Shown piece by piece: positions 1 through 46,829 of a DNA stretch of 46,829 nucleotides (positions are counted from its first letter, which is position 1; each line of letters opens with the position of its first letter). The position numbers and the translations under genes were made by a program. The notes beneath the pieces were generated by a model that was given only the letters and a program-made list of their open reading frames with translations, was not told the DNA's origin and did no database searches. This DNA is from Myxococcaceae bacterium (GTDB taxonomy: Bacteria > Myxococcota > Myxococcia > Myxococcales > Myxococcaceae). The DNA lies in contig JAFGNZ010000220.1 in the NCBI GenBank assembly GCA_016926755.1, positions 1 to 46,829 of the forward strand, in the 5' to 3' direction.

Positions 1-317
1 AAGCGGACCCTCGCAGTTGGCGCCGACGAACCCGAGCAGCACCGCGCCTCCCGCCCCCCTCTATTCCCAAAAACCGGATTTGGTCCCAAAAATGCGGGCG
101 CAGCCCCCCTCTCAGAGGGCAGCGCCTTGAAAGCGGCGGGTTGCTCGGCTTGGAAGCGGCGGCAATCGAACCCGCCGCTGGTGTCGCCACGAGGTGCGCT
201 CCTCTCTCGCTGGCAGGCTCGCCACCCGAAGCTCTGCCCGATCGCATTGTTGATGGCGACGTTCATGCTGCAGCCCGTCGTGTCGAGTGCGGCGCGACAC
301 CCCGTCTGCGAGGCCAT
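1..317 (-). other. Open frame running off the left edge, possible partial or decayed gene
   Basis: From an ATG at 317 the minus strand stays open to the window edge, about 105 codons. The first 35 or so codons have the strong G/C third-position bias of real genes here and read MASQTGCRAALDTTGCSMNV at the start, with several Cys. After about codon 60 the bias fades (codons such as TTT, TTG, GGA, AAT, AGA), and the frame crosses the tmRNA-3'-end-like element at 151-179. I recognise no domain. It could be the start of a small Cys-rich protein, a decayed gene, or a chance open frame downstream of the kinase gene. Apart from this frame, the first 375 bp hold only two copies of TCCCAAAAA (65-73 and 84-92) and no other gene I can support. 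Confidence 0.22.
151..179 (-). repeat. tmRNA/tRNA 3'-end-like element, copy 1
   Basis: On the minus strand this reads as a T-arm plus acceptor end: a GCGGG stem, the TTCGATT loop, GCCGC, then CGCTTCCA. It shares a perfect 23-nt core (156-178) with 44715-44737 on the plus strand. A true T-stem would need C after the TTCGATT loop, but both copies carry G there, so neither is likely to be a working RNA end. No 5' half of a tRNA or tmRNA is present. It may be a scar of integration or duplication, or a terminator-like hairpin (GGCGGC pairing with GCCGCC). Confidence 0.4.
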
Positions 318-375
318 GGCCGGGCATCATCGCCTGCTGGCGAAGAGCGCGCGCCGCTCCAGCGCCGCGGGAGCG

Positions 376-3300
376 CTAGTTGGACTTCGTGAGCGTCCGC
401 AGGGCCTCTGCCGCCGCGTCCTGGCCGCACTTCTTCGCGCCGGCCTGCTGCTGCTCCCCACTCGGCCTGGCCAGCTTCGTGAGCGCTGGCACCGCGTCCG
501 CGTCCCCCAGCGCCCCGAGCCGCCGCGCTGCCCTGGCGCGCACCTCGCAATCCTCCGAGGCCAGCGCCGTCACGTACAGCTCCACCAGGTCCAGCCCTTG
601 CGTGTCCTGCGCCGATTCCAGGTAGCGCAGCGCACCCCACTGCTTTGGCGAGGCGTCGCCCTCGGCCAGCGCCTCGAAGTGCCCGTGGAGGCGGTCCTTC
701 GGGAGGGCACCCAGCAGCTTGCGCAGCGGCTTGTTGCCTTCATCCGCGCCGAAGTCCTCCGCGAGCCCGTCCAGCAGTGGCGCCTCGAGATCCTCGAGGC
801 TGTCCGGAGCCAACCCCAGCAGGAGGTCGTGCTCCACGGCGTGCCGCTCCAGCCTGTGCAGCGCCAACGCGCGCAGCTGCCGCAGCTCCGGGCTCTTCTG
901 GCCGTTACCGCTCGCCATGTCGAGGCGCAGGAGCGCCTCCGCGGGTTTGCCCGCCTCCAGCAGTCGCCGCGCCTGCACCTCGGGGCTTCGGTTCCGCTGC
1001 CACAGCCCCACTCCTCCCAGGAGGAGGAGCCCCGCGATGAGCCCCACCCCGGCGAGCCGATGCGTCCTCGTTCCTAGCAGGGTCTTCCATGGAAGCACCG
1101 GCCGCTTCTCCGTGGGCGCGCCCACCAGATCCCTGCCACCGAAAGGAGGGCCCTCCGTGGCGGTGTGCTGGCTGCGGTAGAGCTTGAGCGGCTCTCCCCG
1201 GCCGGGCAGGGAGAGGGTGCCGCAGGCCTCGGCCACCACCTCGGCGCTGTCGCGCGAGAGGTCCACGGACTCGGTGAACGTCACCTCGCCCCCGAGGGCC
1301 ACCTGCTCCACGGCCTTCACCGTCTCCGTCGGCTCGCCCACCACGGTGTCCTGGGTGAGCAGCACCTCGCCCGCGTGGATGCAGATGCGGACGTGGAGCT
1401 GGGACTCGGGCGGCAGGCCCTGGTTGTGACGCCACAACCGGTCCTGCATCCCCATGCCGCAGAGCACCGCGCTCGTGGGCGAAGCGAACACCCCGAGCAC
1501 CAAGTCCCCGAGCTTCTGGACGAGCTTCCCCCCGTACTCGCGCAGCAGCGGCAGCAGGAGCTGCTCGTATGTCTCCAGCGCTCGCAGCTGCTCCTCGCGC
1601 GTCCGCTGGCTGGCGAGCTCGGCGAAGCCCTGAACGCTGGTGAGCATCAGCGTGAGGTTCTCCGCGAGCACGTCGCTGGGGGGGGCACGCAGGGCCCGGA
1701 GGGAGGGGACACTGGAGTCCTTCCCCGAGGGCACCGGGGGGCGCACGCTGGCGACACCTGGACTGCCGCCAGCGGGAGGAGGCGGGGGGGAAGCACCGAA
1801 GGCGGCCGTGCCGCTGCCGGTGGGAGGCGGCAGCGGTGAAGCCACGCGCGGCGCTCTGCCGAGGACGGGCGTGCTGGTGCCTGTCGGAGCGTCCCAGAAC
1901 TCGAACGTGGGAGCTGAGCCCCTCGCGACATCCGTATCGCCGCTGGCGGAGGGCTCCCACGGAACAGCGGCGGGCGGTGAGCCTCTCGCGACGGCTGTGT
2001 CGCCGTCCGCCGAGGGATCCCAGGAAGCAGAGGCGGGGAGCCAGAGCCCTCTGTCGCTTCCAGCCGCGGGCGCCACGGGCAAGGGAGCGGGAGAAGGCTT
2101 GCCGAAGGTCGCCCTGCTGCTCGCGACGAGAGGAGCCGCGGGGGACGAGGCTCGAGGCGCGGCGCCGAAGACGGCCAGGCCGCTTCCCACCGGCGGGGGC
2201 GTCCGGGGGGAAGCCCGTTCCATCCGAGGCGACACCTTGTTGCTGGAGATGGGTACAGGCGCCTGCGTGGGCACAGGGGGGGCTGCGCCGAAGGCTGCCG
2301 TGCCGCTGGAGACAGGGGGCGCGCCCGGTGCAGGCACTGGGGGCGCCGCGCGAGAGGCTGCTGCGCTGCTGGCAATGGGAGCGGGTCCCTGGGGCGGCAC
2401 CGGGGGGGCCGTGCCGAAGATCGAGGTGCCGCTGGAGACAGGAGGAGAACCCGGAGGAGGCACCGGGGGCGCCGCGCCGAAGACCGAGGTGCCGCTGGAG
2501 ACAGGTCCGCTGGGGGTGGGGGCCTGGACACTCGGAGGGGTGACGGTCTCCGGGAGAGGCCCCGAGGCCGCCTCGGCCAGCGCGTCCGCCAGCGCCTGGG
2601 CGTTCTGGAAGCGCTGGGTGGGATCCTTCTCCAGCAGCCGCATCACCAGCGCTACCAGCGCGGGGTTGACGGCCAGCGCGGGCGCGGCCCGATCCAGCGG
2701 CAGGGGCGCGGCGTTGGCGTGCTGCGAGATGTAGTGGCGTGGGCTGGGCCCATCGAACGGCAGCTGGCCCGAGAGGACGCGGTACGCCAGCACGCCGAGG
2801 CAGTACAGATCGCTGCGCTCATCCAACCGGGCGCCGATCGCCTGCTCGGGTGACATGTACTCGGGTGTGCCGAGCACCACGCCCACCTGGCTCACGTTGC
2901 TGTCGGCGTCCGGCTCGACGAGCCGGGCGATCCCGAAGTCCAGCAGCCGCGCCTGTTCGCCCCGGGGCGTGCGCGTCAGGAAGACGTTCTCGGGCTTGAT
3001 GTCGCGGTGGATGATCCCCTTCTCGTGGATGGCCGCCAGCCCCTCCGCGAGCTGACGCAGCATCGTGAGGGCTCGCGTGGGCGCCAGGGGCCCGCTCTGG
3101 AGCAGCTCGAACAGGCTCTCCCCCTCCACCAGCTCCATCACCAGACAGGCCGAGTGCTCGGACTCGCCAAAGTCGATGATCCGCACCAGCGTCGGGTGCT
3201 CCACCGCCGACAGCAGGCGCGCCTCGCGCTTGAAGCGCTCCAGCATCCCGTGCTGCTTGTGGAGATCATGGTGGAGCACCTTGATCGCCACCTTGCGCCC

Positions 3301-3438
3301 CAGGGAGACCTGCTCGCCCAGGTACACCGCACCCATCCCGCCCGACCCAAGCGGGCGGATCACCCGGAAGCGACCTTCGAGGACAAGTGAGTCGAGCGGC
3401 AGCACCGCGTGGCATCTTGTCCGAGATTGGCGCCGCAC
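376..3438 (-). CDS. Membrane Ser/Thr protein kinase with cyclase-like and HEAT-like domains
   Basis: This is a PknB-type kinase of about 1020 residues. Residues 24-290 hold a complete kinase domain: glycine loop GSGGMGAVYLG (31-41), Lys53 in VAIK, HRDIKPEN with Asp146, DFG 167-169 and GTPEYMSPEQ (190-199). Residues 291-590 are a Pro/Ala/Ser-rich linker with repeats of the type SGTxxFGAAPPVP. Residues 593-755 resemble a class III nucleotidyl cyclase domain, but the first metal-binding Asp is replaced (Ser601 in LTSVQGF) while the second remains (Asp645 in KLGD), so cyclase activity is doubtful. A single membrane segment lies at 794-812. The C-terminal 200 residues look helical and HEAT-like (ALASEDCEVRARAARRLGAL), probably periplasmic. 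The start is uncertain: GTG at 3438 or the in-frame GTG at 3405, neither with a clear Shine-Dalgarno. It is divergent from the giant TPR gene, 115 bp away. Kinase identity is certain; substrate and signal are unknown. Confidence 0.93.
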   Translation of the reverse strand: MRRQSRTRCHAVLPLDSLVLEGRFRVIRPLGSGGMGAVYLGEQVSLGRKVAIKVLHHDLHKQHGMLERFKREARLLSAVEHPTLVRIIDFGESEHSACLVMELVEGESLFELLQSGPLAPTRALTMLRQLAEGLAAIHEKGIIHRDIKPENVFLTRTPRGEQARLLDFGIARLVEPDADSNVSQVGVVLGTPEYMSPEQAIGARLDERSDLYCLGVLAYRVLSGQLPFDGPSPRHYISQHANAAPLPLDRAAPALAVNPALVALVMRLLEKDPTQRFQNAQALADALAEAASGPLPETVTPPSVQAPTPSGPVSSGTSVFGAAPPVPPPGSPPVSSGTSIFGTAPPVPPQGPAPIASSAAASRAAPPVPAPGAPPVSSGTAAFGAAPPVPTQAPVPISSNKVSPRMERASPRTPPPVGSGLAVFGAAPRASSPAAPLVASSRATFGKPSPAPLPVAPAAGSDRGLWLPASASWDPSADGDTAVARGSPPAAVPWEPSASGDTDVARGSAPTFEFWDAPTGTSTPVLGRAPRVASPLPPPTGSGTAAFGASPPPPPAGGSPGVASVRPPVPSGKDSSVPSLRALRAPPSDVLAENLTLMLTSVQGFAELASQRTREEQLRALETYEQLLLPLLREYGGKLVQKLGDLVLGVFASPTSAVLCGMGMQDRLWRHNQGLPPESQLHVRICIHAGEVLLTQDTVVGEPTETVKAVEQVALGGEVTFTESVDLSRDSAEVVAEACGTLSLPGRGEPLKLYRSQHTATEGPPFGGRDLVGAPTEKRPVLPWKTLLGTRTHRLAGVGLIAGLLLLGGVGLWQRNRSPEVQARRLLEAGKPAEALLRLDMASGNGQKSPELRQLRALALHRLERHAVEHDLLLGLAPDSLEDLEAPLLDGLAEDFGADEGNKPLRKLLGALPKDRLHGHFEALAEGDASPKQWGALRYLESAQDTQGLDLVELYVTALASEDCEVRARAARRLGALGDADAVPALTKLARPSGEQQQAGAKKCGQDAAAEALRTLTKSN

Positions 3439-3512
3439 GAAATTCGCGGCCCTTCACCGCCCCTACGGATGCCCCGCCGCCTACCCCCCGGCCGGGGAAC
3501 CGGTAAAAATTT

Positions 3513-3529
3513 CGAGGGCTTAGCCCTCG
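3513..3529. promoter_or_regulatory. Perfect palindrome in the kinase/TPR divergent promoter region
   Basis: CGAGGGCT-T-AGCCCTCG is a perfect 8-1-8 inverted repeat. It is preceded by an AT-rich run (AAAAATTT, 3506-3513) and ends 24 bp before the TPR ATG at 3554. It could be a dimeric regulator site or a hairpin in the leader of the TPR mRNA. It lies in the only intergenic space (3439-3553) available for promoters of both genes, so it could affect both. No -35/-10 pair was called with confidence. Confidence 0.45.
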
Positions 3530-3553
3530 TGGTACCCTCCCCCCCGTTCCCTG

Positions 3554-6500
3554 ATGGCCACTGAAAGCGATTCTCCGAAGCCCGCGTCCGAATCGGGCGC
3601 TGCCTCCCCCGAGCTCCGGCTGCTGGACCGGCGTGCCTTCGTGGGCTTTCCGCCGCTGCCGCTCGCGCCCGGGCTGACCATCGCCGACTTCGCGCTGCAG
3701 ATCCCCGACGTCACCTTCCCGTTCAACGTCAGCGCGGGGGCCTCTCGCTACCAGCGCAAGAAGCTCCTCTTCGGCTTCCTGGAGCTGAGCGTCGACGCGG
3801 ACCTGGTGGCGCGCAAGGTGCAGGAGCTGGCTGGGAGGCTGGCGGGCCTCGAGGAGCTGAAGCTGCACTTCCGCCCCGGCTACCTGGAGGGCCAGGCGCG
3901 GCTGCAGGGGCCGGAGCACACCCCCATCACCTTCAAGCTGGCCTTCGACGGGGATGGCGAGAAGCTGGCCCTCTACGTCTACGACGTGCGGCTGTATGGC
4001 TTCTCCCCCACGGCCTCGGTGCAGGTGCCCGGCATCCTCGCCTCCGCGGTGGGGGCGCTCGGGCTGCTGCCGGAGGTGGAGGCGCAGGGCGCCACGGGCT
4101 TCACCACCCGCGTGCTGCCCGAGCTGTGCCGGCTGGCCTCGGTGACGCGTGGCTTCAAGATGCCGGAGCTGGACCAGGCGCGCCTGTCCGCCGCGGAGGT
4201 GTCCAGCAAGGGCCTGCGCCTGCGCTTCTCCTCCGGGGGCCTGCCGCCTCCGAACGCGCCGGACGATGAGCTGCTGCTGACGCTCGAGGGCGCGCGGGCC
4301 TTCGCGGAGGCCGAGGCGCTCATCGCCCAGGGCCGCCTGGCCGAGGCGCGCGAGGCGTACCTCCAGGCCGGGGATGCGCAGGACGCGCACCCCTTCGCCG
4401 CCGAGCGGCTCCTCTCGCTGCTCGTCGCGGATCCGCAGGCGCATGATCTGGCGCTGGACGTGGCGGCCACCGTGCTGCGCCGCCGCGAGCGGAGCCCGGC
4501 TTCCCTCTGGGGCGAGGCGGTGGTGCGCGAGCGCCGTGGCGAGGAGGCCCGCGCCGCGGAGCGCTACCTGGCCCTGAGCGCCCTCTCGCGCCGCACCTCC
4601 GAGGACGCCGCCGCCTTCTTCGCCGCCGAGGCCGCCGCCCGCTGCTCGCGCGACACCGCGCCCGCCGTGGCCGTGAAGGCGCTCCACGAGCTGCTGGGCC
4701 TCAGGCCGGACCACCTGCCTTCCCTCAAGGCCCTGGCGCGCGCCTCGGATCAGGCCAGGGACAGGGCTGGGGCGGTGCGGGCCTATCGCCGGCTGGCCGC
4801 GCTCACCCGGGATCCGGCCGAGGCCGCCGACGCCCACGTCCACCTGGCGCGCCTGTGCGCGCAGACCGAGGATGACGTCGCCGGCGCCCGGCTGCACTGC
4901 GAGGCCGCGCTGAGGCTCTCGCCGGACCAGCCGGACGCGCTGCTGCTGCTGGGCGAGCTGTGCCACCGCGACGGCGAGCACCTGCGCGCGCTCAAGGCGC
5001 TGGATCGGCTGCGCGAGGTGGCGCTCGCCCGGCACGAGCTGGACCGCGTGGGGCAGGCCAACCTGCTGGCCGGCCGTGTGTGGGAGGTGGGCCTCACGCA
5101 GCTGGACAACGCGCTGCTGCGCTACCGCGAGGCGGTGACGCTGCTGCCCGGAGATCCCGAGCCGCTCTTCGCCGCCGGCCACGTGGCCGAGAGCCTGGGC
5201 AAGGTGCAGGAGGCGCTCGCCGACTACCAGCAGGCGCTGGAGCTGGCGGGCCCCGCGCCGCGCACCGAGGCCGTGCGCAAGGCCGCGCACGCCAGCCACC
5301 ACGCCATGGCGCGGCTGTCCCGCACGAAGCTGGGAGATCCGGCGCGCGCCCGCGAGCACCTGGAGGCCGCGCTCGCGCTGGAGCCGAGGGATCTGGTGGC
5401 CCTCGAGGAGCTGATCCCCTACTTCCGCGCCACCGGCCGCGCGCAGGAGCTGGCCGACGCGCTGGAGAAGGCCGCCGCCGTGTACGAGGAGCCCGGCAAG
5501 CGCGCCGCCCTGTGGGCCGAGGCCGGCGAGCTGTACCGCGGCCGGCTCCAGCAGCCGGAGAAGGCCGAGCGGCTCCTCCTCTCCGCCATCGAGGCGGACC
5601 CGGACAACAAGCCGGCGCTGGAGGCCATGCTCGCCCTGGCCGAGGCGCGGCGGGACGGCGGCCTGCTCACCCGCTGCCTCGGTGCGCTCGCGCGCCTGAC
5701 GCCCGAGCCCAAGGAGCGCGCCCAGAAGTACCGCCGCCTCTCGGTGGCCGCGAGGGATCTCACCTTCGATCTGGACCTGGCCGTCCACGCGCTGCAGGAG
5801 GTGCTCAAGGCCGAGCCGGGCGATCTGCCCTCCCTGGGTGAGCTGTGCGCGCTCCAGCGCAAGCGCTCGGACATGGCGGGCCTGGCCACCGCGCTGGAGG
5901 AGCGCGCGCGCGTGGCCGAGGCCCAAGGCGACAAGCGGCTCGCGTCCGCGGCGCTGCGCGAGCTGGCCGGGGTGCTGGAGGCGCGGCTCGGCCGGATCGG
6001 CGAGGCGCTGGTGGCGATGGAGAAGGCCGCGCGCCTGGCGCCGGATCCGGGCGTCCTGCTGGATCTGGCGGACCTCTCGCTGCGCTGCGAGCGGCCGGAG
6101 CACGCCCGGAGCGCGCTGGAGGCGCTGCTGTCCTCCCTGCCGCGCACCGCCGCGCCCGAGCGCCTGGCCGACATCCGCGCCCGCCTGGGCCTCGCCTGCG
6201 AGCAGCTGGGAGATCGCGAGGGCGCCATCGCCGCCTACGCGCAGGCCTTCCCGCTGCGTCGCCTGGATGATGCGCTCGCCGCGCGGTTGGAGGCCCTCTA
6301 TAAGGAGGTCGGGGAGCTGCGCGAGCTGGCCGAGCTGTGGGGCACCCGCGCCCAGGCGCTCGTCGCCGCGGATCGCTCCGTGGAGGCCGCGCCCCTCTTC
6401 CTCAAGAGCGCTCGCCTGCTGCTGGAGCGCGGGGAGAAGCCCACCGCCCTGCTGCGCCTGTCCTCCGCCCTCGAGGCCGATCCCGAGGGCCCCCTGGCCG

Positions 6501-9500
6501 GAGAGGTGCTGGACGCGCTCGCCGAGCTGGAGCTGGAGCGCGGCGAGAAGCTGGAGGCCGCGAAGCTGTATGCGCGCAGGGCCACCCTCGTCTCCGAGGT
6601 GCGCGCCGGCGCCCGGCTGCTCTACCGCGCCTCGCTGCTGGCCGCGGGGACCAGCCGCGAGGAGTCCTACCTCGCCGAGGCCCTGGAGCGGGACGCCACC
6701 TTTGCCCCCGCCCGCATGCGCCGGGGCGAGCTGCGCCTGCCCACGGATCCTCGCGGCGCGCTGGAGGATCTCGAGGCGGTGCTCGCGCTGCCTCCCACGG
6801 ACCATGACGCCCCACGCGAGCAGGAGCTGCTCGGGCTGACCCGCAAGGCCGCCACCGCCGCGGTGCGGGCCGGCCGCACGGACTCCGCCCGGCGCCTGCT
6901 GGCGCAGTACAGCGCCCAGTCCCCCGCGGACCTCGAGGCCCAGCTCGAGCTGGCGAGCCTGCACCGCAAGGTGGGCGCGCGCGAGCCGCTGGCGGATCTG
7001 CTCACCGAGCTGTGGCCACGCCTCACGGGCGAGGCGCAGCGCAACGCCCGCCGCGAGCTCGCGGAGCTGGCCCTCACCCTGGGGCGAGCCCATGAGGCCG
7101 CCACGGCCCTGCGCTCGCTCCTCGTCGAGGAGCCGGGAGACCTGTGGGCGGCCCAGGCGCTCCTGTCGCTGCTGCCCTCGCCGGGGACCGGCACGCCGGA
7201 GCAGGAGGCCGAGCGGCTGACCCTGCTGAGCACCCAGATCTCCGCCGCCGAGGGCGAGGCCCGCGCCGAGCTGCTCGCCCGCCGCGCCGCGCTCCACCGC
7301 TCCGCGGGACGCCCCGCGGCCGCCCGGGATGACTATGCCGACGCCGCTCGGCTCGCCCGCAGGCCCGCGCCCCTGTTGCTCTCCCTGGCCGAGCTGGCCC
7401 GGGACGCGGGAGACGAGGTGGCCGAGCTGTCCGCGTGGCGCCGCGCGGTGGCCGCGGACGCGAGCCTCGGAGAGCGTGCGCGGGAGCGCCTGCTGGTGAT
7501 CGCCGCCTCCCTCGTGGAGAAGGATGCCCGCGCCGAGGCCCGTGAGGCCCTGCGGGCCGCCGTCGCGCTGGAGCTCCCCGCCGTGGATCGCTGCGAGGCC
7601 TTCTTTGCCCTGGCCACGCTCGCCCGGAGGGATGGACAGCCGGAGGCCGAGGCGGAGGCGCTCTCGGAGGCGGCGCGCCAGGGGCCCGTGCCTCGCCGGG
7701 TGGAGGTGCTGCTCGCGCGGGCCGCCCTGCTGGAGCAGCAGGGGAAGCGGGAGGAGGCGGCGCGCAGCCTGGACGCGGCGCTCTCGCTCTCACCGCGCCA
7801 CCCCGGGGCCACGCTCGCGCTGCAGCGGGTGCTCCGTGAGCTGGAGGACTGGGCCGGCCTGGCCGCGCTGCTCGCCTCCGAGGCGCCCCACGCACCTCCC
7901 TCGGCGGCCGCGGCGCTGTACTCCGAGCTCGCGGGCCTGTACCTCGATCGGCTGGAGGAGCCCGGTCCCGCCGAGGTCGCGCTGCGGGAGGCCCTCCGTC
8001 TGGCGCCCGATGACGCGAACGTGCGCCGCCGGCTCGTCTCGCTCGTGGTGAGCCGGGGCGAGCTGCTGGAGGCGGCCTCGTTGCTCGAGGCCGCGGCCGA
8101 GGGCGCCTCTCCCCAGGAGGCAGCCACCTTCCTGAGAGAGGGCGCGGTCCATGCCCGCGCTGCCTCCGAGCAGGAGCGGGCGCTGAGGCTCGCCCGTCGC
8201 GCGCACGCGCTCGTGCCCGCGGAGGGCCGGGATCTGGAGGAGCTGGCCGAGCTGCTCTTCCTATATGGAGATGTGAAGGAGGCGCTGCCGCTGCAGGAGA
8301 AGCTCGCGGCCGCCGTCGACTTCGCCAAGGAGCCCCAGCGCGCCGAGGCCACGCTGCGCCGCCTGGGCGAGGTGGCGGAGAAGGCAGGGGACACGAAGCG
8401 CGCGGTGGCGGCCTGGCGGCGGCTGACCGCGGAGAACCCTCGGGACGAGGTGGCCGTCCAGCGGCTCGCCGCGCTCCTCGAGAGGAACGATCCCCGCAGC
8501 GCGTTCGAGGTGCTCGTCTCGCACGCGAAGGCGCTGCCGCCGTCGGAGGACACGGCCCGGCGCCTCGTGGAGCTGTCGGAGCGGGCGCGTGCCTCGCTGG
8601 CGGATGTCGCGGTGGCCGCTTCGCTGCTGACCCGCGCGGCGGAGATGGCCTCGGAGCCGCTGCCGCTGCGCCAGCAGCTCGCCGCGCTCTACCGGGAGCA
8701 GGGCCAGACGCAGGAGCTGCTCGCGGAGCTGCGCCGGGTGGCCACGCTCAGCACCCAGGTGGGGGACGTGGATGCAGCGGTCGCCGCCTATGACGAGGAG
8801 GCCCGGCTCGCCGAGGACTCGGGCCGGATGGATGAGGCCCTCGAGGCGCTGAATGCGCTGAGGGATCTGCTGGAGTCTCAGGGCAAGCCCGCCGCCGCAG
8901 CTGCCCTCGAGCGCCGCCGCGCCGAGCTGCTGCGAGACGTGAAGCTGGACCTCGCCGCGGCCGAGGAGTCCCTGGAGCGCTCCTTCCAGCTGAAGGCGGA
9001 CCTCGAGACGACGCAGATGGGCGAGGTGCTCGCCGCGCGCCGAGAGGACCCGGCCGCGCAGGCGCGCTGGCTGGAGCGCATGCTGCCGCTGCAGGCCGGT
9101 GCGCAGGAGCAGGGCGCGGTGCTGCTGAGGCTGGCGCGGCTGAACCTGGGCGTGCTGGCCGACGCTGGAAAGGCGGAGGGCTTCCTTCGGGAGGCCCTGC
9201 GCCGTGACCGCACCCTGGCGGAGGCGGAGAAGCTCCTGGCGGAGCTGCTGGAGCAGGACGGGCGCATGGCGGAGCTGGCCGCCTGGTACGAGGACTCCGC
9301 CGCGGAAGAGGTGGATCCCGGGCGCCGCTCGCTCCTGCTCAGGCGCGCGGCCACGCTCTACCGGGAGCGGGCCGGTCGCCCGGAGGCCGCTGCCGCCGCG
9401 TTGCTCGCCGCGCGGTCCGCCGCGCCGGATGACCTGGAGCTCACCGCGCAGGCCGCGGACCTGCTCCACGAGGTGGGGCGCGCCGAGGACGCCGCGGAGT

Positions 9501-12500
9501 TCGATGCCCTCCTCCTGGAGGGGGATCCCTTCCGGGAGCCTGTCTTCACGCGCCACCGTGACTTCCTGACCGAGACGGGGGAGCACCAGTCGCTCGCGGC
9601 GCTGATGCTGCGCAGGGCCCAGCGCCAGCAGCCGCGCGAGGCCGCCGAGAGTTACCTGAGCGCCGCCCGCGCCTTCCGGGAGGCCGGTGCCCGGGAGCGC
9701 GCGCTGCTGTGCGAGGACCAGGCCTTCGAGCTGGATGCCGCCAACGCCGAGGCCTTCGGGCTGCTGCGCGAGCGGATGAAGGGGGACGTGCGCCGGCTGG
9801 CGGAGCTGCTGGCCCAGCGCGCCGCCGCCGTGCCCGCGGAGGAGGCGCTGCCCCTGCTGCGCGAGCGGGCCCAGCGCCTGCTGGAGGCTGGGGAGTCGCT
9901 GCTGGCGGCAGAGGCCTTCGATGTGTACCTCGCCCAGGCGGGGGAGGACGTGGAGGCCCTGTCCGCGCGCGCCGAGCTGGCCGCGCAAGGTGGGGGGCCG
10001 ACCGCCGCCCAGGCCTATGATCGGCGCCTGGTGGCCGTGGGGGAGGGGCTGCCCGTCTCTGCCCGCGTGCGCACCTGGCTGCGCCTGGGACACGCGTCGC
10101 TCGCCTCGGGGGCCTACCGGGATGCGGCGGATGCCTTCGAGGCGGTGGTCTCGCTGGATCCGGAGGGGGAGCGCGGCAACGAGGCGCTGTCGCTGCTCAC
10201 CGAGGCCTACTCGCGCACGGGCAACACGGCGGGGCTCTACCGTGCCTCGCTCCAGCTCGCGCGCAAGGCGGATGGCGCGACGGCGGAGGTGCTCTACCGC
10301 CGCGCCGCGGATCTCTTCGATGATCCGACGCAGGCCATTGACGCGCTGCTGCCCCTGACGCGCCTGCGCCCGGCGGACGCCACCCTCATCGACCGGGCGG
10401 TGGAGGGGCTGCGCGCCCTGGGCCGCCACACCGAGCTGCTGGAGGTGTACGAGGCAGGGGCCACCGCCGCGGGAGGCGCTCGCGCCGCGGAGCTGCTGCT
10501 GGCCGCCGCGAACGTCGCCGAGGCGGAGCTGGTGGACCCCTCGCTGGCGTGGACCCTGCGGGAGCGTGCCGCGGAGGCGGATCCCGCTCACGAGGCGGCG
10601 CTGCGCAAGCTCGTGGAGGGGCTGCGCCAGCGGGGTGACTCCGAGCGGCTGCTGGAGGCGCTGCAGCGGCTGGTGGCGCAGACGCAGGACGCGGATGAGG
10701 CCTCGTTGCTGCGGCTGGAGCTCGCCTCGCTCGCCCGTACGGCTGGCCAGGGCTCGCTCGCTCGCGAGTCGCTGGAGGCGGTGGTGGCGCGAGGGGCCTC
10801 GGGCTCGGGCTACGGGGACGCGCTGGAGGCCCTGGAGCCGTTGCTGGCGGACGAGCCTGCCCGGCGCGCCGAGATCCGGATGGCGCGCGCGGAGCTCGCC
10901 GAGGGGAGCGCGCGGACGGAGTTGCTCGTCTCCGCGGCGCGAGACTTCGAGGCCGTCGGCCGCACCTCGGACGCGCTGAAGGCGGCGAAGGCCGCGGCCT
11001 CCGTCGCGCCGGAGGTGCCCACGCTGCGGCTGCTGTCGCACCTGTATCGCGCCTCGGAGGATGCTCCGCGCGCGGCGAAGGCGCTGCTGCAGGCGGTCCG
11101 CTCCGCCTCGTCCGGGGAGAAGCCCGCGCTGCTGCTGGAGGCCGCCGAGCTCTGGGAGAAGGCCGGAGAGAAGGCCGAGGCCCTGGAGGTCATCGAGCGC
11201 ATCGCGTCCGAGGCCCCTGAGGCGATGACGCCGACGGAGCTGGCCGAGCGCTTCCTGCGGCTCGGAGCCTCCGCTCGGGCCGTCGAGGTGGGCTTCGGTC
11301 CCGCGATGGCCGCCGGAAAGCTGACGGACGCGCTGGCCCTCGCCGAGGCAGCGGGGAATGCGGAGCGTGTGCGCGAGGCGCTCTGGGCGCTCGCGGACGT
11401 GCCGGACGTGGATCCCACGCACGTGGACAGGCTGGTGGAGGGCCTGCGCGCGGAGGAGGACCTCGCGGGGCTGCTGCGGCTGGCGGACCTCATCACCGGG
11501 CGCGACGCGGAGCTCGCGGTGAAGCTGCGGGGCGAGGTGCTTGACGCGTCGGCGGCGCCCGTGGAGCTGCGCCTGCGTGCGCTCGAGGTGCTGGCCTCCG
11601 GCCCGGACTTTGGCACCCGACTCGACGGCCTGCTGCCGGGCCTCGGGCGGCTGCCGAAGGAGCTCGCCGAGGCCCTGCTCGTCCACGTCCGTGCGCTGGC
11701 CCCGGCGGAGCGCATCGAGGCGTTGGGCGCGGTGGCGGAGGGCTGGGCCGAGCGGCGGGCGGCCTTCCTGCGCGAGCGGCTCGAGCTGGAGCGTGCCGAG
11801 GGCCGTGGCGAGGGCGCGGAGCGCACCCTGGCGCGGCTCATCGACGGCGAGACGGATGCGGGGGCGCGGGTGGCCCTGCGGCTGGAGCAGGGCGAGCTGT
11901 TGCTCTCACTCCAGCAGCAGGAGCGGGCGCGGGAGTCCTTCGAGCGCGCGCTGGCGGAGGACGCCGCGTGCCTGTCGGCGGTGAAGCACCTGCTGGCGCT
12001 GCACCAGGAGACGCGAGACAGCGAGGCCTTCGTCTCGATGGCGGGGCGCCTGGAGTCGCTGGCCGGGGCCGAGGCGCTGGAGCCCTACCGCGAGCGCCTG
12101 GCGGATGCCTATGAGGCCCTGGAGCGGCGGGCGGAGGCCGCGGCCCAGCTCGCGGCGCTGCCCGAGACGCCGGAGCGGCTGGCGCGGCGCGTGAGGCTGG
12201 CGGAGGAGCGCGGCCTCACGGGCGAGGCGCTGCAGCTCCGCGAGCGGCTGACGGACGAGCCGCCGGTGCTGGAGTCCATCCTCCGTGGCTATCTGGACGC
12301 GCAGCTCATCCCCTTCGCGGTGAAGCTGGCCGAGCGGCTGCTGGCGCGTGAGGCGCTCTCGGCGGAGGCCACGCGCCTGGTAGCCGAGCGGCTCTCGCCC
12401 TCGATTGAAGGCGCCCTGCTGGCCACGCGCCTCTGGCCGGTGCTGCTGAGGGAGAAGCCCTTCGACGTGGATGGGTGGACGCTGTACGCGGAGGCGCAGC

Positions 12501-13087
12501 GGCGGCTTGGCCGGAGCGAGGCCGCCGAGCGCGTGGACGGCATCGCCGCCGTGCTGTCCTCCAGCGAGGCTCCCTCGCCCGCGGCGCATGTTCAGCCCCT
12601 GCCGCGGCCTGACGGCTTCCGCCATGCCCCGCCTCCGGGCACGCGGGAGGTGACGGAGGAGAGCCTGCCGCGGTTGCACATGGCGCTCCGGCCCACGCTG
12701 GAGAAGCTGGGGGCGGGCGGTCTGCGGGTGCTGCTGGATCCGGCGGGTGGCGTGGAGGCGTACCTCACCGGCCCGGATGAGCTGGTGTTGGGAGCCGGGG
12801 CGCTCACCTGCTTCGGCCCGGTGGAGCTGAGCTACCTCTGCGCGCTGGCGCTGAGCCTCGGGGAGGCGGGGGTGGCGCTCGCCCGGCCGGGCCCGGTGCC
12901 GGGTCTGGCGGAGGCGGCGGTGGCGGCCTTCCGCGCGGTGCCGGCCTCGCTGGCGGCGGGGCGGGTGCTGGCGCGGCTGGATCCGGACATGCGGGGGGCC
13001 AACCCCACCCAGGTGGACGAGGCGGCGGTGCTGGCCGGCAGCCCGGTCTTCCGCGCGGTGGCCCTCACGGCGCTCGAGCTCGTGTAG
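3554..13087 (+). CDS. Giant tetratricopeptide-repeat protein, 3177 residues
   Basis: One uninterrupted frame of 9.5 kb. Residues 1-240 are not TPR: they have a disordered start and a beta-rich segment around 25-210 that I do not recognise. From about 245 to 2950 the protein is an array of helix-turn-helix repeats with TPR periodicity and A/L/E/R-rich consensus pieces such as ALELAGPA, AAERYLALSALSRR and LLLGELCHRDGEHLRALKAL. Residues from about 3030 to 3177 form a compact non-repetitive domain (around LRVLLDPAGGVEAYL and PVELSYLCALALSLGEAG) of unknown function. There is no signal peptide or obvious membrane segment, so it is probably a cytoplasmic scaffold. The ATG at 3554 has no strong Shine-Dalgarno but is the first good start after the palindrome. 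It is transcribed away from the kinase gene, which suggests joint function or control (inference). Myxobacteria carry many large TPR proteins, but few this long. Confidence 0.9.
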   Translation: MATESDSPKPASESGAASPELRLLDRRAFVGFPPLPLAPGLTIADFALQIPDVTFPFNVSAGASRYQRKKLLFGFLELSVDADLVARKVQELAGRLAGLEELKLHFRPGYLEGQARLQGPEHTPITFKLAFDGDGEKLALYVYDVRLYGFSPTASVQVPGILASAVGALGLLPEVEAQGATGFTTRVLPELCRLASVTRGFKMPELDQARLSAAEVSSKGLRLRFSSGGLPPPNAPDDELLLTLEGARAFAEAEALIAQGRLAEAREAYLQAGDAQDAHPFAAERLLSLLVADPQAHDLALDVAATVLRRRERSPASLWGEAVVRERRGEEARAAERYLALSALSRRTSEDAAAFFAAEAAARCSRDTAPAVAVKALHELLGLRPDHLPSLKALARASDQARDRAGAVRAYRRLAALTRDPAEAADAHVHLARLCAQTEDDVAGARLHCEAALRLSPDQPDALLLLGELCHRDGEHLRALKALDRLREVALARHELDRVGQANLLAGRVWEVGLTQLDNALLRYREAVTLLPGDPEPLFAAGHVAESLGKVQEALADYQQALELAGPAPRTEAVRKAAHASHHAMARLSRTKLGDPARAREHLEAALALEPRDLVALEELIPYFRATGRAQELADALEKAAAVYEEPGKRAALWAEAGELYRGRLQQPEKAERLLLSAIEADPDNKPALEAMLALAEARRDGGLLTRCLGALARLTPEPKERAQKYRRLSVAARDLTFDLDLAVHALQEVLKAEPGDLPSLGELCALQRKRSDMAGLATALEERARVAEAQGDKRLASAALRELAGVLEARLGRIGEALVAMEKAARLAPDPGVLLDLADLSLRCERPEHARSALEALLSSLPRTAAPERLADIRARLGLACEQLGDREGAIAAYAQAFPLRRLDDALAARLEALYKEVGELRELAELWGTRAQALVAADRSVEAAPLFLKSARLLLERGEKPTALLRLSSALEADPEGPLAGEVLDALAELELERGEKLEAAKLYARRATLVSEVRAGARLLYRASLLAAGTSREESYLAEALERDATFAPARMRRGELRLPTDPRGALEDLEAVLALPPTDHDAPREQELLGLTRKAATAAVRAGRTDSARRLLAQYSAQSPADLEAQLELASLHRKVGAREPLADLLTELWPRLTGEAQRNARRELAELALTLGRAHEAATALRSLLVEEPGDLWAAQALLSLLPSPGTGTPEQEAERLTLLSTQISAAEGEARAELLARRAALHRSAGRPAAARDDYADAARLARRPAPLLLSLAELARDAGDEVAELSAWRRAVAADASLGERARERLLVIAASLVEKDARAEAREALRAAVALELPAVDRCEAFFALATLARRDGQPEAEAEALSEAARQGPVPRRVEVLLARAALLEQQGKREEAARSLDAALSLSPRHPGATLALQRVLRELEDWAGLAALLASEAPHAPPSAAAALYSELAGLYLDRLEEPGPAEVALREALRLAPDDANVRRRLVSLVVSRGELLEAASLLEAAAEGASPQEAATFLREGAVHARAASEQERALRLARRAHALVPAEGRDLEELAELLFLYGDVKEALPLQEKLAAAVDFAKEPQRAEATLRRLGEVAEKAGDTKRAVAAWRRLTAENPRDEVAVQRLAALLERNDPRSAFEVLVSHAKALPPSEDTARRLVELSERARASLADVAVAASLLTRAAEMASEPLPLRQQLAALYREQGQTQELLAELRRVATLSTQVGDVDAAVAAYDEEARLAEDSGRMDEALEALNALRDLLESQGKPAAAAALERRRAELLRDVKLDLAAAEESLERSFQLKADLETTQMGEVLAARREDPAAQARWLERMLPLQAGAQEQGAVLLRLARLNLGVLADAGKAEGFLREALRRDRTLAEAEKLLAELLEQDGRMAELAAWYEDSAAEEVDPGRRSLLLRRAATLYRERAGRPEAAAAALLAARSAAPDDLELTAQAADLLHEVGRAEDAAEFDALLLEGDPFREPVFTRHRDFLTETGEHQSLAALMLRRAQRQQPREAAESYLSAARAFREAGARERALLCEDQAFELDAANAEAFGLLRERMKGDVRRLAELLAQRAAAVPAEEALPLLRERAQRLLEAGESLLAAEAFDVYLAQAGEDVEALSARAELAAQGGGPTAAQAYDRRLVAVGEGLPVSARVRTWLRLGHASLASGAYRDAADAFEAVVSLDPEGERGNEALSLLTEAYSRTGNTAGLYRASLQLARKADGATAEVLYRRAADLFDDPTQAIDALLPLTRLRPADATLIDRAVEGLRALGRHTELLEVYEAGATAAGGARAAELLLAAANVAEAELVDPSLAWTLRERAAEADPAHEAALRKLVEGLRQRGDSERLLEALQRLVAQTQDADEASLLRLELASLARTAGQGSLARESLEAVVARGASGSGYGDALEALEPLLADEPARRAEIRMARAELAEGSARTELLVSAARDFEAVGRTSDALKAAKAAASVAPEVPTLRLLSHLYRASEDAPRAAKALLQAVRSASSGEKPALLLEAAELWEKAGEKAEALEVIERIASEAPEAMTPTELAERFLRLGASARAVEVGFGPAMAAGKLTDALALAEAAGNAERVREALWALADVPDVDPTHVDRLVEGLRAEEDLAGLLRLADLITGRDAELAVKLRGEVLDASAAPVELRLRALEVLASGPDFGTRLDGLLPGLGRLPKELAEALLVHVRALAPAERIEALGAVAEGWAERRAAFLRERLELERAEGRGEGAERTLARLIDGETDAGARVALRLEQGELLLSLQQQERARESFERALAEDAACLSAVKHLLALHQETRDSEAFVSMAGRLESLAGAEALEPYRERLADAYEALERRAEAAAQLAALPETPERLARRVRLAEERGLTGEALQLRERLTDEPPVLESILRGYLDAQLIPFAVKLAERLLAREALSAEATRLVAERLSPSIEGALLATRLWPVLLREKPFDVDGWTLYAEAQRRLGRSEAAERVDGIAAVLSSSEAPSPAAHVQPLPRPDGFRHAPPPGTREVTEESLPRLHMALRPTLEKLGAGGLRVLLDPAGGVEAYLTGPDELVLGAGALTCFGPVELSYLCALALSLGEAGVALARPGPVPGLAEAAVAAFRAVPASLAAGRVLARLDPDMRGANPTQVDEAAVLAGSPVFRAVALTALELV

Positions 13088-13099
13088 GCTGCGCGCCGC

Positions 13100-13714
13100 A
13101 TGAGCCTCCGACGAATCGCCCTCCTCGCCTTTCCCGTGCTCACGGTGGCCGCCGCCGCCTGCTTCAGCGATCCGGTGTACCCCGGAGATCAAGTCCTGGG
13201 CACCTTCCGGTTCGACGCGACGATTGACTGGGCACGCACCACCTGCAAGCCGGGAGGGGAGACGGTGCAGCTGGGGGATGGGGGCACGCTCCGCTTCGAG
13301 GGCACCTTCTCGCGCAACGCGGATGCGGGCGCTGGCTACCTCACGGTGCAGGGCTTCTCGCGGGACGCGGGCTACGAGGGGCAGCGGGTGGTCTCCCTGC
13401 ACCGCGTGGGGGCGGCGCTGCCGGGCTGCGGCACGAACTGCGAGGGCTCCCAGATCGAGGAGTCCCTGGACGTCCTCCTGCTGAGCAGCAGCCAGGACGA
13501 GGCGGTGGGGCGCCGGTGCTCGGGCCTGGTGGATGGAGGCGTGCCGGGCTCGGAGGATGGAGGGACGCAGCCGCCGGGCCCCACGCCCAATGGCTATGAC
13601 GTGCAGCGCGCGTGTGGAACGCTGACGGACGACTTCATTCCCGGTACGAAGAACTGCACGTGCACGAAGCCCTGCCGGGCCGTGTACACGGTGGAAGGGA
13701 CGCGGGTGGACTGA
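13100..13714 (+). CDS. Predicted lipoprotein of unknown function
   Basis: 204 residues with a signal peptide and lipobox ending AAAAC (Cys21), so probably an outer-membrane or periplasmic lipoprotein. The mature part has a beta-rich stretch ([15 protein letters not shown]), six or more further Cys, including the cluster CTCTKPC near the end that may form disulphides, and a Gly/Pro-rich linker around 150-165. No family was recognised. It starts 12 bp after the TPR gene stop, and its TGA overlaps the queC ATG by one base (TGATG at 13712-13716), so queC is probably translated by coupling to it. Its presence at the head of a queC operon is unexplained; it may simply share the promoter. Confidence 0.75.
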
Positions 13715-14403
13715 TGAAGAAGGCCGTGGTGTTGCTCTCGGGAGGGCTGGACTCCACCACCTGCCTGGCGATGGCCAAGGCGGCGGGCTTCGAGCCGGTG
13801 TGCCTGGCGGTGTCCTACGGCCAGCGCCACTCGGTGGAGCTGGAGCGGGCGCGCAAGGTGGCGACGGCGCTGGGCGTGACGGACTTCCGCGTGGTGCCCA
13901 TTGATCTGCGCGGCATTGGCGGCTCCGCGCTGACGGCGGACATCCCGGTGCCGAAGGACCGGCCCGAGTCGGAGATGTCGCACGGGATCCCGGTGACGTA
14001 CGTGCCGGCGCGCAACACCCTGTTCCTGGCGCTGGCGCTGGGGTTGGCGGAGGTGGTGGGGGCGCAGGACATCTACATCGGCGTGAACGCGGTGGACTAC
14101 AGCGGCTACCCGGACTGCCGGCCCGAGTTCATCCGCGCGTTCGAGACGCTGGCGAACCTGGCGACGAAGGCGGGAGTGGAGGGCGCGCGCTTCACCCTCC
14201 ACGCGCCGCTGTCGGGGATGACGAAGGCGCAGATCATCCGCGCGGGGGCGCAGCTGGGGGTGGACTACGGGATGACGCACTCGTGCTACGACCCGGACGA
14301 GCGAGGCCGCGCGTGCGGGCGGTGCGACAGCTGCCTGCTGCGGAAGAAGGGCTTTCAGGAGGCGGGGGTCCCGGACCCGACGCCCTACACGGAGGGCCAG
14401 TGA
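13714..14403 (+). CDS. queC: 7-cyano-7-deazaguanine synthase QueC
   Basis: ATP-dependent conversion of 7-carboxy-7-deazaguanine to preQ0 in queuosine synthesis, cytoplasmic. The 229-residue product has the usual QueC length, the PP-loop SGGLDST (9-15) near the N-terminus and the C-terminal zinc site of four Cys (191, 201, 204, 207 in CYDP...CGRCDSC). The motif [17 protein letters not shown] is also typical. The start at 13714 is set by the PP-loop position and by the ATGA overlap with the upstream lipoprotein; an upstream in-frame extension would overlap that gene. The stop is one base before the next GTG start. Other queuosine genes (queD, queE, queF, tgt) are not in the window. Confidence 0.96.
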
Positions 14404-14404
14404 C

Positions 14405-15004
14405 GTGGTGCCCGCGGCGAAGCTGGCGGTGGCGCTCTGGCTGGCGGCGGGAGAGCCCCCCGTGGTGGATGCCACGGAGCTGATCCCGGACCTCGTGGTG
14501 GACATGCGCTACGCGACGGATGACAACTTCCTGAAGCGCAAGGTGTATCCGGAGGACGCGCGGTGCCTGCTGCTGCCGGACGCGGCGCAGCGGCTGAAGA
14601 AGGCGGCGGACACGCTGCGGCCGAAGGGCTACCGGCTGAAGGTGTACGACTGCTACCGGCCACGCGCGGTGCAGTACGAGATGTGGAAGATCATGCCGCA
14701 GCCGGGGTACGTGGCGGACCCGAAGTTCGGCTCGAACCACAACCGGGGCGCGGCGGTGGATCTGACGCTGGTGACGGCGGAGGGGGCGGAGGTGGAGATG
14801 CCGACGAAGTTCGACGACTTCACCCCCGCGGCGCATCACGGCTACAAGGGGGGCACGGAGGCCTCACGCAAGCACCGGGAGCTCCTCCTCCAGGCGATGG
14901 AGGGCGCGGGCTTCAAGCGCAACAGGATGGAGTGGTGGCACTATGACTTGCCGGGCGCGAAGAGGATGCCGGTGCTGGACGTGCCCTTCACCCAGCCGAA
15001 GTAG
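14405..15004 (+). CDS. VanX-type D-Ala-D-Ala dipeptidase (peptidase M15D)
   Basis: Zinc dipeptidase that hydrolyses D-alanyl-D-alanine. The 199-residue product has the family signature SNHNRGAAVDL (110-120), giving zinc ligands His112 and Asp119, then EWWHY (176-180) with catalytic Glu176 and ligand His179; Arg85 in CYRPR matches the conserved transition-state Arg. The GTG start lies one base after the queC stop. Residues 5-16 are hydrophobic and may be a short signal peptide, which would put it in the periplasm. There is no vanHA or vanRS nearby, so this is probably a wall-peptide scavenging enzyme like DdpX, not a vancomycin resistance gene; prey peptidoglycan is a plausible substrate source (inference). 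A bidirectional terminator follows. Confidence 0.93.
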   Translation: MVPAAKLAVALWLAAGEPPVVDATELIPDLVVDMRYATDDNFLKRKVYPEDARCLLLPDAAQRLKKAADTLRPKGYRLKVYDCYRPRAVQYEMWKIMPQPGYVADPKFGSNHNRGAAVDLTLVTAEGAEVEMPTKFDDFTPAAHHGYKGGTEASRKHRELLLQAMEGAGFKRNRMEWWHYDLPGAKRMPVLDVPFTQPK

Positions 15005-15030
15005 CGCCTGGCCCCTCGCTCCGAAGTGAA

Positions 15031-15062
15031 GAGGCCCCAGGCTCGCGAGAGCCAGGGGCCTC
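15031..15062. terminator. Bidirectional hairpin terminator with GNRA loop
   Basis: GAGGCCCC, then a single A, then GGCTC on the left pair with GAGCC, A and GGGGCCTC on the right around a GCGA loop. That gives 13 base pairs with one A-A mismatch. There is no long T run, as is common in GC-rich genomes. It lies between the convergent ends of the VanX-type gene and the subtilisin-like gene and can serve both. Confidence 0.75.
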
Positions 15063-15089
15063 CGTGCTCACCGCCGCGCGTGCTCGGGG

Positions 15090-16373
15090 CTACTGCGCGG
15101 AGGGGGGCGGGTTCTCGGTGGGCGCGGTGATGAAGCCCATGTAGCCCAGCCTGTTCGGCGAGCACCTCCCCGCCGAGCCCACCTTGTCAGGCGTGGCGTT
15201 GTCCACCAGCGCCTTGGCCACGTCATTCGGCGAGGCGTTCGGGTTGGCCCCCAGGTAGAGCGCGGCCATGCCAGCCACGTGCGGCGACGCCATGGACGTA
15301 CCGCTGATCGTCTTGCTGTCCCCGTTGCCCGTGTGCCAGGCCGAGGTGATGTTGTGGCCCGGCGCGAAGATGTCCACGCACTCGCCATAGTTGGAGAAGG
15401 AGGCGCGCGAGTCACTGGTGGTGGTCGCGCCCACCGTGATGGCCTCGGCCGTGCGCGAGGGCGAGCTGTTGCACGCGGTCGTGTTGTCGTTGCCCGCCGC
15501 GAGCACATAGGTGATGCCCGCCGCGATCGAGCGGCGAACCGCGTCGTCCATCGCCCGGTCCGGCCCGCCGCCCAGGCTCATGTTGGCCACCGCGGGCAGC
15601 TCGCGGTTGTTCGTCACCCAGTCCACGCCGGCGATCACCCCCGCCGTCGAGCCGGAGCCCTGGCAGCTCAGCACGCGCACCGCGTGGAGCTTCACGTTCT
15701 TCGCCACGCCGTAGGTGCCGCCGCCCACCGTGGCCGCCACGTGCGTGCCGTGGCCGTTGCAGTCGATGCCATTCTTGCCATCGTTCATCGCGTCGAAGCC
15801 GACGTCCGCCCGCCCGCCGAACTCGCCGTGAGAGATGAGGATGCCCGTGTCGATGACGTACGCGTGCACGCCCTTGCCCTGGGCGCCGTAGTTGTACGTC
15901 TTGTCCAGCGGCAGATCCCTCTGGTCCACCCGATCCAGGCCCCACGTGGCGTTGGGCTGGCTGTCGAAGGCCACCACCACCTGGTTCTCCTGCACGTACG
16001 CCACCTGGGCGTCATTGGACATGGACTTCGCCTGCTCCTCGCTCAGCCTGGCGGCGAAGCCGCGCAGGGCGTGCTCGTACACGGAGAACACCGTGCCGCC
16101 GTACTGCATGGTGAGCTGCTGCGCGAGCGGCTGCACCGGCTGGGGCACCGTGCCCGGCGGCTGATCCTTCAGCACGACGACGTACTCGCCCGGGATCGGC
16201 TTGGGGACGGTGACGAACTTCTCCTGCGAGGCCTGGGCTGCCGTGAGGGCCGCGGCGCTGCGGCACGGCTGATTCGGATCTCCGGGATCCGGCGTGGGGT
16301 CCTTCGGGCACGCCACCAGCAGGGAGACCGCCAGGCCGGACACGGCCATCCTCGATACGGTTGAGAGACGCAT
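15090..16373 (-). CDS. Subtilisin-like serine protease (S8, proteinase K type), lipoprotein
   Basis: Secreted serine endopeptidase, 427 residues. Signal peptide and lipobox SLLVAC (Cys22) suggest a membrane-anchored precursor. Residues about 60-135 match the I9 inhibitor/propeptide ([10 protein letters not shown]...AYVQENQVV), normally removed on activation. The catalytic domain has Asp175 (VIDTGI), His208 (NGHGTHVA), oxyanion Asn295 (AAGNDN) and Ser360 ([12 protein letters not shown]), so the triad is intact; paired Cys suggest disulphides. The ATG at 16373 was chosen because GAGG lies 7 bases upstream and it places the signal peptide at the N-terminus; the longer frame from 16484 adds a charged non-signal stretch. 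The last 20 residues are Pro-rich (ENPPPSAQ). Proteolysis of external or prey protein is the likely role. Confidence 0.95.
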
Positions 16374-16505
16374 CAGTTGCCTCGATTTGTTTGTTTCCCG
16401 CTTTTCCAGTCTAGAGACGCTCCTGACATCTTCTCGCTGCCACGCAGCGATCCCCGAGGATGGAAGGTTCACCAGTGAACGCAAGAAACGACTCCGTCCA
16501 CGGCC

Positions 16506-18332
16506 TCACGGCGCGGGGATGGCGAGGTCCCCCACGTCATTGCCCTGCCCGGGCAGCAGCTTCACGGGGTGCGTCGTCAGGGATGAGCCCCGGGAGACAT
16601 GCAGGAGGTGTTCTCCCTCGGGGAGATCGCGGAAGGCGAAGCGCCCATCACCAGAGGTGTCGACGGTGCCGAACAGCGGGAGCGACACATGGGCCCTGGC
16701 CACGGGCTCTCGCGTGGACGCGTCCACGACTCTCCCCGTCAGGGGCACTCCCGGGTACACGGGGATCTGCAGGCGGGTGTCTTCTCCCGGGCGCAGGTCC
16801 AGGGTGAGCGCGGCACGCTGACCGTCAGCCGTCAGCACGAGGAGCTGGCTCTGGGCGAGGGAGGCGCCACTCAGCTCGAACTGGTTCCCCATGAACTCGT
16901 GGGTCTCGGGCTTCTGGGGGGGCACGCGGGAGACGAGATCCAGGAGGAAGCGCCTCACGGGAGCCCCATTCGTGCTGATGATCGTGCCTCGGATGGAGGG
17001 CCTCGGGCCCGAGCCCTCGCGGCTGTCGGTGGGCTCATGGGTGAGCGTCAGGGACGCGTGCCCGCCCTCGGCCAGCGTGAGGGGGCCGTGCTCGAGACGC
17101 GCGCCGCCGGGGATGAAGACCTTGACGTCATAGGTGCCAGGCGCCAGGGGGTTGATGGAGAAGGCCCCGCTCGGAGTCGTCCCCGCGAGGCCGCTGGCAA
17201 CGGAGGTGCCCCGAGGCCGAACCTCCACGCGGGCCCCCAGCACGGGAGCGCCGTCCTTCCGAAGCACCTTCCCGACGAGGTGGGCTCCGGCGCCAAGCTG
17301 GATGCGCAGCCCCTGGACGCGCTGGCCCTCGGAGATCCTCACCTCGGAGTCCACGGCTCCCACCTCCGGCCCCCCTCGGGCGGACACGGCATGGGCGCCC
17401 GGTGGCACCAACAGGGAGAAGTGGCCCTCGCCGTCCGTGATGGCCGTCACGGCCTGCTGCCGGCCGCTGGCGAGCACCTCCACCCCGGCGGCGGGCTGAG
17501 CGTCCGCGCGGAGGACCACGCCCTCGAGCCAGCCCCCCGGCACCAGCTCGAAGGTGATGGGGCCTCCAAAGGGGACGGGCACGGAGGGCAGCACCGCGCT
17601 GACGTAGCCCGGCGCGCGAGCCTCGGCGCGGTACCTGCCCGGCGCCACCCCGGTGAACTGGAACTCACCCGCCTCGCTGCTGCTGGTGAAGAGGCTCTCC
17701 TCCTCGGGCGCCTCCACGCGCCCCCGAGGGTCAGGTGCGAAGCCATGAGGCGTGAGGATGAGCTCCGCGAGCGAGAGGGGCTCGCCCGTCCCTTTCACCA
17801 CGATGGAGCCGAGCAGCGGGGTCCCTGCTTCCAGGCGCAAGCGCACGGAGGTCCGCTCCGCGCCTGGCAGATGCACCAGGGCCGCGGAGGCGGGGGCCAG
17901 GCCCTGGGCTCGGGCCGTGATGAAGTAGCTCCCCGGTGGAGCGGGGAGCTCCCGCCGCCCATCCGCTCCCGTCTCGCCGCCGCTCCAGCTGCTCCACTGC
18001 GCCGGGAAGAACAGGAGATCCGCCGGCTCGCGCTCGTAGACCTGGATCCGGGCACCGGGCAGGGGCGTGTCTCCGGAGAGGACCTCTACCGCCAGCACGC
18101 CCTCGGGGCTCGCCCGGGGAGCCGCCGCCCGCGCCTTCTCGGGGAGGCCGGGCGCCTGCGCGGAGCCGGAGGCCTTGCCGTGGCGCAAGTGTGGGGGGCC
18201 TCCCCGGGAGGGAGTCGCCGCCTCGACAGGAGGAGAGGGATCCTCAGCAGCATCGCCCAGGAAGAACCAGAGGCTCGCCACCGACAGGGCTACCAGGACG
18301 GATCCCGCGGCGGCCACTCCCCGGTGCGCCAT
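16506..18332 (-). CDS. Membrane-anchored carboxypeptidase-regulatory-repeat surface protein
   Basis: About 608 residues. A single N-terminal membrane segment or uncleaved signal (VAAAGSVLVALSVASLWFFL) is followed by a low-complexity Pro/Ala/Gly stretch and then five or six beta-sandwich modules of the carboxypeptidase regulatory / CNA-B kind, each with phrases such as GVAPGRYRAEARAPGY, LAPGTYDVKVF and DLPEGEHLLHV. No catalytic domain is present. Such modules act as structural or adhesive domains on exported proteins, and many myxobacterial proteins have this design. The start could instead be the GTG at 18344, adding four residues. It is divergent from the small beta-barrel candidate at 18482. 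Ligand or partner is unknown. Confidence 0.85.
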   Translation of the reverse strand: MAHRGVAAAGSVLVALSVASLWFFLGDAAEDPSPPVEAATPSRGGPPHLRHGKASGSAQAPGLPEKARAAAPRASPEGVLAVEVLSGDTPLPGARIQVYEREPADLLFFPAQWSSWSGGETGADGRRELPAPPGSYFITARAQGLAPASAALVHLPGAERTSVRLRLEAGTPLLGSIVVKGTGEPLSLAELILTPHGFAPDPRGRVEAPEEESLFTSSSEAGEFQFTGVAPGRYRAEARAPGYVSAVLPSVPVPFGGPITFELVPGGWLEGVVLRADAQPAAGVEVLASGRQQAVTAITDGEGHFSLLVPPGAHAVSARGGPEVGAVDSEVRISEGQRVQGLRIQLGAGAHLVGKVLRKDGAPVLGARVEVRPRGTSVASGLAGTTPSGAFSINPLAPGTYDVKVFIPGGARLEHGPLTLAEGGHASLTLTHEPTDSREGSGPRPSIRGTIISTNGAPVRRFLLDLVSRVPPQKPETHEFMGNQFELSGASLAQSQLLVLTADGQRAALTLDLRPGEDTRLQIPVYPGVPLTGRVVDASTREPVARAHVSLPLFGTVDTSGDGRFAFRDLPEGEHLLHVSRGSSLTTHPVKLLPGQGNDVGDLAIPAP

Positions 18333-18481
18333 GCGTTCGCTCACGGCTCCACTCTAGCTTTCGGCTCGAGGCTTTCGTACCGCACCCCCTGGAGCCTCGC
18401 TGCCGCGATGCGTCGCGGTGCGGGAGGAGCGCGGTGCGAGGGGGGCGGCGTGCATGCGCGGCGATATGCGATGCTGCGGCC

Positions 18482-19057
18482 ATGTTGAGCTTCCAGGTGA
18501 TGAACCTTCGGGCCGCATGCCTGCTGGGACTGGCGCTGCTGGTGATGTTCCCCGGGGCTGCCGCTGCTCGGCGCAGGAGCCAGCTCGACAGTGGAAGTGA
18601 TCCGCTCTGCGAGCGAGCCCGCGGGCTCGTGTGCCAGAAGCTCCGCGTCGGAGTGGTGGGCGCGGGCATCCTCTCCACGGACGGGGCGCTGCCCGGGATC
18701 GGCTTCAAGGGCGGCTACTTCTGGGTGCTGGGCCCGGGGCTGGAGGTGGGCTTCGACGCGCTCATGGTGAAGGACGTCCGCCTGAGCGAGGGGCCCTACC
18801 TCTTCTCCATGGAGGGCATGCTCCGCTTCACGACCTTCGAGTCGGGCGACCAGCGCCTCTTCGTGGAGCTCTCCGTGGGCGGCTCCCGGTACGAGGCTCC
18901 GGAGCTCGCCTATTGGGCCTTCCCCTCCGGAGGCGTGGGCGCCTCCTATGAGCTGTCGGGGACTCAGATGGGGGTGTTCCTCACGGCCGGGCTCTCGCTC
19001 ATGTACGCCGAGGGGCTCACCGCCCTCCCGCACGCCGGCGTGGGGGTGGTGTTTTAG
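18482..19057 (+). CDS. Small exported protein, candidate outer-membrane beta-barrel
   Basis: 191 residues with an N-terminal signal peptide (hydrophobic 11-24, likely cleavage after GAAAA near residue 29). The mature part alternates Gly and aromatic/aliphatic residues in about 8 strands (FKGGYFWVLGPGLEVGFDAL, YLFSMEGMLRF, LFVELSVGGSRY, VGASYEL, MGVFLTAGLSLMY) and ends in Phe (GVGVVF), the usual C-terminal residue of outer-membrane barrels. The start was put at ATG 18482; ATG 18500 is also possible. A longer upstream frame is out of line with the signal peptide and was discarded. No specific family was recognised. Confidence 0.7.
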   Translation: MLSFQVMNLRAACLLGLALLVMFPGAAAARRRSQLDSGSDPLCERARGLVCQKLRVGVVGAGILSTDGALPGIGFKGGYFWVLGPGLEVGFDALMVKDVRLSEGPYLFSMEGMLRFTTFESGDQRLFVELSVGGSRYEAPELAYWAFPSGGVGASYELSGTQMGVFLTAGLSLMYAEGLTALPHAGVGVVF

Positions 19058-19131
19058 CTGAATTGGAAGAAAATTCTGCCGAGGCTGTCAAAAATGAATG
19101 GGGAAAAGTCGTAGGATGGAAGCAACTGTAG

Positions 19132-20388
19132 GTGTTTTCATCCGATAACCAGGTTGTGAACTCCATCGGCCTCCAGCGACCCCAGTCCCGCCCCCTCGCG
19201 ACGCCCTTTACGAGGGAGGCGAATCGTCCCACCCCCACCCCCGCCGCCGCGCCTCGCGCCGCCGGGCAGTCCTCGTTCTCGGCGAGCCCGTCCCGACTGG
19301 ACTCCTCCTCGCTCACGCGGCTCGGCGCCACGTTCGTTCCGGTGGCGGCGCGGGTGGACACCCGGGCTGCTCGGGAGACGGAGCAGACGGTCCGCGTCGG
19401 GGCCACCCCGGACCTGGCCATCCCGGACAACTCCAAGGTGGAGTCCAAGCTGAACGTGGCGCAGGAGCTCACGCTGAAGGGCGGCTCGCTGTCCGTGGAC
19501 ATCCCGCACACCTGGACGGGCGACCTGGTGGTGACGCTCACCAGCCCCTCGGGCAAGAGCCTGACGGTGCATGACCGGGCGGGCGGCTCGGCGGATGATC
19601 TCAAGGCGAAGTTCGACCTGAGCGCCTTCGCCGGCGAGCCCACCCAGGGCGACTGGAAGCTCACCGTCGAGGACAGGGCGGGCGCGGACGTGGGCACGCT
19701 GAAGGCGTGGGATCTCGAGCTGACGGGGACGCAGAAGGGCGAGGAGCCGCCGCCTCCTCCTCCGCCGGATGATCCGTTCCAGGGCCTGCGCGATCAGGCG
19801 CTGCTGAAGGCGATCCAGCAGTCCTCGTCCGGCAAGCACGTGGTCAGCTACAACGAGGCGCGCAAGGAGATCTTCACCAACCTGGACGTGAAGGACGGCA
19901 AGGTGAAGTGCGTGTACACGGGCCGGGAGATCAACGGCGGGAAGATCCCCAGCAGCTCGGACATGAACACGGAGCACACGTGGCCGCAGTCGAAGGGGGC
20001 CACGGGCGCTGCCAAGAGCGATCTGCACCACCTGTTCCCCACCGACTCGAGGGCGAACTCCACGCGCGGCAGCTTCCCGTTCGGCAAGGTGGAGAAGGTG
20101 CAGTGGAGCCAGAACGGCGCGAAGTTCGGGCTGGACGCGCAGGGCCGCAAGGTGTTCGAGCCGCCCGATGAGCACAAGGGCAACGTGGCGCGGGCGATGT
20201 TCTACTTCTCCGCGGAGTACGGCAAGGCGATCCCGGACGCGGAGGAGTCGGTGCTGCGCGAGTGGAACAAGCTGGACGCGGTGGACGCGGCCGAGCTCGA
20301 GCGCAACCGGCGCATCTCGGAGATCCAGGGCAACGTCAACCAGTTCGTGGAGCACTCGAACCTGGCGGACCGCATCCGGGACTTCTGA
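19132..20388 (+). CDS. P-domain fused to EndA-type (endonuclease I) nuclease
   Basis: 418 residues. Residues 1-90 are Ser/Ala/Pro-rich and unstructured. Residues 95-200 form a proprotein-convertase P-domain (IPDNSKVES, IPHTWTGDLVVTL, GDWKLTVEDRAGADVGTL, WDLELTG). After a poly-Pro hinge (206-212), residues 215-418 are an endonuclease I domain with DMNTEHTWPQSKG (His282 likely general base in the beta-beta-alpha-metal fold), DLHHLFPTDSRANS (297-310) and a downstream YFSAEYG helix. The family cleaves DNA and RNA non-specifically with Mg2+. P-domains usually follow secreted subtilases, so fusion to a nuclease is unusual. No signal peptide is visible, so it would need another export route or act on lysis. 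The GTG start at 19132 is the only early start; AGGATGG lies about 15 bases upstream. A terminator hairpin follows. Confidence 0.9.
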   Translation: MFSSDNQVVNSIGLQRPQSRPLATPFTREANRPTPTPAAAPRAAGQSSFSASPSRLDSSSLTRLGATFVPVAARVDTRAARETEQTVRVGATPDLAIPDNSKVESKLNVAQELTLKGGSLSVDIPHTWTGDLVVTLTSPSGKSLTVHDRAGGSADDLKAKFDLSAFAGEPTQGDWKLTVEDRAGADVGTLKAWDLELTGTQKGEEPPPPPPPDDPFQGLRDQALLKAIQQSSSGKHVVSYNEARKEIFTNLDVKDGKVKCVYTGREINGGKIPSSSDMNTEHTWPQSKGATGAAKSDLHHLFPTDSRANSTRGSFPFGKVEKVQWSQNGAKFGLDAQGRKVFEPPDEHKGNVARAMFYFSAEYGKAIPDAEESVLREWNKLDAVDAAELERNRRISEIQGNVNQFVEHSNLADRIRDF

Positions 20389-20395
20389 GCCAGGC

Positions 20396-20436
20396 GGCCC
20401 AGGCGCCGCGCCCGAGGCTGGGGCGCGGCGTGGGCC
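20396..20436. terminator. Bidirectional hairpin terminator
   Basis: A perfect 10-bp stem (CGCCGCGCCC, 20404-20413, with GGGCGCGGCG, 20421-20430) around a 7-base loop is extended by GGCCCA/TGGGCC outside a two-base bulge. It sits between the convergent ends of the nuclease gene and the Cys-rich lipoprotein gene. Confidence 0.75.
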
Positions 20437-20459
20437 ACCTGCTTTGAGGGGAGCGTGGC

Positions 20460-20999
20460 TTAGTAGAGCCCGCCGTACTCGTCGGACGCCGAGCGGCCGC
20501 CGCTGTCGGTCACGGTCACCTTGTAGATGCGATCCGTGTACGAGTACGTGTAGGTGGAGCCGCCCGAGTAGGGCCCGAACCAGTAGCCGCACGGCTCGCG
20601 CATCTCCGCCGGGGCGCCCGGCGCGACAGGCTCCACGGGGCCGCCGCCCGAGCAGACGCGGTAGTAGGACCACTTGTACGAATACGGGGACGTCCCGCCG
20701 ATCACGTTGGCCGTCAGCGTGGAGCCAGACTTCGAGATGGAGACGCCGAGGCAGTAGGTGCGCACCCCGTTGCACTCGACGTAGTGCCCGGCGTCGTTCG
20801 CCGTGCAGGTGGCGGCCGTACAACTCACGGAGCTGGAGCCACACGACACCGTACACGTGCCGAAGGCCTGCACGGTGTTGGCCTCCTCCTCAACTGCCTG
20901 CACAGGCTCCTGCTGCAGGTTCTCCTCCTCGAGGGCTCCTCCACAGGCGAACGCGAAGAACGACAGGCTGGCGGCGACGACGAGCTTCCTCAGGTGCAT
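20460..20999 (-). CDS. Cys-rich lipoprotein of unknown function
   Basis: 179 residues with a signal peptide and lipobox FAFAC (Cys19), followed by an acidic spacer (GALEEENLQQEP). The mature part begins with a Cys-rich segment (CTVSCGSSSVSCTAATCTAND, about residues 49-69) and continues with a beta-sandwich-like Ser/Gly/Tyr-rich region (GGTSPYSYKWSYYRVC...YKVTVTDSGGRSASD) that resembles PKD/Ig-like folds. The ATG at 20999 has GGAAGGAG 8 bases upstream. No enzyme motif is visible. Predicted to be exposed on the outer membrane or in the periplasm. Confidence 0.8.
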   Translation of the reverse strand: MHLRKLVVAASLSFFAFACGGALEEENLQQEPVQAVEEEANTVQAFGTCTVSCGSSSVSCTAATCTANDAGHYVECNGVRTYCLGVSISKSGSTLTANVIGGTSPYSYKWSYYRVCSGGGPVEPVAPGAPAEMREPCGYWFGPYSGGSTYTYSYTDRIYKVTVTDSGGRSASDEYGGLY

Positions 21000-21142
21000 G
21001 GTGCGGCTCCTTCCGTGGGCAACGGGCCCTTCGTATACCAGCGGAGGAGTTTCCTGTTAAGTCAGGTTTTTAATTTATTACTGTTTAAGAATGTTAGACT
21101 GGTATTTCTCGGGCTGGCTGACGGCGCGCGTTTCGGGCCCGG
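21000..21142 (-). promoter_or_regulatory. AT-rich intergenic region, probable promoter of the Cys-rich lipoprotein
   Basis: Positions about 21053-21112 are strikingly AT-rich for this window (TTTTTAATTTATTACTG). On the minus strand this lies upstream of the lipoprotein gene starting at 20999 and just after the M13 gene stop at 21143. A weak CCTG(TTAAGT)CAGG hairpin followed by TTTTT (21050-21073) is also present. It most likely holds the promoter; exact -35/-10 boxes could not be assigned. Confidence 0.4.
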
Positions 21143-23230
21143 CTACCACACCTTGACGCGCCTCTCGGGCGGCAGCCAGGCGCCGTCGCCCTCCTTCACG
21201 CCGAAGGCCTGGTGGAACTCCGGCATGTTCCGCACCACGCCGTTGACGCGGTAGGGCCCCGGCGAGTGCGAGTCCGTCAACAGCATCTGCCGCAGGAAGT
21301 CGTCGGTGAAGAGCGAGCGCCAGAGCTGCGCCCAGCCGAGGAAGAAGCGCTGCGCCCCGGTGAAGCCGGCGATGACCGGGGCCTGCTTGCCCTCCAGTGA
21401 CAGCTGGTACGCGCGCCTTGCCACCGTCAGGCCGCTCAGGTCGCCGATGTTCTCTCCCAGCGTCAGCTTGCCGTTGACGTTCATCGAGTCGATGGGCTTG
21501 AAGCCGTTGTACTGCTCCACCAGCATGCCCGTGCGCTGCTCGAAGGCCTGCTTGTCCTCAGCCGTCCACCAGTCGCGCAGGTTGCCGTCGCCATCCGAGC
21601 GGCTGCCCTGATCGTCGAAGCCATGGCTGATCTCGTGGCCGATCACCGCGCCGATGGCGCCGTAGTTGACCGCGTCATCCGCCTCGGGATCGAAGAAGGG
21701 GGGCTGGAGGATGGCGGCCGGGAAGACGATCTCGTTCAGCGTCGAGCTGTAGTACGCGTTCACCGTCTGCGGCGTCATCCCCCACTCGGTCCGGTCGATG
21801 GGCTTGCCCAGCTTGTCCATGTCGTACTGGAGATCGAACGCCCGGGTCCGCTGGATGCTGCCCACCAGATCGCCCTGGACGATCTCCAGGCTCGAGTAGT
21901 CCCGCCACTTGTCCGGGTAGCCGATCTTCACGTTGAACTTCGCCAGCTTGTCCTGCGCCTGCTCCTTGGTGGCCGGGCTCATCCACTCCAGCTGGTGGAT
22001 GCCGTCCTTGAAGGCCGCCCGCAGGTTGTTCACCAGCTCCTGCATCCGCTTCTTGGAGGCGGGGCTGAAGTGGCGCTCCACGTAGAGCTGGCCCACCGCC
22101 TCGCCCAGCGCCTCCTCCACGGCGACGACGGCGCGCTTCCACCGCGGGCGCATCTCCTTCTGGCCCTGCAGCGTGCGGCCGTGGAACTCGAAGTGGGCCT
22201 CCTCGAAGGCCTTGCTCAGCAGCGGGGCGTACCTGTCGAGCACCTTGTAGGAGAGGTACTGCTTGAGCACGGGCAGCGGCGTCTGCTTCAGCACGTCCGC
22301 CAGGGCCTGGAAGTAGTCCGGCTGCCGGACGATGACGGCCGGCGTGTTCTGCGCGCCCATGGCATTCAGGAAGCGGGCCCACGAGAAGCCCGGGGTGAGC
22401 TGCTCCAGCTCCGCCACCGTCTTCAGGTTGTAGATGGCCTCGCGATCGCGGGTGCGCACCCGATCCCAGCTCTTCTCGGCCAGCCTCGTCTCCAGCGCGA
22501 CGATGGCCCCGGCCGCCCCCGCCGCGTCCCGCTCCCCCGCCAGCGTGAGCAGCTTCTCGACGTAGGCCTGATAGGCCGCGCGCAGCCCGACGAAGCGCTC
22601 CTCCGGCTTGAGGTAGTAGTCGCGGTCCGGCAGGCCCAGGCCGCTCTGGCTCGCGTAGACGATGTAGCGCGTGGCCTGCTTCGCGTCCGGGCCCACGCTC
22701 ACCTTCAGGGGCACTGGCACCCCCTGGCGGTGCAGCTCCGCGAACAGCTCGGGCAGCTCGCTTGAGTCCTTCAGCGCCGCCACGCGCTGGAGCTCGGCGC
22801 GCACCGGCTCCACGCCCAGAGACTCGATGCGCTGCGTGTCCATGAAGCTCAGGTAGAGGTCCCCCACCCGCTGCGTGTCGCTGCCCGGCTTGCGCCCCTT
22901 GTTCGCCGCGGCCTGCTCGATGAGCTCCTTCAGGGCCGCCTCGCTCTTGTCCACCAGCTCGATGAAGGTGCCATAGCGGACGCGGTCGCCCGGGATCTTC
23001 GTGCTCTTCACCCAGCCGCCATTGACGTACTGGTAGAAGTCATCCTGCGGGCGGACGCTGGCGTCGAAGTGCTTCACCTCGATCCCGAGCTTGCGCGTCG
23101 TCGCCTGGGACTTTGTCTCCGAGGAGGAGGCAGAGGCCTGGGACTGCGGGCTGCTCGCGCAGCCGGTGAGCAGCAGGGCGCCGAGCGCGCCAGGGGCCCA
23201 GAGGACGCGGGAAAAGGGCTTGAGGCTCAT
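21143..23230 (-). CDS. M13-family zinc metallopeptidase (neprilysin/PepO type), lipoprotein
   Basis: 695 residues, full length for the family. Signal peptide with lipobox LLTGC (Cys24) and a Ser-rich spacer. The N-terminal domain (about 50-450) is the alpha-helical M13_N lobe beginning VRPQDDFYQYVNGGWV. The catalytic lobe has NAYYSSTLNEIVFPA, the HExxH zinc site GHEISH (His532, Glu533, His536) and the third-ligand motif ENIGDLSGL. The C-terminus ends YRVNGVVRNMPEFHQAF and a final Trp (RRVKVW) as in most M13 enzymes. It cleaves peptides of up to about 40 residues outside the cytoplasm. It is followed on the same strand by the AT-rich gap and the Cys-rich lipoprotein, and preceded by the DUF4846 gene 102 bp upstream. 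Confidence 0.96.
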   Translation of the reverse strand: MSLKPFSRVLWAPGALGALLLTGCASSPQSQASASSSETKSQATTRKLGIEVKHFDASVRPQDDFYQYVNGGWVKSTKIPGDRVRYGTFIELVDKSEAALKELIEQAAANKGRKPGSDTQRVGDLYLSFMDTQRIESLGVEPVRAELQRVAALKDSSELPELFAELHRQGVPVPLKVSVGPDAKQATRYIVYASQSGLGLPDRDYYLKPEERFVGLRAAYQAYVEKLLTLAGERDAAGAAGAIVALETRLAEKSWDRVRTRDREAIYNLKTVAELEQLTPGFSWARFLNAMGAQNTPAVIVRQPDYFQALADVLKQTPLPVLKQYLSYKVLDRYAPLLSKAFEEAHFEFHGRTLQGQKEMRPRWKRAVVAVEEALGEAVGQLYVERHFSPASKKRMQELVNNLRAAFKDGIHQLEWMSPATKEQAQDKLAKFNVKIGYPDKWRDYSSLEIVQGDLVGSIQRTRAFDLQYDMDKLGKPIDRTEWGMTPQTVNAYYSSTLNEIVFPAAILQPPFFDPEADDAVNYGAIGAVIGHEISHGFDDQGSRSDGDGNLRDWWTAEDKQAFEQRTGMLVEQYNGFKPIDSMNVNGKLTLGENIGDLSGLTVARRAYQLSLEGKQAPVIAGFTGAQRFFLGWAQLWRSLFTDDFLRQMLLTDSHSPGPYRVNGVVRNMPEFHQAFGVKEGDGAWLPPERRVKVW

Positions 23231-23332
23231 GGGTCTCCGGAGCGGGCAGGAGGGGCTGTTGATGGACCGGGGGCGCTTCGTCTACACGGGCGGGCGGCCG
23301 AACATCCAGGCACTTCGCATATTCCTCGCTGC

Positions 23333-24220
23333 TCAGAGGCGGCGCAGCGCGGACCAGGGGAAGGGCCTCCAGAAGGGCGTGGTCACCTGCTCGGCCTCCA
23401 GGGAGAACCAGGGGCCGTCCTGGCCTGGGGACAGGAGGTGGAAGTCCTGGGCGGGGGTGAAGCCCTGGCCGAGCAGCGCCACGCGCTCGCCGGCCGCGTT
23501 CACCGCCACGTCCAGCACGAGCACGGCGTGGCCCGGGCTGCCCCCGAGCACGAAGAAGTCCCCGGGCCGCAGCGCCTCGCGGGAGGGGCGCTGCTTCTCC
23601 ACCTGCAGCGACAGCGTCCCGGCGTAGGTGAAGACCAGGTCCAGGTACGCGCGGAAGGACGCGCGGGAGCTGTCCGCCGCGGCGGTGCGCGCCCACTTCA
23701 CCTTCGAGCCGGAGATCCTCGCGCGCTCGCCGGCCGCGTACCGGGGCCAGGAGGCGAGATCGCCGCTGGTGAAGCGGTAGGCGATGCGCTCCTTCTGTCC
23801 CTGGGCCCAGCGCCACTCGGCGTGGAGGCGGAGGATGGAGTCCGCGCATTGCTGGAGGTCGAGCGTGCCCACGTCCAGCTCGGCCACCGCCGCGAGCCGG
23901 GGATCCTCGCCGGCGAGGATCTCTCCGCCTCGAAAGTCGCGCACCGGCGTGCCCTCGGGGCGCAGCGGCAGGCCTCGCAGCCACGCGCCGAACGTGCCCG
24001 CCTCCACCGCCACCCGCGTGTAGCCGGCGGGCGGGGGGAAGGAGTCCTCCAGCCGGCGCACCCGGGCATCCTTGGGCAGCCAGGGGTAGCGGGCCAGCTC
24101 CTCGCGCGTGGGCGGCCGGGGCGTGGCTTCCGCGGAGGCGCCTCCCGTTCCCGAGGGCTCCGCCAGCGCGGGGGTGGACAGCAGGAGGCAGGAGAGCAGA
24201 CAGAGGAGGAGGCGCGGCAT
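23333..24220 (-). CDS. DUF4846 family secreted protein
   Basis: 295 residues with a clear signal peptide (MPRLLLCLLSCLLLSTPALA, cleavage after ALA). The body matches the DUF4846 family as I know it: YTRVAVEAGTFGAWLRGLPL, AVAELDVGTLDLQQCADSI, LHAEWRW, FTSGD, and a late GDFFVLGGSPGHAVLVLDVA block. Its function is unknown; members are exported and common in Bacteroidota and Myxococcota. The start at 24220 was chosen because it puts the signal peptide at the N-terminus; the longer frame from 24274 adds 18 residues that would bury it. It is divergent from the ABM gene at 24388, with about 170 bp between them. Confidence 0.85.
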   Translation of the reverse strand: MPRLLLCLLSCLLLSTPALAEPSGTGGASAEATPRPPTREELARYPWLPKDARVRRLEDSFPPPAGYTRVAVEAGTFGAWLRGLPLRPEGTPVRDFRGGEILAGEDPRLAAVAELDVGTLDLQQCADSILRLHAEWRWAQGQKERIAYRFTSGDLASWPRYAAGERARISGSKVKWARTAAADSSRASFRAYLDLVFTYAGTLSLQVEKQRPSREALRPGDFFVLGGSPGHAVLVLDVAVNAAGERVALLGQGFTPAQDFHLLSPGQDGPWFSLEAEQVTTPFWRPFPWSALRRL

Positions 24221-24387
24221 GGTCGAGCGGGTGATGACGGTGAGCTGGGCGAGGACAGCCTCGCGGCAGGGCACCCGGGTGACGATACCTGAGCGGTTCT
24301 GCGATTTCCCATCCCGGCTCCGCGCGGGGCTGGGGGGGCGCGGCAGGGCGGTTCCGGGCGACGCGGGCTCGGAGTACCCTGGGCGGC

Positions 24388-24705
24388 ATGTCCCACAGCC
24401 TGCTGGTCGTGCACGTCCACGTTCACGTCAAACCCGACCACGTCGACGCCTTCCGAGAGGCCACCCTGGCCAATGCTCGCGAGAGCGTGAAGGAGCCCGG
24501 CATCGCGCGCTTCGATGTCGTCCAGGACACCGAGGATCGGACGCGCTTCGTGCTCGTCGAGGCGTACCGCACGCCCGAGGCCCCGGCCGCGCACAAGGAG
24601 ACGGCCCACTACATGAAGTGGCGCGACGCGGTGGCGCCGATGATGGCCGAGCCGCGCACGAGCCGGAAGTACGTCAACTGTTTCCCTGAAGATGCGGGGT
24701 GGTGA
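24388..24705 (+). CDS. Antibiotic biosynthesis monooxygenase (ABM) domain protein, YgiN/LsrG-like
   Basis: 105 residues, a single ferredoxin-like ABM domain. The start ([20 protein letters not shown]), the central [23 protein letters not shown] and the [15 protein letters not shown] helix fit the LsrG/YgiN group. Family members act on quinols, phospho-AI-2 or polyaromatic substrates without cofactors, usually as dimers; the substrate here cannot be told. Its TGA is followed directly by the ATG of the dehydrogenase at 24707 with a one-base gap, so the two are almost certainly co-transcribed and may act on linked substrates. Confidence 0.88.
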
Positions 24706-24706
24706 G

Positions 24707-25876
24707 ATGAGCAGCCCACTGGCCTTCGAGTTCGCCACCGCCACGCGAGTCCTCTTCGGCGCGGGCCGCCTGGCCGAAGCGCCCGAGGTGGTGCGAGCGC
24801 TGGGAGGGCGCCGGGTGATGATCGTCACCGGCGGCAACCCGGCGCGCGCGGCGCCGCTGCGCGAGGGGCTGGATCGGCTGGGGCTGTCCACCGTCCTCTT
24901 CCGGGTGGAGGGCGAGCCCACGCTGGAGCTGGCGCGGGAGGGCACGGCCACGGCGATCGCCGCGGGCTGTGATGGCGTGGTGGCGCTGGGCGGTGGCAGC
25001 GTGATGGATGCGGGCAAGGCCATCGCGGCGCTGGCCGCCAACGGCGGGGATCCGCTCGACTACCTGGAGGTGATCGGCCGGGGGCGGCCGCTGACGCACC
25101 CCTCGGTGCCGCTGGTGGCCATCCCCACCACGGCTGGCACGGGCTCGGAGGTGACGCGCAACGCGGTGCTGGGCTCCAGGGAAGAGAAGGTGAAGGCCAG
25201 CCTGCGCAGCCCGCTCATGCTGCCGCGCGTGGCGCTGGTGGATCCCGACCTGCTCGCGGGAGCGCCCGCGTCCGTGGTCGCCTCCAGCGGGCTGGACGCG
25301 CTGTCCCAGCTCATCGAGCCATTCCTCTCCGCCCGGGCCAACCCGCTCACGGACACGCTGGCCCGCGAGGGCATGCGCCGCTCGGCGCGCTCGCTGCGCC
25401 GCGCGGTGCTGGAGGGCCTGGGGCCGGCGGAGCGAGAGGATCTGTCGCTGGCCAGCCTCTTCGGCGGGCTGTGCCTGGCCAACGCGGGGCTCGGCGCCGT
25501 GCACGGCTTCGCGGCGCCAGTGGGCGGCATGTTCCAGGCGCCGCACGGGGCGGTGTGCGCGGCGCTGCTGACGGCCAGCCTGGAGGTGAACCACCGGGCC
25601 CTGCGAGCCCGCGCGCCCGAGCACCCGGCGCTCGCTCGCTTCCAGGAGGTGGCGGCGCTGCTCACCGGGCGGGCGGAGGCGCGGGCGGAGGAGGCCATCT
25701 CCTGGGTGAAGGCGCTGTGCCAGGCGCTGAGCGTGCCGGGGCTGCGCCGCTATGGGTTGACGGAGGCCGAGGTGCCGCGGCTGGTGGAGAAGGCGCGGGT
25801 GGCCAGCAGCATGAAGGCCAATCCCCTGGTGCTCACGGACGAGGAGCTCGCCGAGATCGCCGTCCGCTCGCTCTGA
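24707..25876 (+). CDS. Iron-containing alcohol dehydrogenase family protein with altered metal site
   Basis: 389 residues, NAD(P)-dependent group III dehydrogenase fold: nucleotide-binding [13 protein letters not shown], then [15 protein letters not shown], then the metal region. Compared with FucO-type enzymes, Asp197 and the two later His (266 in AVHGF and 280 in APHGAV) are present, but the ligand four residues after the Asp is Gln201 ([11 protein letters not shown]) in place of His. This variant occurs in a subgroup of the family and may mean a weaker or absent iron site, as in maleylacetate reductases. ATG 24707 is preferred over 24692 because the latter overlaps the ABM gene and GGGGTGG precedes 24707. 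The stop is one base from the convergent M28 stop. Confidence 0.9.
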
Positions 25877-25877
25877 G

Positions 25878-27401
25878 TTACTTGCGGCCGCGCTTGCCGG
25901 AGGTCCAGGCCTCGTAGAGGTTGAAGGACTTCATCGCCTCGATCAGCTCCGAGGTGCGCGCCAGCTCCTCCACCTGCGCGCGGGAGTGCCGCGGCAGCCT
26001 CGAGTCCATCTGCGCGAAGCCGTAGGTGAGCGCCGCGGTGATGGCCGCGTTGAGCCGGAGCTGGAGCGCGTCGCACTTGTCCAGCTCGTCCGAGCGCGCG
26101 TGGTAGTTGGGGCCGTAGAGCGCCGGCTCCTGGTTGGCCACTAGGTTGGGCACCCCGTGCAGCATGAAGTCGAAGTTGTCCGTGCCGACGATGGGCTCGT
26201 CCACCTGCGTGAAGGGGCCCAGCCCCCTCACCGGCTCGAGCGCTTGGCCCACCAGGGCTGACAGCTCGGGGCGGCGCCCGGAGAAGAAGCCGGTGATGCG
26301 CCCGCAGCCGATGTCGAAGGAGGCCGCCATCACGTGGTTGTCCAGCTCCGCCTCGTGCGTCTTCGTATAGCCCCACGAGCCATGCATGCCCTGCTCCTCC
26401 CCGTTCCACAGGGCGAAGCGGATGGTGCGCGCCGGCTTGAGCCCCAGCTTGCGCAGCTGCCGCGCGATGTCGAGGAGCATCACCACGTTGGCCCCGTTGT
26501 CCAGCGCCCCCGTGCCGAGATCCCACGAGTCCAGGTGCGCGCCCACGACGATGATCTCCTCCGGCCGCGTGGCGCCGCGGATCTCGCCGATGACGTTGTA
26601 GCTCTCGTAGGCAGGGCCGGACTGGACGTCGAGCTCGGCGGTGAGCGTCAGCGCCTTGCCGGTCTTGAGCAGCCGCATCGCGCGCAGCGCTGCGTCCCGC
26701 TCCATCACGATCATGGGCCGGGTGTTGCGCTCGCCCAGGGAGACGCTGTGGCGGTAGAGCAGGTTGTTGGGCCGCGAGCCCATGTAGACCAGGCCCGCCA
26801 CGCCCGCCGCGACGGCGCGCTGCTCGATCTCGGCCGCCTCCTTGTACTCCCGGAACAGGCCCTCGATGTCCTTCAGCTCCTCGGTCTCCACGAGCAGGAA
26901 CACCCCGCGGGCCTTGGCCCCGAGCGCCTGGAAGTCCTTCTCCGTCCCCTTGCCCACCAAGAGCAGCGGTGCGGTGAGGCCGCCCTTGGGCGTTCCGGTG
27001 GAGTAGGGCATGGCCGCCACCCGGGCCGCGAAGAGGACATTCCCGGTGCGCACGGTGGCGTGCGCCGAGCGCTCCAGCCACAGCACAGGCATCCGGAAGG
27101 CCTCCTTGCGTGCCTCCACGCCAGCCTCACGGAAGCGCGCGAGCGCCCAGTCCACGGCGCGCAGGTTGGCCTGGGTGCCCGTGGCCCTGCCGCCGATCTC
27201 GTCCACGAGGGACTGCAGATCGCTCATCAGCGGCGTCTCACCGAGGAAGGTGGCGACCAGCCGGGAGGTCTCGGACTGCGGCGGGGGCGCGCTGGCGGGA
27301 GGGGCGGCGAGGGCCTGGGAGCCGAGCAGCGAGAGGCAGAGAAGGACAGGGAGCAGGGCGCGGCGAGTCGAGTTCAAGGGCAGAACCTCCGGAGCGCGCA
27401 T
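25878..27401 (-). CDS. M28-family zinc aminopeptidase with PA domain
   Basis: 507 residues, exported: the N-terminus MRAPEVLPLNSTRRALLPVL leads into a signal peptide ending near ALAAPP. A PA-like insert (about 130-260: KGGLTAPLLLVGKG, ARGVFLLVETEEL, AGLVYMGSRPNN) precedes the catalytic di-zinc domain. Likely ligands are His289 and Asp291 in VGAHLDSWDLG, Asp301 in ALDNGAN, Glu335/336 in WNGEEQG, Asp363 in SFDIGCG and His415 in DFMLHGVPNL, in the same order as plasma glutamate carboxypeptidase. The enzyme would remove residues from peptides in the periplasm or outside the cell. It converges with the iron-ADH gene with one base between stops, with no room for a terminator. Confidence 0.95.
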   Translation of the reverse strand: MRAPEVLPLNSTRRALLPVLLCLSLLGSQALAAPPASAPPPQSETSRLVATFLGETPLMSDLQSLVDEIGGRATGTQANLRAVDWALARFREAGVEARKEAFRMPVLWLERSAHATVRTGNVLFAARVAAMPYSTGTPKGGLTAPLLLVGKGTEKDFQALGAKARGVFLLVETEELKDIEGLFREYKEAAEIEQRAVAAGVAGLVYMGSRPNNLLYRHSVSLGERNTRPMIVMERDAALRAMRLLKTGKALTLTAELDVQSGPAYESYNVIGEIRGATRPEEIIVVGAHLDSWDLGTGALDNGANVVMLLDIARQLRKLGLKPARTIRFALWNGEEQGMHGSWGYTKTHEAELDNHVMAASFDIGCGRITGFFSGRRPELSALVGQALEPVRGLGPFTQVDEPIVGTDNFDFMLHGVPNLVANQEPALYGPNYHARSDELDKCDALQLRLNAAITAALTYGFAQMDSRLPRHSRAQVEELARTSELIEAMKSFNLYEAWTSGKRGRK

Positions 27402-27525
27402 TGTGCAACTCCCAGAGGTCCTCGACCACCTCCCCGGGCTCGAGTGTAACCCGTGGGCAGCTGCTTCTTCATATTCATGGTATCGCCCCCGTTAGAGCTC
27501 GAAAGAGCGGAGAATCTTGCGATCC

Positions 27526-28851
27526 ATGAATGAGCAACAAGGAAAAGCAGGCCTACTGCCGCCCGGGCCCGTAGCGGTGCTTCAGCGCGAGGCGGAGGAA
27601 GGTGTCGGCGTCGTTCATAGCGGCCTGCTGGCGCGCCTCGGCCCGGGCATCCTCGTGGCCGCCACGGGGGTCGGCGCGGGGGATCTGCTCACCGCGAGCC
27701 TGGGCGGCTCGGCCGTGGGCGTATCCATCCTCTGGGCCGCTGTCGTGGGCTCGTTGCTGAAGGGGTTCCTCAACGAGGGCATTGCCCGTTGGCAGCTCGC
27801 CACCGGCACCACGCTGCTGGAGGGGTGGGCGCGGATCGGCGCGTGGCTGCGCTACCTCTTCCTCGTCTACTTCCTGGGCTGGAGCTTCTTCACGGGCGGA
27901 GCCCTCATCTCCGCTTGTGGCGCCGCGGGGGATGCGCTGCTGCCGTTGGGCGGCGATCCGGACACGTCCCGGCGCATCTGGGGCGTGGTGCACGCGTTGG
28001 TGGGCCTGGGGCTGGTGTGGCTCGGCAGCTTCCGCCTCTTCTCGAAGCTGATGACGGCCTGCATCGCGCTCATGTTCGCGGGGGTCGTCTTCACCGCCGT
28101 GGCCTCGGGGCCGGACTGGGGCGCCGCGGCGAGAGGGCTCCTCATCCCCTCCCTGCCCGAGGGCGGCTCCGGCTGGGTGCTGGGGTTGCTCGGCGGCGTG
28201 GGCGGGACGGTGACGCTGCTCTCCTATGGCTATTGGATCCGCGAGGCGGGGCGCGAGGGCCCTGGAGGCCTGCGCGTCTCCCGGATTGATCTGGCGGTGA
28301 GCTACGCCATGACGGCGCTGTTCGGCATCTCCATGGTGCTCATCGGCTCCACGCTGCGGCTGGAGGGCAGCGGCCTCAAGGTGGCGGTGTTGCTGGCACA
28401 GCGGCTGGAGGGCGTCATGGGGCCCGCGGGGCGCTGGCTGTTCCTCGGGGGTTTCTGGAGCGCCGTCTTCTCCAGCCTGCTGGGCGTCTGGCAGGGCGTC
28501 CCCTACCTCTTCGCGGACTTCATCCGCATCCACCACGGCCAGGCCGGCTCCCAGGTCGAGCTGCGGCAGACGAAGGCCTTCCGGCGCTACCTGGTGGCGC
28601 TGGCCCTCGTGCCCCTGCCCATGCTGTGGGTGCCGCTCCAGCGCGCGCAGCTCGCCTACGCGGTGCTCGGCTCGCTCTTCATGCCGCTGCTGGCCTTCAC
28701 GCTGCTGTGGATGAACACCCGCCGCGAGTGGGTGGGCCCGCTGCGCAACGGCTGGCTCACCAACGCCGCCCTCGTCGCCACGCTCCTGCTCTTCCTCGTG
28801 GTGGGAGGCGACGAGGCGCTCGACGCGCTCCGCCAGTTCCTTGGGCGCTGA
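27526..28851 (+). CDS. Divergent Nramp-family membrane transporter
   Basis: 441 residues with about 11 membrane segments and the Nramp opening GPGILVAATGVGAGD (39-53). The metal-binding motifs of canonical Nramp proteins are changed: TM1 DPGN is GAGD (50-53), and the TM6 region with MPH(N) reads TVTLLSYGY (228-236). The long cytoplasmic N-terminus (about 35 residues) and short C-terminus are ordinary. The fold is probably a proton- or sodium-coupled LeuT-type carrier, but Mn2+/Fe2+ transport should not be assumed. Start: ATG 27526 with GGAG 13 bases upstream, or a TTG at 27517 with GGAG 4 bases upstream. It is convergent with the hydroxylase gene, with a 9-bp gap. Confidence 0.82.
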   Translation: MNEQQGKAGLLPPGPVAVLQREAEEGVGVVHSGLLARLGPGILVAATGVGAGDLLTASLGGSAVGVSILWAAVVGSLLKGFLNEGIARWQLATGTTLLEGWARIGAWLRYLFLVYFLGWSFFTGGALISACGAAGDALLPLGGDPDTSRRIWGVVHALVGLGLVWLGSFRLFSKLMTACIALMFAGVVFTAVASGPDWGAAARGLLIPSLPEGGSGWVLGLLGGVGGTVTLLSYGYWIREAGREGPGGLRVSRIDLAVSYAMTALFGISMVLIGSTLRLEGSGLKVAVLLAQRLEGVMGPAGRWLFLGGFWSAVFSSLLGVWQGVPYLFADFIRIHHGQAGSQVELRQTKAFRRYLVALALVPLPMLWVPLQRAQLAYAVLGSLFMPLLAFTLLWMNTRREWVGPLRNGWLTNAALVATLLLFLVVGGDEALDALRQFLGR

Positions 28852-28860
28852 TGGCGCCCG

Positions 28861-30492
28861 CTACGACGCGGACAGCAGGGAGCGGTCAGGCTGCGCTCTG
28901 AGCGCGACGGGCGCTGGAGCCTCCGGGGAGGCAGTCCGGAGCTCCGCGAGCTGTTCTCTCAGCAGCCAGTCGTCCGGGAACGAGGCGGCGGCCTGGGAGA
29001 GTTGCTCCAGGCGGCCTGGGGGCACCTCGCCCGACTCACGCAGGGTCCGCACCTCCCGGTAGAGTGCGCCCAGGATTGGGGGCAGCGCCTCGGCCTTGCG
29101 CGCCCGCGCCCGCGCCTCGCCGTCTCCCTCGGTGAAGGAGTCCAGCTCGCCGAACCAGTGATCCCACGCGCCCGGATCCGCGGGGCCGCCCGCCACGGAC
29201 GGCAGGCCCTCGCTCAGGAATAGCCGCGCCACCGAGGGCAGCTCCAGCTCCCGCCCCCAGAGGGTGCCGCGCAGGTTGAGCACCTCGCCCTTGCCCACCG
29301 CGAAGCCCTCCAGGCGCAGGCCGCTGGCCAGCTCGAGCCGGAACTCGCCCTGCTCCGGCAGGCTCCCGGCACCGAAGGCCACCAGCGCCGGGCCCTGGGT
29401 GGGGTTGCCCAGCGCCTTGCCCCCGCGCGAGAGCAGCACCGGCCCCTCCAGGCGCGCCAGCGCCGTGCGCAGCTCCTCGGCCACGGGGCGCGTGCCTTCA
29501 ATCATCTCCCGCACCCTGCCCGTCACCTCGCGCCCATCCGAGAGCACCAGGTGGTTCACCGAGCGCGCCCGCAAGGCCTCGTGCAGGCCGTAGTCCCCGC
29601 CGCGCTTCCAGGCCAGCGTGGCCTCGAACTCCTCGAGCACCTGGAACAGGTGCTCGAAGTCCCGCGCCACGAAGAGCTGGGGCTGCATCCGCGTGATGTC
29701 GAACTCGGTGTCCGCGCAGGCCAGGCTCAGCGGTACCTTCTTCACCGCCGGGGTGAGGCAGTGCTCCGCCTCGCCGATGCTCGACAGCAGGCCAGCCCCG
29801 TACACGCGCGAGTGCTCCTGGCTGCCGACCAGGCCGTACTCGGCCGTCCACCAGTAGAGGCGCGAGGCCTTGGTGCTCTCGCTCACGTAGCGGCGGCTGC
29901 GCGTGGCGGCGTCCAGCCGCGCCTGGGCGTGCTCCACCTCCTCCTTCGTGGCGGAGGGATCCTCCTTCACCACGCTGAGGTTGCGGATGGCCTCGAAGAT
30001 GGCCTGGTCCTCCACGGACGCGATGGCCTTGAAGCCCACCATCCCGCAGCGCTTGAGGTACTCGGCGTACCGGGCGTTGGCGATGATGGGCGCGTGGCCG
30101 GCGCTCTCGTGGACGATGTCCGGCGCCGGCGTGTACTGGATGTGCTCGTGGGTGCGGATGTCCGCGGCGATGGCCAGCACGCCCAGGGACTGCATCTCGG
30201 TGAACACCGCTGGAGGGATGAAGCCGCGCACGCCCACCGCCGCCCAGCCCAGCTTCTCCAGCCGCTCGTTCATCTCGTCCAGGCTGGGGATCTGCTCCAC
30301 GCCAATCCCCGTCGCCTCCAGCCCCTCCAGGTAGACCGGGTGGGCCTTGTCCGACAGGTGGCTGCGCAGCCGGCGGAGGATGTGGCGCCACACCGCCTGA
30401 TCGCGCGGCGTATAGGCCGCATACTCCTGATCCACCACGTAGCGGCGCAGGTGGGCAGGCAGGCGGTTCAGGGTCCTCTCCGTCGGCGTCAT
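28861..30492 (-). CDS. Aromatic amino acid hydroxylase (long bacterial form)
   Basis: Pterin- and iron-dependent hydroxylase, most likely phenylalanine 4-monooxygenase. Residues 1-300 carry the catalytic fold: RGFIPPAVFTEMQS, the iron site VHESAGHAP (His128 and His133), and the third ligand Glu218 in YWWTAEYGLVG. At 543 residues it is far longer than the 260-300-residue proteobacterial PhhA and resembles the long forms seen in Bacteroidota and Myxococcota. The C-terminal 220 residues (from about TGRVREMIEG) contain a beta-rich part and a helical tail I cannot name. AGAGGAG lies 6 bases before the ATG. It is last in a co-directional run after the LysR gene (74-bp gap). A role in Phe/Tyr breakdown or pigment formation is possible. 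Confidence 0.9.
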   Translation of the reverse strand: MTPTERTLNRLPAHLRRYVVDQEYAAYTPRDQAVWRHILRRLRSHLSDKAHPVYLEGLEATGIGVEQIPSLDEMNERLEKLGWAAVGVRGFIPPAVFTEMQSLGVLAIAADIRTHEHIQYTPAPDIVHESAGHAPIIANARYAEYLKRCGMVGFKAIASVEDQAIFEAIRNLSVVKEDPSATKEEVEHAQARLDAATRSRRYVSESTKASRLYWWTAEYGLVGSQEHSRVYGAGLLSSIGEAEHCLTPAVKKVPLSLACADTEFDITRMQPQLFVARDFEHLFQVLEEFEATLAWKRGGDYGLHEALRARSVNHLVLSDGREVTGRVREMIEGTRPVAEELRTALARLEGPVLLSRGGKALGNPTQGPALVAFGAGSLPEQGEFRLELASGLRLEGFAVGKGEVLNLRGTLWGRELELPSVARLFLSEGLPSVAGGPADPGAWDHWFGELDSFTEGDGEARARARKAEALPPILGALYREVRTLRESGEVPPGRLEQLSQAAASFPDDWLLREQLAELRTASPEAPAPVALRAQPDRSLLSAS

Positions 30493-30566
30493 GGGCGCTC
30501 CTCTCTGCTTTTCACAGAAAGGTAAGCCTGGGAGCGTCCGGCGGAAATCCGTAAAATTTCGAAGTT

Positions 30567-31502
30567 CTAGTCGGTTTTCCGACGTTTCTGCCCCAGGCGT
30601 CGCCGCAGGCCCTGGAGGATATGGCGGGCCTCGGAGCTGGGCGCGCCCGCGGGCCAGAGGGCGACCACCTCGATCAGCTGGGGCTCCTCCTCCTGGAGGG
30701 GCCAGACGTGGAGCTCGGGAGGGAAGGCGCGCAGGGGCCGCAGGTCCGGCGTGATGGCGCAGGCCTGGCGGAAGGCGCGGAGCAGATCGAACAGGTGCAG
30801 GAAGCTCTCGACGCGGGCCACCTCGCGCACGGTGACTTCGTGGGCCGCGAAGCGCGCGCTGTTGGCGCCGCCGTAGGGATCATCCCGGAGCCAGTCCACG
30901 AAGGCCTGACCCTCCAGATCCTTCACGTGCAGCGCCTTGCGAGCCCCGGGGCGGGTGGCCAGGGGCGAGTCCCGCCCCGCCAGCACGACGAAGGGCAGGG
31001 CGACCAGGGACTCGGCCTCCGCGCCGCGGTGGGGCGGCAGCGGGGTGAAGCCGACGACGAGATCCCGTTGCCCCGTCTGCACCTCGCGCACCAGCTCGAA
31101 GGGCCCGCCGAAGCCGATCTCCAGCTTGATGCCCTCCTGGGCCGCGTCCCGGGCGATGTCGCCCAGGAGCATGGTGGAGAGCGTGTGGTTGAGGCCCAGG
31201 CGCAGGCTGGGCTCGGAGCTGGCCAGATCCCTCAGGCGCTTGAGATCCAGCTGGTGCAGCGGCGTCTGCGTGCCCGCATAGAGGCGCTGGCCGCGCGGGG
31301 TGAGGTGGAGCCGGCGGCCGGGCCCGCGCTCCAGCAGGGGCTCCCCGTTACCCAGGGCGGCCTCCAGCGCCCGGATGTGCTCGCTCACCACCGAGCGGGC
31401 TACGCCCAGGTGCTCGGCGGCGCCCTCCAGGCTGCCGGCCTCGACGGCGGCCGCGAAGGCCTCCAGCCAGTTGAGGTGACGTGGGAGCTTGCGAGGGGGC
31501 AT
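30567..31502 (-). CDS. LysR-family transcriptional regulator
   Basis: 311 residues. The N-terminal winged HTH (8-67) is typical: LNWLEAFAAAVEAGSLEGAA, then VARSVVSEHIRALEAALG, then LLERGPGRRLHLTPRG. The effector domain follows (about 90-295). The start was set at ATG 31502 because this places the HTH at the usual distance; a longer frame to 31598 overlaps the aldolase gene and was discarded. It lies 34 bp downstream of the aldolase gene and 74 bp upstream of the hydroxylase gene, all on the same strand, unlike the usual divergent LysR arrangement. The 74-bp gap holds an AT-rich stretch (GAACTTCGAAATTTTA) that could be a regulator site. Its target is probably one of its neighbours (inference). 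Confidence 0.92.
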   Translation of the reverse strand: MPPRKLPRHLNWLEAFAAAVEAGSLEGAAEHLGVARSVVSEHIRALEAALGNGEPLLERGPGRRLHLTPRGQRLYAGTQTPLHQLDLKRLRDLASSEPSLRLGLNHTLSTMLLGDIARDAAQEGIKLEIGFGGPFELVREVQTGQRDLVVGFTPLPPHRGAEAESLVALPFVVLAGRDSPLATRPGARKALHVKDLEGQAFVDWLRDDPYGGANSARFAAHEVTVREVARVESFLHLFDLLRAFRQACAITPDLRPLRAFPPELHVWPLQEEEPQLIEVVALWPAGAPSSEARHILQGLRRRLGQKRRKTD

Positions 31503-31536
31503 GGCGCGCGTCACCTGGCGTGGCGGGGAGCAGAGG

Positions 31537-32187
31537 TCATCCCTTCTGCTGCCCGTAGGTCCTGAACTTCTCCAGCACGATGGCCATCTCGGCCTCATCG
31601 AGCAGCACGGGCTCGCCCACCGGGAGCGCCCGCAGGTACATGGCCGCCAGGGTCTCTACTTCGACCGCCAGCTTGAACGCGCCTGCCAGGTCCGCGCCCA
31701 CGGTGATCAGCCCGTGGTTGGCCAGCAGACACGCCTTGCGCCCCTCGAGCGCGGCCACGGCGTGGCGGGACAGCTCCTCGGTGCCGAAGGTGGCGTAGGG
31801 CGCGCAGCGGATGTTGCTGCCTCCCGCCGCCGCCACCATGTAGTGGAAGGGGGGGATGGAGCGGCGCAGGCACGCGAGCGCCGCGCAGTGCAGGGAATGG
31901 GTGTGGAGCACCGCGTGGACCTCGGGCCGCGAGGCGAGGATGTCACGGTGGAAGCGCCACTCCGAGGACGGCAGCCGGGGCGCGTCGTGGCCCCCGTCAA
32001 AGCGCATGAGGACGATGTCCTCGGGGCGCAGGGCGTCATAGTCCATGCCCGTGGGGGTGACGAGGAAGCCTTCGTCCACGCGGTGGCTGAGGTTGCCGGA
32101 GGTCCCCTGGTTGAGCCCGGAGGCGTTCATCCGTCGCCCGGTGACGATGATCGCCTCGCGCTGCCAGAGGTACGGGAGGGGGCTCAC
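31537..32187 (-). CDS. FucA-like class II aldolase, likely 5-methylthioribulose-1-phosphate aldolase
   Basis: 216 residues, close in length and motifs to E. coli Fuc[19 protein letters not shown] (Glu76), the zinc ligands His95 and His97 in [26 protein letters not shown], and His158 in ANHGL. All four match FucA Glu73/His92/His94/His155 with a constant shift of three. The GTG start at 32187 overlaps the mtnA stop (GTGA), so the two are translationally coupled. No fucose genes are nearby. In the DHAP shunt described for Rhodospirillum rubrum and E. coli, a FucA-like aldolase after MtnA splits 5-methylthioribulose-1-phosphate into DHAP and 2-methylthioacetaldehyde, which fits here better than MtnB dehydratase. 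Substrate is inferred from context. Confidence 0.85.
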
Positions 32188-33293
32188 GTCTCGGTTCCTC
32201 GCGCCCTCTCTGGGAAGAGCGACCGCAGCCCCTCGGGGGACGCCGCGCACACGCCGCGCTCGGTGATGAGCGCGGTGACCAGGCGCGCGGGCGTCACGTC
32301 GAAGCCATAGTTGGCCGCGGGGCTGCCGGGGGGCGTGACGCGCACCGTCACCACGTCGCCCGAGGGCAGCCGGCCGGAGATGTCGGTCAGCTCGGCGCCA
32401 TCCCGCTGCTCGATGGGGATGTCCCGCACGCCGTCCTCCAGCGTCCAGTCGATCGTGGGCGAGGGCAGCGCCACGTAGAAGGGCACGTCGTTGTCCTTGG
32501 CGGCCAGGGCCTTCAGGTAGGTGCCGATCTTGTTCGCCACGTCGCCGCGGGCGGTGGTCCGGTCCGTGCCGACGATGCACAGGTCCACCTCGGCGTGCTG
32601 CATGAGGTGGCCGCCCAGGTTGTCGGCGATGACGGTGTGGGGGACGCCGTGCTGCCCCAGCTCCCAGGCCGTGAGGCTGGCGCCCTGGTTGCGTGGCCTC
32701 GTCTCATCCACCCAGACGTGGACGGGGATGCCCGCCTCGTGGGCCAGGTAGATGGGGGCGAGCGCGGTGCCCCAGTCCACGGTGGCCAGCCAGCCGGCGT
32801 TGCAGTGGGTGAGCACGTTGAGGCGCCCCTGCTTCCCCTTGCGCTCCCAGGCGGCCTGGAGGAGCGGCAGGCCGTGCGTGCCGATGCCGTGGTTGATCGC
32901 CACGTCCTCGTCGCAGAGGGCCGCGGCGCGTTGGTACGCCGCGGCGACGCGCTCGGAGGGGGGGAGCGGCCGGAGGGTGCGGCGCATCTCCTCCAACGCC
33001 CAGCGCAGGTTGACGGCGGTGGGCCGGGTGGCCATCAACACCTCGCAGGCCTGCTCCAGCGCTCCATCCGAGGCGTCCTTGCGCAGCGCCAGGCAGACGC
33101 CGTAGGCGGCGGCGGCGCCGATGAGCGGCGCGCCTCGGATCTGCATGGAGCGGATGGCGTGGGCCACCTCTTCCAGGGTGGTGAGCCGCGCCGTCACGAA
33201 GACGTGCGGCAGGCGTAGCTGGTCGATGATGCCGACGGACGAACCGTCGGGCTCGATCCAGATGGTGCGCATCGGCTGACCGTGGACCTTCAT
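32184..33293 (-). CDS. mtnA: S-methyl-5-thioribose-1-phosphate isomerase MtnA
   Basis: Converts 5-methylthioribose-1-phosphate to 5-methylthioribulose-1-phosphate, cytoplasmic. The 369 residues have the family length and the active-site motifs RGAPLIG (53-59), [10 protein letters not shown] with Cys164, and [19 protein letters not shown] with Asp244, all as in characterised MtnA. The ATG at 33293 has AGGAGG 5-6 bases upstream. The stop overlaps the aldolase start. mtnP, which makes the preceding intermediate, is 2.5 kb upstream on the same strand beyond fabH and two lipoprotein genes. eIF2B-like paralogues share the fold, but the Cys/Asp pair and partners make MtnA the clear call. Confidence 0.96.
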
Positions 33294-33341
33294 GAACTCC
33301 TCCTGGAGCGCATCATGCCGGAAGGGAGCGAGCAGCGCCGC

Positions 33342-34025
33342 TCACACGCCGCCATCGTGAGCGCCTCCTGGCAAGCCGCCATCCATCTCCGGTACGCCTC
33401 CATCTGGGGGCATGGAAGGAGCAGGTGTTGGTGCTGGGGGAGTGGGAGCCGTGCCAGCATCCTGGAGCTTGCGCCGGATGGAGGGGGGCAGCAAATCCCA
33501 TCTCGGGGGAGAGTCAGTGGAGCCTAGCTTTGATGGCGGTACCGGTACGCCCTTCCCCTCGGGCTCTTCACGGGGAAAGCCATCCGGCTCAATGCCGACG
33601 AGGCGTCTCAGGATGCGGCCATCGGTGCTGATGGCATATCTGGCGCCTCCATCCAAGGGGTAGGCCTTGGGTTGGCAGGAAGAAAAGAAATTGAAAGACA
33701 CGCTCACGAAGATGATGTCTCCCTGACGAATCACTCGATAGAGTTGTGCCTCCTGGCGGTCCAGGCAATCCTGTTCTTGGGTGCCTGGGGGGATGTAATC
33801 ATTCGCAGCAATCATGAGGGCGCGGAGCGTGACGCCATCCAATTGGTACGGGCCGCCTGTTTCCCCGAGCACAATGGGCCTCTGATCACTGAAATCTGGG
33901 AATCTGATGGACGTATCGTTCCCGACCGGCACGGGGGAGGGATGCGGCGAGCGCAAGCATGCAGATAAAGATATCAGCAGCACGAGCCCTCTCCCCAGGC
34001 GACAGGTAAAGCTAGCCTTTTTCAA
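33342..34025 (-). CDS. Pro-rich lipoprotein of unknown function
   Basis: About 227 residues from a TTG at 34025 (GAGG 8 bases upstream), giving a good signal peptide (KKASFTCRLGRGLVLLISLS) and lipobox LSAC (Cys23). An ATG five codons earlier (34040) is the alternative. Residues 30-150 form a compact domain (TSIRFPDFSDQRPIVLG, LDGVTLRALMIAANDYIPPG, FNFFSSC); the rest is a Pro/Gly/Asp-rich tail (PTPPAPTPAPSMPPDGG) probably in the periplasm. It overlaps the end of the upstream JAMM-like lipoprotein gene, so the two form a translationally coupled pair and may interact. The pair is visibly AT-richer than its neighbours. No family was recognised. Confidence 0.75.
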   Translation of the reverse strand: MKKASFTCRLGRGLVLLISLSACLRSPHPSPVPVGNDTSIRFPDFSDQRPIVLGETGGPYQLDGVTLRALMIAANDYIPPGTQEQDCLDRQEAQLYRVIRQGDIIFVSVSFNFFSSCQPKAYPLDGGARYAISTDGRILRRLVGIEPDGFPREEPEGKGVPVPPSKLGSTDSPPRWDLLPPSIRRKLQDAGTAPTPPAPTPAPSMPPDGGVPEMDGGLPGGAHDGGV

Positions 34026-34605
34026 GGAAGAACCCTCCATTGGCGAGGAGTCTGACGAAACCCACTCGTTCCATGCGCCAGTCGTCTCGCTCGCGGATCC
34101 ATTTCAGCATCTCAGCCGTCGCTGGGATGAACTCAAAGAAGCCATTATCATAATCGGAGAGTCTGTCCTCGAACGGGTGGTTGTGAAGCGCGAAGATGTA
34201 TTTGAGACTGGCGGGAGGGTAGCGCGGGTCGTCGACGAACGGAGGAAGGTTACAGGTCTTCCTATCTCCAAGATTCGGCCTGGCCTGATCCGTCAGCATG
34301 CTCATTTCGTACTTGTGGTCTGGCGTGTAGTACAGCCAGGCGCAGTACTCGCTGGAGATGCGCCAGCGCAGCTGAAAATCCTGCCCCCCTGGACGGCCCG
34401 CAGTTGCGTTGGGCTTGGAGAGGATCACTGGACACGCAGCGAGCAACGCGTCCGAGTATGAGTCGAACGGCCCGAAGCCGGGCATCGGGCCTGGGAGCCT
34501 GTCGAGGAACGGCTCGCCGGGGCCGGGGCGCACCACGCCCGGGATGGGCTTGGAGGGTGAACACCCCCAGCCCATGAGCAGCAGGAACAGCAAGCATCGG
34601 CGCAT
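34012..34605 (-). CDS. Lipoprotein with JAMM/JAB-like metalloprotease motif
   Basis: About 197 residues from ATG 34605 (GTG 34617 is possible). A short signal peptide MRRCLLFLLLMGWGC gives a candidate lipid-attached Cys15, though the box is atypical. The mature domain contains FALHNHPFEDRLSDYD, which fits the HxHP...SxxD zinc signature of JAMM/MPN-fold peptidases (His141, His143, Ser150, Asp153), with upstream Glu residues (around 86 and 100) as possible catalytic acids. JAMM domains normally cleave isopeptide or peptide bonds and occur in polymorphic toxin systems; a secreted lipoprotein form is unusual. It lies 27 bp after fabH and overlaps the next lipoprotein gene. The region has lower GC than its surroundings. 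The motif is visible; the function is inference. Confidence 0.65.
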   Translation of the reverse strand: MRRCLLFLLLMGWGCSPSKPIPGVVRPGPGEPFLDRLPGPMPGFGPFDSYSDALLAACPVILSKPNATAGRPGGQDFQLRWRISSEYCAWLYYTPDHKYEMSMLTDQARPNLGDRKTCNLPPFVDDPRYPPASLKYIFALHNHPFEDRLSDYDNGFFEFIPATAEMLKWIRERDDWRMERVGFVRLLANGGFFLEKG

Positions 34606-34632
34606 GCGCTCTTGCACCCGGGGAGCCGGCGC

Positions 34633-35706
34633 TCACTCGCGCATCAGCGCGGCGCCCCAGTGGAACCCGGCGCCCAGGCCCACGAAGCACACCAGGTCTC
34701 CGGCCTTCACCTTGCCGCTCTTGCGGCACTCGTCGTAGGCGATGGGGATCGTCGCCGCGGTGGTGTTCCCGTAGCGCTGGATGTTGTTGTAGACGCGCTC
34801 GTCCGGCAGCTTGAGCGCCTTCTGCACCGCCTCGTTGATGCGCAGGTTGGCCTGGTGGGCGATCAGCAGCTGGATGTCCTCCACCGTGACGCCGACCTTC
34901 TGGCAGACCTCGTGGACCGCCTCCGGCATCTTCGACACGGCCATCTTGAACACCGTGCGCCCGTCCATTGACGGGACATAGCGGGCCTCCTTGATGTGCG
35001 TGTCGCCCCCCACGTACGGGCGGTAGGCGAAGCCGGCGGACGCGACATAGAGGCTCTCCGCCTTGCTCCCATCCGAGTGCAGGGCGAACCCCAGCAGGCC
35101 CCGCTCCGGGTTGTCCGTGGGCCCCAGCACCAGCGCGCCCGCCGCGTCGCCGAACAGCGAGGTCCGGTCGCGGAACTTCGTGTTGAACTCGATCTCCTCC
35201 CGGGGGACCTCGCCCTGGGCCTTGCCGGTGATGACGTCGAACGCCTGCTTCGACCAGGGCATGAAGCCGGTGTGGACCTCGGCGCCCACGAAGAGGATGC
35301 GCCTGGCGACGCCCGAGCGGATCAGCGCATCACAGACCTGCAGGCCGTAGATGAACCCGCTGCACTGCTGGCGGATGTCCAGCGCCGGCACGTTGCTCAT
35401 CCCCAGCTTCGCCTGGAGCAGGCCGCCGCAGCCCGGGAAGTAGTAGTCCGGCGTCATCGTCGCGAAGACGATGTAGTCGATCTCGTCCTGGGAGATCTTC
35501 GCGTCCTCCAGCGCCTTGCGCGCCGCCCGCACGCCGAGCTCGCTGGTGGTGGTCCCCTCCTCGACGAAGTACCGCTGCTCGATCCCGGTGCGCTCTCGGA
35601 TCCACTCATCCGAGGTGTCACAGATCTTCGACAGCGCCTCGTTCTTGACGCAGTGCTCCCCGACGACGAAACCGCTTCCTAGGACTCGAGTGAAGGCAGT
35701 GGGCAT
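34633..35706 (-). CDS. fabH: 3-oxoacyl-ACP synthase III (FabH) family thiolase-fold enzyme
   Basis: 357 residues with the FabH catalytic triad: Cys115 in QQCSGF, His284 in IAHQANLRI, Asn314 in YGNTTAATIP, plus the GDAAGALVL block and a typical N-terminus (SDEWIRERTGI). It condenses an acyl-CoA with malonyl-ACP to start fatty acid chains; with iso-branched primers in myxobacteria this would be isovaleryl-CoA (established for the group, not visible here). At 357 residues it is longer than E. coli FabH (317) because of an insert around 155-180. AAGGAG lies 5 bases before the ATG. It is 63 bp downstream of mtnP, away from any fab gene cluster, so it may be a specialised paralogue serving a particular acyl product. 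Confidence 0.9.
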   Translation of the reverse strand: MPTAFTRVLGSGFVVGEHCVKNEALSKICDTSDEWIRERTGIEQRYFVEEGTTTSELGVRAARKALEDAKISQDEIDYIVFATMTPDYYFPGCGGLLQAKLGMSNVPALDIRQQCSGFIYGLQVCDALIRSGVARRILFVGAEVHTGFMPWSKQAFDVITGKAQGEVPREEIEFNTKFRDRTSLFGDAAGALVLGPTDNPERGLLGFALHSDGSKAESLYVASAGFAYRPYVGGDTHIKEARYVPSMDGRTVFKMAVSKMPEAVHEVCQKVGVTVEDIQLLIAHQANLRINEAVQKALKLPDERVYNNIQRYGNTTAATIPIAYDECRKSGKVKAGDLVCFVGLGAGFHWGAALMRE

Positions 35707-35769
35707 GGTTCTCCTTGACGGCCCGCTGCTTTATTCGTCCCGCGCCAGGGGAGCAAGTACCCGGGACGT

Positions 35770-36654
35770 TCAGCGCCGCAGCACGCGCCCCGCCACGGCC
35801 TCCAGGCGCTGCAGGACGGCGGGCTCCCTCGCCTCGGGGGCGGTGATGAGGGCGGTGTCCAGGCACGTCTGGCAGCCGTGCTTGCAAGGGCCCTGCTGCC
35901 CGCCCAGCCGGGGCACCACGCGCTTGATGAGGGCGCGCGCCTTGTCGGCGTTGGCCAGGAGGACGGAGACGACCTGCTCCACGGTGACGGCGTCGTGGCC
36001 CGGGTGCCAGCAGTCGAAGTCCGTCACCATGGCCACCGTCGCGTAGCAGATCTCCGCCTCTCGGGCGAGCTTGGCCTCGGGCATGTTCGTCATGCCGATC
36101 ACGTCACACTTCCAGCTCCGGTACAGCTCGCTCTCGGCGAGCGAGGAGAACTGGGGCCCCTCCATGACGAGGTAGGTACCGCCGCGGCGCAGCGTGATGT
36201 CCATGCCCTCGCCGGCCGCCATCACCGCGTCGCCCATGCGCTTGCAGACGGGGTGCGCCATGGAGACGTGGGCCACGCAGCCGGTGCCGAAGAAGCTCTT
36301 CTGCCGGGCGAAGGTCCGGTCGATGAACTGGTCCACCACGACGAAGGTGCCGGGGGGCAGGTCCTCGCGCAGGCTGCCCACCGCCGACAGCGAGAGGATG
36401 TCCGTGACGCCGCTGCGCTTGAGCGCGTCGATGTTGGCACGGAAGTTCAGCTCCGAGGGGGGGAGCCGGTGCCCGCGGCCATGGCGGGGGAGGAACACCA
36501 CCTGCTGGCCCTCGAACATGCCGAAGCACAGCTCGTCCGAGGGCTCACCGAAGGGCGATGACACCTTGCGCCAGGAGACGTCCGTCAGGCCATCCATCTG
36601 GTAGAGGCCGCTGCCGCCGATGATGCCGATGACGGGCTTGGAGGGGTTCGACAT
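35770..36654 (-). CDS. mtnP: 5'-methylthioadenosine phosphorylase MtnP
   Basis: Phosphorolysis of 5'-methylthioadenosine to adenine and 5-methylthioribose-1-phosphate, the substrate of MtnA. The 294 residues show the PNP/MTAP family II pattern: IGIIGGSGLY near the N-terminus, FLPRHGRGHRLPPSELNFRA, LSAVGSL, the VVVDQFIDRT block, GGTYLVMEGPQFSSLAES, and VIGMTNMPEAKLAREAEICYA, followed by TDFDCWH. The His-rich PRHGRGH and the MEGPQFSS motifs favour MTAP over inosine phosphorylase. The C-terminal 40 residues carry several Cys (CKHGCQTC). It is divergent from the permease at 36931 and first in the minus-strand run that includes mtnA. Confidence 0.95.
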   Translation of the reverse strand: MSNPSKPVIGIIGGSGLYQMDGLTDVSWRKVSSPFGEPSDELCFGMFEGQQVVFLPRHGRGHRLPPSELNFRANIDALKRSGVTDILSLSAVGSLREDLPPGTFVVVDQFIDRTFARQKSFFGTGCVAHVSMAHPVCKRMGDAVMAAGEGMDITLRRGGTYLVMEGPQFSSLAESELYRSWKCDVIGMTNMPEAKLAREAEICYATVAMVTDFDCWHPGHDAVTVEQVVSVLLANADKARALIKRVVPRLGGQQGPCKHGCQTCLDTALITAPEAREPAVLQRLEAVAGRVLRR

Positions 36655-36868
36655 GGGGGGCTCCGGGGCGTGAAGGTGAGCGGTTCAGGGCGACAGTCTT
36701 TCCCCCACGCCGCGCAGAGGCAACAGCGAAGGCGCGGCCAGGGCGGGAGTCCTGCAGGGAAAGTACTTCATCCCTCCCACGCATGGCTGCCCGCACACGC
36801 GCCGAGCAGCCCTCCGCGAGGCATTCCATCTCGAGCAGTGCGGGCGTGCTGGACGAAAGGGGAGGTCC

Positions 36869-36884
36869 GGGACAAGCTTGCCCC
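36869..36884. promoter_or_regulatory. Imperfect palindrome upstream of the AmpG-like gene
   Basis: GGGACAAGCTTGCCCC is a 16-bp inverted repeat with one mismatch pair, centred on AAGCTT, in the 276-bp divergent region (36655-36930) between mtnP and the permease gene; the centre is about 55 bp before the ATG. It may be an operator for either gene. I see no riboswitch or other feature in the rest of this gap. Confidence 0.3.
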
Positions 36885-36930
36885 CTTCTCCTCCCAAGGC
36901 CGCATCGGGGCGGCCGCCATAGGGGCAGTA

Positions 36931-38646
36931 ATGACCGACTCCTCCGCCTCCGCCACTTCAGGTCGTGGCGTGCTCGGCGCCCTGGCTGTCTACTTCGAGC
37001 GCCGCACCCTGGTCATGCTGGCGCTGGGCTTCGCCGCCGGTCTCCCGAACCTGCTCATCTTCGACACGTTGTCGGCGTGGCTGCGCGAGGCGGGGCTGTC
37101 GCTGGAGGTGATTGGCTTCTTCAGCCTGGCGACCCTGGCGTACTCCTTCAAGTTCCTCTGGGCGCCGCTGGTGGACAGGACCACGGTCCCGGGCCTCACC
37201 CGGCTGCTCGGGCACCGGCGATCCTGGATGCTCCTCTGCCAGGTGTTGATCATCCTGGGGCTCTGGCTCGTGGCGGGAACGGACCCCGCCTCCCATCTCG
37301 GGCTGATGGCTCTCTTCGCGGTCTTCGTCGGCTTCTCCTCGGCGACCCAGGACATCGTCGTCGACGCCTGGCGGATCGAGTCGGCCGAGGATACGCGGCA
37401 GGGCGCGCTGGCCGCTGCCTACCAGTGGGGCTATCGCATCGCCATGATCGTCGCGGGCGCTGTCCCGCTGCTCCTGGCGGAGAGCTACGGCTGGTCCTTC
37501 TCCTACGCGACCATGGCGGCGCTCATGGGCGTGGGCGTGCTGGCGGTCGTGTTTGCCCCTCGGGAGGCGCAGCACCAGCTCCGACCCATCCACGTCCAGG
37601 ATGTGCGTGAGCAGCCGGTGCTCGAGGTTTTGGAGTGGTTCGTCCGCCTGGGGCTGTTCGCGCTGGGCGCCCTGGTGCTTGGCTCGGGGCTCTCTGGCAA
37701 CGCCTCGCTCCTGGCGAGAGCCCTGGGCGCCTTGGGGCTCGACGCGGCGGGCCAGGAGCTCGCGGCCCTGTGGACGGCCAGGCCCTGGGGCGTCTGGCTC
37801 CAGCTGATGGGGGTCCTGGCGGGCGGCGGCTTCATCTACCTGGCCGCGCGCCCGATCCCCGGAGCCCCCACTCGACCCGGCGTCTATCTCGGCAAGGCGC
37901 TGGGCGAGCCGCTGGCGAACTTCTTCTCCCGCTTCGGCAAGACCGCGGGCCTGATCCTGGCGCTGATCTGCGTCTACCGCCTGTCGGACTTCGTCCTCAA
38001 CATCATGAACCCCTTCTACCTGGACATGGCCTTCACCAAGACGGAGATCGCCGAGGTGCGCAAGGTGTACGGGGTGATCATGTCCATGCTGGGGGTGTTC
38101 CTCGGCGGCTTCGCCATCGCCAGGTGGGGGCTGATGAGGCCGCTGATCGTCGGAGCCTTCTCCGGACCCATCACCAACCTGATCTTCGTCTGGCTCGCCA
38201 CCCGGGGGCATGACGTGGGTGCCCTGGTCGTGGCCATCAGCGTGGACAACCTGGCCTCTGGCTTCTCGGGCACCTGCTTGATCGCCTACATGTCCAGCCT
38301 GACGAGCGCCGGCTTCACCGCGACCCAGTACGCCCTGTTCTCTTCGCTCTACGCGCTGCCCGGGAAGCTGATCGCCTCCCAATCCGGACGAATCGTCGAG
38401 AGCGCCGCGCGCTCCGCCGAGGAGGGTGGCCTGTTCGCGCCGCTGGCGGACCTCTTCGGTGGCATGTCCGCGGATGCCTTCGTCCAGGGCGCCGCGGCGA
38501 CCCAGGTGAAGCCGGCCTCCCTCGGGGCGGGCTATGCCGTCTTCTTCATCTACTCCTGCCTGGTGGGGGTCGCTGCGATCGTCCTGTCCCTGATGATCGC
38601 CCGGCGCCAGCAGGGAGAGGAGGCTGTAGCAGGCCCCACGCGCTAG
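36931..38646 (+). CDS. AmpG-like muropeptide permease (MFS)
   Basis: 571 residues with about 12-14 membrane segments. The N-terminus shows the AmpG pattern: a LGFAAGLPNLLIFDTLSAWL segment, then EVIGFFSLATLAYSFKFLWA and PLVDR, then TQDIVVDAWRIES. AmpG imports GlcNAc-anhydroMurNAc peptides from the periplasm during wall recycling. It is longer than E. coli AmpG (491 residues), mainly through a segment around 200-330. ATG 36931 was chosen because it begins a normal cytoplasmic tail before TM1; the longer frame from 36670 adds 87 residues unlike a membrane protein. Other family members carry acetyl-CoA or siderophores, so the muropeptide substrate is likely but not certain. A hairpin follows the stop. 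Confidence 0.85.
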   Translation: MTDSSASATSGRGVLGALAVYFERRTLVMLALGFAAGLPNLLIFDTLSAWLREAGLSLEVIGFFSLATLAYSFKFLWAPLVDRTTVPGLTRLLGHRRSWMLLCQVLIILGLWLVAGTDPASHLGLMALFAVFVGFSSATQDIVVDAWRIESAEDTRQGALAAAYQWGYRIAMIVAGAVPLLLAESYGWSFSYATMAALMGVGVLAVVFAPREAQHQLRPIHVQDVREQPVLEVLEWFVRLGLFALGALVLGSGLSGNASLLARALGALGLDAAGQELAALWTARPWGVWLQLMGVLAGGGFIYLAARPIPGAPTRPGVYLGKALGEPLANFFSRFGKTAGLILALICVYRLSDFVLNIMNPFYLDMAFTKTEIAEVRKVYGVIMSMLGVFLGGFAIARWGLMRPLIVGAFSGPITNLIFVWLATRGHDVGALVVAISVDNLASGFSGTCLIAYMSSLTSAGFTATQYALFSSLYALPGKLIASQSGRIVESAARSAEEGGLFAPLADLFGGMSADAFVQGAAATQVKPASLGAGYAVFFIYSCLVGVAAIVLSLMIARRQQGEEAVAGPTR

Positions 38647-38650
38647 CGCG

Positions 38651-38667
38651 ACGCCGCACTGCGGCGT
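38651..38667. terminator. Short hairpin after the AmpG-like gene
   Basis: ACGCCGC-ACT-GCGGCGT is a perfect 7-bp stem with a 3-base loop, starting 5 bp after the permease stop and about 85 bp before the glp operon. There is no T run. It is probably a terminator, or part of the leader of the glp transcript. Confidence 0.5.
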
Positions 38668-38752
38668 GACCTGGGACGTCCTGGAAACTAGCCCCCGCCC
38701 AAGGCTCCCCCTACAGTCGCCGCCCACAGCGCTGCCTACCGAGGGGAGAGGG

Positions 38753-39868
38753 TTGAAGCACGGCATCGAGCTCGAGAAGGTCGGCCGGATCGTCGACGGG
38801 GAGATGCACCTCGCGGACATCCACCTGCGGCTCGAGCCGGGCTCCTTCAACATCCTGCTGGGCCGCACCCGGGCGGGGAAGACGTCGCTCCTGCGGCTGA
38901 TGGCGGGGCTCGACCGGCCTACCTCGGGCGCCATCCGCTTCGGCGGGGAGGACGTGACGCGCTGGGACGTGCGCCGCCGCAACGTGGCGATGGTGTACCA
39001 GCAGTTCGTCAACTACCCCTCGCTCACCGTCTACGAGAACATCGCCTCCCCGCTGCGGCTGGGCGGCAGGCTGAGCCGACAGGAGATCGACCGGCGGGTG
39101 CGGGACACGGCCGCGACGCTCCGGTTGGAGCCTTTCCTCGAGCGGCTCCCAGCGGAGCTGAGCGGTGGGCAGCAGCAGCGCACGGCCATGGCGCGCGCCC
39201 TGGTGAAGGACGCCTCGCTGTTGCTGCTGGACGAGCCGCTGGCCAACCTGGACTACAAGCTGCGCGAGGAGCTGCGCACGGAGATGCGGCAGATCTTCCG
39301 GGACCGGCCCGCCGTCATCGTCTACGCCACCACCGAGCCCACCGAGGCGCTGCTGCTGGGCGGGCGCACGGCGGTGCTGGACGAGGGGCGGCTCCTGCAG
39401 GTGGGGCCCACGCTGGAGGTCTACCAGTCCCCCATCACCGAGCGCGTGGGTCAGGTCTTCAGCGATCCGCAGATGAGCTTGCTGGAGGTGGAGGTGTCCG
39501 CCACCGAGGCGCGGCTCTCGCCCGAGGTGGCGCTGCCGTTGACCGGACACCTGCGCTCCCTGGCGCCCGGGCGCTACCGGCTGGGCCTGCGCGCCCACCA
39601 CTTGCGGCTCGCGCCCGCCTCCGAGGCGGACGTGCGCATCCCCGCGCGCGTGGAGGTGGAGGAGGTCAGCGGCTCCGAGACGCTCGTCCACGCGACGCAC
39701 GGCCGCCTCTCCCTCACCGCGCAGGTGGAGGGCGTCCACCGGCACCCGTACGGGACCCAGCTGGATCTCTTCGTCTCTCCGTCGCGGGTGTTTGCCTTCA
39801 GCCCGGAGGGGCGCCTGGTGGCCGCTCCTTCCTCCACTGCCCAGGAGGCCGCGCATGGCCCGCATTGA
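38753..39868 (+). CDS. glpS: Glycerol ABC transporter ATPase GlpS-type
   Basis: 371 residues. The nucleotide-binding domain has Walker A GRTRAGKT (37-44), Q-loop Gln83/84 in VYQQF, signature LSGGQ (136-140), Walker B LLLLDE (Glu161) and D-loop ANLD. The H-loop His is replaced: YATTEPTEA (Thr194) stands where YVTHDQ is usual. The C-terminal part (about 235-371) is a TOBE/OB-like regulatory domain. The TTG start at 38753 follows an excellent Shine-Dalgarno (GAGGGGAGAGG), preferred over an upstream GTG at 38666. It is the first gene of a six-gene operon in the order known for rhizobial glpSTPQV. It pairs with GlpT to energise import. Confidence 0.92.
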   Translation: MKHGIELEKVGRIVDGEMHLADIHLRLEPGSFNILLGRTRAGKTSLLRLMAGLDRPTSGAIRFGGEDVTRWDVRRRNVAMVYQQFVNYPSLTVYENIASPLRLGGRLSRQEIDRRVRDTAATLRLEPFLERLPAELSGGQQQRTAMARALVKDASLLLLDEPLANLDYKLREELRTEMRQIFRDRPAVIVYATTEPTEALLLGGRTAVLDEGRLLQVGPTLEVYQSPITERVGQVFSDPQMSLLEVEVSATEARLSPEVALPLTGHLRSLAPGRYRLGLRAHHLRLAPASEADVRIPARVEVEEVSGSETLVHATHGRLSLTAQVEGVHRHPYGTQLDLFVSPSRVFAFSPEGRLVAAPSSTAQEAAHGPH

Positions 39869-40943
39869 GCTGCGCGGCGTGGCCCACGCCTATGGGCCGT
39901 CGCCGACTTCCGACGAGGACTGGGCGGTGCTGCCGCTGGAGCTGATCTGGCAGGACGGCGGCGCCTACGCGCTGTTGGGGCCCTCCGGCTGCGGGAAGAC
40001 GACGCTGCTCAACATCATCTCCGGCCTGCTGCGGCCCACGCGGGGGCAGGTGCTCATCAACGGTGTGGACGTGACGGCGGCCCCGCCCCAGGAGCGCAAC
40101 ATCGCCCAGGTGTTCCAGTTTCCGGTCATCTACGACACGATGACCGTGGCCGAGAACCTGGCCTTCCCGCTGCGCAACCGGGGCGTGAGCCGGGCCGAGA
40201 CGCAGGCGCGGGTGGAGGAGGTGGCCGGGCTGCTGGAGCTCACCGCGGACCTGCGGCGGCGGGCCAGCGGGCTGTCCGCGGACATGCGGCAGCGCATCTC
40301 CCTGGGGCGTGGGTTGGTGCGCAAGGACGTGGCGGCCATCCTCCTGGACGAGCCGCTCACCGTGATCGACCCGCATGTGAAGTGGCTGCTGCGCCGCAAG
40401 CTCAAGCAGGTGCACGAGAGCCTCAAGGTGACGCTCGTCTACGTGACGCACGATCAGGTGGAGGCGCTGACGCTGGCGGACCAGGTGGTGGTGATGAACC
40501 AGGGCCGGGTGGTGCAGGCGGGCACGCCGCAGGAGCTGTTCGAGCGCCCGGCGGACACCTTCGTGGGCTACTTCATCGGCAGCCCGGGGATGAACCTGCT
40601 GCCGTGCTCGGTGGAGGAGGGCGCCGCGGTGGTGGAGGGGCAGCGCGTCCCGCTGCCGCCGGAGGTGTGCGCGCGCGCGAAGGCGGACGGCGGTGAGCTG
40701 CGGCTCGGCATCCGCCCGGAGTTCGTGCGCCGGGTGTCGGAGGGTACGGCCTCCTCGGTGCGGGTGGAGGTGGCGCAGGTGGAGGAGCTGGGGCGCTACC
40801 GAATCGCCACCGCGCGCCTGGGCGCGCAGGTGGTGAAGGTGCGGCTGCCGGAAGAGGAGCGCGTCGCGGCCGGCGAGAGCTGCTGGCTGGAGTTCCCGGC
40901 GCGGTGGACGACGCTTTATGCGGGTGGCCGCGCGGTCTCCTGA
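39855..40943 (+). CDS. glpT: Glycerol ABC transporter ATPase GlpT-type
   Basis: 362 residues, beginning 14 bases inside the end of glpS. Walker A GPSGCGKT (42-49), Walker B AILLDE (Asp165, Glu166) and the H-loop YVTHDQ (His199) are intact, but the signature motif is LSADM (140-144) in place of LSGGQ and the D-loop reads TVID. The same LSADM form is, as I recall, usual in GlpT homologues. A C-terminal TOBE-like domain follows (about 240-362). This subunit supplies the good ATP pocket and the poor signature, the opposite of GlpS. This is the glycerol ABC gene, not the GlpT glycerol-3-phosphate antiporter. The ATG at 39855 has GGAGG about 7 bases upstream. Confidence 0.92.
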   Translation: MARIELRGVAHAYGPSPTSDEDWAVLPLELIWQDGGAYALLGPSGCGKTTLLNIISGLLRPTRGQVLINGVDVTAAPPQERNIAQVFQFPVIYDTMTVAENLAFPLRNRGVSRAETQARVEEVAGLLELTADLRRRASGLSADMRQRISLGRGLVRKDVAAILLDEPLTVIDPHVKWLLRRKLKQVHESLKVTLVYVTHDQVEALTLADQVVVMNQGRVVQAGTPQELFERPADTFVGYFIGSPGMNLLPCSVEEGAAVVEGQRVPLPPEVCARAKADGGELRLGIRPEFVRRVSEGTASSVRVEVAQVEELGRYRIATARLGAQVVKVRLPEEERVAAGESCWLEFPARWTTLYAGGRAVS

Positions 40944-40954
40944 GAGGAGCGGAC

Positions 40955-42621
<1,667 letters not shown>

Positions 42622-42627
42622 GCCGTC

Positions 42628-42906
42628 ATGGACCTCCAATGGATGGCGTGGACGCTGGAGACGGGCGTGTTCTTCGGCGTCATCGCGTCGCTGATCGCCG
42701 CCTATACCGTCTGGGGCGTCGTCTCGCCGTCAACGCCCCGGCGTGGCCTTCTGCCCATGCCTACCACCCGAGGGGATCGCCTCTTCCTCGGGCTGATGGG
42801 CAGCGCGTGGATCAACCTGGCGTGGCTCGGGCTGACCGAAGCCTCGCAGTGGGTCGCCGTAGTGCTGTCGTTGCTGTTCATGCTTGTCATTGGAAGATGG
42901 GGGTAA
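42628..42906 (+). CDS. DUF2160 small membrane protein of the glycerol ABC operon
   Basis: 92 residues with three predicted membrane segments (TGVFFGVIASLIAAYTVWG, GLMGSAWINLAWLGL, WVAVVLSLLFMLVIG). The family is found between glpQ and glpV in glycerol ABC operons of rhizobia and others, and its exact role is not established; a stabilising or accessory subunit is likely. GGGAGG lies about 12 bases before the ATG. The stop is one base before the glpV GTG. Confidence 0.88.
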   Translation: MDLQWMAWTLETGVFFGVIASLIAAYTVWGVVSPSTPRRGLLPMPTTRGDRLFLGLMGSAWINLAWLGLTEASQWVAVVLSLLFMLVIGRWG

Positions 42907-42907
42907 C

Positions 42908-44698
<1,791 letters not shown>

Positions 44699-44713
44699 CG
44701 CCCGGTGCACGGG

Positions 44714-44742
44714 GGCGGCGGGTTCGATTGCCGCCGCCTCCA
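44714..44742 (+). repeat. tmRNA/tRNA 3'-end-like element, copy 2
   Basis: 16 bp after the glpV stop: GGCGGC, loop with TTCGATT, GCCGCC, then GCCTCCA, the form of a T-arm and acceptor 3' end of tmRNA. It shares a perfect 23-nt core (44715-44737) with 156-178 (opposite strand) and the same G in place of the conserved C after the T-loop. No 5' partner is found in the window. It can also fold as a terminator hairpin for glpV, and may be used that way. Confidence 0.4.
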
Positions 44743-44798
44743 GCCCGAGACACCTGAGGAGCCCGAGGGCTGGCGAGGCTTTCCGGTGCCACGGAGTC

Positions 44799-45647
44799 CT
44801 AACTCGCGGGGCTCACGGACACGGAGGTCTCGCCGTTCGGGTCGCCACGAGGGTCGACACAGGTGTCGGCCTCGACGCGTACGGAGACGGCAGGCGTGGA
44901 GTCATCGAGGCACAGCTGGACGTAATTGTCATTGTCGCCCAGGTCGGCCAACGCGAAGGGGATGAGCTCGCGGCGGGAGCCGTCCGGCTCCGAGACGGTC
45001 ACGTGCATGCGCATCCGCTGGGTATTTCCCAGGTCTCCGCCGCCCACGGCGCTGACGCCGCCACTCCACGTCACCTGGACGATCTGCTTCGTGGCGGGCG
45101 AAGGGCAGTCCGTTCCAGAGAGCTCCTCCGGCGCATAGCGCAGCCCGATCAGCAGCGAGGGCCCCGCAGTCAGCGATGTCACGTGCGTGCTGGACTGCCC
45201 CCGTGCATCCGAACCGTCCTCGAACACGACGCTGCCCACGATGTCCAGCCGTACCGGCGGGTCGCTCTGGGAGCCGAGCTGCCCCATGAGCAGCACGGTG
45301 TGGTGCTCGCTGTCATCGTTCGCGGGGCGGACGGTGGCGCAGCGCGGCGTATAGGTGGCGTTGGATTGGGTCGTGATGCGGAAGGACTTCGCGGAGGGAT
45401 AGGTGTCCACGACCCGGCGCGAGAACGTGACGGGGATCCCATCGAGCCCCTCGGCGCCGGGGCACAGGAAGACCGCGTTCAGCGGCAGTGCGTCATCGAG
45501 CCCGAAGAAGACGTCGAGAATCTCTGGGGGCGAAAGCTCGGAGCCCGAGGCGTTCGCGCGCACGGCGCCCGGGTTTGCCGCACAGGCCGACACGAGCAGC
45601 AAAGGCACCCACCGGAAGGAATGGAAAAGGGACATGCAGGCACTCAT
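44799..45647 (-). CDS. Predicted lipoprotein of unknown function
   Basis: 282 residues. The signal peptide has lipobox VSAC (Cys22) when read from ATG 45647; ATG 45635 is also possible. The mature protein is beta-rich with six Cys (including NAVFLCPG, YTPRCATV, GTDCPS, VQLCLDD, EADTCVD) and no enzyme motif. It has the look of a surface or periplasmic beta-sandwich. It converges with glpV and is divergent from the small protein at 45884. No family was recognised. Confidence 0.75.
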   Translation of the reverse strand: MSACMSLFHSFRWVPLLLVSACAANPGAVRANASGSELSPPEILDVFFGLDDALPLNAVFLCPGAEGLDGIPVTFSRRVVDTYPSAKSFRITTQSNATYTPRCATVRPANDDSEHHTVLLMGQLGSQSDPPVRLDIVGSVVFEDGSDARGQSSTHVTSLTAGPSLLIGLRYAPEELSGTDCPSPATKQIVQVTWSGGVSAVGGGDLGNTQRMRMHVTVSEPDGSRRELIPFALADLGDNDNYVQLCLDDSTPAVSVRVEADTCVDPRGDPNGETSVSVSPAS

Positions 45648-45883
45648 GGGGTGACATCCTTTTTACTCGAGCCCTCTCCAGACGGCACGACCTTCGTACC
45701 GCGGAGTCCCCGCTGCCGCGACTCTTCATCGCCCGCCGCTCTCCCAGCGGCGAGACGCGAAGGGAGAATCGCCGAGGTAATAAATCAACCAGTTCACATC
45801 TTCCTCATGACCGCTCGATGGAAATGCCGCACAGGCCAGCCCTCCGGAGCGGGCACTCAACCACGTCGTTTGGAGCAGAGACC

Positions 45884-46339
45884 ATGAGACAAGGAACTTC
45901 AGGAACTTCGATGGACGCCAACATCACGAAGGGCATCTCGATCGCCATGCCCGGGAGCAACAGCGCCAACATGCTCACGCTCCAGGGCAAGAACGTCTCC
46001 GTCACCTACTCGGCCACCAGCATCACCGGCCAGCCGCTGCTGCACTACAAGGATCGCAGCCGCGATGTGAGCGCACAGGGCATGGAGATCCGCCAGGTGG
46101 AGACCGAACTCGGCACGCTGGTGAGCATCACCCTTGAGCCGGACGCGGACGCGGGTGCGCTCCTCTTCACCCTGCTGGTGCCGCGCGTCGCGCTCATGGC
46201 GGAGGAGGGCGAGCAGTCGGTCAAGACCGTGGGCATCATCACGCGCAGCCGGCTGCCTCCGCGCTTGATGGCCAGCGCTCAGCTCCAGACGTATGAAGTC
46301 GTGGACCTGAGAGGCTGCGCCGCCTTCGCGGTGTCCTGA
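45884..46339 (+). CDS. Small cytoplasmic protein of unknown function
   Basis: 151 residues from ATG 45884 (GGAG 8 bases upstream), or 142 from ATG 45911, which has AGGA 6 bases upstream and may be the true start. The first residues hold a tandem in-frame 9-base repeat (AGGAACTTC twice, 45892-45909) coding GTSGTS. The rest is a single beta-rich domain (ANMLTLQGKNVSVTYSATS, TGQPLLHYKD, LGTLVSITLEPD, GALLFTLLVPRVAL). No signal peptide or membrane segment is visible. No family was recognised. It is divergent from the lipoprotein gene, with about 236 bp between them. Confidence 0.65.
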   Translation: MRQGTSGTSMDANITKGISIAMPGSNSANMLTLQGKNVSVTYSATSITGQPLLHYKDRSRDVSAQGMEIRQVETELGTLVSITLEPDADAGALLFTLLVPRVALMAEEGEQSVKTVGIITRSRLPPRLMASAQLQTYEVVDLRGCAAFAVS

Positions 46340-46829
46340 GCCGGTTCATTCGCGCTCAGGACAGAGTGGGCCGACGGAGAGCGCCGAGTTCTGGGGCGGC
46401 GCAAGGGCGGGAGCTCCCGTCGGCTCGAGTTCCCGCGAAACTCCGGCTTGGAGGTGAACTCCGGGACGAAGAACATCTCGGGCTGCTGGAGCGGATGCTG
46501 ATCTCGAGGCTCCCGCCGTCATGGTGCCCGTCGGTGCAGAAGTTGGACGGCGATTCTCTGGTTCCCCTCTCGAAGCTTTCAGTAGGCCGCGCAGCCAGGT
46601 GATTCAGGCGTGGACGCCGACGGGAACGAGGTGCCGGACCACCCGAAGCTGGCGCAGCTGTGGCGGCAGAACATGAGTCTGGCGGTGACGGGCGAGCAGA
46701 TGCCGCAGGGGGCGATGGACGAGCCAGAACAACCCGCCGCTTTGAGCCGAGCCCGCTCCTAACGAGGAGGCTCAGCCCCGAGGATGCAGATTTTCTGGAG
46801 GTGCACCGCCCGGCCTATCCGGCACTCGC
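46340..46829. other. 490-bp terminal region without a convincing gene
   Basis: After the small protein's stop, short frames on both strands (46279-46476 minus, 46366-46602 plus) have no domain, and I do not support them. Apart from the glpV fragment, the region holds a 14-bp match at 46730-46743 (CAACCCGCCGCTTT) to the left end of the window (130-143, opposite strand). The last 70 bp contain nothing I recognise. Confidence 0.55.
46608..46720 (+). pseudogene. Decayed partial duplicate of glpV (codons about 489-526)
   Basis: 113 bp that align to 44372-44485 of glpV with about 8 substitutions and one deleted base, which breaks the frame. Four substitutions change residues (Tyr to His, Trp to Arg, Val to Met, Thr to Met). 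Similarity starts and ends abruptly, and the flanks do not match glpV. No start codon or promoter belongs to it. It is a gene fragment, probably left by duplication or by loss of a second glp operon beyond the window. Confidence 0.85.

Follow-up and report, generated by a model that had tools for sequence, protein, structure and literature searches.

A myxobacterial Pkn2 kinase whose probable pseudo-cyclase domain may couple an outside tail to the kinase

The open reading frame at positions 376..3438 on the minus strand of the window (the whole stretch of 46,829 nucleotides analysed here) encodes an orthologue of Pkn2 from Myxococcus xanthus, the identity with PKN2 (gi|1709642) being judged by the published description. 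As far as can be read from the sequence, its class III cyclase homology domain (CHD) is most likely a pseudo-cyclase, in which the fold is kept but the catalytic residues are gone. We favour, with moderate confidence, the view that the protein is a single-pass membrane Ser/Thr kinase in which this domain couples a tail outside the inner membrane to the kinase, and that it descends from a membrane cyclase.

The reading frame comprises 1020 codons, with a GTG at 3438 and the stop at 376-378, and its GC3 is 0.87. The true start is probably the second GTG, at codon 12 (position 3405), which would give a protein of 1009 amino acids. The start is placed there because the alignable part of the orthologue alignment begins at this codon, and because the M. 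xanthus AM003 orthologue (L100), when read from the equivalent GTG, has 830 amino acids, which we take to be the published length of Pkn2. A divergent gene for a TPR protein of 3177 amino acids (3554..13087, plus strand) is a conserved neighbour of pkn2. It adjoins pkn2 in 39 of the 49 loci scanned, a count that includes several genomes twice, once from each of two collections; contig ends account for some of the 10 misses.

The domains follow each other in the order Hanks kinase, Pro/Ala/Ser linker, CHD, one transmembrane (TM) helix and helical-repeat tail, as the preliminary description of the locus had proposed without giving a strand; all lie in this one reading frame on the minus strand. 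The kinase domain, of the Hanks/PknB type, covers residues 25-284 (2587..3366, minus; Pfam Pkinase, PF00069, E 6.1e-50) and had been called intact. Indeed, the five residues checked, i.e. the VAIK lysine K53, the helix C glutamate E72, the HRD aspartate D146 and asparagine N151, and the DFG aspartate D167, are present and invariant in 53/53 orthologues; residue counts here and below refer to 53 orthologues, each from a different genome, out of the 67. The linker (1684..2550, minus) is rich in Pro, Ala, Ser and Thr and contains PPVSSGTxxFG-like repeats, seen by eye. Its length between the alignment marks is 312 amino acids, the longest among the 53 orthologues (range 54-312, median 123). It is followed by the CHD at residues 593-755 (1174..1662, minus), the TM helix at residues 795-813 (1000..1056, minus) and the C-terminal, TPR/HEAT-like helical-repeat tail at residues 820-1020 (379..981, minus).

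It is important to point out that this architecture was already known, the same order having been printed for M. xanthus PKN2 in 2005 (PMC1262709). The accessible text of that paper describes a kinase, a stretch rich in Ala, Ser, Pro and Thr, an AC/GC domain, a TM segment and nearly 200 residues outside, all shared with the window protein. The kinase is described there as having all catalytic residues, unlike the kinase-like region of the eukaryotic guanylyl cyclases, and the nucleotide specificity of the AC/GC domain is left unclear; the specificity Glu is given as conserved, whereas the present alignment has Gln at that position. The window species differs from M. xanthus in having Ser for the first metal-binding Asp and in its longer linker. 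According to the portions available, beta-lactamase is a substrate of Pkn2 in E. coli, and disruption of Pkn2 lowers the spore yield (PMC2877116); HU-alpha is another substrate, which once phosphorylated no longer binds DNA (PMC6213207). In the accessible parts of these three papers the CHD is not called inactive, and a term search of the available text of PMC7694542 gave no cyclase. That Pkn2 has lost its cyclase residues throughout the family was not found in the open-access papers searched, most of them covered as listings.

The M. xanthus AM003 orthologue is 71% identical to the window protein in the kinase part (221/312 columns) and 48% identical from the CHD through the TM helix to the tail (212/443). 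Genome G078, taken as M. xanthus AM003, has 14 PF00211 matches, two of them on frames where a kinase was seen, although some frames are start-clipped in the stretch analysed, so that an additional fusion to a kinase may have escaped notice. Of these two, only the Pkn2 orthologue extends for about 200 amino acids past its TM helix; the other stops 38 amino acids past its CHD. Pkn2-type matches (best E 2.3e-61 or lower) occur in 67/96 genomes of the family, and at this level there are none in the 99 genomes of the phylum outside it. A scan of the named genomes places the gene in Hyalangium, Pyxidicoccus, Myxococcus, Citreicoccus, Corallococcus and Archangium.

Structure prediction had been suggested for the CHD, and a class III catalytic fold is what was found, by Pfam (Guanylate_cyc, residues 593-749, 27.1 bits against a cut-off of 21.9, E 3.7e-6), by profile, by AlphaFold and by Foldseek. 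The AlphaFold model of residues 580-1020 has a mean pLDDT of 87.1, with the CHD blocks between 82 and 96, and Foldseek places the CHD on Cya2, Ma1120 and CyaB with TM-scores by target length of up to 0.93, a value reached with Ma1120. Searched against the PDB sequences, the single CHD sequence gave no phmmer match at E <= 1, and the CHD profile reached Ma1120 at 3e-21. The tail was modelled with a mean pLDDT of 92.6; Foldseek returned 0 matches for it at E <= 0.001, with weak HEAT/ARM/TPR matches present. Two Pfam repeat families remain below threshold there, HEAT_2 (residues 928-991) with 25.8 bits against 27.7 and HEAT_PBS with 19.6 against 20.9.

The residues that make such a fold a cyclase present a different picture. 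When aligned with an intact cyclase encoded in the same genome, the window protein has Ser601, Gln641, Asp645, Thr698, Glu705 and Ala709 at the six class III active-site positions. In agreement with the preliminary description, the first metal-binding Asp position (D1) is occupied by Ser601 (1636..1638, minus), with no alternative acidic residue at the D1 metal site in the alignment, and the second (D2) is retained as Asp645 (1504..1506, minus), an Asp in 53/53 orthologues. The base-reading Lys or Glu is absent, its position being held by Gln641 (1516..1518, minus; Gln in 52/53, His in 1), and the two transition-state residues are absent as well. Glu705 (1324..1326, minus) stands at the catalytic Asn position, with Glu in 49 and Gln in 4 of the 53, and Ala709 (1312..1314, minus) at the catalytic Arg position, where the orthologues have Ala in 34, Ser in 11, Thr in 5, and Gly, Glu and Arg in one each (the Arg in L028). 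Asn and Lys/Glu are thus lost in 53/53 orthologues and Arg in 52/53. The second specificity position holds Thr in 23, Ala in 14, Ser in 12, Met in 2 and Gly in 2; its Thr was no longer counted as a loss, because many intact cyclases of these genomes also carry Thr there.

The loss of the Asn would not by itself prove inactivity, because Ma1120 works with Ala at this position, its Arg being kept, as the accessible text of PMC4215837 describes; the case for a pseudo-cyclase also rests on the Arg and on the Lys/Glu. The window protein thus shares with the class III nucleotidyl cyclases of PF00211, among which Ma1120 and Cya2 are the nearest solved ones, the fold and the second metal Asp, but not the first Asp, the Lys/Glu, the Asn or the Arg. 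At the level of residues, the earlier suggestion of a pseudo-enzyme can be extended to the whole orthologue set.

The same description had, on the other hand, treated the missing D1 as the key loss, and this does not hold. Across the 53 orthologues D1 is Asp in 44, Ser in 8 (Ser601 included) and Thr in 1, and the 44 that keep D1 are nevertheless without Asn and Lys/Glu, which rules out Ser601 as the root of the inactivity. The change at D1 instead appears to be late and limited to certain lineages (9/53, two origins). Two changes are needed on the tree, one in the window's genus together with G042 and a separate one in G080, and a single clade for the nine losses is rejected (AU p 1.4e-8); this is a quick LG+G4 tree of 44/53 rows with the D1 columns removed and long branches present, from which nine Myxococcus/Corallococcus-type rows close to others were omitted. 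The changes are read as losses because Asp is found in the deepest rows (L044, L045 and L057) and in the sister cyclases. The likely order is therefore that Ser or Thr at position 601 arose later, at least twice.

The median site rates, calculated for the 43 orthologues having D1 (L045 excluded), are 0.17 for the kinase, 0.27 for the CHD, 1.0 for the linker and 1.46 for the tail. The CHD is under constraint, but its pocket does not stand out, except perhaps at Gln641. The rate of D1, at the 17th percentile, was dropped as evidence of conservation, because the 43 rows had been chosen for D1.

The tail is the fastest-evolving part of the protein, yet Cys964 (547..549, minus) and Cys1004 (427..429, minus) are both retained, each being Cys in 53/53 orthologues. 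The 15 residues preceding the TM helix contain more Lys/Arg than those following it in 45/53 orthologues, and fewer in 4/53; the window protein is one of these four exceptions, with 3 before and 4 after. Taken together, the charge bias and the two invariant cysteines make it probable that the tail lies outside the inner membrane, across from the kinase, as had been proposed earlier, and we infer that the two cysteines may form a disulfide there.

Relatives of the tail with both cysteines are found in two other settings. One consists of kinase-TM-tail proteins without a CHD (L044/L119, which are the same place twice, L068, L069, L070 and L071), and the other of CHD-TM-tail proteins without a kinase (L072/L120, likewise one place, and L086), in which the cyclase residues are intact by eye. 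The window's own genome also encodes a sister cyclase (G000:C398, L059) with the CHD-TM-tail order, all six cyclase residues and no kinase. Besides this order, it has in common with Pkn2 a PF(G/A) motif downstream of the CHD and, by eye, the two tail-end cysteines, but its match to the tail profile is weak (E 0.0007 in a ten-sequence search, over the last part of the tail); seven relatives in that search scored between 3e-6 and 0.006. Three further relatives (L066, L090 and L093) align to the query from the CHD through the tail with 33-34% identity. In a tree of 60 CHDs, which has long branches, the Pkn2 domains form one group (SH-aLRT 87) nested with those membrane cyclases (94), neither value being starred, and the degraded kinase-fused CHDs L127 and L128 adjoin Pkn2 (86).

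Fusion to a kinase need not in itself mean a dead CHD, because some kinase fusions carry an intact CHD (L082-L085, judged by eye, as well as L154, L203 and L208). In the window's genome, one or more of the residues D1, D2, Asn and Arg are missing from 8/8 CHDs fused to a kinase, compared to 4/19 of the remaining ones (Fisher p 0.0002, with one partial match out of 28 excluded). In six other genomes the corresponding numbers are 5/8 and 17/67, with 75/82 matches classified and seven without a fetched locus excluded, among them the Pkn2 of G006; a seventh genome, G126, has no CHD match. In these counts partly aligned domains were scored as broken and kinases upstream of clipped frames could be missed, and no general rule is claimed by which fusion to a kinase inactivates the CHD. 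The TOMM kinase/cyclase fusion (TIGR03903) likewise has its kinase at the N-terminus and a cyclase domain in the same polypeptide, but the window protein scores 159.6 against a cut-off of 705.75, from a single stretch in the kinase part.

The CHDs of the class III superfamily form dimers, and the mechanism that we favour makes use of this property. The tail, outside the inner membrane, would sense a ligand or the state of the envelope, and the sensing would alter the pairing of two protomers. The paired CHDs would then relay the change across the TM helices to the linkers, and these would draw the two kinases close enough for trans-autophosphorylation, followed by signalling to cytoplasmic targets. 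The CHD would thus probably couple the outside sensor to the kinase. As to the descent, a membrane cyclase of the CHD-TM-tail type may have gained an N-terminal kinase and then lost its own output.

Another option, raised in the preliminary description, was that the CHD acts as a nucleotide sensor, with ATP, GTP or a cyclic nucleotide bound without turnover in the old pocket and its occupancy setting the kinase activity. The presence of D2 in 53/53, Gln641 in 52/53 and D1 in 44/53 orthologues would fit this, and so would the slow rate of Gln641 (4th percentile of the CHD, 43 orthologues), a Gln that could face the purine. However, D2, at about the 17th percentile, is matched by many other CHD sites, the Arg position (75th) and the second specificity position (87.5th) drift, and D1, one of the two metal ligands, is gone in the window's lineage, so that we regard a sensor of this kind as rather unlikely. 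That the CHD is instead a passive spacer in slow decay, having no signalling part, is very unlikely: its rate is near that of the kinase and unlike those of the linker and the tail, and 23 CHD columns are invariant among the 53 sequences, even though the existence of kinase-TM-tail proteins without a CHD and the two losses of D1 would fit it.

In mammalian cyclases the active-site residues are divided between the C1 and C2 domains, and 44/53 orthologues hold the C1 Asp pair without most of the C2 contributions. A Pkn2 CHD with both Asps could, as a C1-like half-site, pair with a cyclase that gives the Lys, Asp/Thr, Asn and Arg, which would tie the kinase state to cAMP. The sister cyclase, with its six residues and its CHD-TM-tail order, is a candidate partner, and CHDs of the L168 type occur in 64/67 genomes with Pkn2 but in 1/29 others; two of the three that were read have lost D1 and kept Lys, Asn and Arg. 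The third (G006) is fully intact, though, the co-occurrence follows the family tree, and the window's species, in which Ser601 would break the half-site, keeps its L168-type gene despite the loss of D1. All in all, we find such a half-site improbable, and its completion by the tail-bearing sister cyclase in particular, with the Hyalangium link cut by Ser601, slightly more so; if it were true, one signal would be divided between phosphorylation and cAMP. It is hardly credible, finally, that the CHD is still an active cyclase with unusual chemistry. The tolerance of Ma1120 for Ala in place of Asn lends this some plausibility, but the Arg and the Lys/Glu are gone too, in addition to D1 in the window's lineage.

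We thus return to the pseudo-cyclase as a coupling element. Animal receptor guanylyl cyclases likewise combine a kinase-like with a cyclase domain in a single membrane protein, and there the cyclase domain works. Their kinase part is without catalytic residues, according to the accessible text of PMC1262709, and the window protein is the reverse, with its TM helix after the CHD; Pkn2 would in this sense be their mirror image. The question about the cyclase-like domain of PKN2 left in 2005 (PMC1262709, as far as its text is accessible) is partly answered, in that the residues for catalysis are missing family-wide, so that tests of the CHD should rather address a role in dimer formation, ligand binding or transmission. 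The proteins would then make up one family, its related sensor tails being found on a kinase, on a cyclase, or on a kinase with a dead cyclase.

In the genome from which the window comes, all eight of the kinase-fused class III cyclase homology domains (CHDs) that were found have lost core cyclase residues, as compared to 4 of the 19 other CHDs. The kinase-fused domains are located at the places L001, L162, L164, L165, L166, L170, L171 and L172. In other genomes, the link between kinase fusion and residue loss is weaker. At the place fetched twice as L119 and L044, a kinase-TM-tail gene that has no CHD lies directly upstream of a kinase-CHD-TM-tail gene, and the tail cysteines are present in both products.

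The giant TPR protein encoded divergently from the pkn2-type gene of the window (3554-13087) is more conserved than the neighbouring Pkn2, and it shows ca 77-91% identity in other myxobacterial loci, as calculated over the longest matched piece. The same TPR gene also adjoins a Myxococcus-type pkn2 locus in BNCN01000012.1 (L104); this record bears the title Comamonas sp. KCTC 72670 and looks to be either wrongly titled or a mislabelled assembly.

The window's genome also encodes a small CHD protein (G000:C273, L168), in which the first metal-binding Asp is replaced by Ala while Lys, Asn and Arg are retained. Relatives of it occur in 65 of the 96 family genomes; the one in G062 has Gly at the first Asp and keeps the same three residues, and the one in G006 has all the active-site residues intact.

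In two loci from myxobacterial MAGs, one of which bears the title Anaeromyxobacter, a strongly degraded kinase-fused CHD is found near a second ORF whose CHD looks intact (ORFs at offsets 4010 and 5889 in L127, and 3917 and 5697 in L128). These couples could possibly constitute a pseudo-cyclase/cyclase pair.

Finally, inspection by eye of L080 (the same locus as L124), L126 and L079 revealed CHDs occurring in pairs with unlike losses, either within a single ORF or on adjacent ORFs. One member has Gly at the second Asp and retains Asn and Arg, while its partner retains both Asps and has Gln in place of the Asn. The paired domains look like two halves of a single enzyme.
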